Part shown: positions 1-64,000 of the stretch, piece by piece | How positions within the stretch are numbered: position 1 is the first letter of the stretch | How the letters are laid out: every line of letters begins with the position of its first letter | DNA from: Clostridium sp. AM34-11AC | GTDB lineage: Bacteria; Bacillota; Clostridia; Lachnospirales; Lachnospiraceae | Assembly: GCF_003435375.1 (NCBI RefSeq) | Contig: NZ_QWGL01000001.1 | Location: 248,001-312,000, forward strand | Length of the DNA: 64,000 bases | Reading direction: 5' to 3' | The notes under the pieces: model-generated | What the model saw: only the letters and a program-made list of their open reading frames with translations | Told to the model about the DNA's origin: nothing | Databases searched by the model: none | Made by a program: the position numbers and the translations under genes

Positions 1-342
1 AGTGTCTGCGTTTCCTGTCGCTGATATATATTTTGTATAGTCAGGATCTCCCTGTACACTGACCTGGTTTTTTGCAAAGAAATCACTGTTTTTTAAGCTC
101 TTTGTTGCTGAATAGCTAAGGTAATTGTCCTGAAGATCTATGATCTTATTGCTGATAGAACGATATGCATCCCGCTTCCATTCCAGTTTTGTCATAGCCT
201 GCTTCTTGGCTGTGATCTTGGATGTTGTTCTTGCTGTCATCTGTTCGATCAGTGCATCCCTGTCAATACCGGAAGCTAAACCGCCATATCCTCTTAAAGC
301 TGTATTTCCAAGACTGCTGCTTGTTCTTGATACACTTGACAT
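1..342 (-). CDS. fliD: Flagellar hook-associated cap protein FliD, N-terminal part
   Basis: The first 114 codons of a gene that runs off the left edge of the window. The encoded N-terminus carries the FliD signature GGLASGIDRDALIEQM at about residues 20-35, followed by a basic, alpha-helical segment (KITAKKQAMTKLEWKRDAYR) that fits the D0 coiled coil of the filament cap. FliD caps the flagellar filament and helps flagellin fold as it exits. The ATG at 342-340 is preceded by GAAAGGAG with 8 nt spacing, which supports this start. It is the last gene of the flagellar run in this window and may have its own promoter in the 118-nt gap upstream. The identification is firm; the C-terminal part cannot be assessed. 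Confidence 0.88.
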   Translation of the reverse strand, partial: MSSVSRTSSSLGNTALRGYGGLASGIDRDALIEQMTARTTSKITAKKQAMTKLEWKRDAYRSISNKIIDLQDNYLSYSATKSLKNSDFFAKNQVSVQGDPDYTKYISATGNADT

Positions 343-439
343 ATCTGCTGCTCCTTTCAGTCATGTGATGTCGCGGAGTACATAAAATGCGCCGCTTCTG
401 TATACTTTATCCCTGTGATTCTATAGATTCTATATAAAT

Positions 440-463
440 ATTTCGGCGCAGCATGAAAATTTA
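440..463 (-). promoter_or_regulatory. Possible sigma-28 (FliA)-type promoter for fliD
   Basis: On the minus strand a GCCGAAAT box (440-447) resembles the sigma-28 -10 element GCCGATAT, with TATA 14 nt further upstream or TAAA 12 nt upstream as a poor -35. It lies at the end of the comFB-like gene and about 100 nt before the fliD start. FliD is a late flagellar gene and is often sigma-28 dependent, and a sigma-28 gene lies in the same operon. The match is incomplete, so this is a weak candidate. Confidence 0.3.
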
Positions 464-1192
464 TAAGATATGGCGTGGATGTTCTTTTACTTCCATACAG
501 GCTCTCATGGACTGACTTAAAACAGCCACACGGAATTTATTGCGGTAAAAGGTTAGCAGCATCGGGACTGTCGTATTATCTGCTACAATATATTTGGGCG
601 GCAGCCTGGTAAGCATCAGCGCTTTCACATCTGCCTGACAGCGGCTGCAGGTACAGGTATCATTACTTTTCAGTGCGTCAAGGATCAGTTCCGGAGTAAG
701 GATCTCCTCCATGATATTTACGACCCGGTAACTTGGACCATCTTCCTGCTTCTGCTCTTCCTGTTGTTCCGGTTCTTTCTGTACAGGTGTCCCTGCGTTT
801 GTTTTGGGCTGCTCTGTCTGTTCTTCTGTCTGTTCTTCTGTCTGTTCTTCCGGCTGTTCTTCCGGCTGTTCTTCCGGCTGTTCTTCCGACTGTTCTTCCG
901 GCTGTTCTTCCTGCTCCCCGGGCTGTTCTGCCTGCTCTTCTGTCTGTTCTTTTTCCAGCTCCTGGATCAGATTCTTCTGGATCTCTTCTGCCAGCTTTCC
1001 TTCTTCTCTTGGATCGACTACAGTCACATTAGCGGAAGGCACTCTTACCGGTTCTTCAGCAGCTGATCCTTCCTGCTGTGTTTCACCGGAAGCTGAAGAA
1101 GGCGGCTGTGTTTCGCCAGAAGACGCAACTGGCGGCTGTGAACCTGTGATAAGGTTCAGCACATGTGAGGTTTTATTTGTTTTTTTTGCCAT
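461..1192 (-). CDS. ComFB-domain protein with Glu/Gln-rich linker
   Basis: A 243-residue protein in three parts. Residues 1-17 (MAKKTNKTSHVLNLITG) form a basic, conserved-looking N-terminal peptide. Residues about 80-150 are a low-complexity run of E, Q, P and T. Residues about 155-235 are a late-competence ComFB domain: VVNIMEEILTPELI, the cysteines C180, C182 and C185 (CTCSRCQADVKAL) and LPPKY. ComFB proteins are cytoplasmic; members have been linked to cyclic-di-GMP binding and to control of motility, which suits a place at the end of a flagellar operon. It starts 1 nt after the parA stop, with GGGAG 7 nt upstream. A short basic N-terminal tail next to ParA is typical of ParA partner proteins, so it may be the ParA adaptor; that role is inferred. 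Confidence 0.75.
   Translation of the reverse strand: MAKKTNKTSHVLNLITGSQPPVASSGETQPPSSASGETQQEGSAAEEPVRVPSANVTVVDPREEGKLAEEIQKNLIQELEKEQTEEQAEQPGEQEEQPEEQSEEQPEEQPEEQPEEQTEEQTEEQTEQPKTNAGTPVQKEPEQQEEQKQEDGPSYRVVNIMEEILTPELILDALKSNDTCTCSRCQADVKALMLTRLPPKYIVADNTTVPMLLTFYRNKFRVAVLSQSMRACMEVKEHPRHIL
819..910 (-). repeat. 12-bp tandem repeat coding for EEQP/EEQT
   Basis: About seven copies of a 12-bp unit (plus strand TGTTCTTCCGGC or TGTTCTTCTGTC) inside the ComFB-domain gene, coding for EEQP/EEQT repeats. The unit length is a multiple of three, so copy-number change would lengthen or shorten the linker without shifting frame. The plus-strand open frames across this tract are shadows of the repeat. 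Confidence 0.8.
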
Positions 1193-1193
1193 A

Positions 1194-1964
1194 TTATTTC
1201 TCCCTGAAACCTATGATCTTTTCTACCTCATCTAAAAACTTTCCATAATCCTTTACAGCTGATGCTCTCGGACTGTACTCAAAAATACTTTCTCCATGGG
1301 CCGGTGCTTCCGCAATCGCCACTCCGGACCTTATTTTTGTGTCAAATACCCGGGTTTCCAGCTGCCCGGCCAGCTGCCCGGCCATTTCCAATACATCCCT
1401 GCAAAGACATGTTCTTGGATTAAAGCGGTTTAGCAGGATACCCATGATCTTAAGGCCGGGATTGATCTGTATGCGGACAGATTCTACTGTTTCCTTTAAC
1501 TGTGACAGACCAACCAGACTGAGGATATCCGATGCCATTGGTATAATAAGATAATCAGAAACTGCATATGCGTTAACTGTGAGAAGATTTAAGGCAGGGG
1601 GTGTATCGATCACAATATAGTCATAAAAATCCATAACTGGTTTTAAAACATTTTTTAAAATAGATTCTTTTTCTTCTCCCGGATTATACTCCAGACCACT
1701 GCTGCTTAATGTAATATCAGAAGGAAGGATATCGATCCCTTCTGTGCGGCTGATCGCCTTTTGTATGGATACATCTCCTTTTAATACATCCAGTATAGTA
1801 GATCCTCCTTCGGTATCCAGACCAAGGCAGAATCCAAGATTTCCCTGGGGATCCAGGTCTATACACAGAACCTTTTTACCTGCCATCGAAAATCCTGCAG
1901 CCAGCGCTGCTGATGTTGTGGTCTTTCCCACACCGCCTTTTTGATTTGAAACCGTAATGACCAT
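1194..1964 (-). CDS. ParA/Soj-family partitioning ATPase
   Basis: A 256-residue deviant Walker ATPase. It has the P-loop KGGVGKTTTSAALA at residues 9-22, the Walker A-prime DLDPQGN, Walker B YDYIVIDTPPALN, and the C-terminal ParA motif AIAEAPAHGESIFEYSPRASA. The form is ParA/Soj rather than MinD or FlhG: no C-terminal amphipathic helix is apparent and the PQGN motif is present. ParA ATPases position DNA or protein cargo on the nucleoid; some orphan ParAs place chemotaxis arrays. It lies downstream of the chemoreceptor gene and directly upstream of the ComFB-domain gene, so a role in placing chemotaxis or flagellar parts is plausible but inferred. AAAAGGAG lies 9 nt before the ATG. Confidence 0.88.
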   Translation of the reverse strand: MVITVSNQKGGVGKTTTSAALAAGFSMAGKKVLCIDLDPQGNLGFCLGLDTEGGSTILDVLKGDVSIQKAISRTEGIDILPSDITLSSSGLEYNPGEEKESILKNVLKPVMDFYDYIVIDTPPALNLLTVNAYAVSDYLIIPMASDILSLVGLSQLKETVESVRIQINPGLKIMGILLNRFNPRTCLCRDVLEMAGQLAGQLETRVFDTKIRSGVAIAEAPAHGESIFEYSPRASAVKDYGKFLDEVEKIIGFREK

Positions 1965-2025
1965 TTTATGTATCTCCTTTTATCCTCTCTTCTGCATACA
2001 ATATTTTCTGAAAGATCTCCCTGTA

Positions 2026-3165
2026 TTATTCTCCAAGGCGTTCCATAGATTCCTCTACCTGTTTTACCAGTTCCTGGATCTCCTGATATACAGCGGCTGA
2101 CTCATTTGCCATACGGCCGATCTCATCTGCTACAACACCAAAGCCTACACCTGCTTTTCCGGCACGGCCTGCTTCAATGGCTGCATTCAGGGAAAGCATT
2201 TTTTCCATCGTAGCCGTCTGCTCCAGTCCCTTTGCCTTATACTTGATCTGTCCTACTGCATCCCGTACTTTCTTTTCCTCTTTTGCAAATGCTTCTACGC
2301 TGTCTGCATTGCTCTTCCGGTAATAAAGGGCATTAGCCCACAGATTCAGCATCTCAGCTAAAAGCTGTCCACCGGCACTTACTACTTCCTGGCTTGGGGC
2401 TGAATCATCCGGGTAATCTCCAAGGACGATACCGCCGATCACTGTACCTGCACGGAATCCTCCTACTGTAAGATCCTGGGTAAACTCTCGCAGCTCATTA
2501 TGTTTTCCATTGGTATACCTGCTGTAAAAGCTGGTAAAGGAGTTTCCTCTCGTAATGTATTTTCCTTTCATATCCACTACTGCTGCTGTCATGCCTGTGA
2601 CCGTTAAAAACAGATCCTGGATCCGCTGAAGTTCTTTTATATCCAGGATCTGGCGGATATCCAGATTTTCTGTACTTTCATCTTTTGAAACGGTATCCAT
2701 ATAGGAAGTTTTCCCTGATACTGCTGATCCTGTTGCCGCTTTAGAAGCTGTATCTTCATTTTTGGTCCCATTCTGGATCCACTGGGCCAGCTTGCGGTCT
2801 GTTGCCCGGATATGCTTAACCAGCACGCTTACCATATAGTTGATCTCGCCCAGGGAATTGATCGTCGGACCTTCCTGCTCCATTTTTATAATGGCATCCC
2901 CCAGTTTCTGTTTATACCATTCATGAAATTTATGATGTTCTGTATATTCCGGATATTTTGACTGCTTCTGGAGATCCTCCTCATCTGAAAAGTGTTTCGT
3001 TACATATTCAACAAGAAATTCTCCCAGACTTGAGAGATTTTCTCTTCCCTTTCCCTTTGAGCATGCATCCAGAAGGGTATTGACTTTGTCAAAAATCTTC
3101 CTGTGCTCACTGTCGATCAGTTCATTTCCTGTTACAAGATCCTGTGTTAATACATATTTTTCCAT
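2026..3165 (-). CDS. Soluble chemoreceptor: bacteriohemerythrin, PocR-like and MCP signalling domains
   Basis: A 379-residue protein without membrane segments. Residues 1-130 are a bacteriohemerythrin domain with all expected di-iron ligands (H21, H58, E62, H77, H81, H118, D123), so it should bind oxygen or a related small ligand. Residues about 168-275 resemble a PocR sensory domain ([25 protein letters not shown]) but lack its usual cysteines and look degenerate. Residues about 290-379 hold the tip of a methyl-accepting chemotaxis domain ([26 protein letters not shown]) without long methylation helices. It is followed by parA and preceded by cheV. It probably feeds oxygen or redox information to CheA; the ligand and output are inferred. 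AGGAGG lies 9 nt before the start. Confidence 0.85.
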
Positions 3166-3179
3166 CCTTAGAGTCCTCC

Positions 3180-4118
3180 TTACTGCTGACTGTACTGTTT
3201 TTTAAAACGGGCAAGCAGTTCATCCATTACTGTGATCAGATGCCCGATCTCCGGCTTGGAAAGCTGTTCGTCTGCACCTAATTCTTTCCCCTTCTGCCTC
3301 ATCTGCTCATTGATCAGGGAAGAGAAGATGATAACCGGGATCTTCTTTAAATGTTCGTCATCCTTGATCAGCTTTGTAAGCCTGTGGCCATCCATTTCCG
3401 GCATTTCGATATCTGTAATGACCAGATTGACCTTATCATACAGATCAGAATCATTATGTATTTGTGAAAGGTAATCCCATGCCTCCTGGCCATTGGAAAA
3501 ATTCTTTACATTGGTAAATCCGGCTCTTTCCAGGGAATCATCGATCATTTTACTTAAAAGAATGGAATCTTCCGCGATCACAATAGGACTGTTGCAGATA
3601 GGGCGGTCTCCCATCTTATCTACATCTGCCACCTGTATAGTTGTTTCCGGTGCGATCTCTGCCACGATCTTTTCAAAATCCAGGATGATCACCAGCTCTT
3701 TTCCGCACTGGGCAATACCGGTAGCAACACTGTCATCTCCATTTGCAATGGTCTTATCTGGCTTCTGTATATCTTTCCATGAAATCCTGCTGATACCTTC
3801 GATGCTGTCTACCCGGAAAGCGACCGTCATTTTATTAAAATTTGTTACGATAAACAGATCTCTTGGCCCATTTTCCCGGTCATCTCCTGTAAGATATTTT
3901 GCCAGGTTGATCACTGTGATCAGCTCATCCCTTGGTTTAAAGATGCCTTCTACTGCCGGGTTTGCATGAGGCATCGGTTTTACCTTTTCACTCATGATGA
4001 TCTCCTGGACTTTTGCCACATTAATGCCATAAAATTCACCCATAACTGTGAATTTCATTACTTCAATCTCGTTTGTTCCTGATTCTAAAAGAATCCCTTC
4101 TTTTTCATTTTTGACCAT
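3180..4118 (-). CDS. cheV: Chemotaxis coupling protein CheV (CheW-receiver fusion)
   Basis: A 312-residue CheW domain (about 15-160; [24 protein letters not shown]) fused to a receiver domain (about 178-305). The receiver shows the acidic pair AED, the phosphorylation site in [12 protein letters not shown], and the conserved lysine in LSKPE. CheV couples receptors to the CheA kinase and uses phosphorylation of its receiver for adaptation. The length matches family members. It sits between cheD and the hemerythrin-type receptor gene in the operon. A GGAG ribosome site lies close upstream of the ATG. Confidence 0.93.
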
Positions 4119-4188
4119 GATCTTCTCTCCTTTTTTCTGTAAACAGGCATGCCACAGATGGTGACACCACCATAAATGAAAGCCCTGG

Positions 4189-4677
4189 CTATAGATGGCG
4201 TTCCGGTCGTCCCACTGTACGCACGATCACATCGCCTGTTGCAAGATCTAAAAGCATGGTACGGGCATAATTTCCTCCTGTATCCTCTGCTGCGATACAG
4301 ATTCCTTCCTGGGCCATGACTTTTTTTACACTTTCTGCATTTCTCTGCCCGATATTTCCAAAGCTGCTGTTTCCGCTGATCTCAAACATCTTGGCTCCCC
4401 CTGCAATCTTAACTACCATCCGGCTTTTTACCATACCGAATATTTTCAGCTTTCTGAGGGTTTCCCTGATGCCGCTGTCTGCAAATTTAAATGGATTGGA
4501 ATCCTTTCCTTCAAACTGTGCCGGAAGCATGATGTGCAGAAGTGCTCCCAGACGGGTAACCGGATCATAAAAGGTTATCCCGATACAGGAACCCAAAGCA
4601 TAGGTTATGATCCTTCCTTCCCCTCGTGAAAACTTCATATCACCGATTCCTACTTTTAATTCTGTGCCTCCGATCAT
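4189..4677 (-). CDS. cheD: Chemoreceptor glutamine deamidase CheD
   Basis: A 162-residue CheD. The catalytic cysteine is in YALGSCIGITFYDP and the catalytic histidine in LLHIMLPA; the downstream KIAGGAKMF motif is also present. CheD deamidates glutamines in chemoreceptors to glutamates and binds CheC, stimulating its phosphatase activity. The start codon shares one base with the stop codon of cheC (TAATG), so the two are translationally coupled, as expected for partners. GGGAG lies 7 nt upstream. Confidence 0.95.
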   Translation of the reverse strand: MIGGTELKVGIGDMKFSRGEGRIITYALGSCIGITFYDPVTRLGALLHIMLPAQFEGKDSNPFKFADSGIRETLRKLKIFGMVKSRMVVKIAGGAKMFEISGNSSFGNIGQRNAESVKKVMAQEGICIAAEDTGGNYARTMLLDLATGDVIVRTVGRPERHL

Positions 4678-5297
4678 TATGAAACTCCCAACCTCTCTAA
4701 AATATCGTTTAGAGAACGAATGTCCGGCAGCATGAGCAGCCAGTCAGAAAGTGCTTTTCCGCCGATCACAAAATCTGCATTGCAATACATCAGTTTATCT
4801 GTTTCATATCCATACTCAGCAATAGGTACCATTAAGATCCCACCCAGCATGTTGATGGTAGCACTTGGAACAGACAGTTCCACCTCTACATTTACAAGTT
4901 GTGAAAAAGCATTTATATAAGAACAGATAATGATGTTTCCTACTTCTACCAGTGCTGATCTGGCCATTTCGTCCATATCCAGAAAGGACTTATAACGGCT
5001 TCCAAGCAGTTTTTCCAATACCTCATTTGCAAAATCCAGGTCGAAAAGGAACAGCATCAACCCCTCAATATCACCTGACATTTTTACAAGGGCTGCTGCA
5101 ACAAGCTCCTCCGCATCACCGATCCGGTTCATGGCATCATTGTATCCAAGGATATTCACAGATGGGATCGAGATCCGGACTTCTTTCTGCAGAAGCTTGG
5201 AAAGAGCAGTTGCTGCATGACTAGTACCGATACTGCCGATCTCCCGCATTACATCCAGAGCCTGCAGGTCCATATCTTCATATCGCTTTATTTCCAT
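4677..5297 (-). CDS. cheC: CheY-P phosphatase CheC
   Basis: A 206-residue CheC with two phosphatase-type repeats. The second is canonical (ALVEVGNIIICSYINAF, with the E...N pair). In the first (DVMREIGSIGTSHAA) the usual catalytic Asn is replaced by Ser and the following GN by SH, so only the second site is likely active. CheC dephosphorylates CheY-P and is helped by CheD, whose gene follows directly. It is shorter than FliY, which carries the same fold upstream in this operon. Confidence 0.93.
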   Translation of the reverse strand: MEIKRYEDMDLQALDVMREIGSIGTSHAATALSKLLQKEVRISIPSVNILGYNDAMNRIGDAEELVAAALVKMSGDIEGLMLFLFDLDFANEVLEKLLGSRYKSFLDMDEMARSALVEVGNIIICSYINAFSQLVNVEVELSVPSATINMLGGILMVPIAEYGYETDKLMYCNADFVIGGKALSDWLLMLPDIRSLNDILERLGVS

Positions 5298-5305
5298 TTT
5301 TTACC

Positions 5306-6097
5306 TTATCCTCTCAGTGAATTGATCGTTCCCTCTATATCATCTGATGTAGTGATCATTTTTACAGCATAAGAAAAGGCTCTCTGACATTCGATCACAT
5401 GGACCATTTCTTTTGCCATATCGGTGCCTGAATTCTCCAGTGCCCCTTTTTGCAGGACCGCATCTGATTTTAAAGAAGCTTCCATTCCATCCTGTGCTTT
5501 ATATTCATTATCTCCTACGCTTAAGAGACGGCTGGGGTTTGAAAATGTGTATACACTTACCTTAGGAAGGTCAGTATCATCCTCTGTGCTGTCTGTATCA
5601 TCTGTATCGTAGTCATCGTCTTCTGACTCTGATTCCTCCTGCAGCTTTTCTACATCTGTTACTTCCAGCTTAAGAGGCTGCCGGTTCTGGTCCAGCACCA
5701 GCTTTCCATCTTCTGTTGTAAGATAAAATCCATCTTCACGTTCTCCCCTGTGAAAATGACCGTTTCTTGTATAGGTGATCTCACCTGACGCAGGATCCTG
5801 TATCATAAAAAATGCATTAGGCTCCATAATTGCATAATCATATTCTTTTCCGGTCTGAGTAGCACCGGCTGTACTAAAATCCGTCCAGGTACGCTCCACT
5901 CTGGCTCCTGAACCTGTCTGCAGCTCTGTCTGGGCATTTTCAGAATCATTAAGATTATAGTGGATCAGTTCAGAAAAAGCCGCTGTTTTAGGTTTAAAGC
6001 CTGTATTGTTGATATTGGCCAGGTTATTGGATACAACTGACAGTTTTTTTGTAAACTGTCCGGCTCCTGCTGCTCCTGTATAAAATGACATATTCAT
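5306..6097 (-). CDS. Flagellar basal-body rod protein, FlgF/FlgG family
   Basis: A 263-residue rod protein. The N-terminus MNMSFYTGAAGAGQFTKKLS with NNLANINNTGFK is the flagellar rod/hook signature; the C-terminal NSGTDMAKEMVHVIECQRAFSYAVKMI is the matching coiled-coil end. The middle contains an unusual acidic insert rich in D, E, S and T around residues 155-175. The start at 6097 is chosen because AGGAGG lies 8 nt upstream; an in-frame extension to 6127 would overlap the previous gene's stop and has no better site. Firmicutes carry two such genes in tandem (FlhO/FlhP, also called FlgF/FlgG); which one this is cannot be settled by eye. Confidence 0.88.
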   Translation of the reverse strand: MNMSFYTGAAGAGQFTKKLSVVSNNLANINNTGFKPKTAAFSELIHYNLNDSENAQTELQTGSGARVERTWTDFSTAGATQTGKEYDYAIMEPNAFFMIQDPASGEITYTRNGHFHRGEREDGFYLTTEDGKLVLDQNRQPLKLEVTDVEKLQEESESEDDDYDTDDTDSTEDDTDLPKVSVYTFSNPSRLLSVGDNEYKAQDGMEASLKSDAVLQKGALENSGTDMAKEMVHVIECQRAFSYAVKMITTSDDIEGTINSLRG

Positions 6098-6110
6098 TTC
6101 TTTATCCTCC

Positions 6111-6908
6111 TTACAGCTTACCGACATCTGACACAGACTTACTCATGATCTGATCATACATTTTCAGTGACTGGGCTGCGCTTTGAAGCGCTCTCTGGGA
6201 TGACATCATAGCTGTCATCTGCTCCACCATGTCTACATTGGATTTTTCCAGCATTTTCCATTGAACAGTTGTATCTGCAGGCGTTGTTTCTGCCTGTGCA
6301 GTAGAGAAAAGTCCATTATCCTCTGCATGAAGCTGCCCCTGATCTGGAAAATCCACTACTTTCAAAGTTCCATAATCCTCTATGGTAACTTCCTGGCTGC
6401 CGCTTTCTTCACCATCAGACTGTTTTGTAATAGCAGCAGTAATGTGTCCTTTGGAATCAACTGTAAAGTTCTCATTTTTGATCTGGACAGGCTGTCCTTC
6501 TTTGTTTAAGACTCTTCCTGCCTGGTTTAAAACCAGATATCCATCTTTATCTACTGAAAATGAACCATTCCTTGTATACCGGATGCCCTGTGATGTCTGG
6601 ATGCAGAAAAAGCCATTTCCATTTAAGGCAAAGTCATAGATCCCATCTGTCTGTTCCAGACCGCCCTGGTCATAATTGGTATAAACCTGCTTTGCTGTCT
6701 TTATTTTTGAAACAGTTGCCAGCTGGGTTGGATTTTCTTTGCTATACTGTCCTGTACGATAAAGCATTTCTTCTTTGAAAGTACTGCTTACCATTGTTTC
6801 GTTTTTATATCCAGGAGTCTGGATATTCACCATATTATTGCTGATGGTATTTAAGTTCCTGCTCTGGGTCAGCATGCCTGACGCCAGATTATAAAATCCC
6901 TGATACAT
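6111..6908 (-). CDS. Flagellar basal-body rod protein, FlgF/FlgG family
   Basis: A 265-residue rod protein starting MYQGFYNLASGMLTQSRNLN with the signature NNMVNIQTPGYKNE and ending in a helical KSNVDMVEQMTAMMSSQRALQSAAQSLKMYD tail split by a short turn. It forms part of the rod that crosses the cell wall. It is paired with the next rod gene 13 nt downstream, and its start overlaps the end of the sigma-28 gene by 20 nt, so the two are coupled. It corresponds to FlhO/FlgF or FlgG of other Firmicutes. Confidence 0.88.
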   Translation of the reverse strand: MYQGFYNLASGMLTQSRNLNTISNNMVNIQTPGYKNETMVSSTFKEEMLYRTGQYSKENPTQLATVSKIKTAKQVYTNYDQGGLEQTDGIYDFALNGNGFFCIQTSQGIRYTRNGSFSVDKDGYLVLNQAGRVLNKEGQPVQIKNENFTVDSKGHITAAITKQSDGEESGSQEVTIEDYGTLKVVDFPDQGQLHAEDNGLFSTAQAETTPADTTVQWKMLEKSNVDMVEQMTAMMSSQRALQSAAQSLKMYDQIMSKSVSDVGKL

Positions 6909-7686
6909 CTGACTTTATCCCCTTTCCATTTTTTGTTTCTATAAAATGGCGCAGCTTACGCAAGGCGATCGTGTGGATCTGGGATGCTCTGGGCTGGCTG
7001 ACACCTATGACCCGGCCCACCTGTTCCATTTTCAACCCTTCCATATAATGCAGTGCCAGTGTTTTTTGCTCTTTTTCATTTAGCTGGGCTATGCCTTCTG
7101 CCAGCACCCGCATATCCTCTTCCCACAAGCATGCCTCCTCAGGCTGTACCTGGGTATCGTTGTTTGTGATCTGGAGTCCATTGGATGTATTCTGGTTTTC
7201 CAGTAAAAAATCAAGAGACTGGATATTTCTCCTGTTTTTCATGGAAATGATCCTCTGGCAGCGTTTTTTTTCTATTCCAAGATGCTTTGCCAGTTCATCA
7301 ACTGTTGGTGTTCTTCCTAATTCACGCTTCATGTCCTCGCATGCAGATTCTATAATCCCCAACTGCTTGTAAAATCCCCGGGGCATCCACTCCTGTTTTC
7401 TTACATAATCCAGCATTGCTCCTCTTACCCGCGTTGTAATGTAAGTGGAAAACTTAATGTTTTTATCCGGATCATACATATCGATCCCTTTTATGATCGC
7501 CACCACACCTTCATTCACTGCATCTTCCATCTGCATGGTGGTAGAATAAAGATCATATAGTTTCGTTGCCGTGGTTCTGGCTATGTACAGATACTGCATT
7601 GTGATCTCTTTCTTTATTTCCGGATCTTTCGTTTTTTTATAAAGCGCAAATAACTCCTTCTCTGCCTTTTCCTGCTTATCTTCCAT
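6889..7686 (-). CDS. fliA: Flagellar sigma factor sigma-28 (FliA/SigD)
   Basis: A 265-residue sigma-70 family protein. Region 2 is seen in AVNEGVVAIIKGIDMYDPDK and FSTYITTRVRGAMLDYVRK, region 3 in GRTPTVDELAKHLGI, and region 4 in LNEKEQKTLALHYMEGLKMEQVG (shown in parts: the helix-turn-helix is VIGVSQPRASQIHTIALRKL). This pattern and the size are those of FliA/SigD, which directs late flagellar and chemotaxis genes. I use the ATG at 7686 with GGAG 11 nt upstream; the GTG at 7698 sits directly against that site and is too close. It is followed by two rod genes. Confidence 0.93.
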   Translation of the reverse strand: MEDKQEKAEKELFALYKKTKDPEIKKEITMQYLYIARTTATKLYDLYSTTMQMEDAVNEGVVAIIKGIDMYDPDKNIKFSTYITTRVRGAMLDYVRKQEWMPRGFYKQLGIIESACEDMKRELGRTPTVDELAKHLGIEKKRCQRIISMKNRRNIQSLDFLLENQNTSNGLQITNNDTQVQPEEACLWEEDMRVLAEGIAQLNEKEQKTLALHYMEGLKMEQVGRVIGVSQPRASQIHTIALRKLRHFIETKNGKGIKSDVSGIL

Positions 7687-7735
7687 AACTTTACTCACTC
7701 CTGTTATCTGCTGTTTATATCATTTGACCGTACAC

Positions 7736-9859
7736 TTATGATCCTTTTTTCATTGTACTTATATTTCCAATTGACTGGATCTGCACATTATTTGCGATCT
7801 CATTAAATGAAAGCACCCTGATATTAGGATAAAAGGGTTCTACCAGATGGTAAAAATGGATCCTCATAACCTGTGAAGTCAGGATCACCGGATTCTGTGA
7901 TAAACCACTGAACTTTTTTATCTGCTCTGCCAGCTGCCGGATCACATGCTGGAGCATTTCCGGGTTTAATGCCAGATATAAGCCATTTTCCCCTTTTGAC
8001 AAGGATGCGACCATTTCCCGTTCCAGCTGGGCATCCAGTGTGATGACTTTCATGCATCCATCTGTACAGTACATGCGGGTAATGGTACGTTTAAGAGCTG
8101 TCCTGATCTTTTCTACTGTCTGGTCCAGCTCTCTTGGAGGAAGACCTGTTTCTGAGGCTGTCTGCATCAGATTCTCTACAATGGTCTCCAGGTCACGGAC
8201 CGGAATTCCTTCTTTTAGAAGGTTTGTAAGAACTCTCTGGAAATAACTGTAGCTGATCATCTGTGGTATTGCCTCTTCCACCAGCTCAGGAGCTGTTTTT
8301 TTCAGATTTTCCGTAAGCCTTACCACTTCCTGTCTTGTAAGCAGTTCGTATGAATGCTGCCGGATGACTTCTGAAAGATGCATGAGCAATACAGACAGAG
8401 GATCAATGACCGTATAACCATATAATTCAGCCCGATCTCTGTTTTCAGGCTTGATCCACCTGCTGGGTATACCGTATGCCGGTTCAATGGCCTCAATACC
8501 TTCAATTTCTTCTTCCACCTCCTCTGGTTCCAGAGCAAGGAAATAATCAATCAGGATCTCTCCTCCTGCAATTTCTTCTCCTTTTATCCGAATACTATAC
8601 TGACTTGGTCCCAGGGAAGAACTGTCCCGGAGCCGGATGGATGGGATCACAAATCCCATATCCTGGGCATATTGGCGGCGGAATATAACGATCCTGCTGA
8701 TCAGCCTTCCGCCTACTGACTCATCTGCCAGAGGGATCAGACTATAACCAAACTCGATCTCCACTGGCTCCAGTGTAAGAAGGCTGTATACATTATTTAC
8801 ATCTTTAAAATATTCTTCCTCACTTACTTCCTCTTTTGCAGCAGCTGCCTGAGCCTGTGGGGAATCCTGAAGCTGGGTAGAAGGAGCCATTGCCATTTGT
8901 GACAATGCCTGTGGCTCTTTTTTTATCTTTCCGGAAAGATAAAATCCGCTTCCCATAAGACATGCAGCCACAACCAGAGTCCTTACTGCCGGCATTCCAG
9001 GTATCACAGCCATGACCGCCACTGCTGCACCACTAACGATCATAGCATGAGGCTGGGCCAGAAACTGCTTTGATACATCTTCATTTAAGCTGCCTTCTGA
9101 AACAGCTCTTGTAACGATCATTCCTGTTGCAGTAGAAATAAGAAGAGCCGGTATCTGGGATACCAGACCATCACCTACTGTCGCAATGGAATAGGTACTC
9201 AGCACGGCTGAGATGCTGCTGCCGGACTGTACAATACCGATGATGCTGCCGCCGATCAGATTGATGGCAGTTGTGATAAGTGACATAACTGCATCACCCT
9301 TTACGATCTTAGTCGCACCATCCATTGCGCCATAAAAATCTGCTTCTCTCTGAACCTTGGCACGCCGTTCCTTTGCCTGTGTTTCATTGATCAGGCCAGA
9401 ACTAAGGTCTGCATCAATAGCCATCTGTTTTCCCGGCATGGCATCCAGATTAAATCTGGCTGCCACCTCTGCCACTCGTTCTGCACCTTTTGTGATAACA
9501 ATAAACTGCATCAACACGATGATCAGGAAGATGATCAGACCTACTACTACGTTTCCTCTTAAAACGAAATCACCAAAGGCAGCAATGACACGGCCTGATG
9601 AACCTCCCTGAGAAAGGATATTTCTCGTGGTTGAAACATTGATACCCAGACGGAACAGCGTGGTAATAAGCAAAAGAGAGGGGAATATGGAGAATTCCAA
9701 TGGCTCCCGAATGGTCATGGTTATTACCAGGATCATCATGGAAAGGGACATATTCAATATGATCGCCACATCCACCAGTCCCGCCGGAAGGGGAATGATC
9801 AAAAGCAATATGATCGTGATCACAAACATAACCACTGAGTAACTCAATAACCGTTTCAT
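7736..9859 (-). CDS. flhA: Flagellar export gate protein FlhA
   Basis: A 707-residue inner-membrane export protein. The N-terminal half (to about residue 320) has roughly eight membrane segments. The FHIPEP-family signature is present (RFNLDAMPGKQMAIDADLSS, followed by DFYGAMDGATKIVKGDA). The C-terminal half is the cytoplasmic substrate and chaperone docking domain. FlhA forms the nonameric ring of the flagellar type III export gate. I chose the ATG at 9859, with GGAG 12 nt upstream; a TTG at 9877 overlaps that site. flhB is 21 nt upstream. In many Firmicutes flhF and flhG follow flhA; here fliA follows directly. Confidence 0.96.
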   Translation of the reverse strand: MKRLLSYSVVMFVITIILLLIIPLPAGLVDVAIILNMSLSMMILVITMTIREPLEFSIFPSLLLITTLFRLGINVSTTRNILSQGGSSGRVIAAFGDFVLRGNVVVGLIIFLIIVLMQFIVITKGAERVAEVAARFNLDAMPGKQMAIDADLSSGLINETQAKERRAKVQREADFYGAMDGATKIVKGDAVMSLITTAINLIGGSIIGIVQSGSSISAVLSTYSIATVGDGLVSQIPALLISTATGMIVTRAVSEGSLNEDVSKQFLAQPHAMIVSGAAVAVMAVIPGMPAVRTLVVAACLMGSGFYLSGKIKKEPQALSQMAMAPSTQLQDSPQAQAAAAKEEVSEEEYFKDVNNVYSLLTLEPVEIEFGYSLIPLADESVGGRLISRIVIFRRQYAQDMGFVIPSIRLRDSSSLGPSQYSIRIKGEEIAGGEILIDYFLALEPEEVEEEIEGIEAIEPAYGIPSRWIKPENRDRAELYGYTVIDPLSVLLMHLSEVIRQHSYELLTRQEVVRLTENLKKTAPELVEEAIPQMISYSYFQRVLTNLLKEGIPVRDLETIVENLMQTASETGLPPRELDQTVEKIRTALKRTITRMYCTDGCMKVITLDAQLEREMVASLSKGENGLYLALNPEMLQHVIRQLAEQIKKFSGLSQNPVILTSQVMRIHFYHLVEPFYPNIRVLSFNEIANNVQIQSIGNISTMKKGS

Positions 9860-9880
9860 TCGTCCATTAATCTCCAACTA

Positions 9881-10954
9881 TTATTTTTTATCTTTATTTT
9901 TCCCGTTATCCTGTTTATACAGATATACCAGGATTTCTGCTACTGCCGTATAAAATTCTGAGGGGATCGGCCTGTCCAGTTCACAGGAATTGTACATAGC
10001 CCGTGCAAGTGGTTTATTTTCAATGGTATAAACATTGTTTTCTTCCCCCACCTTTACGATTCTTAACGCCAGTTCATCTAATCCCTTGGCAAGTACTACC
10101 GGAGCATTGTCATGATCAGGATCATATTTTAAAGCAATGGCCACATGGGTAGGATTTCGTATGATCACATCTGCCTGGGGAACCTTCTGCATCATCCTGC
10201 TGGATGCCATCTGACGCTGCAGGCTTTTGATCCTGTTTTTAATCTCAGGATTACCTTCTGTCTGTTTATACTCATCTTTTACTTCCTGCTTTGTCATGCG
10301 AAGCTCTTTTTCATATTCCCAGCGCTGATACAGATAATCGCCAAAGGCAATGACCATAAAGGCAATACATACACGTATCAGCAGATCAAAGATCATTTTC
10401 ATCATATAAGCCGCAGATGCTGCAGGACTCATATCGATCATTGATGCCATGGGCTGCAGATCCTGCTTCAGTATGTTGTAAAGCAATACCAGCAGCAGTG
10501 TTATCTTGATGGAGTTTTTCACCAACTCTACTGCATTTTTCATGGAAAACAGACGTTTTATGCCTGAAAGAGGATTAAGCCTGTTCCATTTTGGCCGGAT
10601 GGATTTAAAGGATACATTAAAACGTGTTTGTACTCCATGCGCCACAATTCCAAGTAAAAGGGCTAAAAGCAACAGAGGAAGCGCACATTTTAAAAACACA
10701 GACAGTGTAACAAAAACAAGGCTGGCTGAAAGCATATCTTCTGAGGACCGGGCTGCTCCATCTATGACCCAGGTCATATAATTTTTCATCTGTCCATATA
10801 TAAAAGGAAGCCATATGCGGATCCCGAAAAATATGCCAGCCAAGATCACTACGGTAGCTACATCCCTGCTTTGGAAGATATTTCCTTCTTTTCTGGCATC
10901 CCGCCGCTTTTTGGCGGTAGGCTGTTCGGTTTTCTCCTGGCCACTCTGTCCCAT
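9881..10954 (-). CDS. flhB: Flagellar export switch protein FlhB
   Basis: A 357-residue export protein: basic N-terminus (KTEQPTAKKRRDARKEGNIF), four membrane segments between about residues 30 and 210, then a cytoplasmic domain with the autocleavage motif NPTH (VIIRNPTHVAIALKYD). FlhB switches export from rod/hook to filament substrates together with FliK. The full length and the intact NPTH site suggest it is functional. It lies between fliR and flhA, the usual order, with AGGAG 11 nt before the start. Confidence 0.96.
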   Translation of the reverse strand: MGQSGQEKTEQPTAKKRRDARKEGNIFQSRDVATVVILAGIFFGIRIWLPFIYGQMKNYMTWVIDGAARSSEDMLSASLVFVTLSVFLKCALPLLLLALLLGIVAHGVQTRFNVSFKSIRPKWNRLNPLSGIKRLFSMKNAVELVKNSIKITLLLVLLYNILKQDLQPMASMIDMSPAASAAYMMKMIFDLLIRVCIAFMVIAFGDYLYQRWEYEKELRMTKQEVKDEYKQTEGNPEIKNRIKSLQRQMASSRMMQKVPQADVIIRNPTHVAIALKYDPDHDNAPVVLAKGLDELALRIVKVGEENNVYTIENKPLARAMYNSCELDRPIPSEFYTAVAEILVYLYKQDNGKNKDKK

Positions 10955-10971
10955 CTTCTATGACACTCCTT

Positions 10972-11730
10972 TCAGACTGGTTTCATATTGCTTAAAAGCT
11001 TCCACATCATCTGATACATATATGTAAAGATGGTATCTATATAATCTGCCATTGGCGAAAACAGCAGCAGCATCATCAAAAGCCCCATTATGATCTTTAC
11101 CTGGAAATTTACCGTAAAAACATTGATCTGGGGAATGATACGCATCAGAATCCCCATTGCCAGTTCTGATACAAGCTCAATTGCTATCATTGGAAATGCA
11201 AACTGCATACCAGTAAGGATCCCCTGGCAGAATCCATCTGTGATCACATGGACCAGCATGGGATTAAATGTCACTTTTCCAAAAGGGATCAGCTGTACCG
11301 ACTGGTAAAACAATGCTAACAGCCGCAAATGACTGTTGCTGGCAAAAAAGATCAGTACCATAAATGCATAATAAATACCGGAACTGACCGTTGACTGGGT
11401 TCCATACTGGGGATCATAAACCTGAGCCATGCTAAGTCCCATTGAATAATCCATAATGGAAGAAGCAAACCGGATCGTAAGGAATGCCAGTTCCATTGCA
11501 AAGGCTAACACTGCCCCAAGAAAAAGCTCTCCCGCAAGCATCAGGATGTATTCTGCCATTGATCCCGGATATGCCATCTGGGTCTGGTCTGCAGACAGAT
11601 ACAGGAGCAGTGACAGGGCAAAAATAAAATATGCCCTTATTTTTACAGGAAAATTACTTTTTCCAAAAAGGGGATTGAATCCGATGGCTCCGCTCATACG
11701 CATCACTGCCATTGAAAATGTGATAAACAT
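10972..11730 (-). CDS. fliR: Flagellar export protein FliR
   Basis: A 252-residue polytopic membrane protein with about six hydrophobic segments and the FliR N-terminus FSMAVMRMSGAIGFNPLFG; the motif IRFASSIMDYSMGLSMAQVYDP is characteristic. FliR forms the export gate with FliP and FliQ in the basal body. Position between fliQ and flhB is canonical. The ribosome site before the ATG is weak (GGGG well upstream, GAAG close by), so translation may be coupled to fliQ, which ends 9 nt earlier. Confidence 0.94.
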   Translation of the reverse strand: MFITFSMAVMRMSGAIGFNPLFGKSNFPVKIRAYFIFALSLLLYLSADQTQMAYPGSMAEYILMLAGELFLGAVLAFAMELAFLTIRFASSIMDYSMGLSMAQVYDPQYGTQSTVSSGIYYAFMVLIFFASNSHLRLLALFYQSVQLIPFGKVTFNPMLVHVITDGFCQGILTGMQFAFPMIAIELVSELAMGILMRIIPQINVFTVNFQVKIIMGLLMMLLLFSPMADYIDTIFTYMYQMMWKLLSNMKPV

Positions 11731-11739
11731 AGATCTTCT

Positions 11740-12003
11740 TTACCCCTTTGCGATCAATTCCACTATGTATTGAAAAAATTCCTGAAGCATGACCAGCATA
11801 GAACTTCCTAAAAAACCTAAAAGCACCATAATAGCCAGCAGCTTGGGGACAAATGTCATTGTCTGTTCATTGATCTGTGTGGCTGCCTGAAAAACAGCAA
11901 TGACCACACCTACGATCATACTGATCAACAGAAATGGCAGCGACAGCTTCATTGCCAGCTGGAATGCTTCATACATGATATCCAGGATCTGCACTTCTGT
12001 CAT
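11740..12003 (-). CDS. fliQ: Flagellar export protein FliQ
   Basis: An 87-residue protein with two membrane helices and the conserved stretch LILL-like replaced here by LPFLLISMIVGVVIAVFQAA, then TQINEQTMTFVPK, the FliQ signature. It packs around FliP and FliR in the export gate. The length is typical. GAGG precedes the ATG. It sits 15 nt after fliP. Confidence 0.95.
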   Translation of the reverse strand: MTEVQILDIMYEAFQLAMKLSLPFLLISMIVGVVIAVFQAATQINEQTMTFVPKLLAIMVLLGFLGSSMLVMLQEFFQYIVELIAKG

Positions 12004-12018
12004 ATTCCCACCTCTTTC

Positions 12019-12675
12019 CTACCGGAAGCTTTGTACCAGACTGGAAAATAAAAGTTCCCAGCCATTTACTGTAATAAATAAAAGTAACTTAAAGGGAAGA
12101 GAGACCATAGTTGGCGGAAGCATTACCATACCCATGGACATAAGGGTGGTAGACACCACTATATCTATAAGCAGAAATGGAAGATAAATCAGAAATCCTG
12201 CAAGAAACCCTTTTTTTAATTCGCTGGTCATAAAAGCTGGTACAACAACAGTAAGAGGATATTCTTTCACATCTTTCTTAACTTCCTGTTTTGACATCTG
12301 TACAAAATGATCCAGCGTATCCTTCTCTGTATTGCGAAGCATGAATTGCTTCAGTGGATCTGCCATGCGGCTTACTGCCTCCTGCTGTGTGATCTCCCCA
12401 TTTTTATAGGGCTCGTAGGCAACCGTATTGATCTGACCTATAACCGGACTCATAATATACAGCGACAAAAAAAGTGCCATGCCTGTTAATACCATATTAG
12501 GCGGCGTCTGCTGGACTCCCATTGCATTTCTCGTAAAAGAAAGTATGATTATAATACGCATAAAGGAACTCATCATAACCACAATGGAAGGAAGCAATGC
12601 TGCAAAGGTAAGCAGCATGATAATATCCAGCGCAGGAACATTTCCTCCATTTAAGCCTGTAATCAGCTCATTCAT
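12019..12675 (-). CDS. fliP: Flagellar export protein FliP
   Basis: A 218-residue export gate protein. Signature segments are TFAALLPSIVVMMSSFMRII and SFTRNAMGVQQTPPNMVLTG; the C-terminal half ends in GMVMLPPTMVSLPFKLLLF. About four membrane helices are visible. I place the start at 12675, where AGGAGG lies 9 nt upstream; a longer frame to 12780 would only translate fliO sequence in another frame. The start overlaps the end of fliO by 8 nt. No cleavable signal peptide is apparent, unlike proteobacterial FliP. Confidence 0.95.
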   Translation of the reverse strand: MNELITGLNGGNVPALDIIMLLTFAALLPSIVVMMSSFMRIIIILSFTRNAMGVQQTPPNMVLTGMALFLSLYIMSPVIGQINTVAYEPYKNGEITQQEAVSRMADPLKQFMLRNTEKDTLDHFVQMSKQEVKKDVKEYPLTVVVPAFMTSELKKGFLAGFLIYLPFLLIDIVVSTTLMSMGMVMLPPTMVSLPFKLLLFITVNGWELLFSSLVQSFR

Positions 12676-12934
12676 TCGTTTTCTCCTCCTTAAACCGTTC
12701 CAGAACCTGGATCCCCGTCTGACTAGTCCCAAGCAGATATTGGTTTTCATCCAGTTTAAGAAGAATAATGTACTGATCATTTCCTACTTTTAGTTGTTCC
12801 AGTATCCGCATCTTTCCCCCTTTATTTCCATAAGGGGCGTTTTTCCCCAGGTACCGGCTTGCCTGCCATGCCAAAAACAAAATGACTACAAAAGCAAGCA
12901 GCATACCTGTTGTAGAAACAATATCTGTTATCAT
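12668..12934 (-). CDS. fliO: Flagellar biosynthesis protein FliO
   Basis: An 88-residue protein with one N-terminal membrane helix (GMLLAFVVILFLAWQASRYLG) and a cytoplasmic domain with IRILEQLKVG-like sequence (MRILEQLKVGNDQYIILLKL), as in FliO/FliZ. FliO helps assemble the FliP ring. Position directly before fliP is the standard one. Its ribosome site GGAGAG lies inside the end of fliY. Short but convincing because of context. Confidence 0.88.
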   Translation of the reverse strand: MITDIVSTTGMLLAFVVILFLAWQASRYLGKNAPYGNKGGKMRILEQLKVGNDQYIILLKLDENQYLLGTSQTGIQVLERFKEEKTNE

Positions 12935-12935
12935 A

Positions 12936-14255
12936 TTAAGGGCTCTCCGGATTGATATCCCTGGTTACAATATCGGTAATACGGATACCAAAATTATCCT
13001 CTACTACTACAATATCTCCCCTGGCAACACACTGTCCATTTACATACAGGTCTGCCTGTTCTCCTGCCATTTTGTCCAGGACTACAAGAGATCCCTGGGT
13101 AAACTCCAGAATATCCTTTACCAATTTCTTAGTGCGTCCTATTTCCACTGATATCTCCAACGGCACCTTCATGAGCATTTCCTGGTTGGCGCTTTCTTCT
13201 CCATTTTCACTTCCAGAAGATTCAAGACCAGGCGCATTGGCCGGCCGGATCAGGGCAGGTTCCCTGGATTCCTTTTTCCCTTCCTGTTCCCGTTTTTCCA
13301 TATCCTGCATCAGCTGCATCATCTGCACCTGTGACTGCTGCATCTGATTCAAAAGCTGTAAAATAGCCGGATTCATATCTGCAGAAATACCAGCTGGAAT
13401 CTGGGAATATACCGGCTGCGATGTAGGTGCTGGCTGCGGTGTAGGTACTGGCTGCGGTGTAGATGCTGGCTGTGGGACCGGTGCTGGCTGCGGGGCCGGT
13501 GCTGGCTGCGGGGCCGGTGCTGGCTGCGGTGTAGGTGCTGGTTCTGGATCAGGCTGCGTTTTTTCTTTCTCTGCTGCCTCTTCTATTACCTTCTCTGCAG
13601 TTTCTTCTGCTGCCTTTGATCCTGACTCCTTATTTTCTGTCTGAACCTCTGCTGCTTCTTCCAGGGATATCTCAAATGGTTCCAAAAGCCTTTTGGCAAG
13701 CTTTTCCGGCATAATATTTAAAAACTCACTTTTCAGCTTTCCTTCGATCTCAAGGGTAAAGGAAATGACCACCATAGGAATTGCTTCCGGAAAATACTTG
13801 TTTTTAAAGCTTTCTGCGTCTGTGATCTCAAAAGAAACTGGTGTGGATATATTAACTGTAAATTTCAAAAATTCTGAAAGTGCCGTTGCTGAAGCACCCA
13901 TCATCTGGTTCATTACCTCACAAATAGCACTTCTGTTGATCTCATCCAGTTCAAATTTATCATCTGGTACCTCTTCGCCCAGAAGGGTTCCTACTATGAT
14001 GCGCACGTCATTTCTGCTGAACATCATAATATTGCTTCCTTCCAGGCCCTCTACATAAGCGATTTCTACTCCTACTGCCGGTTCCAGCTTTTTAAACTCA
14101 AACTGATCCCTTGTAAGGATCTTTACCTTTGGAGTCGTGATGTGAACGGTAGATCCCAAAAGGGTAGACATTGCTGTCGCTGATGCTCCAAGGCTGATAT
14201 TCATCATCTCCCCAAGAGCATCTATTTCCATCTCATTAAAGCTGAGTGCACCCAT
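12936..14255 (-). CDS. fliY: Flagellar motor switch phosphatase FliY (FliN type)
   Basis: A 439-residue protein. Residues 1-200 are a CheC-like phosphatase region with two intact motifs (EIDALGEMMNISLGASATAM and ICEVMNQMMGASATALSEF). Residues about 225-285 are a Pro/Ala/Gln-rich repeat linker. The C-terminal 80 residues are a SpoA domain (VPLEISVEIGRTKKLVKDIL), the FliN part that builds the C-ring. FliY therefore both forms the switch and removes phosphate from CheY-P. It is separated from fliM by cheY and flgC, an altered order. AGGAGG precedes the ATG. Confidence 0.95.
   Translation of the reverse strand: MGALSFNEMEIDALGEMMNISLGASATAMSTLLGSTVHITTPKVKILTRDQFEFKKLEPAVGVEIAYVEGLEGSNIMMFSRNDVRIIVGTLLGEEVPDDKFELDEINRSAICEVMNQMMGASATALSEFLKFTVNISTPVSFEITDAESFKNKYFPEAIPMVVISFTLEIEGKLKSEFLNIMPEKLAKRLLEPFEISLEEAAEVQTENKESGSKAAEETAEKVIEEAAEKEKTQPDPEPAPTPQPAPAPQPAPAPQPAPVPQPASTPQPVPTPQPAPTSQPVYSQIPAGISADMNPAILQLLNQMQQSQVQMMQLMQDMEKREQEGKKESREPALIRPANAPGLESSGSENGEESANQEMLMKVPLEISVEIGRTKKLVKDILEFTQGSLVVLDKMAGEQADLYVNGQCVARGDIVVVEDNFGIRITDIVTRDINPESP
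13413..13550 (-). repeat. 18-bp tandem repeats coding for the FliY PQPAPx linker
   Basis: About seven imperfect 18-bp units (plus strand GGTGCTGGCTGCGG plus four variable bases) inside fliY, coding for PAPxPQ repeats between the phosphatase and SpoA domains. In-frame length change is possible without harm to either domain. Confidence 0.75.
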
Positions 14256-14275
14256 TCTTATTTTCCTCCTGTTTT

Positions 14276-14725
14276 CTACTTACCGATTTCCAGTGCTTTC
14301 TGAGCCATCAGCTTAATTGCGTTTAATGCTGTTACATTTGCTTCATAAGACCGGGTCGCTGACATGCTGTCTACCGTTTCCTTCAGCACATCCACATTTG
14401 GCATAGTCACATAGCCGTCTGCATCCGCATCCGGATGATCCGGATTGTAAACTTTCTTAGCTTCTCTGTCATCTTCCACAATGCCAGAAACTCTTACTCC
14501 TGCATGACGGCTGGTTATTCCTTTTCCCCGTGCTGCATTTTCCATTGCCTGGGCAAAAGACGTATCTGAATAGCTTTCAAGAAGTACATTTTTCCTTCGG
14601 TATGGACCACCTGACTCTGTCCGCGTTGTGTCCATATTTGCTATGTTTTCTGCCGCAATATCCATCCTGACACGCTGTGCGCTCATTCCAGAAGCGCTTA
14701 TATCGAATGAACCTAAAAATGCCAT
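14276..14725 (-). CDS. flgC: Flagellar basal-body rod protein FlgC
   Basis: A 149-residue rod protein with the N-terminal signature FDISASGMSAQRVRMDIAAENIANMDTT in overlapping parts and the C-terminal YVTMPNVDVLKETVDSMSATRSYEAN typical of FlgC. It forms the proximal rod with FlgB and FlgF. The start at 14725 has AAGGAGG 8 nt upstream; an upstream in-frame ATG at 14749 overlaps cheY and has no site. Unusually it is not next to flgB and fliE (12 kb away) but lies between cheY and fliY. Identity is firm because of the VxMPNVD motif. Confidence 0.94.
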   Translation of the reverse strand: MAFLGSFDISASGMSAQRVRMDIAAENIANMDTTRTESGGPYRRKNVLLESYSDTSFAQAMENAARGKGITSRHAGVRVSGIVEDDREAKKVYNPDHPDADADGYVTMPNVDVLKETVDSMSATRSYEANVTALNAIKLMAQKALEIGK

Positions 14726-14745
14726 AACAGTTCCCTCCTTATGGA

Positions 14746-15108
14746 TCATTTTCCTAAAATGTCATTTACAGTTTTTACAATTCTCTGTGCATCAAAAGGC
14801 TTCACCACAAAATCACGGGCACCTGATTTGATCGCATCTACAACCATGCTTTCCTGTCCCATTGCTGTACACATAACAACTTTGGCATTTGGATCACCTT
14901 CACGAATTTTTTTCAAAGCCTGAAGCCCGTCCATATTTGGCATGGTGATATCCATAATTACCATGTCCGGTTTTTCCTCACTGTATTTTTTTACTGCTTC
15001 TGCCCCATCCTGTGCCTCGATAAAATCGTTATATCCACTTGAACTGAGAGCTTTCTTGATCATCATCCTCATAAAAGCAGCATCGTCTACCAGCATTATC
15101 TTAGCCAT
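14746..15108 (-). CDS. cheY: Chemotaxis response regulator CheY
   Basis: A 120-residue single receiver domain: acidic pair LVDDAAFMR, phosphoacceptor in VIMDITMPNMDG, switch threonine in VMCTAMGQ, and lysine in FVVKPF. CheY-P binds FliM and FliY to set rotation direction. It follows fliM as in other Firmicutes flagellar operons. GAGG lies upstream of the ATG. Confidence 0.95.
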   Translation of the reverse strand: MAKIMLVDDAAFMRMMIKKALSSSGYNDFIEAQDGAEAVKKYSEEKPDMVIMDITMPNMDGLQALKKIREGDPNAKVVMCTAMGQESMVVDAIKSGARDFVVKPFDAQRIVKTVNDILGK

Positions 15109-15164
15109 TTCTTATTCCTCTTCTTCCTTCATTCTTATTTATACTCCCGTATTCCGGAGCGTAT

Positions 15165-16256
15165 TTATCCTTGTTCTTTTACAGATCCGTCACTGTTATC
15201 AGGATCTTCTTCCTTCTGCGGCATTATATCCGTTTTCTTTTCTTCTATTTGTGACGCAATGCATTTTTCAATCTTCACAGCCACATTTTTCTTATAACAT
15301 CCCATTTGTCCTGTAAACCAAGGCTGACGTCCTACAAAAAGTCTGACCGGACTGTCTTTTGGCTTTCCAAGATCGATCACATCTCCTACCTGGATCTGAT
15401 AAAGTCCTTTCAGATCCAGCTGTACCGTGCCAAGCTGTCCTGTAATAGGCAGTTTGGAGTAACGGATATTATCCATGATCTTCTCTTTATTATCCTGATA
15501 AGAAAATCCTCTTGCCAGGTGCTTGCGGTTGTCAATACTGTGAAAGATCACCGTAAGAAGATTGCCCGGAAGGCAGATCTTTACTTTTTCCTGTGCCTGT
15601 CCAGATATGTCCACATTTAAAATGATAATGGCTACTGTTTCATCCAGACCTACATCCTGGACCATGGTTGGATTTTCTTCTACATGTTCTACGGAAAAAA
15701 CAATGCTCACATAATTCGAAAATCCATCCTTTAAGGTACCTGTCATATATTCTACAATCCGCTTGTACAAAGCACGTTCCACGTCGGAATACCGGTAATC
15801 ATCCTCTACTGCTACAACATCTTCGCCCCCCAGCATATGGTTGATCAGTGTAATCACCATACCCGGAGTTACAAACAGCATCAGTGGAACACTCATTTTT
15901 TCTTCTCCTGCTATTGATGCGTCTATCATTGTCATGCAGTCGTTTTCGTGAAGGGCATTTACGTATTCGTAATACCTTCTTTCCTGTACATCCAGCACCG
16001 TTATGTCCGTCATCACGCGGAAAATACCGTTGATCTGGGAAGTAAGAATACGTGCATAATTCTCAAATACACTCCTGAGGATCTTCATTTTTTCTTTTGT
16101 GAATTTCCTCGGGCTGAAAAAGTCGTATTTAATATAGTTCTTTTCTTCTGGTGACAGAGGCTGTACAGATTCGGTTTTCTTTTCCTGTGCTGGTGCATCC
16201 GCACTCATGGATTTTAAAAGTGCATCTATCTGGCTTTGTGATAAAACATCTGCCAT
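15165..16256 (-). CDS. fliM: Flagellar motor switch protein FliM
   Basis: A 363-residue FliM. The N-terminal LSQSQIDALLKSM is the CheY-P binding peptide; the middle domain carries the motifs GVVAVEDD-like EDVVAVEDDYRYSDVERAL and the C-terminal SpoA domain is LPITGQLGTVQLDLKGLYQ. FliM forms the middle of the C-ring. It is followed by cheY rather than directly by fliY. fliL, usually found just before fliM, is absent; motB ends 15 nt upstream. Confidence 0.95.
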   Translation of the reverse strand: MADVLSQSQIDALLKSMSADAPAQEKKTESVQPLSPEEKNYIKYDFFSPRKFTKEKMKILRSVFENYARILTSQINGIFRVMTDITVLDVQERRYYEYVNALHENDCMTMIDASIAGEEKMSVPLMLFVTPGMVITLINHMLGGEDVVAVEDDYRYSDVERALYKRIVEYMTGTLKDGFSNYVSIVFSVEHVEENPTMVQDVGLDETVAIIILNVDISGQAQEKVKICLPGNLLTVIFHSIDNRKHLARGFSYQDNKEKIMDNIRYSKLPITGQLGTVQLDLKGLYQIQVGDVIDLGKPKDSPVRLFVGRQPWFTGQMGCYKKNVAVKIEKCIASQIEEKKTDIMPQKEEDPDNSDGSVKEQG

Positions 16257-16271
16257 TCTTCCTGACCTCTC

Positions 16272-17270
16272 TTATTCACTGGTATTTTGCATTTTCTCCA
16301 CAGACCCTGCATCTTCTGCACCTGCATCTTCTGCACCTGCATCTTCTGCACCTGCATCTGCTGCACCTGCATCTGCTGCACCGGTATCTACCGGTGCCTC
16401 TGTATCTGCCGGTACGGTTTCACCACCCTGGGAAGAGCTTTGTGACTCTCCTACTGTTACTACTGTAGTATTCGCATATTCACCGCTCTTAAACTCTTTA
16501 TAATACTCATTCAGGTCTCTTTCTTTTGCCCCATTATCTAAAAGCAAAAATTCAATCCTGCGGTTTTTTATCCTTCCTTCTTCTGTGGAATTATCTGCTA
16601 TAGGGCGATATTCACCATAACTTATATCCACCAGCTTCTCCGGCTTTATTACATTCTGCTGCTGAAGATAAATACATACTTCTGCAGATCTCATCGCCGA
16701 AAGGATACGGTCTTTTCGTATAATCTGTGGATTGATCTGTGAATTATCTGTTACTTTCGCAGTGTGGGACATGATATTAACCTGTTCAATCCCACCTGCT
16801 GCAGGAGCTATGGCTTTTGCAAATGTATAGAGGACTGCCTGTCCTTCCCGTGTAAGCACGGAGCTGTCTGCACCGAAAAACACATTATTTGCAAAAGAAA
16901 CATAAGTATAATCATCTCCCCTGATGACCGTAGCCTCCTTTACACCCGCCTGATTCAGGCTTTCAGCGATCGTAAGATACAGCTCATTTACATCTTCTGC
17001 CTGAAGAGCTTCCTGGGCAATCTCCTGGCCGATCTCCTGGCCTTTGCTATCCACCTCTGGGGTATCTGACATCTGGGAATTAATGGTAATATTCTCTGAT
17101 CCCTGGTTCTGTATGCTTGGGATGCTTTTCACAAAAATAGTCCATTTCTGTGCGTCCAGGTTAGACATGGAATACAGCATGATAAAAAATGTAAGCAGCA
17201 ATGTTACCATGTCTCCATAAGTATCCATCCAGTTGCCGCCGCTGTCTGTGGGGCGATTTTTCTTACTCAT
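16272..17270 (-). CDS. motB: Flagellar stator protein MotB
   Basis: A 332-residue MotB. One membrane helix near residues 18-40 carries the proton- or ion-binding Asp (DTYGDMVTLLLTFFIM). An OmpA-type peptidoglycan-binding domain spans about 150-260 (ILSAMRSAEVCIYL, GRIKNRRIEFLL). The last 50 residues are a low-complexity DAGAE/DAGAA repeat, unusual for MotB. The start overlaps the motA stop by 4 nt (ATGA), so both subunits are coupled. Together they form the stator. Confidence 0.93.
   Translation of the reverse strand: MSKKNRPTDSGGNWMDTYGDMVTLLLTFFIMLYSMSNLDAQKWTIFVKSIPSIQNQGSENITINSQMSDTPEVDSKGQEIGQEIAQEALQAEDVNELYLTIAESLNQAGVKEATVIRGDDYTYVSFANNVFFGADSSVLTREGQAVLYTFAKAIAPAAGGIEQVNIMSHTAKVTDNSQINPQIIRKDRILSAMRSAEVCIYLQQQNVIKPEKLVDISYGEYRPIADNSTEEGRIKNRRIEFLLLDNGAKERDLNEYYKEFKSGEYANTTVVTVGESQSSSQGGETVPADTEAPVDTGAADAGAADAGAEDAGAEDAGAEDAGSVEKMQNTSE
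16304..16384 (-). repeat. 15-bp tandem repeats at the end of motB
   Basis: Five copies of a 15-bp unit (plus strand ACCTGCATCTTCTGC and a variant with GCTGC) coding for DAGAE/DAGAA at the MotB C-terminus. The acidic repeat follows the OmpA-like domain and would lie outside the membrane. Confidence 0.8.
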
Positions 17271-18085
17271 TTATCTTCCTGTTCCTTCCCCTGAAAATCT
17301 CCAGCTTCTGCTTTTGCAAGGATCTTCCGCTGCTGTGACTGTTTAATCGATGCAAGAAGATGTTCCCTCAGGTATTTTGGATTTTCTCCTGCCTGTATGG
17401 CAATGATCCCTTCAATGATAGTAGAACAATACAGTTCTTCCTCATCCTGACGGATCCTCAGTTTCTTTGCGATCGGATTAAAAATAACATTTGCAAGAAT
17501 ACAGCCGTAAAAGGTTGTGATCAATGCTACTGACATGTCACTGCCGATAGTAGATGAACCGCCTGCATCCATATTCATTCCCTTCAGCATGTTGATCAAA
17601 CCGATCAGGGTACCTATCATACCAAAGGACGGTGCATAAGATGCAGCTTTTTCATAAAGACCTGCCGCCTGGTCGTGACGGACCATCATATTATCCAGTT
17701 CTCTTTCCAGAACCAGCCTTACTTTGTCCGGATCGTTTGCATCTACGATCATCAGGACACTCTGCTTAAAGAAAGTATCCTTGATCTCCGCCGCTTTATC
17801 CTCCAACGCCAGAAGGCCGCTCTGCCTTGCTATGGTTCCCAGATCTACAAGCTGTTCGATCAATTTGGGGATATTATAGCGGTTTCCCCTTATAAGTACT
17901 GCAAAATGCTTTGGGATATCCTTTAATATCCCTAATGGATAGCTGGACAAAGTTGCTGACAGAGTCCCACCAATTACAATGACCATACTGGGGATATTAA
18001 TAAAGTTACCAATCTTGGCAAAACTGATTCCGTTTACAATTAAAGCAAAACCCAGGATTATACCTAGTAATGTTGTAGGATCCAC
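17267..18085 (-). CDS. motA: Flagellar stator protein MotA
   Basis: A 272-residue MotA with four membrane segments (two near the N-terminus, two around residues 150-205) and the characteristic YAPSFGMIGTLIGLINML. The cytoplasmic loop between helices 2 and 3 meets FliG. The start is GTG at 18085, preceded by AGGAGG with 8 nt spacing; no ATG lies nearby. It follows flbD in the operon. Confidence 0.95.
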   Translation of the reverse strand: MDPTTLLGIILGFALIVNGISFAKIGNFINIPSMVIVIGGTLSATLSSYPLGILKDIPKHFAVLIRGNRYNIPKLIEQLVDLGTIARQSGLLALEDKAAEIKDTFFKQSVLMIVDANDPDKVRLVLERELDNMMVRHDQAAGLYEKAASYAPSFGMIGTLIGLINMLKGMNMDAGGSSTIGSDMSVALITTFYGCILANVIFNPIAKKLRIRQDEEELYCSTIIEGIIAIQAGENPKYLREHLLASIKQSQQRKILAKAEAGDFQGKEQEDK

Positions 18086-18097
18086 CTGCTTTTCCTC

Positions 18098-18301
18098 CTA
18101 AATCTGCATCTCTTTTTTTATGCTGACACACCTTTGAAAGAACCCGGTCACCTGATCTTTGATGCTTTCTACACTGTCTTTTACCAGATAGTAATCTCCA
18201 TTCATCATACGGATCTTTGTTTCCGGAATCTGTTCGATCAATTCAACCTGAAGCCAGTTCAGATATAAAATCTCTCCGTTAAGTCGTTCTACACAGATCA
18301 T
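18098..18301 (-). CDS. flbD: FlbD family flagellar protein
   Basis: A 67-residue protein of the small FlbD family found between flgE and motA in Firmicutes and spirochetes. The pattern MICVERLNGEILYLNWLQVE followed by IPETKIRMMNGDYYLVKDSV is characteristic. Its role is poorly defined; it is needed for normal motility in some species. It starts 5 nt after the flgE stop. Confidence 0.85.
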   Translation of the reverse strand: MICVERLNGEILYLNWLQVELIEQIPETKIRMMNGDYYLVKDSVESIKDQVTGFFQRCVSIKKEMQI

Positions 18302-18306
18302 ATTCC

Positions 18307-19227
18307 TTACCGCTTCATGTTGATCAGATCAGACAGGATCTCATCACTGACTGTGATGATCTTTGAATTGGCCTGAAAGCCTCTCTGTGTTGTGATCATA
18401 TCAGAAAATTCCTTTGCAAGATCCACATTGGAAGCCTCCAGATATCCGGTCATTAAAGAAGAGGTGCTTCCTCCTGGGATCGTAGCGGAAGCATTACCAC
18501 TGTTATCGCTTTCTGCTGCCCCATAGTAAAAAGAACCCTTTTTGCTTAAGCCCTCCGGATTCTGGAAGGTGGCAATGGCAACCTTACCGATGCTGACGGT
18601 TTTTCCATCCTTATCCGGATCCGTTGACTTTACTGTACCTGAAATCTCTCCCAGACTGTTAATCTTTACATTTGTCAGCTGCAGCGGATCATCACCAAAA
18701 TCATTGCCTGTTACATCACTAGGAACCTTGATGGCTACAAGATCTCCATCAAATCTCGTTGGCTTATCTACCTCATCCGGACGGAAACCATAAACAAAAT
18801 TTCCGTTGGCATCTGTAAGATATCCATTTCCGTCAATATTGAACTGACCAACTCTGGTATAATCAAAGTCCGTTTTCTTCATATCCGCTACTGTAACCGT
18901 TTCTGTGCTCTTTGGGAATGTAATAAAGAAGCCTTCTCCGTCTACACTTGCATTAAGACCACCTACATAGGTTGGTGTAGAGGCACTCATATCCGTACTG
19001 ATGGAACCCATCATGGAACCATATCCATACTGGGCTGCATTTACACCACCGGCATTCTCGCTTCCCTTTGTGGAGGTGGTGGAAGTCTGGTACATCGCCT
19101 CTTTAAAGCTGTAGCTCTGGGACTTAAAACCAAATGTATTTACGTTTGCAATATTGTTGCCGATGACGTCCAGTTTGTTCTGATGCGCCCGAAGACCTGA
19201 TACTGCTGAATCCATTGCTCTTAACAT
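18307..19227 (-). CDS. flgE: Flagellar hook protein FlgE
   Basis: A 306-residue axial protein. N-terminal signature MDSAVSGLRAHQNKLDVIGN with NIANVNTFGFK, and C-terminal YLEASNVDLAKEFSDMITTQ and GFQANSKIITVSDEIL, match hook protein FlgE. It is at the short end for hook proteins, with one central domain. It follows flgD, its scaffold, and precedes flbD, the standard hook block order. GGAG lies upstream of the ATG. FlgG is an alternative by sequence alone, but context favours FlgE. Confidence 0.9.
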   Translation of the reverse strand: MLRAMDSAVSGLRAHQNKLDVIGNNIANVNTFGFKSQSYSFKEAMYQTSTTSTKGSENAGGVNAAQYGYGSMMGSISTDMSASTPTYVGGLNASVDGEGFFITFPKSTETVTVADMKKTDFDYTRVGQFNIDGNGYLTDANGNFVYGFRPDEVDKPTRFDGDLVAIKVPSDVTGNDFGDDPLQLTNVKINSLGEISGTVKSTDPDKDGKTVSIGKVAIATFQNPEGLSKKGSFYYGAAESDNSGNASATIPGGSTSSLMTGYLEASNVDLAKEFSDMITTQRGFQANSKIITVSDEILSDLINMKR

Positions 19228-19243
19228 ATTCTTTTGCTCCTTT

Positions 19244-19813
19244 TTACATTTCTTCTGTTTCTGTATCTTCAGATCCTGTGTCTTTCAGATCTGCATTTGC
19301 TAACTGTTCTGTGATCTTATCTGTTTTTTCAGATCCTCTGTCAGGATCTTTTTCACCTGCTTTCTCTGGAAGCTTTCCTACTCCCAGGACACTGGACATC
19401 TTATAGCTGGTATCATCACCTTCCAGACGTACCACCGGATCTCCCTGGGTAAAATCAACAGAAATTACCTTCCCATATTTCACGCCATTTGCTGCCCCGG
19501 TATCAGGATCCGTAACCGCCACTGTTATCTCCTGACCGATCAGGCTGCCTGCATATGTCTGAGTTGTAACAGCAGCTGATGTATTTAATGACTCTGTCAT
19601 GGCAGTAAGTGACTGGACCATTGCCATATTTGTCATCTGGGACATCATTTCGCTGTTATCCATAGGGCTTGTCATATCCTGATTGGAAAGCTGTGCTGCT
19701 AACAGCTTGATAAAGCTGTTTACATCCATCGTGTTCTTGCTGTTGGATCCGGCACTGTAAACACCTGCCTGATACGGGTTTGCAGTGCTGCTGACTGTTA
19801 TTTGATCTGCCAT
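19244..19813 (-). CDS. flgD: Flagellar hook-capping protein FlgD
   Basis: A 189-residue FlgD. The N-terminal region FIKLLAAQLSNQDMTSPMDN, then EMMSQMTNMAMVQSL, is the FlgD signature (LLxxQLxNQDPxxPxxxxE). FlgD is the scaffold cap for hook polymerisation. The C-terminal third is acidic and low complexity (EKDPDRGSEKTDK and following) rather than a full FlgD Ig-like domain, so it is a short type. It lies between fliK and flgE. Confidence 0.92.
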   Translation of the reverse strand: MADQITVSSTANPYQAGVYSAGSNSKNTMDVNSFIKLLAAQLSNQDMTSPMDNSEMMSQMTNMAMVQSLTAMTESLNTSAAVTTQTYAGSLIGQEITVAVTDPDTGAANGVKYGKVISVDFTQGDPVVRLEGDDTSYKMSSVLGVGKLPEKAGEKDPDRGSEKTDKITEQLANADLKDTGSEDTETEEM

Positions 19814-19831
19814 ATCACTTTAATCCTCCTT

Positions 19832-21031
19832 CTAGGCCAGTCCCAGCCTTAGCTGTTGGGCAAAGCTGTCATCCTGCTTCTGGCGCTGCTCTTTTTGATC
19901 CTGCCTGCCGTTTCTGCCATGACCGGGATCCTGATCCATGTTTTGCCTGTTTTCAGTCTGTTCCGGTGTGTAAATAACGGTAGGGGTTCCTGTTTTTTCT
20001 TCCAGGATCTGTGCCAGATGCCCTGCTTCTTTGCTTAATATCTCCAGTGTTTTTGCACTGGTTGAAAAAATAGTGACCTCTGTTTTTCCTTTTTCATACT
20101 CCAGCCGGATAGTCAGCTTTCCAAGCCTTTCCGGCTCCAGGGAAAGCTCCAGCTTTCCTTTTTTTTCACTGATCTTTGTATCCAGGTAGTTTCCCAGATC
20201 CTCTGTCAATGTATCCTGGGCTGTTGGCAGCCGGTCTGCCGGTCCTGTATCAACAGCAGCTGGTTTTGCTGCTGTGCCAGCTGAACTTTCAACAGTTCCT
20301 GTATAACCGGGCGATGCCAGGGCTGTCATTTCCTTTCCGGAAATATGTTCCTTCTGGTCTGGTATTTCTTCTTCCCGGTTCATTTTGGCAGTTTGCTTTG
20401 ACTGCCCGGCTTCTCCGGTCCGTCCTGCAGCTTCTGTCTGTGCCGGTCTGTTCTGGAGCTTTAAGTCATCTGCATGGACAGCTGTTTCTGTGTGGGGGGC
20501 TTCGGTCTTCTGTATGGTACTGACCGCTGCCGACTGGTCCTCCATTCCTGTTTCCACCGTTGTCTGTACAGCCAGATCTTGTATTCCATTTATTTCATTG
20601 TTGTAAACAGCAGGCGTTTTACTATTTTCTGCTGTTATCTGTACAAAGGTCCTGTAGCAGGCTTCAGAAACATAGGCAGCTGCCAGTTCCTGCTCCTGCT
20701 CTTTTTCTCCATCCTGGCTGTTCTTTCCGTCCTGTATGTCTGTTACTTTTATTTCTGCTTTTATTTCATCTGTTTTTACGTTTTCTCCGGACTGCCTGCC
20801 ATTAACCTGTTTTTCATTTCCCCTGTTTTTGGTTTCTTCTGGCTGTGTTTCTTTATTTTTTGTTTCCCCTGTTTCTGCTTTTTTTGTTTCGTCATTCTGG
20901 GCTGCTTTTTTCTGGTATTTTGTCAGCATCGATGCAAAATCTGACCCATTCTCCACTTTTTCTTCTGGGTTCGTACCTGACTTCACAGAATATCCTGTTT
21001 TTATCTGACCGGTATTTTCAATCCTGCTCAA
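19832..21031 (-). CDS. fliK: Flagellar hook-length control protein FliK
   Basis: A 399-residue protein. The first 270 residues are low complexity and rich in K, E, T and Q, as in FliK. The conserved C-terminal core is LELSLEPERLGKLTIRLEYE, followed by a Gln-rich tail. FliK measures the hook and flips FlhB. The likely start is TTG at 21031: GGGAGG lies 9 nt upstream and no ATG with a good site exists nearby. It begins 1 nt after the fliJ stop, so the pair is coupled. Confidence 0.88.
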   Translation of the reverse strand: MSRIENTGQIKTGYSVKSGTNPEEKVENGSDFASMLTKYQKKAAQNDETKKAETGETKNKETQPEETKNRGNEKQVNGRQSGENVKTDEIKAEIKVTDIQDGKNSQDGEKEQEQELAAAYVSEACYRTFVQITAENSKTPAVYNNEINGIQDLAVQTTVETGMEDQSAAVSTIQKTEAPHTETAVHADDLKLQNRPAQTEAAGRTGEAGQSKQTAKMNREEEIPDQKEHISGKEMTALASPGYTGTVESSAGTAAKPAAVDTGPADRLPTAQDTLTEDLGNYLDTKISEKKGKLELSLEPERLGKLTIRLEYEKGKTEVTIFSTSAKTLEILSKEAGHLAQILEEKTGTPTVIYTPEQTENRQNMDQDPGHGRNGRQDQKEQRQKQDDSFAQQLRLGLA

Positions 21032-21032
21032 C

Positions 21033-21491
21033 CTAGATTACCTCCCTGTTTTGAGAATATCTGGCTGTTCTTGAAGCAAATTCTTCTATAAACAGCTCCT
21101 GTGCCTTTTTAGCAGCTTTTTCATACTCACTCTGCCGCCTGTCCTTTAACTTTTCATAACGGGACGTATCTATCTTTGCAGCGATCACCTGTACTTTTTT
21201 CTTTTCTTCTTGCTGCTGTAAAAGCTTTAACTGTTCCTGTTTTTTCCGGATCTGATTTTCCATTTCACTGATATACATACCATAAAGACAAATATCTTTT
21301 ATCTGTACATCCTGTTTTTTCAAATCATCCATCTTATTCTGGGCAGATACCAGCTTGTTCTCCAGTTCCTGTATCTCTGCTTCTTTTTTCCGGATCTGTG
21401 CCAGAAGTGTACCATGTTCTGCCTTAATGCTGTCCAGAATCTGTTCCTTATAATGAAGTACATTTTCAAGACTGTATTTAAATCTCTTCAT
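21033..21491 (-). CDS. fliJ: Flagellar export chaperone FliJ
   Basis: A 152-residue, almost wholly coiled-coil protein beginning MKRFKYSLENVLHYKEQILD, the typical FliJ N-terminus. FliJ links the FliI ATPase to FlhA. I place the start at 21491, where GGAG lies 12 nt upstream; an ATG four codons earlier directly abuts the same site. Position between fliI and fliK is the usual one. Confidence 0.88.
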   Translation of the reverse strand: MKRFKYSLENVLHYKEQILDSIKAEHGTLLAQIRKKEAEIQELENKLVSAQNKMDDLKKQDVQIKDICLYGMYISEMENQIRKKQEQLKLLQQQEEKKKVQVIAAKIDTSRYEKLKDRRQSEYEKAAKKAQELFIEEFASRTARYSQNREVI

Positions 21492-21515
21492 CTTAAGTAT
21501 CATCTCCTATAACTG

Positions 21516-22817
21516 CTAACCCACGATTTTTTCCATTCTCCTTATGCTTTCCTCATAAGGGATATTTTCATTTGTTTCCTGTTCCAGAAATTTATTCATA
21601 TCACCTATGCGGTCAACTGCTTCATCCAGAGCACTGTTTGCACCTTTTTTGTAAGCGCCAATGGAGATCAGGTCTGCATTTTTCTGATAAAGACTTAACA
21701 TGTTCCTGAACCTTGAAGCTGCTTTCCTGTGTTCTTCCCCGGCTATATCATTCATAAGACGTGAAATACTCGCACTGATATCAATAGCCGGAAAATGGTT
21801 TGCATTAGCCAGCTGCCTGCTTAAAACAATATGACCATCCAAAATACCTCTGACTGTATCAGCCACCGGCTCATTGGTATCGTCTCCCTCCACCAGTACC
21901 GTATAAATCCCGGTAATGGAACCTTTTGCAAAATTCCCGCTTCTTTCCAGAAGCCTTGGAAATTCTGCATAAATAGAAGGTGTATAACCTCTGGCTATAG
22001 GCGGTTCTCCAATAGCAAGACCGATCTCCCTCTGTGCCATGGCATATCTGGTAAGAGAATCCATCATCAGCAGCACATCTGCTCCCTGATCCCTGAAATA
22101 TTCAGCGATCGTTGTTGCAACCAAGGGACATTTCATACGCAGCATTGCCGGCTGGTCTGATGTGGCTACAATAAGGACAGAACGTTTCATGCCCTCTTCT
22201 CCCAGATCCTTTTTAACAAATTCCAGAACCTCCCTGCCTCGCTCTCCTACCAGGGCGATCACATTGATATCTGTTTTTACATTCCGGGCGATCATTCCCA
22301 TCAATGTACTTTTTCCAACACCGGAGCCTGCAAAAATCCCCATTCTCTGACCTTTTCCAATGGTATTTAAACCATCAATGGCCTTAATCCCAAATTCCAG
22401 ATGTTCCCTGATAGGAGGACGGTTAAGGGGGTTGATATAGGCACTGTCTACTGTATAAAGCTTCCCTGGGGGAAACTCTCCTTTTTCGTCAATGGGATGC
22501 CCCAGCGCGTTGATGATACGGCCTTTCAGGAAGTCTCCCACCGGTATCTGCAAACGGCATCCGGTATTGCGGACAAAACTTCCCGCTGTGATCCCGCTGA
22601 TATTTTCATAGGTCATCAGCTGTATTTTGCCATTTTTGAATCCTACCACTTCCGCAGGAACCTGACAGTTCTCAGCTTCATTGTAGATCATAACAATATC
22701 ACCAATACCGGATCTGCCTCCGGAAGCTTCCATTGACATTCCCACTACATTTTCAATTTTTCCAATGCGGTCTGCTGTTTCTGCCTGCTGTATTAACTTC
22801 AGGAGATTTTCATACAT
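21516..22817 (-). CDS. fliI: Flagellum-specific export ATPase FliI
   Basis: A 433-residue F1-beta-like ATPase with Walker A FAGSGVGKSTLMGMI, the motif VGERGREVLEFV, Walker B DVLLMMDSLTRYAMAQRE and EIGLAIGEPPIARGYTPS, the last characteristic of FliI/YscN. It powers and orders type III export at the base of the flagellum. The ATG at 22817 has GAGGTG 6 nt upstream; a GTG at 22826 lies within that site and is rejected. fliH lies upstream and fliJ downstream. Confidence 0.96.
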   Translation of the reverse strand: MYENLLKLIQQAETADRIGKIENVVGMSMEASGGRSGIGDIVMIYNEAENCQVPAEVVGFKNGKIQLMTYENISGITAGSFVRNTGCRLQIPVGDFLKGRIINALGHPIDEKGEFPPGKLYTVDSAYINPLNRPPIREHLEFGIKAIDGLNTIGKGQRMGIFAGSGVGKSTLMGMIARNVKTDINVIALVGERGREVLEFVKKDLGEEGMKRSVLIVATSDQPAMLRMKCPLVATTIAEYFRDQGADVLLMMDSLTRYAMAQREIGLAIGEPPIARGYTPSIYAEFPRLLERSGNFAKGSITGIYTVLVEGDDTNEPVADTVRGILDGHIVLSRQLANANHFPAIDISASISRLMNDIAGEEHRKAASRFRNMLSLYQKNADLISIGAYKKGANSALDEAVDRIGDMNKFLEQETNENIPYEESIRRMEKIVG

Positions 22818-22856
22818 GGTTTTCACCTCTGTGTACTTTATGTATCCATAAAATCT

Positions 22857-23684
22857 TTATGTATTGGCGTTGTCTACAAGTCTGTGTATATTTTCAAGCT
22901 GGGTATCTACACTCATATCTATAATCCCGTCCGGCATTTCGATGATACAGCTTCCGCATTTTCCGTCCTCCATTACTATAAATTTGACGTTGTCAGAGAG
23001 CCGTGACAGTTTCTCTGCCAGATGTCCATCTGCCTGAACCATGGTCTCATAGTCTTCTTTTTCCATATAGATCTTGACCCAGTCCATTTTCTGCAGTTTT
23101 TCTGTTTCAGCTTCTATCATCCTGCTTATAACAGAACCGCTGGATCTCAGGCTGATATGGATCACTTTTTCAGCCACTGCCACAGCAATATCTTTTAATT
23201 CTTCCAGATATTCTCTGAGGCATTTTTCTTTTTCTTTGTTGATCTCTATTAAGGCTTTTTCCAGGCTTTCTTTAAAAAACCGCTGATTTTCACGATGTTT
23301 CGCCTCATTTTCCTCTTCTGCCCTAATCAGTCCCTCTTCATAGCCTTTTTGTCTGCCTTCTTCAAATCCTTTCATCTGGGCTTCCTCAGAGATCTGTTCT
23401 GCCTTTTCGTTTGCTTCCTGTTCAATGGCTGCCGCTTCTTTCCGGGCTTCTTCTAATATTTTTTCTTTTTCCCTAAGCACCAGCTCTATTTGTTCCTGAC
23501 TGCATTCCAGACCATTGCATGTATCATTGCCCGCATTTAAAGAAGCTTCCGTTTCTTTTTTATTCTGCTTTTCTGTTTCTGGTTTCTGTGCATCCGGTGC
23601 CGTAAATACCTGTAAGGGAAGCTTCCGGACTCTGGCTTTATTTTCAAAGCCTGTATCCTGATCAGACAACAATGTTATCGTCAT
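22857..23684 (-). CDS. fliH: Flagellar assembly protein FliH
   Basis: A 275-residue protein with a long central coiled coil rich in E, K and A (GFEEGRQKGYEEGLIRAEEE region, about 105-125) and a C-terminal FliH/VATPase-E like domain (VAVAEKVIHISLRSSGSVIS). FliH binds and regulates FliI. It overlaps the end of fliG by 23 nt. The start is somewhat uncertain: GGGAGG lies only 2 nt before the ATG at 23684. Confidence 0.88.
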   Translation of the reverse strand: MTITLLSDQDTGFENKARVRKLPLQVFTAPDAQKPETEKQNKKETEASLNAGNDTCNGLECSQEQIELVLREKEKILEEARKEAAAIEQEANEKAEQISEEAQMKGFEEGRQKGYEEGLIRAEEENEAKHRENQRFFKESLEKALIEINKEKEKCLREYLEELKDIAVAVAEKVIHISLRSSGSVISRMIEAETEKLQKMDWVKIYMEKEDYETMVQADGHLAEKLSRLSDNVKFIVMEDGKCGSCIIEMPDGIIDMSVDTQLENIHRLVDNANT

Positions 23685-24720
23685 CTCCTCCCTTATTGAT
23701 TATTACTTCTCCTGCATCTTCCAGTTTACGGATCAGATTAACAATACGCTGCTGTGCCTCTTCCACTTCCTTAAGCCTTACATTGGTAGTGATCTCCAGG
23801 TCTCCCTTGACTGTTTCTGCCATACGCTTGGACATATTTGCAAAGAATACGTTCTTCATATCCTCTGATGCAGTCTTTAATGCATATACAATATCCTTGG
23901 AATCGCAATCCCTGATAAAACGCTGTACAGATCTTGGATCCATATCGATGATATTCTCGAACATGAACATCTTGTCCCTGATGCTTTTTGACAGTTCCGG
24001 ATTATCTTTATCCATTTCATCAAAGATCTGTTTCTCGTTTCCTCGGTCAACATGGTTCATCACATCTGCCACATAATCAATACCGCCCAGGTTCATATTA
24101 TCCTCACTGGTAATGATCGTAGCGAATTTCCTCTTCATTTCCTCTTCCACAATAGCTATTGCCTCAGGAGATACACGGCTCATATTTGCCATGCCTTCCA
24201 GTACCGGTATCCTTTTTTCATTTGGAAGCTGTTCCAGTATCTGGGCCGCCTGCTGAGGATCCATATAAGCCATGATCAGAGCGATCACCTGGGGCCGCTC
24301 ATGCTGGAGCAGGGCAAGAAGGGATTTGGGATCTCCCTTTGTAAAAAAGTTAAATGGCTTGGACTGGAGAGTCTTGGATACTTTTTCCAGAAGATTTCTG
24401 GCTGTGGTTTCTCCAAAAGCTTTTTCCAGTACACTTCTGGCATAATCCAGACCTCCATCTGTCATCATCTTGTGGGTAAGGCACATTTTATAAAACTCAT
24501 CTAATGCATTCTCCACCTGGGCATTATTTGTTTTTCCAAGCTTTGCTACCTCATAAGTCAGGTCTTCGATTTCCTGTTCACTGAGATATTTATAAATCTG
24601 GGAAGCGCGGTCTGCTCCTAAAGACACAACTACCACTGCTGCTTTCGCCCGCGCATCCATTTTATCCAGTTCGGATCCCCCGGTAATATCTGTTATCTTA
24701 CTTCCCTCTATTTCTGCCAT
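23662..24720 (-). CDS. fliG: Flagellar motor switch protein FliG
   Basis: A 352-residue FliG. The N-terminal domain binds FliF (ADRASQIYKYLSEQEIEDLT), the middle contains the EHPQ-like motif LLQHERPQVIALIMAYMDP, and the C-terminal torque helix region is MFMFENIIDMDPRSVQRFIR with charged residues that meet MotA. ATG at 24720 with GGAGG 5 nt upstream is preferred to a GTG four codons earlier that sits across the ribosome site. It overlaps fliF by 23 nt. Confidence 0.95.
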   Translation of the reverse strand: MAEIEGSKITDITGGSELDKMDARAKAAVVVVSLGADRASQIYKYLSEQEIEDLTYEVAKLGKTNNAQVENALDEFYKMCLTHKMMTDGGLDYARSVLEKAFGETTARNLLEKVSKTLQSKPFNFFTKGDPKSLLALLQHERPQVIALIMAYMDPQQAAQILEQLPNEKRIPVLEGMANMSRVSPEAIAIVEEEMKRKFATIITSEDNMNLGGIDYVADVMNHVDRGNEKQIFDEMDKDNPELSKSIRDKMFMFENIIDMDPRSVQRFIRDCDSKDIVYALKTASEDMKNVFFANMSKRMAETVKGDLEITTNVRLKEVEEAQQRIVNLIRKLEDAGEVIINKGGDDDNIVV

Positions 24721-26449
24721 CGTTTCCTCCACCAGTAAGCAGCCAATTCTGGATCAGTTTTGCTGCGATCTGCGGATTTTCATCCACAAAGGAACCGATC
24801 TCCTGTTTTAATTTCAGACTGTGCTGCATTTTCAGATTTAAAATTTCTTCATTTTTCTTAAGTTCATCGTCCTGTCCCTGAAGCGCCGACTGTTCCTCTT
24901 CAGTTAACAAGGATATATTCCCATCATTTTTAGTTTTATTGTCGGCGGCAATGGCATTTTGAGAATTTTCAGTAATCGCACCTCCATCCGGTATCTGTTC
25001 CAACAGTGCCTGTCTTTCTTCTTCTGACGCTTTCAAATGCTGCCTGCTGAGTATCAGCAAAGCAATCAGCAATACAAGAAGCAGCCCACCTGCCCCTATG
25101 GCGATCAAAAGAGGCAATGGAAGCTTTGCTTTCTGTGCCGGTGCTGTTACCGGCACTGCATCTGTGTTTTTACTGGCTGCTGAAAGGGCTCTTATAACCG
25201 TGATCTTTGAAGGAGCGTCCTCCTGGGTAATACCTGCTGAATTAGCTACAAGACTGACCAGATCTGCGTCTGCAATAGATGTATCATCTGTATCAATAGT
25301 AACGCCTACTGTTGTATTTTCCAGAACACCAGGATCGATCTGACGCTGTTCTTTTGTGGAATTATACAGCCACTCTCTTATTGCGCTGTTGTTGGAATAT
25401 GTATCTGAACCTGCCTGTGTGCCTGTCTGGCCCGTATAACGGGGTGTATCTGCATTAGCATCTGCGCCTGCTACGCCTCCATTTCCCGAAGACGTACTTC
25501 CCGTATTCTCCCCTGCTGTTTCTTCTTTTTCCAGCAGTCCTGTTTTATCATTCTGGTCAACCTTATCCGGAGTGGTATACTGGACTGTTTCCTGGATCAG
25601 CTTCTGCATATTCAGTGTGCCTTTTACAGAAACTGCAACTTTTCCCTGTCCATACATTAATTCCAGGACCCGGCGCACATTTCCTGCTATACTTTTTTCT
25701 ACCTGACTGGTAAGCTCTGCTACATCTTTTCCTGTACCGGCAGTATTACCTGCCTCATCTTCACCGCCGACTTCCATCATGGTAGCAGCATCAAATACAG
25801 AAACATTGGTAAAATTCATTCCCTTTACAGCTCTTGCGATCAGGTTCTTGATAGCAGCTGCCTTTGTATCTGTCAGATCCTGTCCGGGATCCATTGTCAC
25901 CACAACAGAGGCTGATGCATCTGTCTGCTGTGTATCATCCAGTGCATATTTCTGGGTTCCGCCTTCTGCTATGGTCACTTTTGCATCACGTACCCCTTCA
26001 AATAATCCGATCTGGGCACCAAGACGATCCTGAAGTTCATACAATGTATATTTTTCCTTATCCTTTTCAGTGCTCATGATTCCCGCATTATTACGGTACA
26101 TATCATAAGTAAAGCCGCTTTTAGGATATCCTTTGCTTAGCAATTCAGCCCTGGTCTTATCTACTGTATCTGACATTACCTGGACAGAGCCGTTTTTGTC
26201 ATTGTATCTGTAATCAACACCTTCATCCTGAAGAAGACTTACAACTGCCTGGGCATCATCCGAGCTCATTCCTGTAAACAAGGTACTGTATCCTTTTTTC
26301 GTGCCTATATTCAGGACCAGAAGTCCGGCTGCCGCCAGGATAATCGTCCCCGCTGCAATGACTGCGATCATTTTTTTTGTTTTCCCTGGCATCTTCTGCC
26401 ATGCTTCTTTTAGATTCTGCACTGTTCCATTCATCCTTTGCATTTCCAT
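24698..26449 (-). CDS. fliF: Flagellar MS-ring protein FliF
   Basis: A protein of about 583 residues with two membrane helices (near residues 30-50 and 440-460) flanking a large outer domain, as in FliF. Signature pieces are STLFTGMSSDDAQAVVSLLQ, YELQDRLGAQIGLFEGVRDA and KVTIAEGG. The C-terminal tail binds FliG. The ring-building region has an extra low-complexity insert around residues 310-360 (GSTSSGNGGVAGADANAD). No clear ribosome site is seen; the first ATG (26449) is used, but an ATG five codons later (MNGTVQNLKEAW) fits family N-termini as well. Confidence 0.93.
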   Translation of the reverse strand: MEMQRMNGTVQNLKEAWQKMPGKTKKMIAVIAAGTIILAAAGLLVLNIGTKKGYSTLFTGMSSDDAQAVVSLLQDEGVDYRYNDKNGSVQVMSDTVDKTRAELLSKGYPKSGFTYDMYRNNAGIMSTEKDKEKYTLYELQDRLGAQIGLFEGVRDAKVTIAEGGTQKYALDDTQQTDASASVVVTMDPGQDLTDTKAAAIKNLIARAVKGMNFTNVSVFDAATMMEVGGEDEAGNTAGTGKDVAELTSQVEKSIAGNVRRVLELMYGQGKVAVSVKGTLNMQKLIQETVQYTTPDKVDQNDKTGLLEKEETAGENTGSTSSGNGGVAGADANADTPRYTGQTGTQAGSDTYSNNSAIREWLYNSTKEQRQIDPGVLENTTVGVTIDTDDTSIADADLVSLVANSAGITQEDAPSKITVIRALSAASKNTDAVPVTAPAQKAKLPLPLLIAIGAGGLLLVLLIALLILSRQHLKASEEERQALLEQIPDGGAITENSQNAIAADNKTKNDGNISLLTEEEQSALQGQDDELKKNEEILNLKMQHSLKLKQEIGSFVDENPQIAAKLIQNWLLTGGGNDGRNRGK

Positions 26450-26497
26450 ATATAGCAAATATTAAAAATCTACTGTTCCATTCCATGGCCAGCAGTA

Positions 26498-26815
26498 TTA
26501 AACACTCATCTTTAAAATTTCGTTATACGCTTCCATTGCTTTATTTCTAAGAGAGATCATAACTTCCAGGCTCAGTTCTGCTTTTGCCTGGGCGATTGGA
26601 AGACTGTGGGCATCTTCTAACTGCCCCGTTGCCAGAAGATACTGTTTCTGTTCTACATCCTTCTGTGTGTCATAAACATTTTGCACTGTATCTTCAAGCA
26701 CTGACTGGAACACAGATTTTGTGCCATTTTCTGTTCCTGTTATTTTTTTATCATTCTTTTCAACAGCATCCCACCCTTTCATAGGGGTAATAAACCCATT
26801 CACCTGTTCAATCAT
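26498..26815 (-). CDS. fliE: Flagellar hook-basal body protein FliE
   Basis: A 105-residue protein. The C-terminal half carries the FliE signature: LPIAQAKAELSLEVMISLRN then KAMEAYNEILKM. FliE joins the MS-ring to the rod. It follows flgB directly; flgC, which normally lies between flgB and fliE, is elsewhere in the operon. AAGGAG lies 10 nt before the ATG. Confidence 0.92.
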   Translation of the reverse strand: MIEQVNGFITPMKGWDAVEKNDKKITGTENGTKSVFQSVLEDTVQNVYDTQKDVEQKQYLLATGQLEDAHSLPIAQAKAELSLEVMISLRNKAMEAYNEILKMSV

Positions 26816-26851
26816 TTTATATTTTCTCCTTAACTGTATAATTTGTATGAT

Positions 26852-27244
26852 TTAAAAGTTTTTAGCTGCGCTGCGCAGACGTGAAAGGTCGCTACTTACA
26901 GAACTGATCATAAACTGGTATTCATAAGCTGTTCTTGCCAATTCAACCTGTTCCTGATCCATATCCACATTATTCTCATCCAGTCTGGTTGATTCATTTA
27001 AGGTTGTATGGACAGACGGTCTCATATTTTCAATCCCTCTTGCCACATTTTTCATAGAAGCCTTCTTCACAGTAAGAGCAGACCGGATCTTCTGTGCCAG
27101 TTCATTCTCAAAGGTCATATATTGTGACTTAAAACCTGGCGTATCAACATTTGCAATGTTGTTCATAGTCAGGTTCTGTCTCATCCATAAGCTGTCCAGG
27201 GTTTTTTCTCCAAGTAATAATCCATTCCCATACAAGTCCATCAT
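26852..27244 (-). CDS. flgB: Flagellar basal-body rod protein FlgB
   Basis: A 130-residue rod protein with LDSLWMRQNLTMNNIANVDT and PGFKSQYMTFENEL at the N-terminus and NNVDMDQEQVELARTAYEYQ at the C-terminus, the FlgB pattern. It is the first gene of the flagellar operon and lies about 110 nt downstream of a predicted promoter. AGGAGG lies 10 nt before the first of two adjacent ATGs. Confidence 0.94.
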   Translation of the reverse strand: MMDLYGNGLLLGEKTLDSLWMRQNLTMNNIANVDTPGFKSQYMTFENELAQKIRSALTVKKASMKNVARGIENMRPSVHTTLNESTRLDENNVDMDQEQVELARTAYEYQFMISSVSSDLSRLRSAAKNF

Positions 27245-27361
27245 AAATGTTCATCCTCCTGTGTGGCCGATATAATTTTCTTCAAAAAATACATACCGTT
27301 AATATCCCTTGATGGAAGGGGTTACAATTTTCGTATTTTTATCATTATCTATACACTCTAT

Positions 27362-27390
27362 ATAATATATAATTCTTATGTTTTTTTCAA
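27362..27390 (-). promoter_or_regulatory. Predicted sigma-A promoter of the flagellar operon
   Basis: Minus strand: -35 TTGAAA (27385-27390), 17-nt spacer, -10 TATTAT (27362-27367), about 120 nt upstream of flgB. A small hairpin (AAGGG/CCCTT around 27307-27321) lies in the leader. This is the best promoter-like sequence in the gap and fits transcription of the whole operon. Confidence 0.65.
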
Positions 27391-27700
27391 GTCTTATGTT
27401 TTTAGCTGCCGCCTTTTTTGTATTGGTAATTTGTCACAAAGTTTTATAGCAATTTGCATTGTCTTTTTATTATATCTATTTATTTTTTTATTTTGCCCAT
27501 ACAATTGTGATTTTGCATAACTCCACCGTTATTTTGCACGTTTTAGATGTTATATTTTGTCAATAAATATACTTTGTTAAGTTTTTTAATTTTGCTACTA
27601 TAAATGAGCAAATTTGAAAAATGGAATTTATCAAAAAGCACTTTTGCATATTGCCGAATATCGATGTGCAAAATTTGCATGCTCCGCTTTCATCATATGC
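27391..27700. promoter_or_regulatory. AT-rich intergenic region with repeated ATTTTGCA boxes
   Basis: No gene is seen between flgB and the aldo/keto reductase (27245-27754). Plus-strand boxes related to ATTTTGCA occur at 27490, 27510, 27531, 27554, 27571 and 27589, roughly 20 bp apart, with further copies at 27451, 27641 and a perfect palindrome TGCAAAATTTGCA at 27667-27679. All lie upstream of the predicted flgB promoter. Spacing near two helical turns suggests binding sites on one DNA face for a regulator of the flagellar operon; the protein is unknown. Confidence 0.5.
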
Positions 27701-27701
27701 A

Positions 27702-27729
27702 AAAAGAGGACAGCCACCCATCCTCTTTT
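27702..27729 (-). terminator. Terminator of the aldo/keto reductase operon
   Basis: Perfect inverted repeat AAAAGAGGA (27702-27710) and TCCTCTTTT (27721-27729) with a 10-nt loop, 25 nt after the stop codon of the aldo/keto reductase. The flanking A and T runs make it usable in both directions. It insulates the flagellar promoter region. Confidence 0.8.
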
Positions 27730-27754
27730 CGCCAAGTCTATCTATTTCCTATCC

Positions 27755-28792
27755 TTAGAAATTCCCCGGCAGGATCTCCTTACCCGCAAGAACCTCCTCA
27801 TAATCCTTCAGGTTTCTCTGCAGCAGCTCCGGCGTATTCAGACCATACGGGCACTTGCTCATGCAGTGGCCGCAGTGGATGCAGTCCTTGATCTTCATCA
27901 TCTTCGCCTGTACCTCCGGTGTGAGCTGGAGGTGGGACGGGGATCTTCTGAGAAGCAGGGACATTCTCGCGCAGGTGTTGATCTCGATCCCGGCCGGACA
28001 TGGCATACAGTAGCCGCAGGCACGGCAGAAGCTTCCGAATAACTGTTTTCTGTCATTCTCGATCAGGGTGCGGATCTCGTCGTCCATCACCGGCGGATTG
28101 TCGATATAGCTTAAAAATTCGTCAAGCTCATGTTCCTTCTGGACACCCCAGATCGGAAGTACGCTGTCGTACTGTGCCTGAAACGCGTAAGCGGCTCTTG
28201 AATTGTTGATCAGGCCGCCGGACAATGCCTTCATGGCAATAAAGCCCATATCTGCCTTTTTGCACTTTTCCACAAGCTCCAGATCCTTCTCGCTGCAGAG
28301 ATAGCAGAACGGGAACTGTAACGTCGCGTACAGACCGGAATCCACCGCCTCGTTTGCAACCGCAAGGCGATGATTCGTGATGCTGATGAACCGGATCTTT
28401 CCCTGTTCCCTTGCCTTTAAAGCAGCGTCATAGAGGCCGGATTCATCGCCCGGCTTCGGACAGACTGCCGGGTTGTGGAACTGGTATACATCGATACAGT
28501 CCGTCTTTAAAAGACGAAGGCTGGTCTCGAGATCCTTCCAGAAGCCTTCTGCCGTCGTTGCCGCTGTCTTTGTCGCCAGATAGATATGGTTTCTGACATC
28601 ACTTAAGGCATATCCGATCTTTTCCTCACTGTCAGAGTATGCTCTCGCCGTATCGAAATATGTAATTCCGCCGTCATATGCCTTTCTCAAAAGCTTTGCG
28701 GCCTCTTCCTTCGTGATTCTCTGGATCGGAAGCGCGCCGAATCCATTCTTGTTCACCGTGATCCCGGTCTTTCCAAGTGTAACTGTTGTCAT
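27755..28792 (-). CDS. Aldo/keto reductase with C-terminal iron-sulfur domain
   Basis: A 345-residue protein. Residues 1-250 are an aldo/keto reductase barrel with the catalytic set D and Y in FDTARAYSDSEEKIGYAL, K in YLATKTAAT and H in YQFHNP. Residues about 265-330 carry two cysteine clusters, CRACGYCMPCPAGI and CIHCGHCMSKCPYGL, typical of ferredoxin-type 4Fe-4S or related sites in the clostridial subfamily. It probably reduces or oxidises a carbonyl compound with NAD(P)H and may pass electrons through the clusters; the substrate is unknown. It is the last gene after ispE, gntR and a small ORF. AAGGAG lies 7 nt before the ATG. Confidence 0.88.
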   Translation of the reverse strand: MTTVTLGKTGITVNKNGFGALPIQRITKEEAAKLLRKAYDGGITYFDTARAYSDSEEKIGYALSDVRNHIYLATKTAATTAEGFWKDLETSLRLLKTDCIDVYQFHNPAVCPKPGDESGLYDAALKAREQGKIRFISITNHRLAVANEAVDSGLYATLQFPFCYLCSEKDLELVEKCKKADMGFIAMKALSGGLINNSRAAYAFQAQYDSVLPIWGVQKEHELDEFLSYIDNPPVMDDEIRTLIENDRKQLFGSFCRACGYCMPCPAGIEINTCARMSLLLRRSPSHLQLTPEVQAKMMKIKDCIHCGHCMSKCPYGLNTPELLQRNLKDYEEVLAGKEILPGNF

Positions 28793-28871
28793 GAAGACTC
28801 TCCTTTCTTCCTATCCGTTTGCCCGTAACCTTTTCCCATATCTGTGACCTTAAGCTACGGGCATACCAAAG

Positions 28872-29066
28872 CTACTGTTTTCCGGCGTCCAGCATCTCCT
28901 TCAGCGCTTCATCCCCGTCATCGATCCACGCGTCCTCTTCGTCCGCGTTGAGACCGAGGAATTTCGCCAGCGTTCTCTCGTCATCGCTGTTGTTCCACTC
29001 ATCCACATAGTCATCGATGGCTTCAAATTCAATTTCTCCTGCCTGGTACTTTTCTTTGAATGTCAT
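28872..29066 (-). CDS. Small acidic protein of unknown function
   Basis: A 64-residue, strongly acidic protein (MTFKEKYQAGEIEFEAIDDY, then FLGLNADEEDAWIDDGDEAL). No family is recognised with certainty; the FLGLNADEEDAW stretch resembles small clostridial proteins with an FLGL-x-EE-x-W motif. It overlaps the 3-prime end of gntR by 38 nt in another frame, but a good AAGGAG site 7 nt before its ATG supports translation. It lies between the regulator and the aldo/keto reductase in one transcription unit. Confidence 0.65.
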   Translation of the reverse strand: MTFKEKYQAGEIEFEAIDDYVDEWNNSDDERTLAKFLGLNADEEDAWIDDGDEALKEMLDAGKQ

Positions 29067-29739
29067 TTTCCTGCTCCTTCAGATTCTTGAGAATCGTGAT
29101 CTCCTGATTGTCGATGTGTTCCCGCACAGCCATCTTCGCCTCCTGGATATGGCGCAGCGTCAGTGCCTTTAAAATATGTTCATGCTCCACCATAAGGATC
29201 TGGCGCTTGTCCGCGTCCTTAATGTATTCCAGGCGGTAGCGGTACATCTGCTCTCTTAAATTGTTTAAGATCTGGACCAGCTTCTGGTTCTTCGTGCTGT
29301 TGTAGATGATCTCATGGAACTGCTCGTCAGTCTGGGCGATCTGCATCGCGTCCCCGTTCCCGATGGCTGCCTTGAAATCAACTTCCGCTTTATTTAATGA
29401 TTCCAGCTCTTCCGCGGTGATTCTCTGGCATGCAAGGTCGATGGCAAGCTCCTCTAAGGAACGGCGCACCTCCAGAACATCCCGCAGGTTGCTCTCAGAG
29501 ATCTTCGCAACCTCCGCGCCCTTTCTCGGTATCATGAGGACCAGGCCCTCGAGCTCCAGTTTACGGATCGCCTCACGGATCGGGGTACGGCTCACGCCAA
29601 GCCGCTCCGCAAGCTGGATCTCCATCAGGCGTTCGCCCGGCTCCAGCTCTCCTTTTAAAATTGCCTGGCGCAGGGTCTTGAACACAACATCCCGTAATGG
29701 CAGATATTCATCCATATTTACTTCAAAATGATTCGTCAT
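29029..29739 (-). CDS. GntR-family regulator, FadR (FCD) subfamily
   Basis: A 236-residue regulator. The winged helix-turn-helix at residues about 15-80 includes LKGELEPGERLMEIQLAERL and GVSRTPIREAIRKLELEGLV. The C-terminal FCD domain is all-helical with candidate metal-binding residues in DEQFHEIIYNS and REHIDNQEI. Such proteins sense small organic acids and repress nearby genes. A TTGTATACAA palindrome within the promoter upstream of ispE is a plausible operator for it. It sits 14 nt after ispE and is cotranscribed with it. Confidence 0.9.
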   Translation of the reverse strand: MTNHFEVNMDEYLPLRDVVFKTLRQAILKGELEPGERLMEIQLAERLGVSRTPIREAIRKLELEGLVLMIPRKGAEVAKISESNLRDVLEVRRSLEELAIDLACQRITAEELESLNKAEVDFKAAIGNGDAMQIAQTDEQFHEIIYNSTKNQKLVQILNNLREQMYRYRLEYIKDADKRQILMVEHEHILKALTLRHIQEAKMAVREHIDNQEITILKNLKEQENDIQRKVPGRRN

Positions 29740-29753
29740 CGTGTCTCTCTCCT

Positions 29754-30650
29754 CTATCTGGCTTTCTTCCGGTTGTAGAATTCAGTCAGGTACACCTGAC
29801 GGGTCAGACGTCCGCCGTCCGCTTCCCTGAGGGCCTGACAGGCCTTTTCTGCCAGTTCCCTATCCTTGTATATACCGAATACCGTCGGCCCGCTGCCGCT
29901 CATCAGGGAGCCGCAGGCGCCGTTCTCCATCATTATTTCCTTGATTTCCGCGATCTCCGGATGATCCGGGACCGTCACGGTCTCCAGGACATTTCCAAGA
30001 CGTTCGATCACACCGTCCAGGTCACCATTTTTGATCGCCGCCATCATGCCGTCGATATCCGGGTGTTCCTCCGGTGCAAGCTCATTCACGCGCAGTTTTC
30101 CGTATACCGCTTTCGTTGACACGGAGATCTGCGGCTTCGCGATCACGAGATGGCACTGCGGAGGCACCGGGAGCTCTGTCAGGATCTCACCGATTCCTTC
30201 CGACAGGGCCGTTCCACGCATGATACAGTACGGAACATCCGCGCCGAGCTTTACACCCCGCTCCATAAGCTCTTTTTTCGTGAATCCAAGATCAAACATC
30301 CGGTTCACACCGACTAAAACGGCTGCCGCATCGGTACTGCCTCCGGCCATGCCGGCCGCAACAGGAATATATTTGCGGATCTTTATAGTCACGCCGTCCT
30401 TGATCCCCTTTTCATCGAGAAGCAGCTTCGCCGCGCGCCACGCAAGGTTTCCCTCCCCGTCCGGAACGAACGGGAGATTCGTCTCCGTCCTGATCACGCC
30501 GTCTTCGGTCCGGTCCATCTCGATCCGGTCGTACAGGTTCACGGTCTGCATGATCATGCGGACCTCGTGGTACCCATCCTCTCTCTTCCGGACCACATCC
30601 AGGCCAAGGTTGATCTTGGCATACGCTTTGAGGTCTAAATGGTCTTTCAT
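29754..30650 (-). CDS. ispE: 4-diphosphocytidyl-2-C-methyl-D-erythritol kinase
   Basis: A 298-residue GHMP kinase. N-terminal AYAKINLGLDVVRKREDGYH, the ATP-binding PVAAGMAGGSTDAAAVLVGV and the C-terminal GSLMSGSGPTVFGIY are diagnostic for IspE. It phosphorylates CDP-methylerythritol in the MEP route to isoprenoids. Length is normal. It is the first gene of an operon with gntR, as is common in Lachnospiraceae-type genomes. AAGGTG precedes the ATG. Confidence 0.95.
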   Translation of the reverse strand: MKDHLDLKAYAKINLGLDVVRKREDGYHEVRMIMQTVNLYDRIEMDRTEDGVIRTETNLPFVPDGEGNLAWRAAKLLLDEKGIKDGVTIKIRKYIPVAAGMAGGSTDAAAVLVGVNRMFDLGFTKKELMERGVKLGADVPYCIMRGTALSEGIGEILTELPVPPQCHLVIAKPQISVSTKAVYGKLRVNELAPEEHPDIDGMMAAIKNGDLDGVIERLGNVLETVTVPDHPEIAEIKEIMMENGACGSLMSGSGPTVFGIYKDRELAEKACQALREADGGRLTRQVYLTEFYNRKKAR

Positions 30651-30691
30651 GTTATCACCTTCTATATTTTCTACACGCGAGTCCTACCATC

Positions 30692-30708
30692 GGAATGCTT
30701 CGCATTCC
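30692..30708. other. Perfect hairpin in the ispE leader
   Basis: Inverted repeat GGAATGC (30692-30698) and GCATTCC (30702-30708) with a 3-nt loop, about 40 nt upstream of ispE and within its predicted leader. No U-run follows, so it is not a typical terminator; it may affect mRNA stability. Confidence 0.4.
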
Positions 30709-30799
30709 CAGGAACAAATTTAAAGCTTCTCCTGCAGGCAGGCTTGAGCCGAACCTTTAAGCTTGTTACCCTGGTATCATCAAATTGTATTTGTGTTGT

Positions 30800-30844
30800 T
30801 TGTATACAATGTTTAATATACATGATTGATACACCATTTGACAA
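30800..30844 (-). promoter_or_regulatory. Promoter of ispE-gntR operon with overlapping palindromic operator
   Basis: Minus strand: -35 TTGTCA (30839-30844), 18-nt spacer, -10 TATATT (30815-30820), then the perfect palindrome TTGTATACAA at 30800-30809 just downstream of the -10, where the transcript should start. FadR-type GntR proteins bind short palindromes of this kind, and the gene for one lies in this operon, so autorepression is likely. The promoter itself is moderate. Confidence 0.6.
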
Positions 30845-30887
30845 GAGAAATCTTGCGGAATTAATGACTTTTTTCCTCAATAAACCT

Positions 30888-31592
30888 TTATTCCGTCCGC
30901 ACGAATCCCAGGCTTTCCGCGACCTTCTTTGACACGATGTTTTCCTTCCCGATCCTGACGATAAACTGGACAGTTCCAAACTCTTCCTCAGCGTATTCGA
31001 TCGCCGCCCGGCATGCCTCTTTCGCGTATCCTTTTCTCCGGTATTCCGGGAAAATATGGTAGCCCAGCTCCAGCGTGTCATCCAGGATATTCTCATCATC
31101 CAGGGACAGGACATAATAATCCACATCCCCGATGCCGTCATCCTGCGGGATCCGGAACCCCACAACACCGGTGAGATTTCCGCTCTTCTTTTCCTCGACC
31201 GCCCAGAATCCAAACTCAAACACCTCATAATGGTGCTTTGTGTAACCGGCTACCTTCTCCACCGTATCCAGGTCGGCATCCACATGGTTCTCCACGATCT
31301 CCTCATAATCGCCTTCCGCGATCTCCCGGATCTTAAGCCGCTCCGTCTCGCAGATCGCCCACGGCAGCCCAAGATGCCTTCTCGCGATCCGCCCCAAAAA
31401 CTCTTCGTCCGCATCCTCCACATCCGCGATCAATGTGTCCGCCGCGCACCACTCATTCCCCTGTGTGTCTTCTCTCCATAAGCCAACAATGGCCCTCCCG
31501 GCAGCCTTTGCCGCCAGGAGAGCCTCGTTTTCATCGGAGAGCAGGACAGGAATTTTCTCACCGTCTACAACTGCATAACGGGTCTCCTGCAT
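30888..31592 (-). CDS. GNAT-family N-acetyltransferase with extra N-terminal domain
   Basis: A 234-residue protein. Residues about 80-234 are a RimJ-type acetyltransferase: ETERLKIREIAEGDYEEIVE, the acetyl-CoA loop YRRKGYAKEACRAAIEYAEE, and the closing NIVSKKVAESLGF. Residues 1-75 are an additional region of unknown role (MQETRYAVVDGEKIPVLLSD). The substrate, a protein N-terminus or small amine, cannot be told. AGGAG lies upstream of the ATG. It ends about 45 nt before the ispE promoter. Confidence 0.85.
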   Translation of the reverse strand: MQETRYAVVDGEKIPVLLSDENEALLAAKAAGRAIVGLWREDTQGNEWCAADTLIADVEDADEEFLGRIARRHLGLPWAICETERLKIREIAEGDYEEIVENHVDADLDTVEKVAGYTKHHYEVFEFGFWAVEEKKSGNLTGVVGFRIPQDDGIGDVDYYVLSLDDENILDDTLELGYHIFPEYRRKGYAKEACRAAIEYAEEEFGTVQFIVRIGKENIVSKKVAESLGFVRTE

Positions 31593-31731
31593 AGCACGTC
31601 TCCTTTTTTATATTTGCGGCAGTTGTTCCTGCTCCGCCTGCACACCTGCCGAATCTCCTCCGGCAGCTTCTTCCGAATGCATGACAGCTCAAAAACAGTA
31701 CTTTTCCATGTCTGGAATCCAACTGCCATTT

Positions 31732-32262
31732 TTATCGGCACTTCTCCGGTTCCGGATACTCTACGCCGAAGGTCTCTGCTGTGATAGATTTGATCTTCTG
31801 CTCCTTCATCGGACGGTCGCTGTAATCGGTGCGGACCTCAGCGATCTTGTTGACGATGTCCATACCGTCGATGACCTGACCAAACGCTGCGTACTCACCA
31901 TTTAAGTATGGAGCGTCCTTGTGCATGATGAAGAACTGGGAGCCTGCGGAGTTCGGGTTCATCGCGCGGGCCATGGAGAGAACGCCCTCGGTATGCGCCA
32001 GATCGTTCTGGAAGCCGTTGTGGGAGAACTCGCCCTTGATGCAGTATCCCGGGCCGCCCATTCCGTTGCCGTCCGGGCATCCGCCCTGGATCATGAATCC
32101 CTTGATCACGCGGTGGAAGATCAGTCCGTTATAGAATCCCTTATTTACAAGACTTAAAAAGTTGTTTACCGTATTCGGAGCAACGTCCGGGTAAAGCTCA
32201 GCTTTGATGATATCGCCGTTTGTCATTTCGATGGTAATGACCGGATTTTTCTTTTCTGCCAT
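31732..32262 (-). CDS. Peptidyl-prolyl cis-trans isomerase, cyclophilin type
   Basis: A 176-residue cyclophilin with the active-site segments NGLIFHRVIKGFMIQGGCPD, GVLSMARAMNPNSAGSQFFI and AAFGQVIDGMDIV. It catalyses proline isomerisation during protein folding and, lacking a signal peptide, is cytoplasmic. The start at 32262 has AAGGAG 7 nt upstream; a longer frame to 32400 would read through the promoter described next. Confidence 0.94.
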   Translation of the reverse strand: MAEKKNPVITIEMTNGDIIKAELYPDVAPNTVNNFLSLVNKGFYNGLIFHRVIKGFMIQGGCPDGNGMGGPGYCIKGEFSHNGFQNDLAHTEGVLSMARAMNPNSAGSQFFIMHKDAPYLNGEYAAFGQVIDGMDIVNKIAEVRTDYSDRPMKEQKIKSITAETFGVEYPEPEKCR

Positions 32263-32355
32263 TGTCTTTCTCCTTTTTAACTGTGGGCTTTTACCGCCTG
32301 AACAGTAATTTACATGACTGCCAGGATACTGGACAGCCACTTGATCGTACCCTAT

Positions 32356-32384
32356 ATTATACAGGGCATGGTCCTGGATGTCCA
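32356..32384 (-). promoter_or_regulatory. Sigma-A promoter of the cyclophilin gene
   Basis: Minus strand: -35 TGGACA (32379-32384), 17-nt spacer and a perfect -10 TATAAT (32356-32361), 94 nt before the cyclophilin start. Five of six bases match in the -35. This is one of the strongest promoters in the window. Confidence 0.8.
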
Positions 32385-32407
32385 CTGTTTTCCGGTCCAT
32401 GCCCTGT
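32361..32407. terminator. Inverted repeat between SIMPL-domain gene and cyclophilin promoter
   Basis: Eleven-base perfect arms ACAGGGCATGG (32361-32371) and CCATGCCCTGT (32397-32407) lie 8 nt beyond the stop of the SIMPL-domain gene and overlap the cyclophilin promoter. It may end the upstream transcript, although no T-run follows, or act as an operator. The role is undecided. Confidence 0.4.
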
Positions 32408-32414
32408 GAATTAC

Positions 32415-33194
32415 CTAGTCTCCCATGGAGAACACGATCTTAATATTCGCGCTGACTTCCATCTCTCCCGGCATCACGTTCATATCTGCCGCGGTGTCCT
32501 CTGCCCCGGCTGCCTCCATTACAGCGCTTTCCTTTTTCAGGTTCACGCCGCCGTCCACATATCTGCCGTACTGGCTGTCCGAATACTCTTCAATACTCAC
32601 CACATATCCGAGTGTCCGTCCGCTGGCCTCCGCAAGTGCCTCCGCCTTCGTCCGGGCAAGATCAACTGCTTTCTTTAACGCCTCCGCATACGCGTCATCA
32701 TATCCGCTGGAATAGTAAGACACGGAATAGATCTCATTCGCCCCGTTTCCGACACCGTTGGAGAGCAGCGTGCCGACCTGGTCCACCGCAACATCGGAGA
32801 CGGTCACCTCGGTCTGCATCTCGTATCCAATGAGCTTCCTCGTGTTGCTGCTCCAGTCATACCGCGGGTTCAGGTAATATCCGGAGGTCGTGATGGACTT
32901 TTCATCGATCCCCTGTCCTTTCAGGTATTCGGTCAGGGAATTTAAGCTCTCCGTATTCTTCTGCTGGCACTCATCTGCAGCCTTCGCCTCAGATCTCACC
33001 GCAAACACGATCTTCGCCATATCCGGCACGATCTTCACCGTCTCGCTGCTGTCCATGGTGATCTTTCCGTCCGAGCTGTCTCCCACATTTTCGACCTTCA
33101 CGGTATCCGGCACAGACACCGTCGTGCTGCATCCCGCAAGAGAAACTGCCATTATCATCGCCAAACCTGCCGCCGCCAATGTTCTTTTCTTCAT
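32415..33194 (-). CDS. SIMPL (DUF541) domain lipoprotein
   Basis: A 259-residue exported protein. Residues 1-20 are a lipoprotein signal with lipobox SLAGC. The rest is a SIMPL/DUF541 domain: ETVKIVPDMAKIVFAVRSEA, YLKGQGIDEKSITTSGYYLN, RKLIGYEMQTEVTVSDVAVD. Such proteins sit outside the membrane and their function is not well known. The start at 33194 is preceded by AGGAGG at 8 nt. A possible extended -10 (TGTTATACT) lies near 33312-33320. Confidence 0.9.
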   Translation of the reverse strand: MKKRTLAAAGLAMIMAVSLAGCSTTVSVPDTVKVENVGDSSDGKITMDSSETVKIVPDMAKIVFAVRSEAKAADECQQKNTESLNSLTEYLKGQGIDEKSITTSGYYLNPRYDWSSNTRKLIGYEMQTEVTVSDVAVDQVGTLLSNGVGNGANEIYSVSYYSSGYDDAYAEALKKAVDLARTKAEALAEASGRTLGYVVSIEEYSDSQYGRYVDGGVNLKKESAVMEAAGAEDTAADMNVMPGEMEVSANIKIVFSMGD

Positions 33195-33460
33195 ACTGGA
33201 TTCCTCCTTATCCCTGAATGGTATGGTTTCACACTCCAAAACATGCCTGCAGATATGCGTATTTCCTGCGTTGACTGTGAACCATACGAAAACACGTCTT
33301 TTATATTAAGGAGTATAACAGAAAAACATTGCAGCGTTTTATCTTTTCTCTTACTTTTTTAGGACATTTTCCTGTAGAAAAAATGGCATCCGATAAGCGA
33401 TCTTTCCTTCTGTTCTATTGAAGCGATATCCGCATACTGCTGGTCGATTTCATTACTCTT

Positions 33461-34597
33461 TTAAGATTGGTCTTCTATCAATGCATGTAAAATCTCCGGC
33501 AGCTCCACAAGCAGGCTCTTCCTGTTCACCCGCTCTGTTCTCCTGTGGATGTCTTTTCCCCATGGGCCCATGAGAACGGCTGGGATATTCAGCTTTCCGA
33601 TCTCTTCAAAGTCTACCTGGTAGCCGCCGCCCCAGAGCGGAGTCTCGGCGGCGTAGCCGGAAAAGTCCATATCCCCGCAGGTGCCGCAGTAGCTGAGGTC
33701 GGAGATTCCTGTAAAGTAGTGGACTTTCTTCACCATGCATCCGGCTGCCTCAGACGCTTTCTTGATCTTTCTGAACTGCCAGCTTCCGGCGCCCTCTTTT
33801 CCGGTCATCTGATCGCTGTGGTATGCCGGGTAGAGCGGCGGGGCGAAGCTGATGACCATCACCGGCTCTGTGAGTCCGGACCAGTCCAGGACCTCCGTCA
33901 TCATGTCGATAGTCGCCTGGGGGTAATTTGTCTCTCCGCTGCGGATCCGCGCTTCTGTGCGGACCTTCAATTCCGCCATAAAGCATTCAAAACCATCCGC
34001 ATCCTTTTCGCTGCATTGTCCGGAGAGTTCCGCGAAAGAGAGCACTGTAAATTTCTGCCGCGCTTCGTTCTTTTCTGCATCTTCTTCACTGTCGCTGTCC
34101 GCATATTTTTCCGATGCCGGGTCTGCAGTATCTGTACTTCCATCAGCTTCCGCCTGAAGTTCTGCGGTTTTTACACATTGCTTCCTGTCCCTTCTCGTCC
34201 CGGCCCATGGGTTCCAGATCGATCAGAAGGTCGTAGGAAAGCTTTTCCCGCTCCCGAAGATCCGCAAGAAATCCAGCTGCGCCGCGCATGCCGACGGAAT
34301 AAGACTCCTCATCCGGAACCGACAAAAACAGTACATTTCCATCCATCCTGCATGTCCCGTCAGAATGATCGTCCGTCCGGATTTCCTATTTCCGCGCACC
34401 AGCCCGTAAACCAACGGACGCTTTCTCGCGTCCCCAGGGATCTCCACCGTACCGAAGTTTTCCGGGTATGCCCGAAAATACGGCTGCTCCGCAAGGATCT
34501 CCCTAATTGCCTCCGCCGTCTTCCGCTCTTCATCCGTATCCGAAATCCCAGGAACCGATACGAGTCTCTTTAAATATTCATAAACTTTCTCTTCCAT
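33461..34597 (-). pseudogene. Decayed RocB-like M20-family peptidase
   Basis: Remains of a gene for an M20/RocB-type peptidase (arginine utilisation protein family, usually about 550 residues). Three pieces are visible in order: an N-terminus from 34597 (MEEKVYEYLKRLVSVPGISD to RTIILTGH), a middle piece around 34346-34200 in another frame (MDGNVLFLSVPDEESYSVGM to DLEP), and a C-terminal part ending at 33461 (TVLSFAELSGQCSEKD to PAVLMGPWGKDIHRRTERVN). The join at TGH to MDGN skips the segment with the catalytic Asp and shifts frame; about 150-200 residues are missing in all. The start still has AAGGAG 9 nt upstream, so decay seems recent. Confidence 0.75.
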
Positions 34598-34912
34598 CCG
34601 GCATCTCTCCTTATATACATGAAAAAAAGCACCCCGCCGAGTGCTTTTCTTCAACAAAATAATTATTTGAAAAAGGGAGGAGAGCTGATAATCACTTATC
34701 AGCTCGAGTATTATGAAAAAAATCTTATAAGCAGCATCTATATCAGATGTCTTTCTGTTTATGGTTATATGATATCCATAAAACATGAAGAAATCGTGTG
34801 AATTGTGTAAAAGAATTTTGAAGACTTTTTGAACAAGATATGAACACGAAAAAGGGCAATTTTGTACCGCCGTAAGACGTATCGCACACCCCTCTCCGGC
34901 GTGAGGCAGCAG
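34598..34912. other. Intergenic region with two hairpins
   Basis: No gene is seen. A hairpin AAAAGCAC/GTGCTTTT (34626-34648 region) has A and T runs on both sides and resembles a bidirectional terminator. A perfect 10-bp inverted repeat GAGCTGATAA/TTATCAGCTC lies at 34682-34705 with a 4-nt loop. Either may end transcription of the symporter gene, which is read toward this region. Confidence 0.5.
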
Positions 34913-36250
34913 CTATGGATCCCGCTTTTCCCCCGGCGCATAGATCTCCCCCGCCAGCAGCACCAGCGCCGCCAGGTTCGGCACCGCCATCAGTCCATTA
35001 AAGATGTCCGAGACCTCCCACACCGTCTCCATCGCCCCGAGACACCCGAGAAACGCCGCCAGAAGATATCCCACCGCATAGACTGCCGGGATCTTTCCCG
35101 AGATCTTCCCGCCAAGATACTCCGCCGCCTGCCGCCCCATATAGTACCATGCGATGATCGTGGAGAACGCGAACAGCACCACGCAGACCGCCACCGCATA
35201 CCCGCCGGGACTCCCAAGCGCTGTAAAAAAGCAGAGACTTGTGAGCGATGCTCCGTTCTCCGCCCCGAACTCTGAGGCCGTCCCGCTGCCCGCCACGCAG
35301 AGGATCACAAGCGCTGTCAGCGTACAGCTCACGATGGTATCAAAAAATACCTCAAAGATCGCCCACTGCCCCTGAAGCTCCTCCGATGCCATCTCCGCGC
35401 TCCCGTTTAACACTGCAAGACTCCCGAGCCCCGCCTCATTGGAAAAGACACCTCTGGCGATCCCATAGCTGACGCATCGGGAGATCCCGTAACCCGCGAC
35501 TCCGCCAACAGCGCTGCGGAAGGAAAATGCATCCACCAGAATTCCCAGGATCACTCCCGGCACATTCCCGGCATACAGAATGATCACTGCCAGCGCTGCT
35601 GCCGTATAAAGCCCCGCAGACAATGGAACAAGCCGCTCCGCCGCGAGAAAGATCCGCCGTCCGCCGCCTGCCAGCACGATACCCGCAAGGACCACAAGGA
35701 TCATCCCCACTGCAGCCTCTGGGATTCCGTACACATAGGACACCGTCTCCGAGATCGCGTTTGCCTGCACCATGCTTCCCATGCCGAAAGCCGCCGGAAT
35801 ACAGAAAAATCCGTAGAGGACTGCCGCCCTGGGACAGCCCAGCCGCTTTTCGAGATACATCATCGGTCCCGCCATCCATCCGCCGTCCTGTCCTTTTTCC
35901 CGGTACCGGATCCCGAGAACTGTCTCCCCGTAAGCCGTCGCCATTCCGAGGAAGGCGGACACCCACATCCAGAACACCGCACCTGGTCCTCCGGCGATCA
36001 CAGCCGCCGCCACCCCCGTGATATTCCCGGTTCCTATGGTTGCCGCCAGCGCCGTACATGCCGACCGGAAGGATCCCTGATGACTCTTCCTGTCCCTGAG
36101 AAGGTTCCCGATCGTCGCGTTCCACCAGCATGGGATCTTCCTGAGCTGAAAGAACCGGATCCGCACACTGTATACGGTCCCCACCATCAAAAACAGTACC
36201 GGTGTCCATGGTCCCCAGACAATATCATGGATCTCCCCAATCATATTCAT
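34913..36250 (-). CDS. Sodium:alanine symporter family (AGCS) amino-acid transporter
   Basis: A 445-residue membrane protein with about ten hydrophobic segments. AGCS features are seen: IRFFQLRKIPCWW, TALAATIGTGNITGVAAAVI, GGPGAVFWMWVSAFLGMATA, and FSNEAGLGSLAVLNGSAEMA. Members import alanine, glycine or related amino acids with sodium. The coding sequence is noticeably GC-rich compared with the flagellar region. It is divergent from the phospholipase-like gene on the plus strand. The ribosome site is weak (GGA only). Confidence 0.92.
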   Translation of the reverse strand: MNMIGEIHDIVWGPWTPVLFLMVGTVYSVRIRFFQLRKIPCWWNATIGNLLRDRKSHQGSFRSACTALAATIGTGNITGVAAAVIAGGPGAVFWMWVSAFLGMATAYGETVLGIRYREKGQDGGWMAGPMMYLEKRLGCPRAAVLYGFFCIPAAFGMGSMVQANAISETVSYVYGIPEAAVGMILVVLAGIVLAGGGRRIFLAAERLVPLSAGLYTAAALAVIILYAGNVPGVILGILVDAFSFRSAVGGVAGYGISRCVSYGIARGVFSNEAGLGSLAVLNGSAEMASEELQGQWAIFEVFFDTIVSCTLTALVILCVAGSGTASEFGAENGASLTSLCFFTALGSPGGYAVAVCVVLFAFSTIIAWYYMGRQAAEYLGGKISGKIPAVYAVGYLLAAFLGCLGAMETVWEVSDIFNGLMAVPNLAALVLLAGEIYAPGEKRDP

Positions 36251-36371
36251 TCCATATCACGCCCTGCAGCCTGACGGCCTCATTTTCTATCCCGCCGCGC
36301 ATTACCGCCGCCCGCCGCGTTTTTACCTTTTCTATTTCTTACTACGTTTTATTCCCATTTCCACACATCTA

Positions 36372-36380
36372 TGCTATAAT
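36372..36380 (+). promoter_or_regulatory. Extended -10 promoter for the phospholipase C-like gene
   Basis: TGCTATAAT on the plus strand is a perfect extended -10 element about 105 nt before the GTG start. No good -35 is visible 17 nt upstream, which extended -10 promoters can tolerate. Confidence 0.6.
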
Positions 36381-36483
36381 AAACACTGTGTCTGCCCATG
36401 GCAGCTTTTATTTGCACAAGCAGAAAGCCAAAGTCCGCGCCGGAGCAGGACCTTGGCATTTTCTTTCAAAGGAGATGATTCTT

Positions 36484-37464
36484 GTGCCCGGATTTACGAC
36501 TCACTACCTGTTCGGTGTAAAGGCCTACAATGACCTTCCGAACAACTACCTGAAACATGTGATATCCAAATACCGCTGGCTCTACCAGCTTGGTCTCCAG
36601 GGACCTGATATCTTCTTTTATAATATCCCGATCCTCCGTCACAGGGACTACCGCAACGTCGGCTCCCATATGCATGAGTATCAGGTAAACGACTTTTTTA
36701 AGAACAGCCTCCTAGAGCTCACCGAGATCCACTCGAGACAGCAGAAAGAGGAGGCGGCGGCATTCCTCGCAGGATTCATGTGCCACTATATCTCTGATTC
36801 GATCTGCCACCCCTTCGTCTACGGGCGGATCAAGTACCGCACCGATAAGAAAAAGACCGAGTGTCATGGACTCCATGCCGCCCTGGAAAACGATATCGAC
36901 GCGATCCTGCTCTGGAAGTTCAAGCACAAAAAGCCGTCCGAATTCAACCAGACCGCTTCCCTCTGTTTAAACGCCCAGGAGAGCCAGTTTATCTCCAGAT
37001 ATCTCAGCCGGTGCATCAACCGCACCTACTACCAGATCACAGAGAAAAACAACTTCCAGGTCACAGACGGAATGGTTGCCCGCTCGATCTTCGCGATCCG
37101 TTTCGGAAGCCGGATCCTGTCCGATCCCGAGGGACATAAGACCCATGTGATCGGTTCTCTGGAATCAATCTTCCTCAAGCATCCGATCGCTTCTAAAAAG
37201 CTTGTGACGGATAAGCTTTCCGCCCAGGTCCGCGATATCCTGAACCTGGACCATGAGGTCTGGACGAATCCATGGGATAATTCCATCGCCTCGACGACGT
37301 CATTCCCAGATCTGTACCATCAGACCTTGAAGAAATGCAATGCAGTCTACTATTACCTTAATGCGTTCCTGATCGCGAATGTCCCATCCGGGCCGCCGGA
37401 TATGTCCGCGCTGTTGGCAGAGCTTGGAAACTATTCCTACCACAGCGGGCTTGATGTGGGATGA
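36484..37464 (+). CDS. Zinc-dependent phospholipase C-like protein
   Basis: A 326-residue protein of the zinc-dependent phospholipase C superfamily (PF00882 type). His/Asp-rich segments are consistent with a metal site: GFTTHYLFG, LGLQGPDIFFYNIP, GSHMHEYQ, and AGFMCHYISDSICHPFVYGR. No signal peptide is apparent, so it may be intracellular and its substrate need not be a phospholipid. The start is taken as GTG at 36484 because AAAGGAG lies 9 nt upstream; the in-frame ATG at 36475 directly abuts that site, and a long extension to 36202 has no ribosome site. It is a single gene divergent from the symporter. Confidence 0.8.
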   Translation: MPGFTTHYLFGVKAYNDLPNNYLKHVISKYRWLYQLGLQGPDIFFYNIPILRHRDYRNVGSHMHEYQVNDFFKNSLLELTEIHSRQQKEEAAAFLAGFMCHYISDSICHPFVYGRIKYRTDKKKTECHGLHAALENDIDAILLWKFKHKKPSEFNQTASLCLNAQESQFISRYLSRCINRTYYQITEKNNFQVTDGMVARSIFAIRFGSRILSDPEGHKTHVIGSLESIFLKHPIASKKLVTDKLSAQVRDILNLDHEVWTNPWDNSIASTTSFPDLYHQTLKKCNAVYYYLNAFLIANVPSGPPDMSALLAELGNYSYHSGLDVG

Positions 37465-37708
37465 CCTGCATCATCTGATGCCAGACACGGATCCCGGGAG
37501 GCTTCGCTTTCCGGGGCATATCGCTTAAAACGGATGATTTCTGCCCTGTGCTGCAGAATTATCATATACTATCATAGCTGTTTCACTTTTTAAACAGCTG
37601 CCATCTATCAACTTCCGCTCTGTCTGTATGAGAGACAGCCGGATCCATTCCGTCAGATTTCACTACGGGGACAGGCAGACGGCAGAAATGGAAAAGGAGA
37701 ATTACATT

Positions 37709-38413
37709 ATGAAACCATTGATCTTACTGACCGGAGGAACCGGCGCAGCAGCCAACGGAACACCGACATGGGCATTAAACCAGAACTATGCTGAGAATAT
37801 CCGCCGCGCAGGCGGCATCCCGATCCTTGCAGTCAACAACGACTGTGCTGAGGAGTACGCGGATCTCGCTGACGGACTTCTCTTAAGCGGCGGTAAAGAC
37901 GTTGAACCAAAGCTCTACGGTCAGGAAAAGATGTTTGACTTCGTCATCACAGACCCACAGCGCGACGATCTGGAATACAAGATCATCAAGGCCTTCGTTG
38001 ACCGCAGGAAACCGATCTGGGGCATCTGCCGCGGAATCCAGATCTTAAACGTATACTTCGGCGGTACTCTCACCCAGGATATCCCGACACAGCTCGGCGG
38101 TGATCACTCCAAGGGTGTCTGCCATCAGGTGACGCTCAAGAAAGATTCCATCTTAGGAAACCTTTACGGCGAGTCCATGGAAGTAAACAGCTACCACCAC
38201 CAGGCCCTCGACAAGCTCGGCGAAGGTCTCCAGGCCATCGCATGGGGCGAGTCCAACGGACACACTTTCACAGAGGCTGTGCAGCACGAGACTCTTCCGA
38301 TCTGGTCCGTACAGTGGCACCCGGAGCGCATGACCGGCCCGGTTACAAACCCGAAGGAATGTGCCGACTCTCTTCCGATGTTTGAGTACTTCGTGAAGCA
38401 GTGTGCAAAATAA
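37709..38413 (+). CDS. Class I glutamine amidotransferase-like gamma-glutamyl hydrolase (peptidase C26, PuuD-like)
   Basis: A 234-residue protein with the GATase nucleophile elbow in PIWGICRGIQILNVYFGG (Cys) and the catalytic His in VQWHPERM. The segment DGLLLSGGKDVEPKLYG is typical of gamma-glutamyl-GABA hydrolases (PuuD). It probably releases glutamate from a gamma-glutamylated amine; the substrate is inferred. The start has AAGGAG 9 nt upstream; an in-frame extension to 37628 is not supported. A strong terminator follows. Confidence 0.88.
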   Translation: MKPLILLTGGTGAAANGTPTWALNQNYAENIRRAGGIPILAVNNDCAEEYADLADGLLLSGGKDVEPKLYGQEKMFDFVITDPQRDDLEYKIIKAFVDRRKPIWGICRGIQILNVYFGGTLTQDIPTQLGGDHSKGVCHQVTLKKDSILGNLYGESMEVNSYHHQALDKLGEGLQAIAWGESNGHTFTEAVQHETLPIWSVQWHPERMTGPVTNPKECADSLPMFEYFVKQCAK

Positions 38414-38461
38414 GCCGCGTCAATAAACGCAGGTCTGAAATTTAAAACTGAATCCATATAT

Positions 38462-38503
38462 AAACGCCGCATTTATTCTGCCGTTAAGAATAGTGCGGCG
38501 TTT
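38462..38503 (+). terminator. Terminator of the gamma-glutamyl hydrolase gene
   Basis: Inverted repeat AAACGCCGCA (38462-38471) and TGCGGCGTTT (38494-38503), with a further TATTCT/AGAATA pairing in the loop, 48 nt past the stop. Only a short T-run follows. Confidence 0.75.
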
Positions 38504-38552
38504 GTTACTGTTCAGCAGGTCTGTGCAGACCATAAGAAAATATGACAACAAA

Positions 38553-38599
38553 AAATGGCAGGACGCTTTCTGGATCACATTGAAAAGCATTCTGCCATT
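38553..38599 (-). terminator. Terminator of the lipoprotein gene
   Basis: Inverted repeat with arms AATGGCAG (38553-38560) and CTGCCATT (38592-38599) plus inner pairing AAAGC/GCTTT; on the minus strand it is followed by TTTTTTGTTG. It lies 44 nt past the stop of the lipoprotein gene. Confidence 0.8.
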
Positions 38600-38642
38600 A
38601 TATTGTCTTAATTATTTATTCTGTTAAAATTATTCCAACTAA

Positions 38643-39278
38643 TTACTTGGAAGCCTTTGTCTCGTCAAGCTTCTTCGGTGAATCGTCTGCAACGTCCTCC
38701 GGACCTTCTGCAGCAGTCTCGTTGCTCTTGAGGTCGATCTTCTCTCCGGCCTTGTAGCTCTTATCTACAAGTGCCTTTCCTCCCTCAGTAACAACTTTTA
38801 CATCAAGGGAGAACTGGTTCCAGAGTGTTCCGAAGGAATCAGTGCTGGAATTCTCAAGATCCATGCTCTGTGCAGCGATGATATCGTTGAACTGCTTAAC
38901 CATTGTCACAGCATATTCCATAGCGTCATCGTTTGTTGTGTCGTTCTTTACTGTCCATGTGAGACCGATGTTTAATGCGGACTCATCATAAGTGAACTCC
39001 ATCTTTACAGACTGCGGGAATGCAGATGTGTCGTTGAACAGTCCGTCGCACTCGCTCTGTGCCTGCTCCCAGTCGTACATCGTCGTCTCTACAGTCTCAT
39101 CCTCTACAAGGAAGTTCTGGTCTCTCGGAAGTGTCTCGTCGTCATCCGTCTCCATTTTTGCCGGATCCACTTCTTCACTTCCGGATACCGGTGCATCTGT
39201 TGAAATGCTGCTCTTTGTACATCCGCCAAGGGCAAGAACTACTAAAGACAGCACAGCCATTCTCTTTAATAATTTCAT
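38643..39278 (-). CDS. Lipoprotein of unknown function
   Basis: A 211-residue exported protein with signal MKLLKRMAVLSLVVLALGGC; Cys20 is the likely lipid attachment site. The mature part is acidic and rich in D, E, S and T, with a folded-looking middle (VKMEFTYDESALNIGLTWTV, AVTMVKQFNDIIAAQSMDLE). No family is recognised. It has its own promoter and terminator, so it is a single-gene unit. AGAGGAGG precedes the ATG. Confidence 0.8.
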   Translation of the reverse strand: MKLLKRMAVLSLVVLALGGCTKSSISTDAPVSGSEEVDPAKMETDDDETLPRDQNFLVEDETVETTMYDWEQAQSECDGLFNDTSAFPQSVKMEFTYDESALNIGLTWTVKNDTTNDDAMEYAVTMVKQFNDIIAAQSMDLENSSTDSFGTLWNQFSLDVKVVTEGGKALVDKSYKAGEKIDLKSNETAAEGPEDVADDSPKKLDETKASK

Positions 39279-39356
39279 GATAAAATTCCTCCTCTGAATT
39301 CAACGGATCTCCCATTATGCTAAATAGAATTTTCCGGGAAATCGGCATACTCACGT

Positions 39357-39385
39357 ATTATATACGATTCCCTTTTATTTTTGAA
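39357..39385 (-). promoter_or_regulatory. Promoter of the lipoprotein gene
   Basis: Minus strand: -35 TTCAAA (39380-39385), 17-nt spacer, perfect -10 TATAAT (39357-39362), about 80 nt before the start. Confidence 0.65.
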
Positions 39386-39508
39386 GTCCTTTTCTCAAAT
39401 TTACACAAATAATTCATGATTTTGTAATGTTTTTCCAGTGGTTCCGGTGGGAGTCCGCCGATCACAGCTGAAAAAGTTCCTGCCAGGATCATTTTCCATG
39501 CATAGAAC

Positions 39509-40486
39509 CTACCGGACATCCTGTCCATCTGTATCTTTGCTTCGGTTTTTTTTGACATTAGCAGTATCTTTCACGATATACACCGGCCTGTCCTTGATCT
39601 CCGCAAACAGGATCGCGATATACTCGCCGATGATCCCCACGATCACAAACAACACGGAAAACATAAACGAGATCAGTACCACGATGGTCGCATAGCCGTT
39701 CGGCGCCCCATAGATTTTCCAGGTATAGACGGTATAGATCACCATGATCAGTCCGAAAAGCGCTGTGATCACACCGGAATAGATTCCAAGCTTTAACGGC
39801 AGATCAGAAAAGCACAGGATCGTGTTGATGGAAAATTTGAACAGACTCTTTAAGCTGTACTTGCTCTCCCCTGCAAAACGCGGTCTCGCCTCGTACTCGA
39901 TGGTGGTCTTCTCAAAACCGATGCTCTGGACATAGCCCCGCAGGAAGCGGACCTTCTCCCGGTAGTTGTTCCTGAGAACCTCCGCCGCGTTTTTGCTCAC
40001 CGCAAAAAAGTCCGAGGCGTTGGCCTCAAACTTCACATCGGAGAGATGGTTGATCAGCTTGTAGAATGCCGCGGATGTGACATTCTTCACCAGCCCCGCC
40101 GTCTTATTCCTCGTGCGGACCATGCTGATCACTTCATATCCCTCGTCAAATTTTTCCACGATCTCCGGCAGGCACTCCGGCGGATGCTGCAGGTCCGCGT
40201 CCATGCAGACGATACCGTCACCGCCCGCATAGTCCAGCCCTGCGATCATCGCCGCCTCATGCCCGAAGTTCCTGGAAAAATTGACGATCTTCACTTTTTC
40301 GTCCGACGCCGCGAACTCCTTTAGGATCGAAAGGGACTGATCCCTGCTGCCGTCATTCACGAACAGGAACTCATAGTCCCAGTTTCCCGGCAGCCTTTTC
40401 AGGATCTTCCCTGTCTCTGCATAGAATTCTCTTAGCGCCAGCTCCTCGTTGTATACCGATACAACGACCGAAAGCAGTTTAGTCAT
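39509..40486 (-). CDS. Polyisoprenyl-phosphate type glycosyltransferase (GT2, DPM1/GtrB-like)
   Basis: A 325-residue enzyme. The GT2 catalytic domain shows VSVYNEE, FVNDGSRDQSL and VCMDADLQHPPE (DxD motif). Two membrane helices follow near residues 230-260 and 265-300 (LGIYSGVITALFGLIMVIYT, IVVLISFMFSVLFVIVGIIG). This layout matches enzymes that load a sugar onto undecaprenyl phosphate for use outside the membrane. It overlaps the 3-prime end of licD by 8 nt and is the last gene of the glycan operon. Confidence 0.9.
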   Translation of the reverse strand: MTKLLSVVVSVYNEELALREFYAETGKILKRLPGNWDYEFLFVNDGSRDQSLSILKEFAASDEKVKIVNFSRNFGHEAAMIAGLDYAGGDGIVCMDADLQHPPECLPEIVEKFDEGYEVISMVRTRNKTAGLVKNVTSAAFYKLINHLSDVKFEANASDFFAVSKNAAEVLRNNYREKVRFLRGYVQSIGFEKTTIEYEARPRFAGESKYSLKSLFKFSINTILCFSDLPLKLGIYSGVITALFGLIMVIYTVYTWKIYGAPNGYATIVVLISFMFSVLFVIVGIIGEYIAILFAEIKDRPVYIVKDTANVKKNRSKDTDGQDVR

Positions 40487-41327
40487 AAATTTTGATCTCC
40501 ATATCGGAATGTTCCGGAATCTGTTTTTCCTCCGGCGGAAGCTTCATGTAGTCGCCGTAAAGCTGCGTCAGAAGCTCATCCCAGCCGGCCGGAGCGTAGA
40601 ACCTTGTGTCCTCAAAAGGCATCTCAACGACCTCATCGTCCCACTCTCTCTTCATCTCCACATAGAACCAGTTCGGCGCGTAACCCGTGTAGAAATATAA
40701 CGGGCGCTCTTTCCTGCTGTCCATATGGCACAGGGCATTCCACAGCTTCCAGATCACCGGGAATGGGATCAGCTTTCCGATGGTCGCGAGAACTGCCACA
40801 AAAAGCTTCATAACGCCCTTGTAATCGCTGTAATCGATCTCATACCGGTGTCCCAGGGCAAATCCGTAGAGAACGCAGTGGGAGAGCTTTGTGAGCTTCT
40901 TCGCGAGCTTTCCCTCCGGAAGTCCGTCTACGATGAATAGGTCCACGTTCAGGCGGCTGATCTTATCGTCATAGAACTCCATCTTTCCGGAGTCCTCGAA
41001 CTTCTGGCTTTTATTGTAGGTCACACGGGAGATAAAGTCGTAGAACGCCTTTCCGCCATGGTACTCGTTCGGCTCCACAAAGGACATGTCCTCCGGCAGC
41101 TCCCGTCTTACGACCTTCGCGAACATCTCGTAGTTCTTTCTCGTGAACATGACGTCCACATCGTCATCCCACGGGATGAAGCCGCCGTGGCGCACCGCGC
41201 CCAGAAGCGTGCCGGAATCCAGTGCGTACTTGATCTTGTACTTTCTACAGATCCGGTCGATCTCCTTTAAAAGCTTTAAGTTGACCTCATGGACTTTCGT
41301 CAGGTCAAAGGATTTTTCTCCGCTCAC
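40479..41327 (-). CDS. LicD-family phosphotransferase
   Basis: A 282-residue protein with the LicD signature YALDSGTLLGAVRHGGFIPW followed by DDDVDVMF. LicD proteins transfer phosphocholine or a similar phospho-group onto cell-surface sugars. No choline kinase or cytidylyltransferase for choline is seen nearby, so the donor group is unknown. The start is GTG at 41327, overlapping the rfbH stop by 4 nt (GTGA), with GAGGGG 7 nt upstream. Confidence 0.88.
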   Translation of the reverse strand: MSGEKSFDLTKVHEVNLKLLKEIDRICRKYKIKYALDSGTLLGAVRHGGFIPWDDDVDVMFTRKNYEMFAKVVRRELPEDMSFVEPNEYHGGKAFYDFISRVTYNKSQKFEDSGKMEFYDDKISRLNVDLFIVDGLPEGKLAKKLTKLSHCVLYGFALGHRYEIDYSDYKGVMKLFVAVLATIGKLIPFPVIWKLWNALCHMDSRKERPLYFYTGYAPNWFYVEMKREWDDEVVEMPFEDTRFYAPAGWDELLTQLYGDYMKLPPEEKQIPEHSDMEIKIYD

Positions 41328-42664
41328 TGTAACAGCCCCTCTTTAATCACTTTTGCCATATAGTCGATCTTTTCGTCTGTCATTCCCGGATAAACGCCAA
41401 CCCAGAAGGTGTCACTCATGATCCGGTCCGTATTTTCCAGGGTTCCTACTACGCGGTAGCCCTTTTTCTCTGCTCTCATCTCGTCGAAGCACGGATGCTT
41501 AATGAGGTTTCCGGCAAACAGCATTCTCGTCTGGATGCCTTTGCTCTCGATGTACTGGACGAGTTTATTTCTGTCAGTTCCCTCTTTACATGTGATCAGG
41601 AAGCCGAACCAGCTTGGTCTGGAATTCTCAGCCGGTACCGGAAGGATCAGACGGTCCTCTGTCTCAGCGAGAGCTGCTCTCAGGCGGTCGAAGTTGTGGC
41701 GTCTGCGCTCCACGAAGGTCGGGAATTTCTCGAGCTGGGCACATCCGATGGCTGCCTGGAGGTCTGTGGCTTTCAGGTTATATCCGAAATGGGAATATAC
41801 ATATTTGTGGTCATAGCCAAGCGGAAGCTCACCGTACTGTCTGTCAAAGCGGTGTCCGCAGAGGTTGTCATGTCCGGACGGGCAGACACAGTCACGGCCC
41901 CAGTCGCGGAAGGAACGGATGATCTTGTTTAACAGCGGATTGTCCGTGTAAACGGCTCCGCCCTCACCCATGGTCATGTGGTGCGGCGGATAGAAGCTGG
42001 ATGTTCCGATATCGCCTACGGTTCCGGTGAATTTCTCCTCACCGTTGATGGTGTATCTGGAGCCTAACGCGTCGCAGTTGTCCTCAACGAGCCACAGGTT
42101 ATGTTTCTCACAGAATTCCTTCACTGCCTTTAAATCGAACGGGTTTCCGAGTGTATGGGCGATCATGACTGCCTTTGTCTTATCGGAAAGTGCCGCCTCT
42201 AACTTCGTGACATCGATATTGTACTGCGGGATCGTCACGTCAACGAACACCGGGACAGCGCCATACTGGATCGCTGGAGTTACGGTGGTCGGGAAACCTG
42301 CCGCAACAGTGATGATCTCGTCCCCGCGCTTTACACGGCGCCCGCCGAGAAGCGGGGATGTAAGTGTCATGAATGCGATCAGATTTGCGGAGGAACCGGA
42401 GTTTACGAGGGCGCAGTAGCGCACACGAAGGTACTCCGCGAGTTTTTTCTCGAACTCATCCGTGTAACGTCCGGATGTAAGCCAGAACTCCAGGGAGCTG
42501 TCCACAAGGTTTACCATCTCCCTGCTGTCGTACACACGGGACGCGTACGGAATACGGTCTCCCTCATGGAATTCCTTTTTCTGGTTATGGAATTTATCGG
42601 CATATTCGGCTACGAGGTCAAGGATCTCTTTTCTTGCCTCCGCCTCTGTCTTGTTTTCAAACAT
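41324..42664 (-). CDS. rfbH: CDP-4-keto-6-deoxy-D-glucose-3-dehydrase (E1)
   Basis: A 446-residue aminotransferase-fold enzyme. In place of the PLP lysine it has a histidine (FYPPHHMTMGEGG), the hallmark of this dehydrase, and the cysteine cluster CVCPSGHDNLCGHRF for the iron-sulfur centre. It removes the C3 hydroxyl of CDP-4-keto-6-deoxyglucose with help from a reductase (E3), whose gene is not in the window. It lies directly after rfbG. Confidence 0.93.
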   Translation of the reverse strand: MFENKTEAEARKEILDLVAEYADKFHNQKKEFHEGDRIPYASRVYDSREMVNLVDSSLEFWLTSGRYTDEFEKKLAEYLRVRYCALVNSGSSANLIAFMTLTSPLLGGRRVKRGDEIITVAAGFPTTVTPAIQYGAVPVFVDVTIPQYNIDVTKLEAALSDKTKAVMIAHTLGNPFDLKAVKEFCEKHNLWLVEDNCDALGSRYTINGEEKFTGTVGDIGTSSFYPPHHMTMGEGGAVYTDNPLLNKIIRSFRDWGRDCVCPSGHDNLCGHRFDRQYGELPLGYDHKYVYSHFGYNLKATDLQAAIGCAQLEKFPTFVERRRHNFDRLRAALAETEDRLILPVPAENSRPSWFGFLITCKEGTDRNKLVQYIESKGIQTRMLFAGNLIKHPCFDEMRAEKKGYRVVGTLENTDRIMSDTFWVGVYPGMTDEKIDYMAKVIKEGLLQ

Positions 42665-42805
42665 AACTTTTTCCTTTCCTGATGATACAGCAGACCAATT
42701 TCTGAACTCGTTCCTGCTGTATACAATGTTTCATTTGCCGGGAAGTTTCTGCACGCACCTCCAGGTTTCCTGTCTTTTTCAAATAGTGGACGATTTTCTT
42801 CTGTT

Positions 42806-43864
42806 CTACTGGAACATCTCCTTGATCTGTCTGTCCATGACAGCCACAACATCGCCGTTCTTCTCATACTCCTGGCACCACTCAACGGTGAGTCCGATGG
42901 CTTCCTTCACGCCATAACGCGGATGCCATCCAAATGTGGTCTTCAACTTGGAGCAGTCGAGTTTTAAGAAGTTTGCCTCGTGAGGACCTCCGTCGCTCTT
43001 GTTTTCCCAGGAAAGTCCATTTCCCCAGGCGCTGCAGAACATGTCCACAAGCTCACCCGTGGTCACGCAGTCCTTGTCATCCGGTCCCACGTTGTAGTAT
43101 CCGGCGTATTTTCCGTCCTCATACTGGGCCTTCGCAACCATGAGATATGCCGCTAACGGCTCCAGCACATGCTGGTACGGGCGGGTAGAATGCGGATTGC
43201 GGACAACGATCGGCTTTTTCGCCATCGCCGCGCGGACGCAGTCCGGAACGATACGGTCATTCGCGAAGTCGCCGCCGCCGATGACATTTCCCGCACGGCA
43301 GGTTGAGATCGCGCAGTGCCCGTCCGCAAAGAAGGACTTCCTGTAGCTGTGTGTCACAAGCTCGGAACATGATTTGCTGTTGGAATACGGATCATAGCCG
43401 TCCAGGCGGTCCACCTCGCGGTAGCCGTACTCCCACTCCCTGTTCTCGTAGACCTTATCCGTCGTCACGTTTAAGAAAGACTTCACGCACGGATTCAGGC
43501 GGACACACTCCAAAATATTGACGGTGCCAATGACGTTCGTCTCGTAGGTGTAGACCGGATCCTTATAGGAGTCCCGCACGATAGGCTGTGCCGCCAGATG
43601 TAAGACGATCTCCGGTTTTGTATCCTCGAATACCTGCTTTAAATGGGCGAGGTCCCTGATGTCACCGATGACAGAATTCATCTTACCCTCAAGACCTGCC
43701 ATGTTGAACAGTGCCGGGTCTGTCGGCGGGTTTAAGGAATATCCTGTGACCTCCGCCCCCGCGTTTACAAGGATCCTGGAAAGCCAGGTTCCCTTAAAGC
43801 CGGTATGTCCGGTTACGAGGACCTTCTTTCCTTTATAAAAGCTAAATACTTCTTCCAAATTCAT
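42806..43864 (-). CDS. rfbG: CDP-glucose 4,6-dehydratase
   Basis: A 352-residue short-chain dehydrogenase. The NAD-binding motif is VLVTGHTGFKGTWLSRIL; the catalytic part contains NVTTDKVYENREWEYGYREV and DPYSNSKSCSELVTHSYRKS. It turns CDP-glucose into CDP-4-keto-6-deoxyglucose. Length and motifs fit RfbG closely. It lies between rfbF and rfbH, the standard pathway order. Confidence 0.95.
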   Translation of the reverse strand: MNLEEVFSFYKGKKVLVTGHTGFKGTWLSRILVNAGAEVTGYSLNPPTDPALFNMAGLEGKMNSVIGDIRDLAHLKQVFEDTKPEIVLHLAAQPIVRDSYKDPVYTYETNVIGTVNILECVRLNPCVKSFLNVTTDKVYENREWEYGYREVDRLDGYDPYSNSKSCSELVTHSYRKSFFADGHCAISTCRAGNVIGGGDFANDRIVPDCVRAAMAKKPIVVRNPHSTRPYQHVLEPLAAYLMVAKAQYEDGKYAGYYNVGPDDKDCVTTGELVDMFCSAWGNGLSWENKSDGGPHEANFLKLDCSKLKTTFGWHPRYGVKEAIGLTVEWCQEYEKNGDVVAVMDRQIKEMFQ

Positions 43865-43952
43865 TTTCGTATCTCCATTTACGGATTTTTGCTCTCCGCG
43901 CAGCCGTTTTCTGCGATCCTCACAGCGGCTTCCGAAAAGCAGGCGTGTGAAC

Positions 43953-44726
43953 CTATTCCCAGATCTTCCACGGCGCGTTTCCTGACTGCCACATCGCCTC
44001 TAACTGCTGTTTCTCGCGCTGGGTATCCATGCACTTCCAGAATCCCTCGTGGCGGTATGCCATGAGCTCGCCGTCCTTTGCGAGGTTTCTTAACGGTGCC
44101 TGCTCGAATACGGTGGAATCACCCTCAATGTAGTCGAATACGCCCGGATTTAATACCATGTAACCGCCGTTGATCAGGCTGCCGTCATCGTCATTCTTCT
44201 CGCGGAAGGAATTGATCTTTCCGTTATCCTCGAGGTCGAGGACACCGAAGCGCTGTCCGATATTGACTGCCGTGATGGTTGCGAGCTTTCCATGGCTTCT
44301 GTGGAACTCTTCCAGTGCCTTTAAGTCGATGTTTGCGAGACCGTCGCCGTAGGTCAGCATAAACGGCTCATTTCCCACATACTCTTTGATCCTCTTTACG
44401 CGTCCGCCGGTCATGGTGTTGAGTCCTGTGTCGATCAGAGTCACCTTCCACGGCTCCGCATAGTTGTTGTGGACCTTCATGCTGTTGTTCGCAAGATCGA
44501 AGGTCACATCAGATGTGTGAAGGAAGTAATCCGCAAAGAACTCCTTTACCACATACTGTTTGTATCCCAGACAGATAATAAATTCGTTATACCCGAACTG
44601 GGAATAATATTTCATGATATGCCACATGATCGGCTTCTCACCGATCTCGATCATCGGCTTTGGTTTTAAATGACTCTCCTCGCTGATCCTTGTTCCGAAT
44701 CCTCCTGCCAGGATTACTACTTTCAT
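43953..44726 (-). CDS. rfbF: Glucose-1-phosphate cytidylyltransferase
   Basis: A 257-residue nucleotidyltransferase with MKVVILAGGFGTRISEESHL, PKPMIEIGEKPIMWHIMKYY and FMLTYGDGLANIDL, all typical of RfbF. It makes CDP-glucose. The start at 44726 has GGAGG 7 nt upstream and gives the exact family length; a longer frame to 44840 is rejected. It lies 4 nt after a membrane protein gene. Confidence 0.95.
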   Translation of the reverse strand: MKVVILAGGFGTRISEESHLKPKPMIEIGEKPIMWHIMKYYSQFGYNEFIICLGYKQYVVKEFFADYFLHTSDVTFDLANNSMKVHNNYAEPWKVTLIDTGLNTMTGGRVKRIKEYVGNEPFMLTYGDGLANIDLKALEEFHRSHGKLATITAVNIGQRFGVLDLEDNGKINSFREKNDDDGSLINGGYMVLNPGVFDYIEGDSTVFEQAPLRNLAKDGELMAYRHEGFWKCMDTQREKQQLEAMWQSGNAPWKIWE

Positions 44727-44730
44727 AGGT

Positions 44731-46317
44731 TTACCTCCATATATTCCAACCGTTTTCTTTGAGGACCGTAAGTGCTTCCCGGCATCCCGGTTTGTGATAC
44801 TCCAGCGCGTCCTCCAGTGTTTTGTCTGACTCGTTTTCAAAATTTAATAAGATCTGTTTTACTTCGTCCCGGTTATGTTCTTTCCGGTACTTTCCGAAGC
44901 AGAATTCCTCCGCCGTCGTCATCACGTTTCCGATGAGGAACATGGCGGCGAGGGCGATCGATAATCTCTTTACCAGCTTTGGCAAAGGATCCTTTTCAGT
45001 CCTGCTGATATGCTGTGCCCCTTTCGGCTCTGTGCCTCTGCTTTCCCTGCATTCTTCCTTTTTACAGAATCCGCACTTCGCAGCCAGAGCGAACGTAAGA
45101 AAGATTCCGATCACACCGATCTGATACTGCAGCGCATACCGGGAACTCATCCCATACTTGTCATTCGGCATAAAGATATACCGGCTCACAAGCACCATCA
45201 GGTGGTTCATACCACCGCCTGCCAGGAGCATCAGCGGCAGGATCGTCTGTTTCTCGATCCGGTAATAAAAATTCATCCACAGCGCAAAGAAATACGCAAA
45301 CAGGACGATCACACCGACCGCGCACCAGACCTTCCCCGGAATCCCTGCAAAGCTCCTGTCAATCAATTCTACTCCAAAAACCATGGAAGAAAAAGACTTA
45401 AGAAGAAATTTAATAAAAAATTTCGGATCCTGTCGGAAAGCCGTAAAGAGCGGCACATTTACCGCCCCCGAATACTCGTAAACCGCCTGGGAGTTGCTCC
45501 AGAGGTAAATGAGAAACGGAATGACTGCCACTGCGATCAGGGCGATCACGCGGGCGGTTCCGATTCCGGCAAGATCATCTGAAATTACACCGATCACGCC
45601 AGCGTTTTCCCTGCCTTTGCCCGATACGTTTTTCCTATCCGTGCTGCTTAAATTCTGTCTGTCGGCCTTTGCCTGATATTTTCCAGATAAACTCTTTGCA
45701 ATTACAATATCGCGCACGTAAATAAACAGGTACGCCATCACGATCGTTACCGTGTAGATCGCGCAGTACGGTCCCGCCGCCCCTATGGTGATCACAAACG
45801 GCAGTACAAAGAGAAGTACAAGCTCCGATTTCTTCGCGTTTCGGAATCCCTTTTCGTACACCTGATCCAGCAGGGCATAATTCCAGAAAAACAATCCGAA
45901 TGCCAGGAAATGCGCCCATCCGGTTCCGTTGTACAGCATCTCCCACTTATTAAGGCTGAACATAACGATCATCATCGCCGCGTACCAGACCGGGCAGAGT
46001 TCCTTTTTCCTGCTGTACCGGCCGATGACCAGGGCGGAGAGTCCAAATCCGAGGATGCCCATGATCCGGTCCACAGTGACGCTGTATCCAAAGATCATGA
46101 CATTCAGTCCGCGCTCTAAGAAGTTCACCGGAATTCTTGTGAGCAGATCCGCCACAAAAAACTTATCCGGGTTCCACACGTCCGGCAGATAGGAATTGAT
46201 GAGCCGGATATAATCGGAATACACCATGTCAATGGCGGAGCGCCTGATATATGCCAGATAAAAAATCATCCCCAGAACTGGAAGTCCGATATAGACATAG
46301 CTTTTCTTATTCTTCAT
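44731..46317 (-). CDS. Polytopic membrane protein of the glycan locus
   Basis: A 528-residue protein with about ten membrane helices spread over its length and a hydrophilic stretch near residues 215-250 (rich in K, N, S and G). The start MKNKKSYVYIGLPVLGMIFY is a membrane helix. The outside loop after it holds MVYSDYIRLINSYLPDVWNP, which suggests a GT-C glycosyltransferase or polymerase fold, but no family is recognised. It overlaps the end of the previous gene by 11 nt and is followed by rfbF. Confidence 0.8.
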   Translation of the reverse strand: MKNKKSYVYIGLPVLGMIFYLAYIRRSAIDMVYSDYIRLINSYLPDVWNPDKFFVADLLTRIPVNFLERGLNVMIFGYSVTVDRIMGILGFGLSALVIGRYSRKKELCPVWYAAMMIVMFSLNKWEMLYNGTGWAHFLAFGLFFWNYALLDQVYEKGFRNAKKSELVLLFVLPFVITIGAAGPYCAIYTVTIVMAYLFIYVRDIVIAKSLSGKYQAKADRQNLSSTDRKNVSGKGRENAGVIGVISDDLAGIGTARVIALIAVAVIPFLIYLWSNSQAVYEYSGAVNVPLFTAFRQDPKFFIKFLLKSFSSMVFGVELIDRSFAGIPGKVWCAVGVIVLFAYFFALWMNFYYRIEKQTILPLMLLAGGGMNHLMVLVSRYIFMPNDKYGMSSRYALQYQIGVIGIFLTFALAAKCGFCKKEECRESRGTEPKGAQHISRTEKDPLPKLVKRLSIALAAMFLIGNVMTTAEEFCFGKYRKEHNRDEVKQILLNFENESDKTLEDALEYHKPGCREALTVLKENGWNIWR

Positions 46318-47845
46318 GATCTCCTCCGCCTGCTGCGGTTCTTCCTACGTTATTTCCTGCATGTTCCGCTGCCGGTCTTCTTTTCGGTCTGCGGCGGCGT
46401 CTCGCTGTCGGATCTGCTGCGCCTTCATTCTGTGTCTGCCTTGCTGCAATATTCCCCTGCGTCCGCTTTTCCGCTTCTCCACTCTTCCGCTTCAATTGCG
46501 GTGCTGTGTTCTTCTTTGACTTTTCTGACTTCACTGTCTCTTTCTTATCAGTTCCCGCTGTCCATCCGCCGGTTGGCTGACTGAGTGTCACGATCCTCAT
46601 GGAAGTCTGGGGCTGTACCTGGCGCGGTTGGCGATCTGTCTCTTTCCCATGACACACAGTGCGTTTTTCTGTCGGCTTTACCGTTTTTTCTGTCGGCTCT
46701 GCTATTTTTTCTGTCGGCTTTGCTGCCTTACTCTGCGGTGCAGTCTCGCGAACCATTCCTGCTGCCTCAGCCTGCTCTCTGGCTGCTTTCGCGCGCTTTC
46801 TTCTCTGACGCCTCTTCGCGGAAGAACTCAGCTTCTCCGGCTGGGCATTCTCTGCGGTCTTCTCTACAATCTTTACTTCCCTGCTCTGCTGGGCTTTATT
46901 GACCGCTGTTTTTACTTCTCTCTTCTGCTGAGTTCTCTCCGACGTCTCATTCTTTCCAGCTGCCTTCCCATTGCTGCCGTTCTGCGGCTTTCTCAATGTC
47001 TGCTTATTCTCAGTGCTTTTCTGTTCCGCCGTTTTCTTTCCCTCGGTCTTCTGAACCACTCTCTGATTGCCGCTTACCTTTGCGTCCTGCCTCGCGTTCC
47101 CGCCACTGGTCTGCTTTCCGCCTTCACGCTTCCGGGCATGTCCCTGTCCGCTGTTCTTCGCCTGGCTTTTTCCTGCCTGACTCTGTCCTCCACTCTTTGA
47201 CTGCCCCTGTCCGCGTCCTTTCATCTGTGCCACGGACGTCTTCTTCACGCTCGCCCCATGGCACCCCGTCTGGCTCTTTTTAACCGCCGGTCCTCTCTGT
47301 TTCCGCCGGTTTGCGTGGTGGTCAGCGACGATCCGCAGAACATCTTCCATATAATTGTACTGATTCCAGGCATCTTCCTTAGAAACATAGTTCTCATGAA
47401 CCGCCTTGTTTCCGATCACGCGGATCTCGTTCAATTCCCACTTTCCGACCCGGTCCAGATACCCATTCTCGTCGAGCCACCATCCAAACTGCTGGAATGT
47501 CATGACTCTCTGACGCTTTCTCCCGTTCATCCGGTAAGTTTCGCGCTGTCCTCTTCCATCCGGACCGCTCTTGGCGTTCGCCATCGCCTGGGCAGAATTG
47601 TCGAGCTCGATCCCATTAAATTCCGCCACCAGCTTCAGAAACAGTTCCAGATTCTGGCGGCCCTTTACCATAGCCGCATTATACTCCCCGCGCCGCAGCC
47701 ATTGCTTTTCCTTCTTGAGTTCCCGCTTTACGGGAGCAAGATGGGCAGTCATGTCCCTCTTCCTCAGGAAATACCCGAGTACAAGGAACAGGACCACAGC
47801 AACGGCAAAGCCCGCGCACATTGGAGCCCACTGCTGTCCATTCAT
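46307..47845 (-). CDS. Membrane-anchored DUF4145-like protein with long basic tail
   Basis: A 512-residue protein. Residues about 10-28 are a membrane helix. Residues about 45-165 look like a DUF4145/HEPN-type helical domain: AAMVKGRQNLELFLKLVAEF, MTFQQFGWWLDENGYLDRVG, NEIRVIGNKAVHENYVSKED. Residues 175-512 form a very basic low-complexity tail rich in K, Q, T, R and A. Function is unknown. It sits inside the glycan operon between two membrane protein genes and overlaps the next start. The tail might bind acidic polymer or RNA; this is speculation. AAGGAG precedes the ATG. Confidence 0.75.
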   Translation of the reverse strand: MNGQQWAPMCAGFAVAVVLFLVLGYFLRKRDMTAHLAPVKRELKKEKQWLRRGEYNAAMVKGRQNLELFLKLVAEFNGIELDNSAQAMANAKSGPDGRGQRETYRMNGRKRQRVMTFQQFGWWLDENGYLDRVGKWELNEIRVIGNKAVHENYVSKEDAWNQYNYMEDVLRIVADHHANRRKQRGPAVKKSQTGCHGASVKKTSVAQMKGRGQGQSKSGGQSQAGKSQAKNSGQGHARKREGGKQTSGGNARQDAKVSGNQRVVQKTEGKKTAEQKSTENKQTLRKPQNGSNGKAAGKNETSERTQQKREVKTAVNKAQQSREVKIVEKTAENAQPEKLSSSAKRRQRRKRAKAAREQAEAAGMVRETAPQSKAAKPTEKIAEPTEKTVKPTEKRTVCHGKETDRQPRQVQPQTSMRIVTLSQPTGGWTAGTDKKETVKSEKSKKNTAPQLKRKSGEAEKRTQGNIAARQTQNEGAADPTARRRRRPKRRPAAEHAGNNVGRTAAGGGDHEE

Positions 47846-47926
47846 TCTTCTGATTCTCCTTTTTTACTGTCGCAGCCTTCTCCTGCTGCCCTTTTGCAGA
47901 AAATTTCATTCCTGCGTTTTCCCGTT

Positions 47927-47950
47927 GGTCCGCAAAAATTTCTGCGGACC
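47927..47950. other. Intra-operon hairpin
   Basis: Perfect 8-bp inverted repeat GGTCCGCA (47927-47934) and TGCGGACC (47943-47950) in the 113-nt gap between two membrane/DUF4145 genes. No U-run follows on the minus strand, so it is more likely an RNA processing or stability element than a terminator. Confidence 0.45.
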
Positions 47951-47958
47951 TGCCTCTT

Positions 47959-49920
47959 TTACTGGTCTACCACCTTCACGACCATCGCCAGATTTTCCTC
48001 CCCGCGGTGTTCCTTCGCCCCTTTCACATAGAAGTTGCAGGAAAATTCCACGGTAAATCTCTGATACGGCGCAGCCGGGATCTCGTAGTACATCGTGTTG
48101 TCCGTAAATACAAGATCAGCCATCTGCCGTCCGTTCACCTTGATCTTACAGGTCTCACCGCCTGTAAGCCTGCCCGGGTAGTAGCACTTTAAGGTCAGCT
48201 TGCTGCTCTCACCGTTTGTCAGAACGATCTTCGCGTGCTCATCGATCCATCCGTCCGAATAGCTGCCGAAAGGCGTGTCGAACCTCTGCCTCTTCACGAT
48301 CTCCGTCACATCGTTGTATGCGTTGTGCTCCGGATCCTCACACAGGATCACCATGTCATCCGTGATCTCTTTGAGATCCATGTCACTGTCGATAAACTGG
48401 AGCTTCGGAACATTTGTTTTATCTTTTGCATATACTTTCAGGAATGTTTCAGCATTAAAATCACTGATCTCAAAATCCTTCCCGATGATGTAGATCTCCT
48501 TGTCGAAGATATCGTCCCCGTATGTTCCGTATGTCTTCTCCGCCAGGGAATTATACTGGCTCTGGGGCGCCCACAGATACAGGTTGTCCCAGTTGTCCCG
48601 GTAATATGTCTCCACCGGGAAGATCAGGCAGCCGTACAACAGCACCAGGATCCCCGCCTTCCCCATCACCCGTGACAGGTAGGCAAAGAACAGAAGCGCC
48701 GCCGCATAGGCCACATAGACCCAGCGCATCTCCACACGGATCGTCACGCTGGAGCTGCCGATGCAGAGTGTGATAAACACAAGGAACAGCACCGCGTTCT
48801 TTAAATGGCAGACGATCTCATCCCGCGCCCGGATCATACCGATCACAGCCGCCAGAACGCCGACACCCAGAATTGCCTCCGCCGCCAGGATTAGATTTTT
48901 GATTCTATCCGGGCTGTCCGCAAACGGTTCGATACAGAGGTGGAGCGGTCCGGAGTTTCTCCCAAACACGAGTCCCACCTGGTTCAGTGCCTGTCCAATG
49001 GCGTCCGTGAACTTAAAAGTATCTGCCACGTCAGTTCCGCCGGTTCCCGCCGGTGAAAGCGTTCCGATAGTGTAAAGGCGGATCATCTGGATCGCGCCGA
49101 ACACGAAAAGCGTGATCACGAAAAGCAGGAACTTCGGGAGATGGAAACCAACCTTCTCCTCAGCCGCTGCTGTGCGGGCCGCCGCCTCTTTTTTATTCTG
49201 CGCCCCGCGGCTCTGTCCTCTTCTTCGGCTTCGTCTCGGCTCCGCGGCGCGGTTCGGTTCACTATTTCTCCCTGTCTCCGCTGTCACAGTCTCCGGCGCC
49301 AGTCCCTTTCCAAATCCGAAGACCACTGCCAGAAGCAATAACGGAAGAAGCGCCATATACCGTTCATGAATGAAGCTGACCACGAAATACAGGAGGTTTG
49401 CCATGAGAAAGACCCCTGTTTTTTTCTCATTCACATACCGGTACAGAAACCACAGTATCCCCAGCGCTGCCCAGAGCGCCAAACTCTCCATCAGACCGTA
49501 AAACTGACCGATCTGATAATATGCCATTCTGGATGACAGGTAGAGAAGCCCCACAGCGAAGCTTATGATCCTTCGCCCGTCGCTGAATGACACCGCCATC
49601 CTGTAAATGCTGTATGCGATTCCCGCGTTCAGGATGATGTTGAATGGAACCATCCATTCCACATGTCCCCCGATGAAGAAAAGCTCCAGCCAGGACGCCA
49701 GATAAAACAGGAAGCGGAAGCGGCTGCTGCCCATTGGGAATACATACTCCGTAAATGACTGGTTCCCGTAGCAGGACCAGAGATACAGGTCATCCATGTA
49801 AAGTCCCTTTAATTCCACTCCCCGGTTGATCCAAAATCCAAATCCCAGAAAGATTGCAAAGATCAGAAGCTCCGGGCTCCATCTCTTCCACGCTTCCAGG
49901 ATCTTCTCCTGTAAATTCAT
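47959..49920 (-). CDS. Polytopic membrane protein with extracellular beta-rich end, GT-C-like
   Basis: A 653-residue protein. About eleven membrane helices cover residues 18-445. The first outside loop has VELKGLYMDDLYLWSCYG, with an acidic pair placed like the catalytic Asp residues of GT-C glycosyltransferases. A charged loop near 215-245 is rich in R, E and A. The last 200 residues are soluble and beta-rich (SSKLTLKCYYPGRLTGGETC, IKVNGRQMADLVFTDN), possibly carbohydrate-binding. No named family is certain. It is 11 nt from the next large membrane gene, in the same operon. Confidence 0.8.
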   Translation of the reverse strand: MNLQEKILEAWKRWSPELLIFAIFLGFGFWINRGVELKGLYMDDLYLWSCYGNQSFTEYVFPMGSSRFRFLFYLASWLELFFIGGHVEWMVPFNIILNAGIAYSIYRMAVSFSDGRRIISFAVGLLYLSSRMAYYQIGQFYGLMESLALWAALGILWFLYRYVNEKKTGVFLMANLLYFVVSFIHERYMALLPLLLLAVVFGFGKGLAPETVTAETGRNSEPNRAAEPRRSRRRGQSRGAQNKKEAAARTAAAEEKVGFHLPKFLLFVITLFVFGAIQMIRLYTIGTLSPAGTGGTDVADTFKFTDAIGQALNQVGLVFGRNSGPLHLCIEPFADSPDRIKNLILAAEAILGVGVLAAVIGMIRARDEIVCHLKNAVLFLVFITLCIGSSSVTIRVEMRWVYVAYAAALLFFAYLSRVMGKAGILVLLYGCLIFPVETYYRDNWDNLYLWAPQSQYNSLAEKTYGTYGDDIFDKEIYIIGKDFEISDFNAETFLKVYAKDKTNVPKLQFIDSDMDLKEITDDMVILCEDPEHNAYNDVTEIVKRQRFDTPFGSYSDGWIDEHAKIVLTNGESSKLTLKCYYPGRLTGGETCKIKVNGRQMADLVFTDNTMYYEIPAAPYQRFTVEFSCNFYVKGAKEHRGEENLAMVVKVVDQ

Positions 49921-49931
49921 GTCTTATCCCC

Positions 49932-52238
49932 TTACTGCTGTTCTCCGGGCCAGTATTTTTCAGTAAACTCCGCTAAAAGCGCCTCACTCTCCTCCTCGGT
50001 GAGGTTCTTCGGATCAGACGAGAATACCGCAAGCCCGTTTCCGTTTTCATACAGGAGATCCATAAGATACCCCTGTTTTAAGAGACCTGTCACGTTCCGG
50101 AATCCATCCGTTCCAGGCTTTAAGTATCCGCTTCCGAGATAGATGTAATCTACTCCCGCGAATGTAAAGAAGTCCGCCAGCGCCTCCGGGCTGGATGAGA
50201 GATTAAAGTTTCCACCGCTTCCCTCAATGTCTGTGTAACTCTGAGTGCTGCACGGGAACCTCAGCATTTCCGGCTGCTCACCGAATACGACGACGCGGTT
50301 TCTCGGGTTCTCCGCCAGGATATCCCATATCTTCTCATTTCCGTAGAAAGCAAGCAGTTCATGGGACTCTTCCATATGATCATAATATCCCTTGTGGATG
50401 AACTTCACCGGTGTCAGTCCCAGGGTTCCGCCCCAGTTGCTGACCGCCGTGATGGTCACATTAAAGAGAATAAACGGTACCAGCATCCTGCATATGGATC
50501 CGCGCAGGAAACCGCTCTTTAATTTTCCTACCACAATCACCGCCATGATCGCTGACAGCGCATAGAGAAGCAGGAAATAGTTGCCGTCCACCTGCCATAA
50601 CAGGTAAAGTGCCACAAGACTCATGAGTCCATTCGTCACAAATACCAATGCCAGGCAGATCACGGTATTTTTCTCTTTCCGTCTCGATCTTCTCACATCC
50701 GCCAGCACCGGCAGACAGACGAGAAGAAGAAAGAGCAGAAGCAGCGGTGTGCTCCAGGCGATCCGCACATGGGCCATGTCCTCGCCCACAGGGGCCATGA
50801 GGACACCATAAATTCTCTTTAAAATGTGCTTTAGTCCCTCGATTGAGATCATGGATCCGCCGTTCGACGGCAAACTTTCAAACCGGTACGGGTACCTCAC
50901 GGTAAATCCGAGGGCCGCCCAGATCGAGTTAAACACGGATGTCAGCGGAAGTCCCGTATGCAGCCATGTCCGGTACCAGATGAGAAGCCACATCGGGATC
51001 ATATAAATACAGGAAGGAAGAAAACTTCCCTTCAGTCGAAATTTCAGCTGTCTCGTGAGCAGGATATAAAGCCCCGCCGTTCCAGCGGCCACCGTTGAAA
51101 ATACAAGTGCCGTTGGCTTTAACACAAGCGTCATCAGGTAGGCGTCCACCGCCAGCACGAGATACGCGCTCCTCTGTCTGCGGATATAGAGCAGAAGAAA
51201 CAGCAGCATCACAAGCTGCATAAACACCGTCATGGAATCCGTTTTTGCCGTGATGGACATGTTCATGATTCCCGGAATGCAGGAGAGAAGTGTCATGCAT
51301 CTCACCGCATACCTTCTTCCGACAAACAGCTCCACGATCTGTCCCGCCGCGATCAGAGTGCCGACAGTCATCCAAATCTGGAAGCTCAGGAAAAATCCGT
51401 AGGACGGCAGCCCGGAGATCGGTAAAAGCAATGTCTCAAGGCCTTTCGAATAGGTGTACACCACATTGACCATTCCGAGATTTTCATAGATTCCGCCGCC
51501 GTTGTCCAGAACATACTCATTCCGCAGTCCGTAATGGAGGGAATCGTAGTCGGCACAGATATTCATTCGTCCCGCCTGCAAAAGGATCATGGCGAACATG
51601 AGCGCGATACAGATGGACATCTCCAGGGAGATCTTGGTTCTCTGCGGCACGCGTTTCCACGGCATTCCGCTATCTCCCGCCGCCCTCAATTCCATCATCC
51701 GGTACCCAGCCAGAAGTCCAGCGATGACCACTGTGAGAAACCGGAAGCTTGTGATCCCACATCCGAAAAACAGGGATCCCAGGCAGAACAGGCATATCAT
51801 AAATCCACTTCCAAGAAGGAAGTCCGCCAGCCCTGTGATCACATGGTACTCCCTCCATCTGTGCTCACGGTCCATCCCTCTGCGGATCCGTGCGCCGAGC
51901 ATCAAAAGCACCAGCACATACGCGCCTGACAGGATCATCGCCGTGAATGCCTGATGGATCCAGAGAAATCCGGCTGTGATGAGAAGTACCGCACCTGTCC
52001 GGATCCGGTTCGATTCAATTTTCCAGATCGTGAACAGATATAAAAAGAACAGCACTGCGATCTCCGTCAGAAGGTCGATGGTCTCCGTTCTTCTGAGCCT
52101 GATCCCGTCTACGCCTGTCACATAAACCTGTCCGATGGCAACTAACAGTGCGGGTACCGCCGCCAATGCCAGAATAATTAACGAGGCACATTCCCGTCTC
52201 TTCATAATTTTCCCCCGGTTGCGGTTCTTCTCCGGCAT
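49932..52238 (-). CDS. Large polytopic membrane protein, GT-C-like
   Basis: A 768-residue protein with about seventeen hydrophobic segments and a soluble C-terminal domain of about 180 residues. The long loop NICADYDSLHYGLRNEYVLD, then NGGGIYENLGMVNVVYTYSK, has an acidic motif as expected in GT-C glycosyltransferases. A role in building or polymerising a surface glycan is inferred from context only. Two starts are possible: ATG at 52238 (weak AGGA site) and ATG at 52205 (GGGGG 6 nt upstream). Confidence 0.8.
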   Translation of the reverse strand: MPEKNRNRGKIMKRRECASLIILALAAVPALLVAIGQVYVTGVDGIRLRRTETIDLLTEIAVLFFLYLFTIWKIESNRIRTGAVLLITAGFLWIHQAFTAMILSGAYVLVLLMLGARIRRGMDREHRWREYHVITGLADFLLGSGFMICLFCLGSLFFGCGITSFRFLTVVIAGLLAGYRMMELRAAGDSGMPWKRVPQRTKISLEMSICIALMFAMILLQAGRMNICADYDSLHYGLRNEYVLDNGGGIYENLGMVNVVYTYSKGLETLLLPISGLPSYGFFLSFQIWMTVGTLIAAGQIVELFVGRRYAVRCMTLLSCIPGIMNMSITAKTDSMTVFMQLVMLLFLLLYIRRQRSAYLVLAVDAYLMTLVLKPTALVFSTVAAGTAGLYILLTRQLKFRLKGSFLPSCIYMIPMWLLIWYRTWLHTGLPLTSVFNSIWAALGFTVRYPYRFESLPSNGGSMISIEGLKHILKRIYGVLMAPVGEDMAHVRIAWSTPLLLLFLLLVCLPVLADVRRSRRKEKNTVICLALVFVTNGLMSLVALYLLWQVDGNYFLLLYALSAIMAVIVVGKLKSGFLRGSICRMLVPFILFNVTITAVSNWGGTLGLTPVKFIHKGYYDHMEESHELLAFYGNEKIWDILAENPRNRVVVFGEQPEMLRFPCSTQSYTDIEGSGGNFNLSSSPEALADFFTFAGVDYIYLGSGYLKPGTDGFRNVTGLLKQGYLMDLLYENGNGLAVFSSDPKNLTEEESEALLAEFTEKYWPGEQQ

Positions 52239-52334
52239 GATTCCTGCTGTCTGCCCATTCGCACATCCGGATATCGTCCGCAGGCATTCATAGGATTTTT
52301 CAACATCATGCAGACATGTATTATCATATCGGTA

Positions 52335-52961
52335 CTATTCCGCATAAAATCTGTCTTCCAGCATCAGGCAGAGCGCATGGTAGATCGGCAGGTGGAGTTC
52401 CTGGATCTTATAGGTCTCCTGCTCCGGCACGATAATAGTGACATCTGCGAGCTTTGCGAGCTTTCCGCCTGTCTTTCCCGTAAGACCGACAACTTTAAGT
52501 CCCTTTGCCTTTGCGGTCACAGCGGCATACATCACATTCTCAGAGTTTCCGGAGGTGCTGATTCCGAGGAACACATCCCCTGCTTTTCCGTAGCCGTTTA
52601 ACTGCTGTGCGTAAGAGAGCATTCCATCCACGTCGTTTGCGAATGCTGAGGAGAGAGCCGCATGGTTTGTGAGGGCGATGGCCGGGAGCCCGCCCTGAAG
52701 CTTTTTCGCCAGTTCTTCCCCTCTCTCCGGGTCTGTCTGCTTTAACGCCTCGGCGAGTTCCGCAGATACCGGGCGACGCTTTACAAAACCTTTCATCAGC
52801 TCTCCGACGATATGGTCAGAGTCTGCGGCACTTCCGCCGTTTCCGGCGATCAGAAGCTTTCCTCCGTCCTCATAGCATGTCTCCAAGATCTTGTATGCAT
52901 CCTCGATCTGCCCCTTTACGGATTCCAGAACCGGGTATCTCTTTACTAATTCTTCAATCAT
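52335..52961 (-). CDS. SIS-domain phosphoheptose isomerase (GmhA-like)
   Basis: A 208-residue sugar isomerase. SIS motifs are LLIAGNGGSAADSDHIVGEL and DVFLGISTSGNSENVMYA, with PIYHALCLMLEDRFY at the end, as in GmhA. GmhA converts sedoheptulose 7-phosphate to a heptose 7-phosphate for surface glycans. The other heptose genes are not in the window, and the protein carries an insert around residues 65-95, so another sugar phosphate is possible. It is the first gene of the glycan operon. The start at 52961 has AAGGAG 7 nt upstream. Confidence 0.85.
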   Translation of the reverse strand: MIEELVKRYPVLESVKGQIEDAYKILETCYEDGGKLLIAGNGGSAADSDHIVGELMKGFVKRRPVSAELAEALKQTDPERGEELAKKLQGGLPAIALTNHAALSSAFANDVDGMLSYAQQLNGYGKAGDVFLGISTSGNSENVMYAAVTAKAKGLKVVGLTGKTGGKLAKLADVTIIVPEQETYKIQELHLPIYHALCLMLEDRFYAE

Positions 52962-53033
52962 TTCTTTCTCCTTTTTGTCCCGCCCGATCATTGATACGCA
53001 TAATGGGCAGGCAATGCCATTTTCATGCTATCC

Positions 53034-53062
53034 ATTTTAACACATAAGCGCCTGTCTTTCCA
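53034..53062 (-). promoter_or_regulatory. Predicted promoter of the surface glycan operon
   Basis: Minus strand: -35 TGGAAA (53057-53062), 17-nt spacer, -10 TAAAAT (53034-53039) with an extended TG. It lies about 75 nt before the gmhA-like start. Moderate match. Confidence 0.5.
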
Positions 53063-53096
53063 CCGCCAAATTACTTACAATCGCCCCAAAATGAAA

Positions 53097-53229
53097 AGAA
53101 TGTGCCTTAGCACATTCTCGCGCCTCGCGCGGCCGCTTGCGACAATCTACATCTTTGCGCGAGTGTGCATCTTTGGCACGTCAGTGCCTTTTTATGTAAC
53201 GGGGAATTCCTCGGAATTTCCTGTTACAT
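53097..53229. repeat. Intergenic palindromes near the glycan promoter
   Basis: No gene lies between gmhA-like and rplL (52962-53429). This part contains AGAATGTGC/GCACATTCT (53097-53118), GGCAC/GTGCC followed by T5 (53175-53193), and a 17-bp imperfect palindrome with ATGTAAC/GTTACAT ends (53194-53229). The GTTACATG-AAAAATCC sequence at its end recurs at 53312-53328, so these are related modules. Confidence 0.6.
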
Positions 53230-53235
53230 GAAAAA

Positions 53236-53263
53236 ATCCGCAGGAAGTCATCTTCCTGCGGAT
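53236..53263 (-). terminator. Terminator of the rplJ-rplL operon
   Basis: Perfect 12-bp arms ATCCGCAGGAAG (53236-53247) and CTTCCTGCGGAT (53252-53263), loop of 4; on the minus strand six T follow. It lies about 170 nt past rplL, beyond another palindromic element. Confidence 0.85.
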
Positions 53264-53289
53264 CAAAACATTCAAAGTATAAAAGTTGA

Positions 53290-53421
53290 GTAACTGTTCA
53301 GTACCTTCACAGTTACATGCAAAAATCCATTCCAAATCGGCTACGCCGATGGATTTTTGCCTTTTAGCCTAGGTTTTCTTACGGTCAGCGCAGCAAGTGC
53401 GCAGACCTACTGAACAGTTAC
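53290..53421. repeat. Nested palindromic repeat element after rplL
   Basis: Outer 14-bp perfect inverted repeats GTAACTGTTCAGTA (53290-53303) and TACTGAACAGTTAC (53408-53421) enclose an inner hairpin AAAAATCCAT...ATGGATTTTT (53321-53358) with an ATCGGC/GCCGAT core. Length about 132 bp. It looks like a REP- or MITE-like dispersed repeat; whether copies occur elsewhere cannot be seen here. Confidence 0.65.
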
Positions 53422-53429
53422 AAAGTTGA

Positions 53430-53804
53430 TTACTTAAGAGTAATCTTAGCGCCTTCAGCCTCAAGTTTTGTCTTGATGTCGTTAGCTTCGTCTTTGGATG
53501 CACCCTGCTTAAGAACCTTCGGAGCGCCGTCTACAACGTCCTTAGCTTCCTTGAGGCCAAGACCTGTTACTTCACGAACAACTTTGATAACTTTAACCTT
53601 GTTCGGGCCTACTTCTGTAAGCTCAACGTCGAACTCAGTCTTCTCTTCCTCTGCTGCTGCGCCAGCGCCTGCTGCTGCAACTACTACGCCTGCTGCTGCG
53701 GATACACCGAACTCTTCCTCACAAGCCTTTACTAATTCGTTTAACTCTAATACGGATAATTCCTTGATAGCTTCGATAAACTCAGCGGTTGTTAACTTTG
53801 CCAT
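53430..53804 (-). CDS. rplL: Ribosomal protein L7/L12
   Basis: A 124-residue L7/L12 with the N-terminal dimer domain ([20 protein letters not shown]), Ala/Gly hinge ([16 protein letters not shown]) and the C-terminal [20 protein letters not shown] and [20 protein letters not shown]. It forms the ribosome stalk that recruits translation factors. It follows rplJ in the usual order. Confidence 0.97.
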
Positions 53805-53927
53805 TATAATTTACCTCCATAATAATTTATATTTCACGTTTGTTTTTCACAACTTTTATACAGCATCTATGCTGCCTTTGACGGGATCACGCGATGCGTG
53901 TTTCCGCCTGCAGGACCGGGATGAGGA

Positions 53928-54440
53928 TTAAGCCTCTGCCGGAGCTTCTGCGCCTTCGCCGTTCTTCTCTGCGATCTGGTTGAGAACGCGTGCGAAGTTT
54001 GTGATCGGGGACTGCATGCTTCCAAGAAGTCTTCCAAGAAGAACCTCTCTGGACGGGATGCTTGCGATCACACCGATACCTGCTGCATCGTAGTATGTTC
54101 CCTCTACAACGCCGCCTTTTAATTCAAGCTTGTCAGCTTTCTTTGCGAACTCAGCTAATACTCTGGCCGGAGCTGTTGCATCTTCTTTAGAAACAGCAAG
54201 TGCTGTCGGTCCTTCAAGATGCGGCTCAAGTGCTTCGAACTCAGTTCCCTTTGCAGCGAAGCGGATCATTGTGTTCTTATATACTTTATAAGAAACACCA
54301 GCTTCTCTTAACTGTTTACGAAGAGCAGTATCCTGCTCAACAGTTAATCCACGGTAGTCAACGACTACAGCAGACTTTGCTCCGTTGAGGACTTCAGCGA
54401 TCTCAGCAACTACCGGCTGCTTTAATTCAACTTTTGCCAT
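53928..54440 (-). CDS. rplJ: Ribosomal protein L10
   Basis: A 170-residue L10 starting MAKVELKQPVVAEIAEVLNG with VVDYRGLTVEQDTALRKQLR. It forms the stalk base and binds L7/L12 dimers. The start has AGGAGG 10 nt upstream; a longer frame to 54617 reads through the leader RNA and is rejected. L10-L12 complex likely represses this mRNA by binding the leader. Confidence 0.97.
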   Translation of the reverse strand: MAKVELKQPVVAEIAEVLNGAKSAVVVDYRGLTVEQDTALRKQLREAGVSYKVYKNTMIRFAAKGTEFEALEPHLEGPTALAVSKEDATAPARVLAEFAKKADKLELKGGVVEGTYYDAAGIGVIASIPSREVLLGRLLGSMQSPITNFARVLNQIAEKNGEGAEAPAEA

Positions 54441-54504
54441 GAATGGTTTACCTCCTGTTTTATTTAGTATTGGATTCGCCGTCACAGCATTTTTTCGCTT
54501 ATCA

Positions 54505-54620
54505 GAAAAACCTCTCTGTCCGCAGACCGAGAGGTTTACAAAATTCTGTGTGAGTTTTGTACGTCCCTCGGCAGGTGTTTTTACCTTACGCCTTACGGCA
54601 CCTGCTGTCTTCGGCATTCA
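54505..54620 (-). ncRNA. L10 leader with attenuator hairpin
   Basis: The minus-strand leader of rplJ contains GAAGACAGCAGGTGCCGTAA and later ACACCTGCCGAGG, which pair through AGGTG/CACCT and match the ribosomal L10 leader pattern. Downstream is a strong terminator hairpin, AACCTCTC (54529-54536 complement) paired with GAGAGGTT and followed by TTTTTC (54505-54536). When L10(L12)4 binds the leader, early termination is expected, giving autoregulation of rplJL. Confidence 0.88.
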
Positions 54621-54630
54621 ATACCCAAAT

Positions 54631-54659
54631 AGTTTATCATAATATATTTGGATTGTCAA
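54631..54659 (-). promoter_or_regulatory. Promoter of rplJ-rplL
   Basis: Minus strand: perfect -35 TTGACA (54654-54659), 17-nt spacer, -10 TAAACT (54631-54636). Transcripts would start a few bases before the L10 leader. Confidence 0.75.
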
Positions 54660-54687
54660 TCACTTTTTTAGTTTTTTGCATTAAAAT

Positions 54688-54751
54688 ACTGCCAGACGGT
54701 CAATCCGGTTGTACGCCGCTGGGGCGCAGAACCAGATCAATGTCTGACAGT
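54688..54751 (-). terminator. Large imperfect hairpin after rplA
   Basis: About 64 bp forming an imperfect palindrome: ACTGCCAGACGGTCAAT (54688-54704) opposite ATCAATGTCTGACAGT (54736-54751), with a GC-rich core. On the minus strand it is followed by ATTTTAATG. Likely end of the rpmG-to-rplA transcript before the rplJ promoter. Confidence 0.6.
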
Positions 54752-54768
54752 TAAAATGACACAATCGA

Positions 54769-55464
54769 CTAGTTTGTTAACTTAGCTACGTTTAACTTAA
54801 CGCCCGGGCCCATTGTGGAAGTAAGAGTAACGCTCTTTAAGTAAGCGCCCTTTACTGTGCTCGGTTTTGCTTTGTTGATTGCATCCATAAGCGTCTGGAA
54901 GTTGTCCGCTAACTGTTCTTCTGTGAAAGAAGCCTTACCTACTGGCACGTGAATGATGTTTGTCTTATCGAGTCTGTACTCAATCTTACCAGCTTTGATC
55001 TCTTTGATAGCTTTTGTAACGTCCATTGTTACGGTACCAGCCTTCGGGTTCGGCATTAAGCCCTTCGGTCCAAGTACACGACCAAGACGTCCAACAACGC
55101 CCATCATATCCGGTGTAGCAACAACTACATCGAAATCTAACCAGCCTTCGTTCTGGATCTTCGGGATTAAATCCTCTGCTCCAACGAAGTCAGCGCCTGC
55201 AGCCTGAGCCTCATCAGCCTTCGGTCCTTTAGCGAATACAAGGATACGAACAGTCTTACCTGTTCCGTGCGGCAGAACTACTGCACCACGGATCTGCTGA
55301 TCAGCATGACGGCCATCACAGCCTGTTCTTAAGTGAGCCTCGATTGTTTCATCAAATTTAGCAACAGCAGACTTTTTAACTAATGCGATTGCATCTGCTG
55401 TATCATAAAGAGTAGCGCGGTCGATAGCTTTTGCCGCTTCTACGTATCTTTTTCCTCTTTTCAT
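54769..55464 (-). CDS. rplA: Ribosomal protein L1
   Basis: A 231-residue L1 with [40 protein letters not shown] and [20 protein letters not shown]. The start at 55464 is preceded by AGGAGG at 9 nt. L1 also represses its own operon by binding mRNA; a matching hairpin precedes this gene and rplK. Confidence 0.97.
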
Positions 55465-55478
55465 TATAAAAAACCTCC

Positions 55479-55508
55479 TGTGGTAGTGTCGGGAGTCCTC
55501 CCTCCCAC
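55479..55508 (-). promoter_or_regulatory. Possible L1-binding mRNA hairpin before rplA
   Basis: Minus strand CGTGGGAGGG...CCCGACACTACCACA (55479-55508) can fold into GTGG/CCAC and GGGAG/CTCCC stems joined by an asymmetric loop, as in L1 mRNA sites. It overlaps the rplA ribosome binding site. A near-identical copy precedes rplK. Confidence 0.55.
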
Positions 55509-55557
55509 GTGATTGTTGCTGTATATGGAGGTCCATCCTCCATTCAGTCGCTTACGA

Positions 55558-55983
55558 TCAGTCTGTTACGGTGATACCCATGGAACGAGCAGTACCAGCG
55601 ATCATGCTTGTTGCAGCCTCGATGCTTGCAGCGTTTAAGTCTGGCATCTTGAGCTCAGCGATCTTCTGTACTTCTGCTCTTGTAAGAGTAGCTACCTTTG
55701 TTTTGTTCGGTGTTGCAGAACCGGATTTGATCTTTGCAGCCTTCTTTAATAATACAGCAGCCGGCGGAGTCTTTGTGATGAAGCTGAAGCTTCTGTCAGC
55801 ATAAACTGTGATAACAACCGGGATGATCATATCGCCCTGATCAGCAGTCTTAGCGTTGAACTCCTTTGTGAACTGTACGATGTTTACACCGTGCTGTCCA
55901 AGAGCCGGTCCAACTGGCGGAGCCGGTGTTGCCTTGCCGGCAGGAATCTGTAATTTAATATAACCTGTAACTTTCTTTGCCAT
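55558..55983 (-). CDS. rplK: Ribosomal protein L11
   Basis: A 141-residue L11 beginning [20 protein letters not shown] with [20 protein letters not shown], and [10 protein letters not shown] at the end. It is part of the GTPase-associated centre. The start has AGGAGG 9 nt upstream; an upstream in-frame start at 56043 is rejected. Length equals the family standard. Confidence 0.97.
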
Positions 55984-56004
55984 AATTAGGCACCTCCTAA
56001 ATAA

Positions 56005-56034
56005 TGTGGTAATGTCGGGGATTTCCCTCCCACG
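56005..56034 (-). promoter_or_regulatory. Possible L1-binding mRNA hairpin before rplK
   Basis: Minus strand CGTGGGAGGGAAATCCCCGA then CATTACCACA: stems GTGG/CCAC and GGGA/TCCC around an asymmetric loop, closely like the copy before rplA. It lies just before the rplK ribosome site, where L1 repression would act. Confidence 0.6.
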
Positions 56035-56099
56035 CGGGCACAAAGTCCGTTTTCCTAAAAAGGTACGGACGACCGGTCAGGACTTTTGTCCGTTTACGG

Positions 56100-56615
56100 T
56101 CACATCTTCTTGATTTCAGAAAAGCTCAGTTCCACCGGTGTTTCACGGCCGAACATTTCGACGTTGATTGTAATGGACTGCTTGGACTCATTGACGGTTC
56201 TAATGACACCGACGGTATCCTTCCATGCGCCGGCCGTAACAACGACGGTATCTCCGACGGCGAAATCTACAACGACATCCGGTGCCTTAAAGCCAAGGCT
56301 CATCATCTCTTCTTCTGAAAGCGGCACCGGCTTGGATCCCGGTCCTACGAATCCGGTCACACCTCTGGTGTTCCGTACAACGTACCATGTGTCGTCATTC
56401 ATGATCATATGAATCAGCACATAGCCCGGGAACATCTTACGCTCGACCTGCTTCTGAGCACCGTTTTTAAGCTCGATGACTTCTTCCAGCGGGACGGAGA
56501 CCTCTAAGATCTGATCCTGAAGACCTCTGTTTTCGATTGTTTTCTCAATGTCAACCTTTACCTTATTCTCATATCCGGAATAAGTGTGTACAACATACCA
56601 TTGTGCTTCTGACAT
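56100..56615 (-). CDS. nusG: Transcription antitermination protein NusG
   Basis: A 171-residue NusG: NGN domain starting WYVVHTYSGYENKVKVDIEK with MFPGYVLIHMIMNDDTWYVV, then a KOW domain (FAVGDTVVVTAGAWKDTVGV). It binds RNA polymerase and links it to ribosomes or Rho. It lies between secE and rplK, the universal order. Full length. Confidence 0.97.
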   Translation of the reverse strand: MSEAQWYVVHTYSGYENKVKVDIEKTIENRGLQDQILEVSVPLEEVIELKNGAQKQVERKMFPGYVLIHMIMNDDTWYVVRNTRGVTGFVGPGSKPVPLSEEEMMSLGFKAPDVVVDFAVGDTVVVTAGAWKDTVGVIRTVNESKQSITINVEMFGRETPVELSFSEIKKM

Positions 56616-56630
56616 ATCTTCACCTCATCC

Positions 56631-56837
56631 TTAACCAAGTACAATATTGAGACCAAATTTGATGATCAGGTCAAGGGCTGCGATAACAATCCCCAGAATT
56701 ACTGTTGATACGACTACTACAACGGTCTCTTTCGTAAGCGTATCCTTATCCGGCCAGATGATCTTATTGAATTCAGCTTTTAAGCCTTTGATAAAGTCCG
56801 TTTTAGGGGCTTTCTCATTACTTGCCGTTTCTCCCAT
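56631..56837 (-). CDS. secE: Preprotein translocase subunit SecE
   Basis: A 68-residue single-helix SecE: FIKGLKAEFNKIIWPDKDTL then TKETVVVVVSTVILGIVIAA. It stabilises SecY. The start at 56837 has AAGGA 9 nt upstream; the frame open to 56858 is not needed. It follows rpmG. Confidence 0.94.
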   Translation of the reverse strand: MGETASNEKAPKTDFIKGLKAEFNKIIWPDKDTLTKETVVVVVSTVILGIVIAALDLIIKFGLNIVLG

Positions 56838-56864
56838 AAATTCACGTCCTTCTTGCAAACCGGA

Positions 56865-57014
56865 TTACTTAGTTTCTTTGTGCATCGTATGTCTCTTGCA
56901 GAATCTGCAGTACTTCTTTGTCTCCATGCGGTCCGGATGAGTCTTCTTATCCTTCGTCATGTTGTAGTTGCGCTGTTTGCATTCTGTGCATGCCAGTGTA
57001 ATCTTAGTGCGCAC
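56865..57014 (-). CDS. rpmG: Ribosomal protein L33
   Basis: A 49-residue L33 ([49 protein letters not shown]). Two CxxC pairs show the zinc-binding form. Start is GTG at 57014, with GGAGG 8 nt upstream. It heads the secE-nusG-rplK-rplA group. Confidence 0.96.
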
Positions 57015-57119
57015 GACTTCCACCTCCGTTTAAATTCTTTGTAAGGCGGCCTTTTCTCTATTCATTGCTATCGTTTTTTGAGCATAAAAAAAAGACCTAT
57101 ATCTTCCATTCGCCCGAAT

Positions 57120-57148
57120 ATTGTAACATAAGAATTGCGGCGCGTCAA
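57120..57148 (-). promoter_or_regulatory. Promoter of rpmG-secE-nusG-rplK-rplA
   Basis: Minus strand: -35 TTGACG (57143-57148), 17-nt spacer, -10 TACAAT (57120-57125); five of six bases match in each. About 105 nt of leader precedes rpmG, with no clear structure. Confidence 0.8.
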
Positions 57149-57198
57149 GCATTTCCTTGAGAAATAAGAGTTTTCGTGGAGTTTTAGTTGATTGGCGG

Positions 57199-57399
57199 GG
57201 CAGGGAACTTTCAGAAAGCAGTGCTTGTGGGATTCAGGGAAGGTTCCTCTAGGCTTGCGGGCGACTGCTAGGGACGAAAAAAAGATGATGCAACTCGCTT
57301 CGCTCAGACAAGCATCATCTTTTTTCCAACGCATTCACCTGCGAGCCAAGAGGAACCAGATCCCTGTATCCAGGCACTGCTTTCTGAAAGTTCCCTGCT
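57199..57399. repeat. About 200-bp nested palindrome with terminator core
   Basis: A very long inverted repeat in the 530-bp gap between rpmG and the ABC transporter genes. The outer arms are a perfect 24-bp match (57201-57224 against 57374-57397). Inside, GATTCAGGGA pairs with TCCCTGTATC, and GGTTCCTCT (57242-57250) with AGAGGAACC (57349-57357). The core AAAAAAGATGATGC/GCATCATCTTTTTT (57278-57325) is a bidirectional terminator. No coding sequence is supported. It may be a fold-back mobile element or MITE, or an elaborate transcription barrier. Confidence 0.75.
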
Positions 57400-57491
57400 G
57401 CTGTGTAGTTGGCACGCCAAGGAGAAGGGGCACTATTGAGAACAAGATTTTGCGCAAGAGCGGACTTTGATCAGTTGTCGCGTAAATAAAA

Positions 57492-57532
57492 AAAGCCTCT
57501 CGTTTCCATCTTTCAGGCAACAAGAAGCTTTT
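57492..57532 (-). terminator. Terminator of the amino-acid ABC transporter operon
   Basis: Arms AAAGCCTCT (57492-57500) and AGAAGCTTT (57524-57532) pair with one mismatch; seven T follow on the minus strand. It lies 14 nt past the ATPase gene. Confidence 0.8.
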
Positions 57533-57545
57533 CATTATCTAATAT

Positions 57546-58331
57546 TTACAGGACCTTCGATAAAAATTCCTTTGTTCTCTCATTCTTCGGATGCGCGAAG
57601 AATTCTTCCGGTGGAGCTTCTTCGAGAATTTTTCCCTGATCCATAAACAGCACGCGGTTTGCAACCTCTCTCGCAAAGCCCATCTCGTGGGTTACAACGA
57701 CCATGGTCATTCCTTCGTTTGCAAGCTCCTTCATGAGATCCAGTACCTCACCTACCATCTCCGGATCGAGAGCACTCGTCGGTTCATCGAAGAGGATCAC
57801 ATCCGGCTTCATCGCCAGAGCGCGGACGATGGCCACACGCTGCTTCTGTCCGCCGGAAAGAGTGGACGGGTAAACGTCTGCTTTATCCTCAAGACCGATG
57901 CGGCGTAACAGCTCAAGGGCTTCCTCTCTTGCCTGTGCCTTGATCTCCGCCTTTGTCTTCGGCGCATCAGGCGCCAGCGTTCCTTTTCTCTTTGCCTTCT
58001 TTAACTCTTTACAGCGCACATAGACCGGCGCCATCATGATATTCTCGATCACAGTCATATTGTTGAACAGGTTGAAGTGCTGGAATACCATGCCCATATG
58101 GCGGCGGTGGATATTGATGTCCACGCGCATATCGGCGATATCTACGCCGTTAAAAATGATGCTGCCGGAGGTCGGATCCTCCATACAGTTCAGGCATCTT
58201 AAAAATGTACTTTTTCCGGAGCCGGACGGACCGATGACTACAACGATGTCACCTTTATTGATGGTCACATTGATTCCCTTCAGGACTTCCAGATCACCAA
58301 ATGTTTTTTTCAGATCAATGACGTCTATCAC
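57546..58331 (-). CDS. Polar amino-acid ABC transporter ATP-binding protein
   Basis: A 261-residue ABC ATPase: Walker [18 protein letters not shown], signature [16 protein letters not shown], Walker [17 protein letters not shown] and switch [13 protein letters not shown]. It is of the GlnQ/HisP class but has an insert near residues 105-130 ([20 protein letters not shown]). The start is GTG at 58331, overlapping the permease gene by 17 nt. Confidence 0.94.
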
Positions 58332-59025
58332 TCTTCTTCAGGCTCCTTTCCATCAGTTTTACAAGAATTGAGATCACCAGCACGAGAACGATGTAGATCG
58401 CCGCCATGACAAGATACGGGACCATGAACTCGTAGCTGTTGCTTCCGATATAGTTGAAGGCAACGTAAAGATCCGCCGCGCCGACGAAGCTGACAACGGA
58501 GGTTTCCTTGATCAGGGCAATAAACTCATTGCCCAGAGTCGGAAGAATATTTTTCACTGCCTGCGGGATTACGATCCGGATCATCGCAGGACCAAAGCCA
58601 AGACCAACTGCACGTCCCGCCTCAAGCTGTCCCGGATCAACGGACTGGATACCGCTTCGCATGATCTCGGAAATATACGCGCCGCTGTTCAATCCAAAGA
58701 CCACCATGGCAACACGGACACCCGGCAGCTTGATCCCCATAAGGGGCAGCATAACGTAGTAGAAGATCAGAAGCTGCACAACCATCGGGGTTCCGCGGAA
58801 GAGACCTACGTAGAAGCTGCAGACCGCGTTCAGCGCCCGCGGAAGTGTCTTATATTTCGGCAGGACGCGGACCGTCGCGATGATGGTACCGATCAAAACA
58901 CCGATGAGCATGCCGACTACCGCGATCAGAAGCGTATTCTGCAGACCCTGCACAACTTTGACGTAACCGTTTTTCTCAATAAATATCTGTACAAACTTGT
59001 TCCATTTGTTCCCGAAGTTTCCCAT
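58315..59025 (-). CDS. Polar amino-acid ABC transporter permease
   Basis: A 236-residue permease with about five membrane helices and the HisM/GlnP motif [20 protein letters not shown] followed by [11 protein letters not shown]. The start at 59025 has GGAGG 4 nt upstream; an earlier in-frame ATG at 59064 lacks a site. It lies between the binding protein and ATPase genes. Confidence 0.93.
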
Positions 59026-59137
59026 AATACCTCCAGATAGCAAAAACACAGCGTTTCCTGCCATGTTCCAGTACAGTCAAAAAGCGGGAGCGAACCGTAT
59101 CTTGCCCCCGCTTTTCTGACCGGTGTTTCCAATATTT

Positions 59138-60061
59138 TTACTGCATTGCGTTGATCGCCTTTGTGATGCTTTCCGCCGGAGCCGCATCAATGATCACGTA
59201 CTTCACGTTGCCGTTGATCATATCCTGAACTGCAAGAGATGCACTCTTATACGGTACCCACTCTGCCGGAAGTCCTTCAAAGCCCCAGTCATCACTGCCC
59301 TCAACAAAGTACTGTGCTGTGGTTCCCTGCTGTCCGCCAATCTTGTCGCTCGCGCTTAAGCCCTTAAGAACCTCTTCTACGGAAGCTGCATCCTTACAGT
59401 CATCAAAAGCCGTATCATCTGCCAGTGTAACCAGTCTCTGGGATGCTTTATAATACGGATCGGAGAAAGTTACATATTCTTCTCTCTCCTCGTTGATCGT
59501 TAAGCCGGCCATTGCGATGTCGCATTTGTGCTGACCAACAGATAAGCATACTGCATCAAAGTCCATGTTTTCAATTACAAGCTCCTTGCCAAGCTCCTGT
59601 GCGAACAAAGCTGCGATTTCCATATCGATTCCCTTGTAGCTGTCGCCGTCAACATACTCAAACGGCTCAAAGGACGCGTTTGTCGCAACAACCAGCTGAT
59701 CCTTAGAAGCATCATACTCTGCGGATTCTACTGCAGCCGGCTCGCCGTCACTGAAATATTTATCACAGATCTCATTGAAGGTTCCGTCCTCCTGGATCTT
59801 TGCGATAAATGCATTTACCTGCTCAAGCAGCTCCGGCTGGTCTTTATCCACGCCGAATGCATACTGCTCATCTGTAAGATCATATTCGATCACCTTAACA
59901 ACCCCAGCTGCCTCATCTTTCTTTTCTGCCGCAGCCTCACCTGCTGTTGTCTCTGTCTTGTTCTCTGCTGCTGCCGTTGTCTCTGTAGTCTTGCCGCCGC
60001 AGCCTGTAAGAAGTGATGCTGCCATCGCAGCAGTTAAACATAATGCAATCGCCTTTTTCAT
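59138..60061 (-). CDS. Amino-acid ABC transporter substrate-binding lipoprotein, apparently circularly permuted
   Basis: A 307-residue binding protein with signal and lipobox (LLTGC, Cys21) and a low-complexity linker to about residue 52. Residues about 54-105 (DLTDEQYAFGVDKDQPELLE, EDGTFNEICDKYF) resemble the usual C-terminal end of family-3 binding proteins. The normal N-lobe then begins near residue 120 (LVVATNASFEPFEYVDG) and the protein stops just after VKYVIIDAAPAESITKAINA, where family members go on with the piece found here at the front. This suggests a circular permutation. The start at 60061 has AGGAGG 8 nt upstream. Confidence 0.88.
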   Translation of the reverse strand: MKKAIALCLTAAMAASLLTGCGGKTTETTAAAENKTETTAGEAAAEKKDEAAGVVKVIEYDLTDEQYAFGVDKDQPELLEQVNAFIAKIQEDGTFNEICDKYFSDGEPAAVESAEYDASKDQLVVATNASFEPFEYVDGDSYKGIDMEIAALFAQELGKELVIENMDFDAVCLSVGQHKCDIAMAGLTINEEREEYVTFSDPYYKASQRLVTLADDTAFDDCKDAASVEEVLKGLSASDKIGGQQGTTAQYFVEGSDDWGFEGLPAEWVPYKSASLAVQDMINGNVKYVIIDAAPAESITKAINAMQ

Positions 60062-60114
60062 AATATGTTCCTCCTCTAACCCAATACGGATTTGCAACTT
60101 TTTCGATGAGACCC

Positions 60115-60206
60115 ACTATACCACAGGCCTATACAAAAAGCAAGTGTTTATGCATGTATTTTTGCATATTTATGCAGTCTCTCTCATTCTATAACCTGTA
60201 TGCATA
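60115..60206 (-). promoter_or_regulatory. Transporter promoter with tandem ARG-box-like sites
   Basis: Minus strand: -35 TTGCTT (60138-60143), 17-nt spacer, -10 TATAGT (60115-60120). Just upstream are TGCATATTTATGCA (60163-60176), another TGCAT at 60151-60155, and TATGCATA (60199-60206). These palindromes resemble ArgR/AhrC boxes, so arginine control is possible. The regulator is not in the window. Confidence 0.55.
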
Positions 60207-60222
60207 TCACTTTTTTCCTGTC

Positions 60223-60933
60223 CTATCTGCCCCCGGTCATGCAGATCACAACAAAATAGACCCGGCTGATTCCCGATGCCCGCAGGGCTCTCGCGCACGC
60301 CTCGATGGTACTGCCTGTTGTATAAATATCATCCACAAGGATCACGCTCCTGATCCCCTCCGGGATCTCCCCCGCCGCGAAGGCACCGGAAAGGTTCTTA
60401 AGCCGCTCTGCCGCCGAGAGATCCTTCTGCGGCAGCGTCTTCTTATTTCTCACCAGCATTTCCGGCATCACCGGAATCTCAAGCTTCTTTCCGATGACCC
60501 GGGCCAGGATCTCTGCCTGATTGAATCCCCGGGTCTTTTTCCTCGTGGCATGGACCGGCACCGGGACCAGGGCATCTGCCTGCATCCGGCGGATTGTCCG
60601 TCCGTACCGTGCCGCCAGAGCTGTCCCGTAAAAATCCAGGTACTCTCTCTTATTATTGTACTTGATCTGCGCCATGGAATGCCTCGCCGCCTCATCGTAA
60701 TTTAATAAGGCGATCCCGTACTCAAAGGCACGCGGATGGCGCATGCAGTCCGGGCAGAACTCCAGACTCCCGTCTTCAATCTCTTTTCCGCATTTTTTAC
60801 ATACCGGTGATCTTACAAACGATAGTTTATGAAGGCAGTCCGGACAGATCATCCGCCCGGAACTGCCAGTGATATCCCCGCATACCGGACAGCGGCGGGG
60901 ATATAGGACATCAAGAATTTTATTAAATTTCAT
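60223..60933 (-). CDS. comFC: ComF-family phosphoribosyltransferase-like protein
   Basis: A 236-residue ComFC-type protein. The N-terminal zinc region has paired cysteines (RRCPVCGDITGSSGRMICPD, CKKCGKEIEDG, CPDC). The PRTase motif is VILVDDIYTTGSTIEACARA. ComFC acts in DNA uptake and possibly in nucleotide metabolism in naturally competent species. It lies 34 nt after recD2, a DNA helicase gene. Confidence 0.9.
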   Translation of the reverse strand: MKFNKILDVLYPRRCPVCGDITGSSGRMICPDCLHKLSFVRSPVCKKCGKEIEDGSLEFCPDCMRHPRAFEYGIALLNYDEAARHSMAQIKYNNKREYLDFYGTALAARYGRTIRRMQADALVPVPVHATRKKTRGFNQAEILARVIGKKLEIPVMPEMLVRNKKTLPQKDLSAAERLKNLSGAFAAGEIPEGIRSVILVDDIYTTGSTIEACARALRASGISRVYFVVICMTGGR

Positions 60934-60967
60934 GTTAAATATAAATATTAGAACAAATAGTGCAGGT

Positions 60968-63232
60968 CTATTTCTGCATCATAGATGTATCAATCTCCAG
61001 AATCCGGTCCTTCAGCCCTGAGTACCGTTTCTGCTCCACCTCATTGTCCACCATCGCCTGGAACACCTCCGGGATCCCGACCAGGCAGACACACGATTTT
61101 GCTCTCGTGACCGCTGTATAGATCAGGTTTCTCGTCATCAGCATCCTCGGACCGGAATGGACCGGGATCACCACTGCCGGATACTCGCTTCCCTGGGACT
61201 TGTGGATCGTGATCGCATAGGCAAGTTCCAGCTCCTCCAGCTGCTTAAAACTGTACTCCACCATCCGGCGCTCATCAAACTCCACCTCCATCGTCTCCGC
61301 GAAGCTGTTGATGGAGCGGATGATCCCCGTATCCCCGTTGAAAACGCCTTCACCCTTATCCACCGGGATTCCGTAACGGTTGCGGACCTCCCACTCGATC
61401 TGGTAATTGTTCTTGATCTGCATGACCTTATCGCCCACGCGGAAGATCGTCCCGCCGGACTCTTTCTCCTGCTTATTCGGCGCAGGCGGGTTAAACTTCT
61501 CCTGGAGCTGCTTATTTAATGCTTCAACTCCGAGAGCGCCTTTCCGCATCGGCGTCATGATCTGGATATCCGACATCTCCGCATGGACGTAGTTCGGCAG
61601 CTTATCCTGTACAAGGACCATCATATCCTTCACGATGTCCGCCGGATAGTCACGGCGAATAAAAAGGAAATCACGGCTCTTCTTATTTAAGGGAACCACC
61701 TCGCCGTCATTGATCTTATGGGCATTGACAATAATGTCACTCTGGGCCGCCTGGCGGAAGATCTTTGTAAGTTTCACCACAGGGAACGCCTCAGACGCGA
61801 TCATATCCCGCAGGACATTTCCCGGTCCGACGCTCGGAAGCTGGTTCACATCTCCCACAAGGATCAGCCTCGTCCCCACATTTACTGCCTTTAAGAGTGA
61901 GTGGATCAGGCTGATGTCGACCATCGACATCTCATCGATGATGATCACATCCGCGTCGAGAGGATTTTCCTCGTTCCGCTCAAAATGCATGCCCTCCAGC
62001 CGGTTCTCGCCAGAATTGCCGTTGTTTTTCGGATCCGCGACAGGCGCTCCGGTCAGCTCCAGAAGGCGATGGATCGTCTTTGCCTCATATCCGGTCGCCT
62101 CCGTCATGCGCTTTGCCGCACGCCCCGTCGGGGCCGCCAGAAGGATCTCCATATCTTCCTGGTCAAAATAGTGGATGATCGTGTTGATGGTTGTCGTCTT
62201 ACCGGTTCCCGGACCTCCGGTGATGATAAGGAGACCATTGCCCACCGCCTCCAGAACTGCCTGCTCCTGGAGCTCGTCCAGCTCGATCTTCTCCGCCTCC
62301 GTGATCTTTTTCAGGCGATTTTTCACGTCATCCTCATCGATCTTCGAGTGGAGATTCAGGTCATGCAGCATTCTCGCTGTATTGAGTTCCATATAGTAGA
62401 ACTGTGCCGGATAGACGATCCGCTTTCCGTCCTTTTCCTTCACCACCAGCTTCTTCTCCATCTGGAGATCCACCAGATGTTTTTCCATGTGCTCCGGTTC
62501 CACATTTAAGAGTGCCGATGCGTTGGCAAACAGCTCCTCCTCCGGCAGATATGTATGGCCATTTCCCGTCGCCTGGAGCAGTGCATAGAAGAGTCCACTG
62601 CGGATCCGGTAATCGGAATCCGTAAAGATACCGACTTTCGCCGCGATCTCATCCGCGATCTTAAAGCCTACGCCCTGGATATCATCCGCGAGCTGATAAG
62701 GATTTTCCTGGATGACCGAGTACATCTTCGGACCGTAATGCTGGTAGATCTTCACCGCAAGGTTCATGGAAATCCCGTACTGCTGAAGGAAGACCATGGC
62801 CTGGCGCATATCCCGTTTTTCCTCCACCTGACTGCTGATCTCCATCGCCATGCGCTCGCTGACACCCTTTACCTCTGCGAGACGTTCCGGCTCCTCCTCC
62901 ATGATCCGAAAGGTGTCCGCCTTGAACTTCTTTACGATCCTTTTAGCTAAAGCAGCTCCGATGCCTTTGATAGCACCGGAGCCGAGATACCGTTCAATTG
63001 CCAGTGTGTCCTCGGGAGCTTTTATCTCATAGCTCTCCACCGCAAGCTGTTCACCGTAGATGGAGTGTTCCACCATCCGGCCCGTCGCCTCGATCCGCTC
63101 TCCCTCACTGATGTAGGGAAATGTGCCGACGAGGATATATTCTTCTCCCCCGTCCGCCACGCTTAAGACCGAGTAACCGTTATCCTCGTTGCGGTATTTG
63201 ATTCTTTCCACATAGCCTGTTACAGTTGCCAT
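60968..63232 (-). CDS. recD2: ATP-dependent DNA helicase RecD2
   Basis: A 754-residue RecD-like helicase. The N-terminal OB-type region (MATVTGYVERIKYRNEDNGY, SVLSVADGGEEYILVGTFPY) and helix-hairpin-helix regions precede Walker A ITGGPGTGKTTTINTIIHYF, Walker B VIIDEMSMVDISLIHSLLKA and the C-terminal AYAITIHKSQGSEYPAVVIP. RecD2 unwinds DNA 5-prime to 3-prime and works without RecBC in repair. The start lies 4 nt after the mreB-type gene, so they form a pair. Confidence 0.95.
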   Translation of the reverse strand: MATVTGYVERIKYRNEDNGYSVLSVADGGEEYILVGTFPYISEGERIEATGRMVEHSIYGEQLAVESYEIKAPEDTLAIERYLGSGAIKGIGAALAKRIVKKFKADTFRIMEEEPERLAEVKGVSERMAMEISSQVEEKRDMRQAMVFLQQYGISMNLAVKIYQHYGPKMYSVIQENPYQLADDIQGVGFKIADEIAAKVGIFTDSDYRIRSGLFYALLQATGNGHTYLPEEELFANASALLNVEPEHMEKHLVDLQMEKKLVVKEKDGKRIVYPAQFYYMELNTARMLHDLNLHSKIDEDDVKNRLKKITEAEKIELDELQEQAVLEAVGNGLLIITGGPGTGKTTTINTIIHYFDQEDMEILLAAPTGRAAKRMTEATGYEAKTIHRLLELTGAPVADPKNNGNSGENRLEGMHFERNEENPLDADVIIIDEMSMVDISLIHSLLKAVNVGTRLILVGDVNQLPSVGPGNVLRDMIASEAFPVVKLTKIFRQAAQSDIIVNAHKINDGEVVPLNKKSRDFLFIRRDYPADIVKDMMVLVQDKLPNYVHAEMSDIQIMTPMRKGALGVEALNKQLQEKFNPPAPNKQEKESGGTIFRVGDKVMQIKNNYQIEWEVRNRYGIPVDKGEGVFNGDTGIIRSINSFAETMEVEFDERRMVEYSFKQLEELELAYAITIHKSQGSEYPAVVIPVHSGPRMLMTRNLIYTAVTRAKSCVCLVGIPEVFQAMVDNEVEQKRYSGLKDRILEIDTSMMQK

Positions 63233-63235
63233 TTT

Positions 63236-64000
63236 TTATTTTTCTGCGCCTTTTCCGCCGTGTGCGAACTCGATAAACTTACCGGTTCCGATCGCAACCG
63301 CTGTAAGCGGCTCCTCCGCGATCATTGTCGTGATTCCGGTCTTCTCCTCGATCAAGGCGTCAAGTCCGGAGATCAGGGATCCGCCGCCGGTAAGAACAAT
63401 TCCGCGGTCAAAAATATCAGCCGCTAGCTCCGGTGGTGTACGCTCCAATACATTGTGTACAGCGTCTACGATCTGCATCGCCGGCTCTCTTAACGCCTCG
63501 AGTGTCTCGTCAGATGTGACAACGATGGTCTTCGGGAGACCTGTCACAAGGTTTCTTCCGCGGACTTCCATCGTCACAAGCTCCGGACGGCGGTAAGCCG
63601 CACCGATATTGATCTTGATCTCCTCAGCGGTTCTCTCACCGATCAGGAGGTTATGTTTCTTTCTCATATAGCGGACGAGAGCTTCATCGAAGTCATCTCC
63701 GGCAGTCTTAATAGAAGTACTTACTACAGTACCTCCGAGAGAGATCACTGCGATATCCGCAGTACCGCCTCCGATATCTACGATCATGTTTCCGCATGCC
63801 TTGGAGATATCGATTCCTGCACCGATAGCTGCCGCAACCGGCTCCTCGATAATGCAGACCTCACGGGCACCTGCCTGATAAGTTGCATCCTCAACGGCCT
63901 TTCTCTCAACCTCTGTCGCTCCGCTCGGGATGCAGACAGCGATACGCGGTTTTCTTAAGGTTCTCTTTCCGACCGCTTTGTTAATGAAATATTTTAACAT
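63236..64000 (-). CDS. MreB-type actin-like cell-shape protein, C-terminal part
   Basis: The last 254 codons of an MreB/Mbl-family gene that enters from the right edge; the residue at the edge is internal. Motifs present are PRIAVCIPSGATEVERKAVE, IIEEPVAAAIGAGIDISKAC, MIVDIGGGTADIAVISLGG and IVLTGGGSLISGLD, all of the actin-fold ATPase. It guides rod-shape wall growth beneath the membrane. MreB and Mbl cannot be told apart from this part. Confidence 0.93.
   Translation of the reverse strand: MLKYFINKAVGKRTLRKPRIAVCIPSGATEVERKAVEDATYQAGAREVCIIEEPVAAAIGAGIDISKACGNMIVDIGGGTADIAVISLGGTVVSTSIKTAGDDFDEALVRYMRKKHNLLIGERTAEEIKINIGAAYRRPELVTMEVRGRNLVTGLPKTIVVTSDETLEALREPAMQIVDAVHNVLERTPPELAADIFDRGIVLTGGGSLISGLDALIEEKTGITTMIAEEPLTAVAIGTGKFIEFAHGGKGAEK

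Follow-up and report, generated by a model that had tools for sequence, protein, structure and literature searches.

A ParA-type ATPase and a ComFB-domain partner as a candidate flagellar positioning module in Clostridia without FlhF and FlhG

The window analysed here, a stretch of 64,000 nucleotides from Clostridium sp. AM34-11AC, encodes on its minus strand a 256-residue ParA-type ATPase of a flagellar ParA clade (positions 1194..1964) and a 243-residue putative partner protein (461..1192) composed of an N-terminal peptide, an acidic linker and a ComFB domain. In the open reading frame calls, only a single base (1193) separates the ParA stop from the ComFB start. The two genes are conserved together, they are restricted to flagellated genomes in which FlhF and FlhG are absent, and the N-terminal peptide is lost together with ParA; these observations, along with the fold assignments, form the basis of our interpretation. 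We give an even chance to the reading that the pair is a dedicated ParA/adaptor module of one deep clostridial flagellar lineage lacking FlhF and FlhG, which would position, space or count flagella in the place that FlhF/FlhG hold in sister lineages.

The pair lies in a flagellar and chemotaxis gene run that a Pfam scan traces, nearly unbroken, on the minus strand from about 27.2 kb down to position 461. The run encodes a rod protein, FliF, FliG, FliH, a FliI-type ATPase, FliK, FlgD, an FlgE-type hook protein, MotA, MotB, FliM, a CheY-type receiver, CheC-FliN, FliP, FliR, FlhB, FlhA, a sigma factor, FlgF/G-type proteins, CheC, CheD, a CheW-REC protein and a methyl-accepting chemotaxis protein (MCP), and ends in ParA and the ComFB protein. 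Gene names that go beyond the Pfam family level are those we presume to apply, and the scan covered the run except for two frames (21033-21503 and 26498-26815). Pfam assigns the upstream context (2026..5297, minus strand) to an MCP with hemerythrin and PocR domains, the CheW-REC protein, CheD and CheC. Downstream, the N-terminus of FliD (1..342, minus strand; PF02465, E 3e-10) runs off the window. The original prediction had put the pair at the end of a flagellar operon; its location inside a flagellar run is correct, but since FliD starts at position 342 on the same strand, the pair lies near the end of the run and not strictly at it. FlhF and FlhG had also been reported as missing from the window, and the searches agree: the FlhF query had no match there at E up to 10, and the FlhG query matched nothing but this ParA, with 19.6 bits. 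Around the pair, consensus promoters and terminators were no more numerous than in shuffled sequences.

The MCP encoded directly before ParA (2026-3165) carries a hemerythrin domain at its N-terminus and part of a PocR sensory domain, and is possibly an oxygen- or redox-sensing receptor. It was rejected as a standing component of the system: among the stretches examined of 34 related loci, relatives turned up only in L001 and, partially, in L023.

The ATPase matches the Pfam family AAA_31 (E 2.2e-52) and is Soj-like by both fold and sequence, with no N-terminal helix-turn-helix. A deviant Walker A motif, KGGVGKT, can be read at residues 9-15 (1920..1940, minus strand), and this motif with its signature lysine is conserved across the flagellar and Soj-like ParA rows. 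Arginines in the segments IRSGVAIAEAP and NPRT align with or near arginines of solved ParA/Soj proteins, and such arginines bind DNA in Soj. Two of them, R184 and R212, are nearly invariant in an alignment (A2) of the window protein with those of 15 loci; in L038, the residue corresponding to R184 is lysine. The N-terminus, MVITVSNQKGG, has no counterpart of the DQAxxLR helix with which FlhG begins (MDQAEQLR in the FlhG of L093), an extension that is also described in a recent review (PMC12826062). A hydrophobic-moment scan for a C-terminal membrane-targeting helix did not separate ParA from FlhG, and both ParA (best 25 of 29 families listed) and the ComFB protein fall below the cut-off of every NCBIfam family listed.

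Phylogenetically, the flagellar ParAs form a clade of their own, apart from the Soj-like ParAs encoded elsewhere in the same genomes, with 100/100 support in a tree made after nine MinD/FlhG-like or long-branch rows had been dropped. With those nine rows kept, support for the flagellar group was just 25, in a first tree that also left out 16 named loci and identical sequences. Because the flagellar ParAs cluster apart from the Soj-like proteins, a plasmid-like role, one of the outcomes that would have spoken against the original prediction, is unlikely; a role in plasmid or chromosome partition was rejected on the same ground and on the restriction of the pair to genomes with FlhA.

In the partner protein, residues 1-17 (MAKKTNKTSHVLNLITG; 1142..1192, minus strand) form a basic peptide that is a putative ParA-contacting and activating element. 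It carries a net charge of +3 and no glutamate or glutamine, and its mean pairwise identity over 28 aligned rows is 0.78, versus 0.18-0.20 in most of the linker. The AlphaFold2 model is confident mainly over the ComFB domain; the peptide is flexible or else weakly modelled (pLDDT about 63-65), with a short helix at residues 7-16. Linker residues 89-153 are 62% glutamate or glutamine with a net charge of -22, and the linker contains a 12-bp tandem repeat of EEQP-type units (818..915, minus strand; TRF period 12, 8.2 copies, 94% matches). In 105 of the 120 proteins listed by a search with the peptide, the difference in length to the window protein was zero or a multiple of four residues, and the linker therefore seems to drift in length by repeat number. 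Among these best 120 of 1349 matches, 119 carry PF10719, and one, P0071, is without any listed domain. A second conserved linker element, a predicted helix in the AlphaFold2 model, spans residues 61-88 (929..1012, minus strand) just after a VVDP segment; mean identity over residues 46-80 is 0.42, and by eye the element is retained in the ParA-less loci L076, L084 and L087. The ComFB domain itself occupies residues 154-243 (464..733, minus strand), and its match to PF10719 covers residues 158-239 (E 2.9e-12; 46.9 bits against a cut-off of 25). The open reading frames and Pfam thus agree with the initial description of a ParA followed after 1 nt by a ComFB protein with a basic N-terminus and an E/Q linker.

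The ComFB domain contains a CxCxxC motif, C180/C182/C185 (638..655, minus strand), predicted to ligate zinc and invariant in all 28 rows of alignment A1, which comprises the window and 27 of the 34 related loci. It aligns with the CTCxxC of structure 4wai, where C25, C27 and C30 bind zinc (PMC4381287). The zinc site of B. subtilis ComFB consists of four cysteines; here the fourth position may be filled by C232, which is nearly invariant in A1, or by H241, which is invariant. The C-terminal histidine of the PRH or PHH ending, invariant in A1, also ends the proteins of a second motif class described below, which lack a cysteine at the place of C232, and it may be the fourth zinc ligand (CCCH). 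Unlike B. subtilis ComFB, the window gene lies in a flagellar and not a competence (comF) operon, and the protein scores 30.3 against a cut-off of 120 bits for the competence ComFB equivalog NF052654. Pfam contains no ParB match to it at E up to 0.1, and nothing among phage-protein families matches it.

Conservation of the two genes as neighbours, which the original prediction had proposed as a check, was found in two samples. ParA adjoins ComFB in 31 of 34 related loci, which were gathered partly by the pattern MAKKTNKT and include the near-copies L019 and L020; of the other three, two begin at a contig edge and the third still has a remnant of ParA. A sweep made without this motif gave the same outcome. 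It covered 299 genomes of the family to which the closest relative belongs; the genome of that relative, G001, stands in for the genome of the window, and its ParA is 97% identical to the window's over 256 residues. PF10719 was found in 46 of these 299 genomes, at 49 places. In the flagellated genomes without FlhF, all 25 ComFB places lie beside a flagellar gene, and ParA is adjacent in 22 of the 25. A FliD relative is present, on either strand, in the stretch examined of 24 of the 34 related loci and in 24 of the 25 family-sample stretches.

Beyond the family, a Clostridia-wide sample of 391 genomes added three carriers, G430, G471 and G553, which stood outside the FlhF search; all three have the N-terminal motif (with R for H in G430), ParA, FliD and FlhA. 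In the 112 genomes of this sample with ComFB, the places inspected were those with an open frame of more than 200 residues, plus G400; in G395 a short ComFB runs into masked bases. The pair is also carried by L031 and L033, which were deposited only as Firmicutes or Bacillota bacteria; in their genomes, G016 and G018, no FlhF match passes the cut-off. Short ComFB proteins occur widely among Clostridia, which implies that the domain has other uses. Two short ComFB genes stand in tandem in G049 (L058/L091). In G010 there are three matches to FlhA, together with two ComFBs in long frames and a short one; this genome has several flagellar clusters or is a mixed bin.

The distribution of FlhF and FlhG gives the pair its context. 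FlhA is encoded by 153 of the 299 family genomes, 126 with FlhF and 27 without; FlhF presence was defined by E up to 1e-30, a threshold reached in 127 of the 299 genomes (125 over the family cut-off), including G289, which has no FlhA match. None of the 126 genomes with both FlhA and FlhF has the pair, nor does any of the 146 genomes without FlhA, while in 25 of the 27 with FlhA alone a ComFB protein is encoded next to flagellar genes, and in 22 of these 25 it adjoins ParA. The two FlhF-less genomes without ComFB are G216 and G166. The ComFBs of FlhF-containing genomes are 88-131 residues long, or lie in frames of 221-230 residues in G097, G205 and G303, and have no ParA within 400 nt. By eye, the starts of these three longer frames (L068, L069 and L072) resemble response-regulator receivers.

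None of the 27 FlhF-less genomes has an FlhG-level score except G216, where a partial FlhG at a contig end indicates that this is probably an FlhF/FlhG genome with a gap; the match in G121 is of 79 bits, against 286-454 bits in four controls with FlhF. FlhF over the cut-off was found in none of 18 pair-carrying genomes. Their FlhF matches at E below 0.001 were rejected, since none exceeds 84 bits where the cut-off is 174; the best of them we take to be Ffh/FtsY. The concern that flhF and flhG might lie elsewhere in these genomes is thereby answered. The association of a flagellar ComFB with FlhF absence has a Fisher p of 1e-26, a value that ignores kinship. On an FlhA tree of the window, 23 of the 27 FlhF-less genomes (all but G124, G180, G216 and G242) and 12 of the 126 with FlhF, the two groups fall on opposite sides of a single branch with 100/100 support. 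The contrast is therefore effectively one evolutionary event, and it could reflect ancestry rather than replacement. G166 has flagellar genes but lacks both FlhF and the pair, and the ComFB protein occurs without ParA in G179, G284 and G310, so that the module is dispensable for having flagellar genes.

As to the cargo, the original prediction had named flagella or chemotaxis arrays, and the evidence is mixed: we place flagella first, though not safely. Within the family sample the pair is found only in genomes with FlhA, where FlhF and FlhG are missing, which counts toward flagella. A rather improbable alternative, and the strongest of those considered, is that the pair segregates or positions chemotaxis arrays instead, for which PpfA and ParC are precedents (PMC9178275, PMC10241942). 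A CheC, CheD or CheW-REC relative neighbours ComFB in 17 of the 25 family-sample stretches, some of them short, and in many of the 34 loci; moreover, of the four cases in which no intact ParA remains, two (G179 and G017) are also without CheA and CheW, and both observations favour this cargo. However, neither CheA nor CheW was found in the draft genome of G033, which keeps the pair, the only CheW/CheA-type matches of its kin G064 and G165 lie on other loci, and, conversely, G284 and G310 have CheA and CheW yet no ParA. The pair in L019 adjoins flgF/G-type and fliD genes with no che relative in the stretch examined. In addition, ComFB is the only Pfam family that the partner matches over the cut-off; domains of the CheW, CheA and MCP types are absent from it.

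The second messenger in the original prediction was cyclic-di-GMP, which is too narrow by itself because published ComFB relatives also bind c-di-AMP: PMC12313861 describes a dimeric cyanobacterial ComFB that binds c-di-AMP with a KD of 2.6 uM and c-di-GMP at similar affinity. The ComFB domain of the window shares its fold with 8hja, and it may bind a cyclic dinucleotide. Diguanylate cyclase domains are present in all 27 genomes searched, and the pair is immediately preceded by PilZ genes in L031 and L033 and by an EAL-HDOD gene in L017; these neighbours and cyclases are suggestive only. The PilZ and EAL-HDOD neighbours also speak for an unlikely alternative, in which the pair is no positioning system but controls flagellar gene expression, export or motor output in response to a second messenger, comparable to FleN-FleQ or to BcsQ with the c-di-GMP sensor BcsE. 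Cyanobacterial ComFB proteins can act through a transcription factor (PMC12313861, PMC13075795), and the retention of the ComFB domain and mid-linker segment after ParA loss points to some ParA-independent job. Deletion of B. subtilis ComFB left DNA uptake unaffected (PMC4381287).

A tie between the partner and ParA comes from natural variation in the N-terminal peptide. All 22 ParA-linked flagellar ComFBs of the family sample carry one of two motifs: 19 have the class-1 motif [KR][TS][NS]KTx[HY]V, and three (G033, G064 and G165) have the class-2 motif DKE(I/M)MYRKIMP, counts that come from a scripted scan plus one case, in L066, that the script missed. Neither motif occurs in the three ParA-less flagellar ComFBs (G179, G284 and G310), in which the ComFB domain and, by eye, the mid-linker segment remain. 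Their loci have no room for ParA, and no trace of the motif or of a Walker A was found in the sequence examined. Elsewhere in these genomes there is no ParA above 173 bits, flagellar ParAs scoring 237-531 bits, in a whole-genome search that covered 16 genomes. The FlhA tree joins G284 and G310 as sisters beside G195, which has ParA, and places G179 apart; this implies at least two independent losses of ParA. The peptide being kept only where ParA is kept, natural covariation ties the one to the other; the Fisher p of 4e-4 for motif against ParA counts kin as independent and is hence overstated. One locus departs from this rule: in L032 (G017; 9790-10291) a short ParA start with a Walker A runs into a stop and is followed by an open ComFB gene with the motif, which reflects either a recent deletion or an assembly fault. 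The N-terminal tail had originally been proposed to stimulate the ATPase; its link to ParA is upheld by its absence where ParA is lost, but stimulation is a suggestion drawn from this pattern.

The class-2 motif goes with a distinct ParA subclade, and G166, which is kin to this class, is missing both ParA and ComFB. Directly before the class-2 pair of G064, inside the flagellar cluster, lies a phosphomethylpyrimidine-kinase-like gene (L114, 8806-9642); judged by eye from gene order, the corresponding stretch of G166 seems to be without the kinase-like gene as well as the pair. A single contig of Eisenbergiella tayi (G009; L017 and L038) carries two FlhA genes, separated by about 43 kb, and a pair of each motif class some 5 to 13 kb from the FlhA genes. 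Apparently this genome encodes two flagellar systems, each of which seems to have its own ParA-ComFB pair, a further point in favour of flagella as the cargo.

That the two genes are linked by inherited order alone, with no joint action, is very unlikely: the FlhF-less family rows do form one flagellar lineage on the FlhA tree, so that conserved order weighs less than the count suggests, but the pair keeps its order while the cluster around it is rearranged (FliD on either side and either strand), the motif is absent after each of the two independent losses of ParA and differs between ParA subclades, and G166 lacks both genes together.

For the preferred reading, a flagellar ParA/adaptor module, we infer the following cycle of matrix binding, ATPase stimulation and cargo positioning. 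ParA-ATP dimers would bind a matrix, probably the nucleoid. The ComFB protein would dimerize through its zinc-bearing ComFB domain and therefore present two flexible basic N-terminal peptides per dimer, which may dock on ParA dimers to bring about ATP hydrolysis and release. The ComFB domain and the mid-linker helix would attach to the cargo, most likely a flagellar basal body under assembly, or its C-ring and switch proteins, so that the module spaces or counts flagella, the task of FlhF/FlhG in other bacteria. The cycle may be tuned by a cyclic dinucleotide on the ComFB domain. More tentative is a stronger form of this proposal, in which the pair replaces FlhF/FlhG lineage-wide, a cyclic-dinucleotide-binding ComFB dimer acts as both activator and adaptor, with c-di-GMP or c-di-AMP gating the ParA cycle, and two peptide versions, as in E. 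tayi, keep two systems apart.

Several known systems resemble the pair in part. BcsQ-BcsE couples a ParA-superfamily ATPase to a c-di-GMP-binding partner in a surface-structure operon, much as the ParA-like ATPase here is joined to a candidate cyclic-dinucleotide partner; the ParA branch is another one, and the partner has a different fold. FlhF-FlhG likewise includes a ParA/MinD-superfamily ATPase encoded in the flagellar cluster, and in the family sample it is mutually exclusive with the pair, which, unlike it, has no SRP-type GTPase and a Soj-like ParA without the N-terminal extension of FlhG. The pair is also akin to ParC-ParP and PpfA-TlpT. In these, a motility operon encodes an orphan ParA, and the partner makes use of an N-terminal segment (PMC10241942); here, however, the partner is a ComFB protein and not a CheW/CheA-like protein or chemoreceptor. 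McdA-McdB and ParA-ParB share with the pair a ParA and a partner with a positively charged, disordered N-terminus, which the same source describes as thought to contact and stimulate ParA, whereas here there is no ParB domain and the cargo genes are flagellar. Positioning of the ParA type with a charged N-terminal activator is already known (PMC10241942). In contrast to B. subtilis ComFB and cyanobacterial ComFB/CdgR, the domain here is fused downstream of an N-terminal peptide of the ParA type and a long acidic linker.

In the open-licence literature searched, we found neither a ComFB protein as a ParA partner nor a ParA system in flagellar clusters without FlhF/FlhG. A 2025 review of FlhF and FlhG notes that there are flagellated bacteria without either protein, and asks for enteric gamma-proteobacteria whether the pattern is regulated or random (PMC12826062); the text of that review contains neither the word stem for Clostridia nor that for c-di-GMP. 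The pair described here is a concrete candidate for the missing placement system in a gut clostridial lineage. With a putative activator peptide that is well delimited, natural loss variants and two sub-classes, the question of flagellar placement becomes directly testable in these bacteria. Should the ComFB domain bind a cyclic dinucleotide, the pair would connect a second messenger directly to the positioning cycle of a ParA protein.
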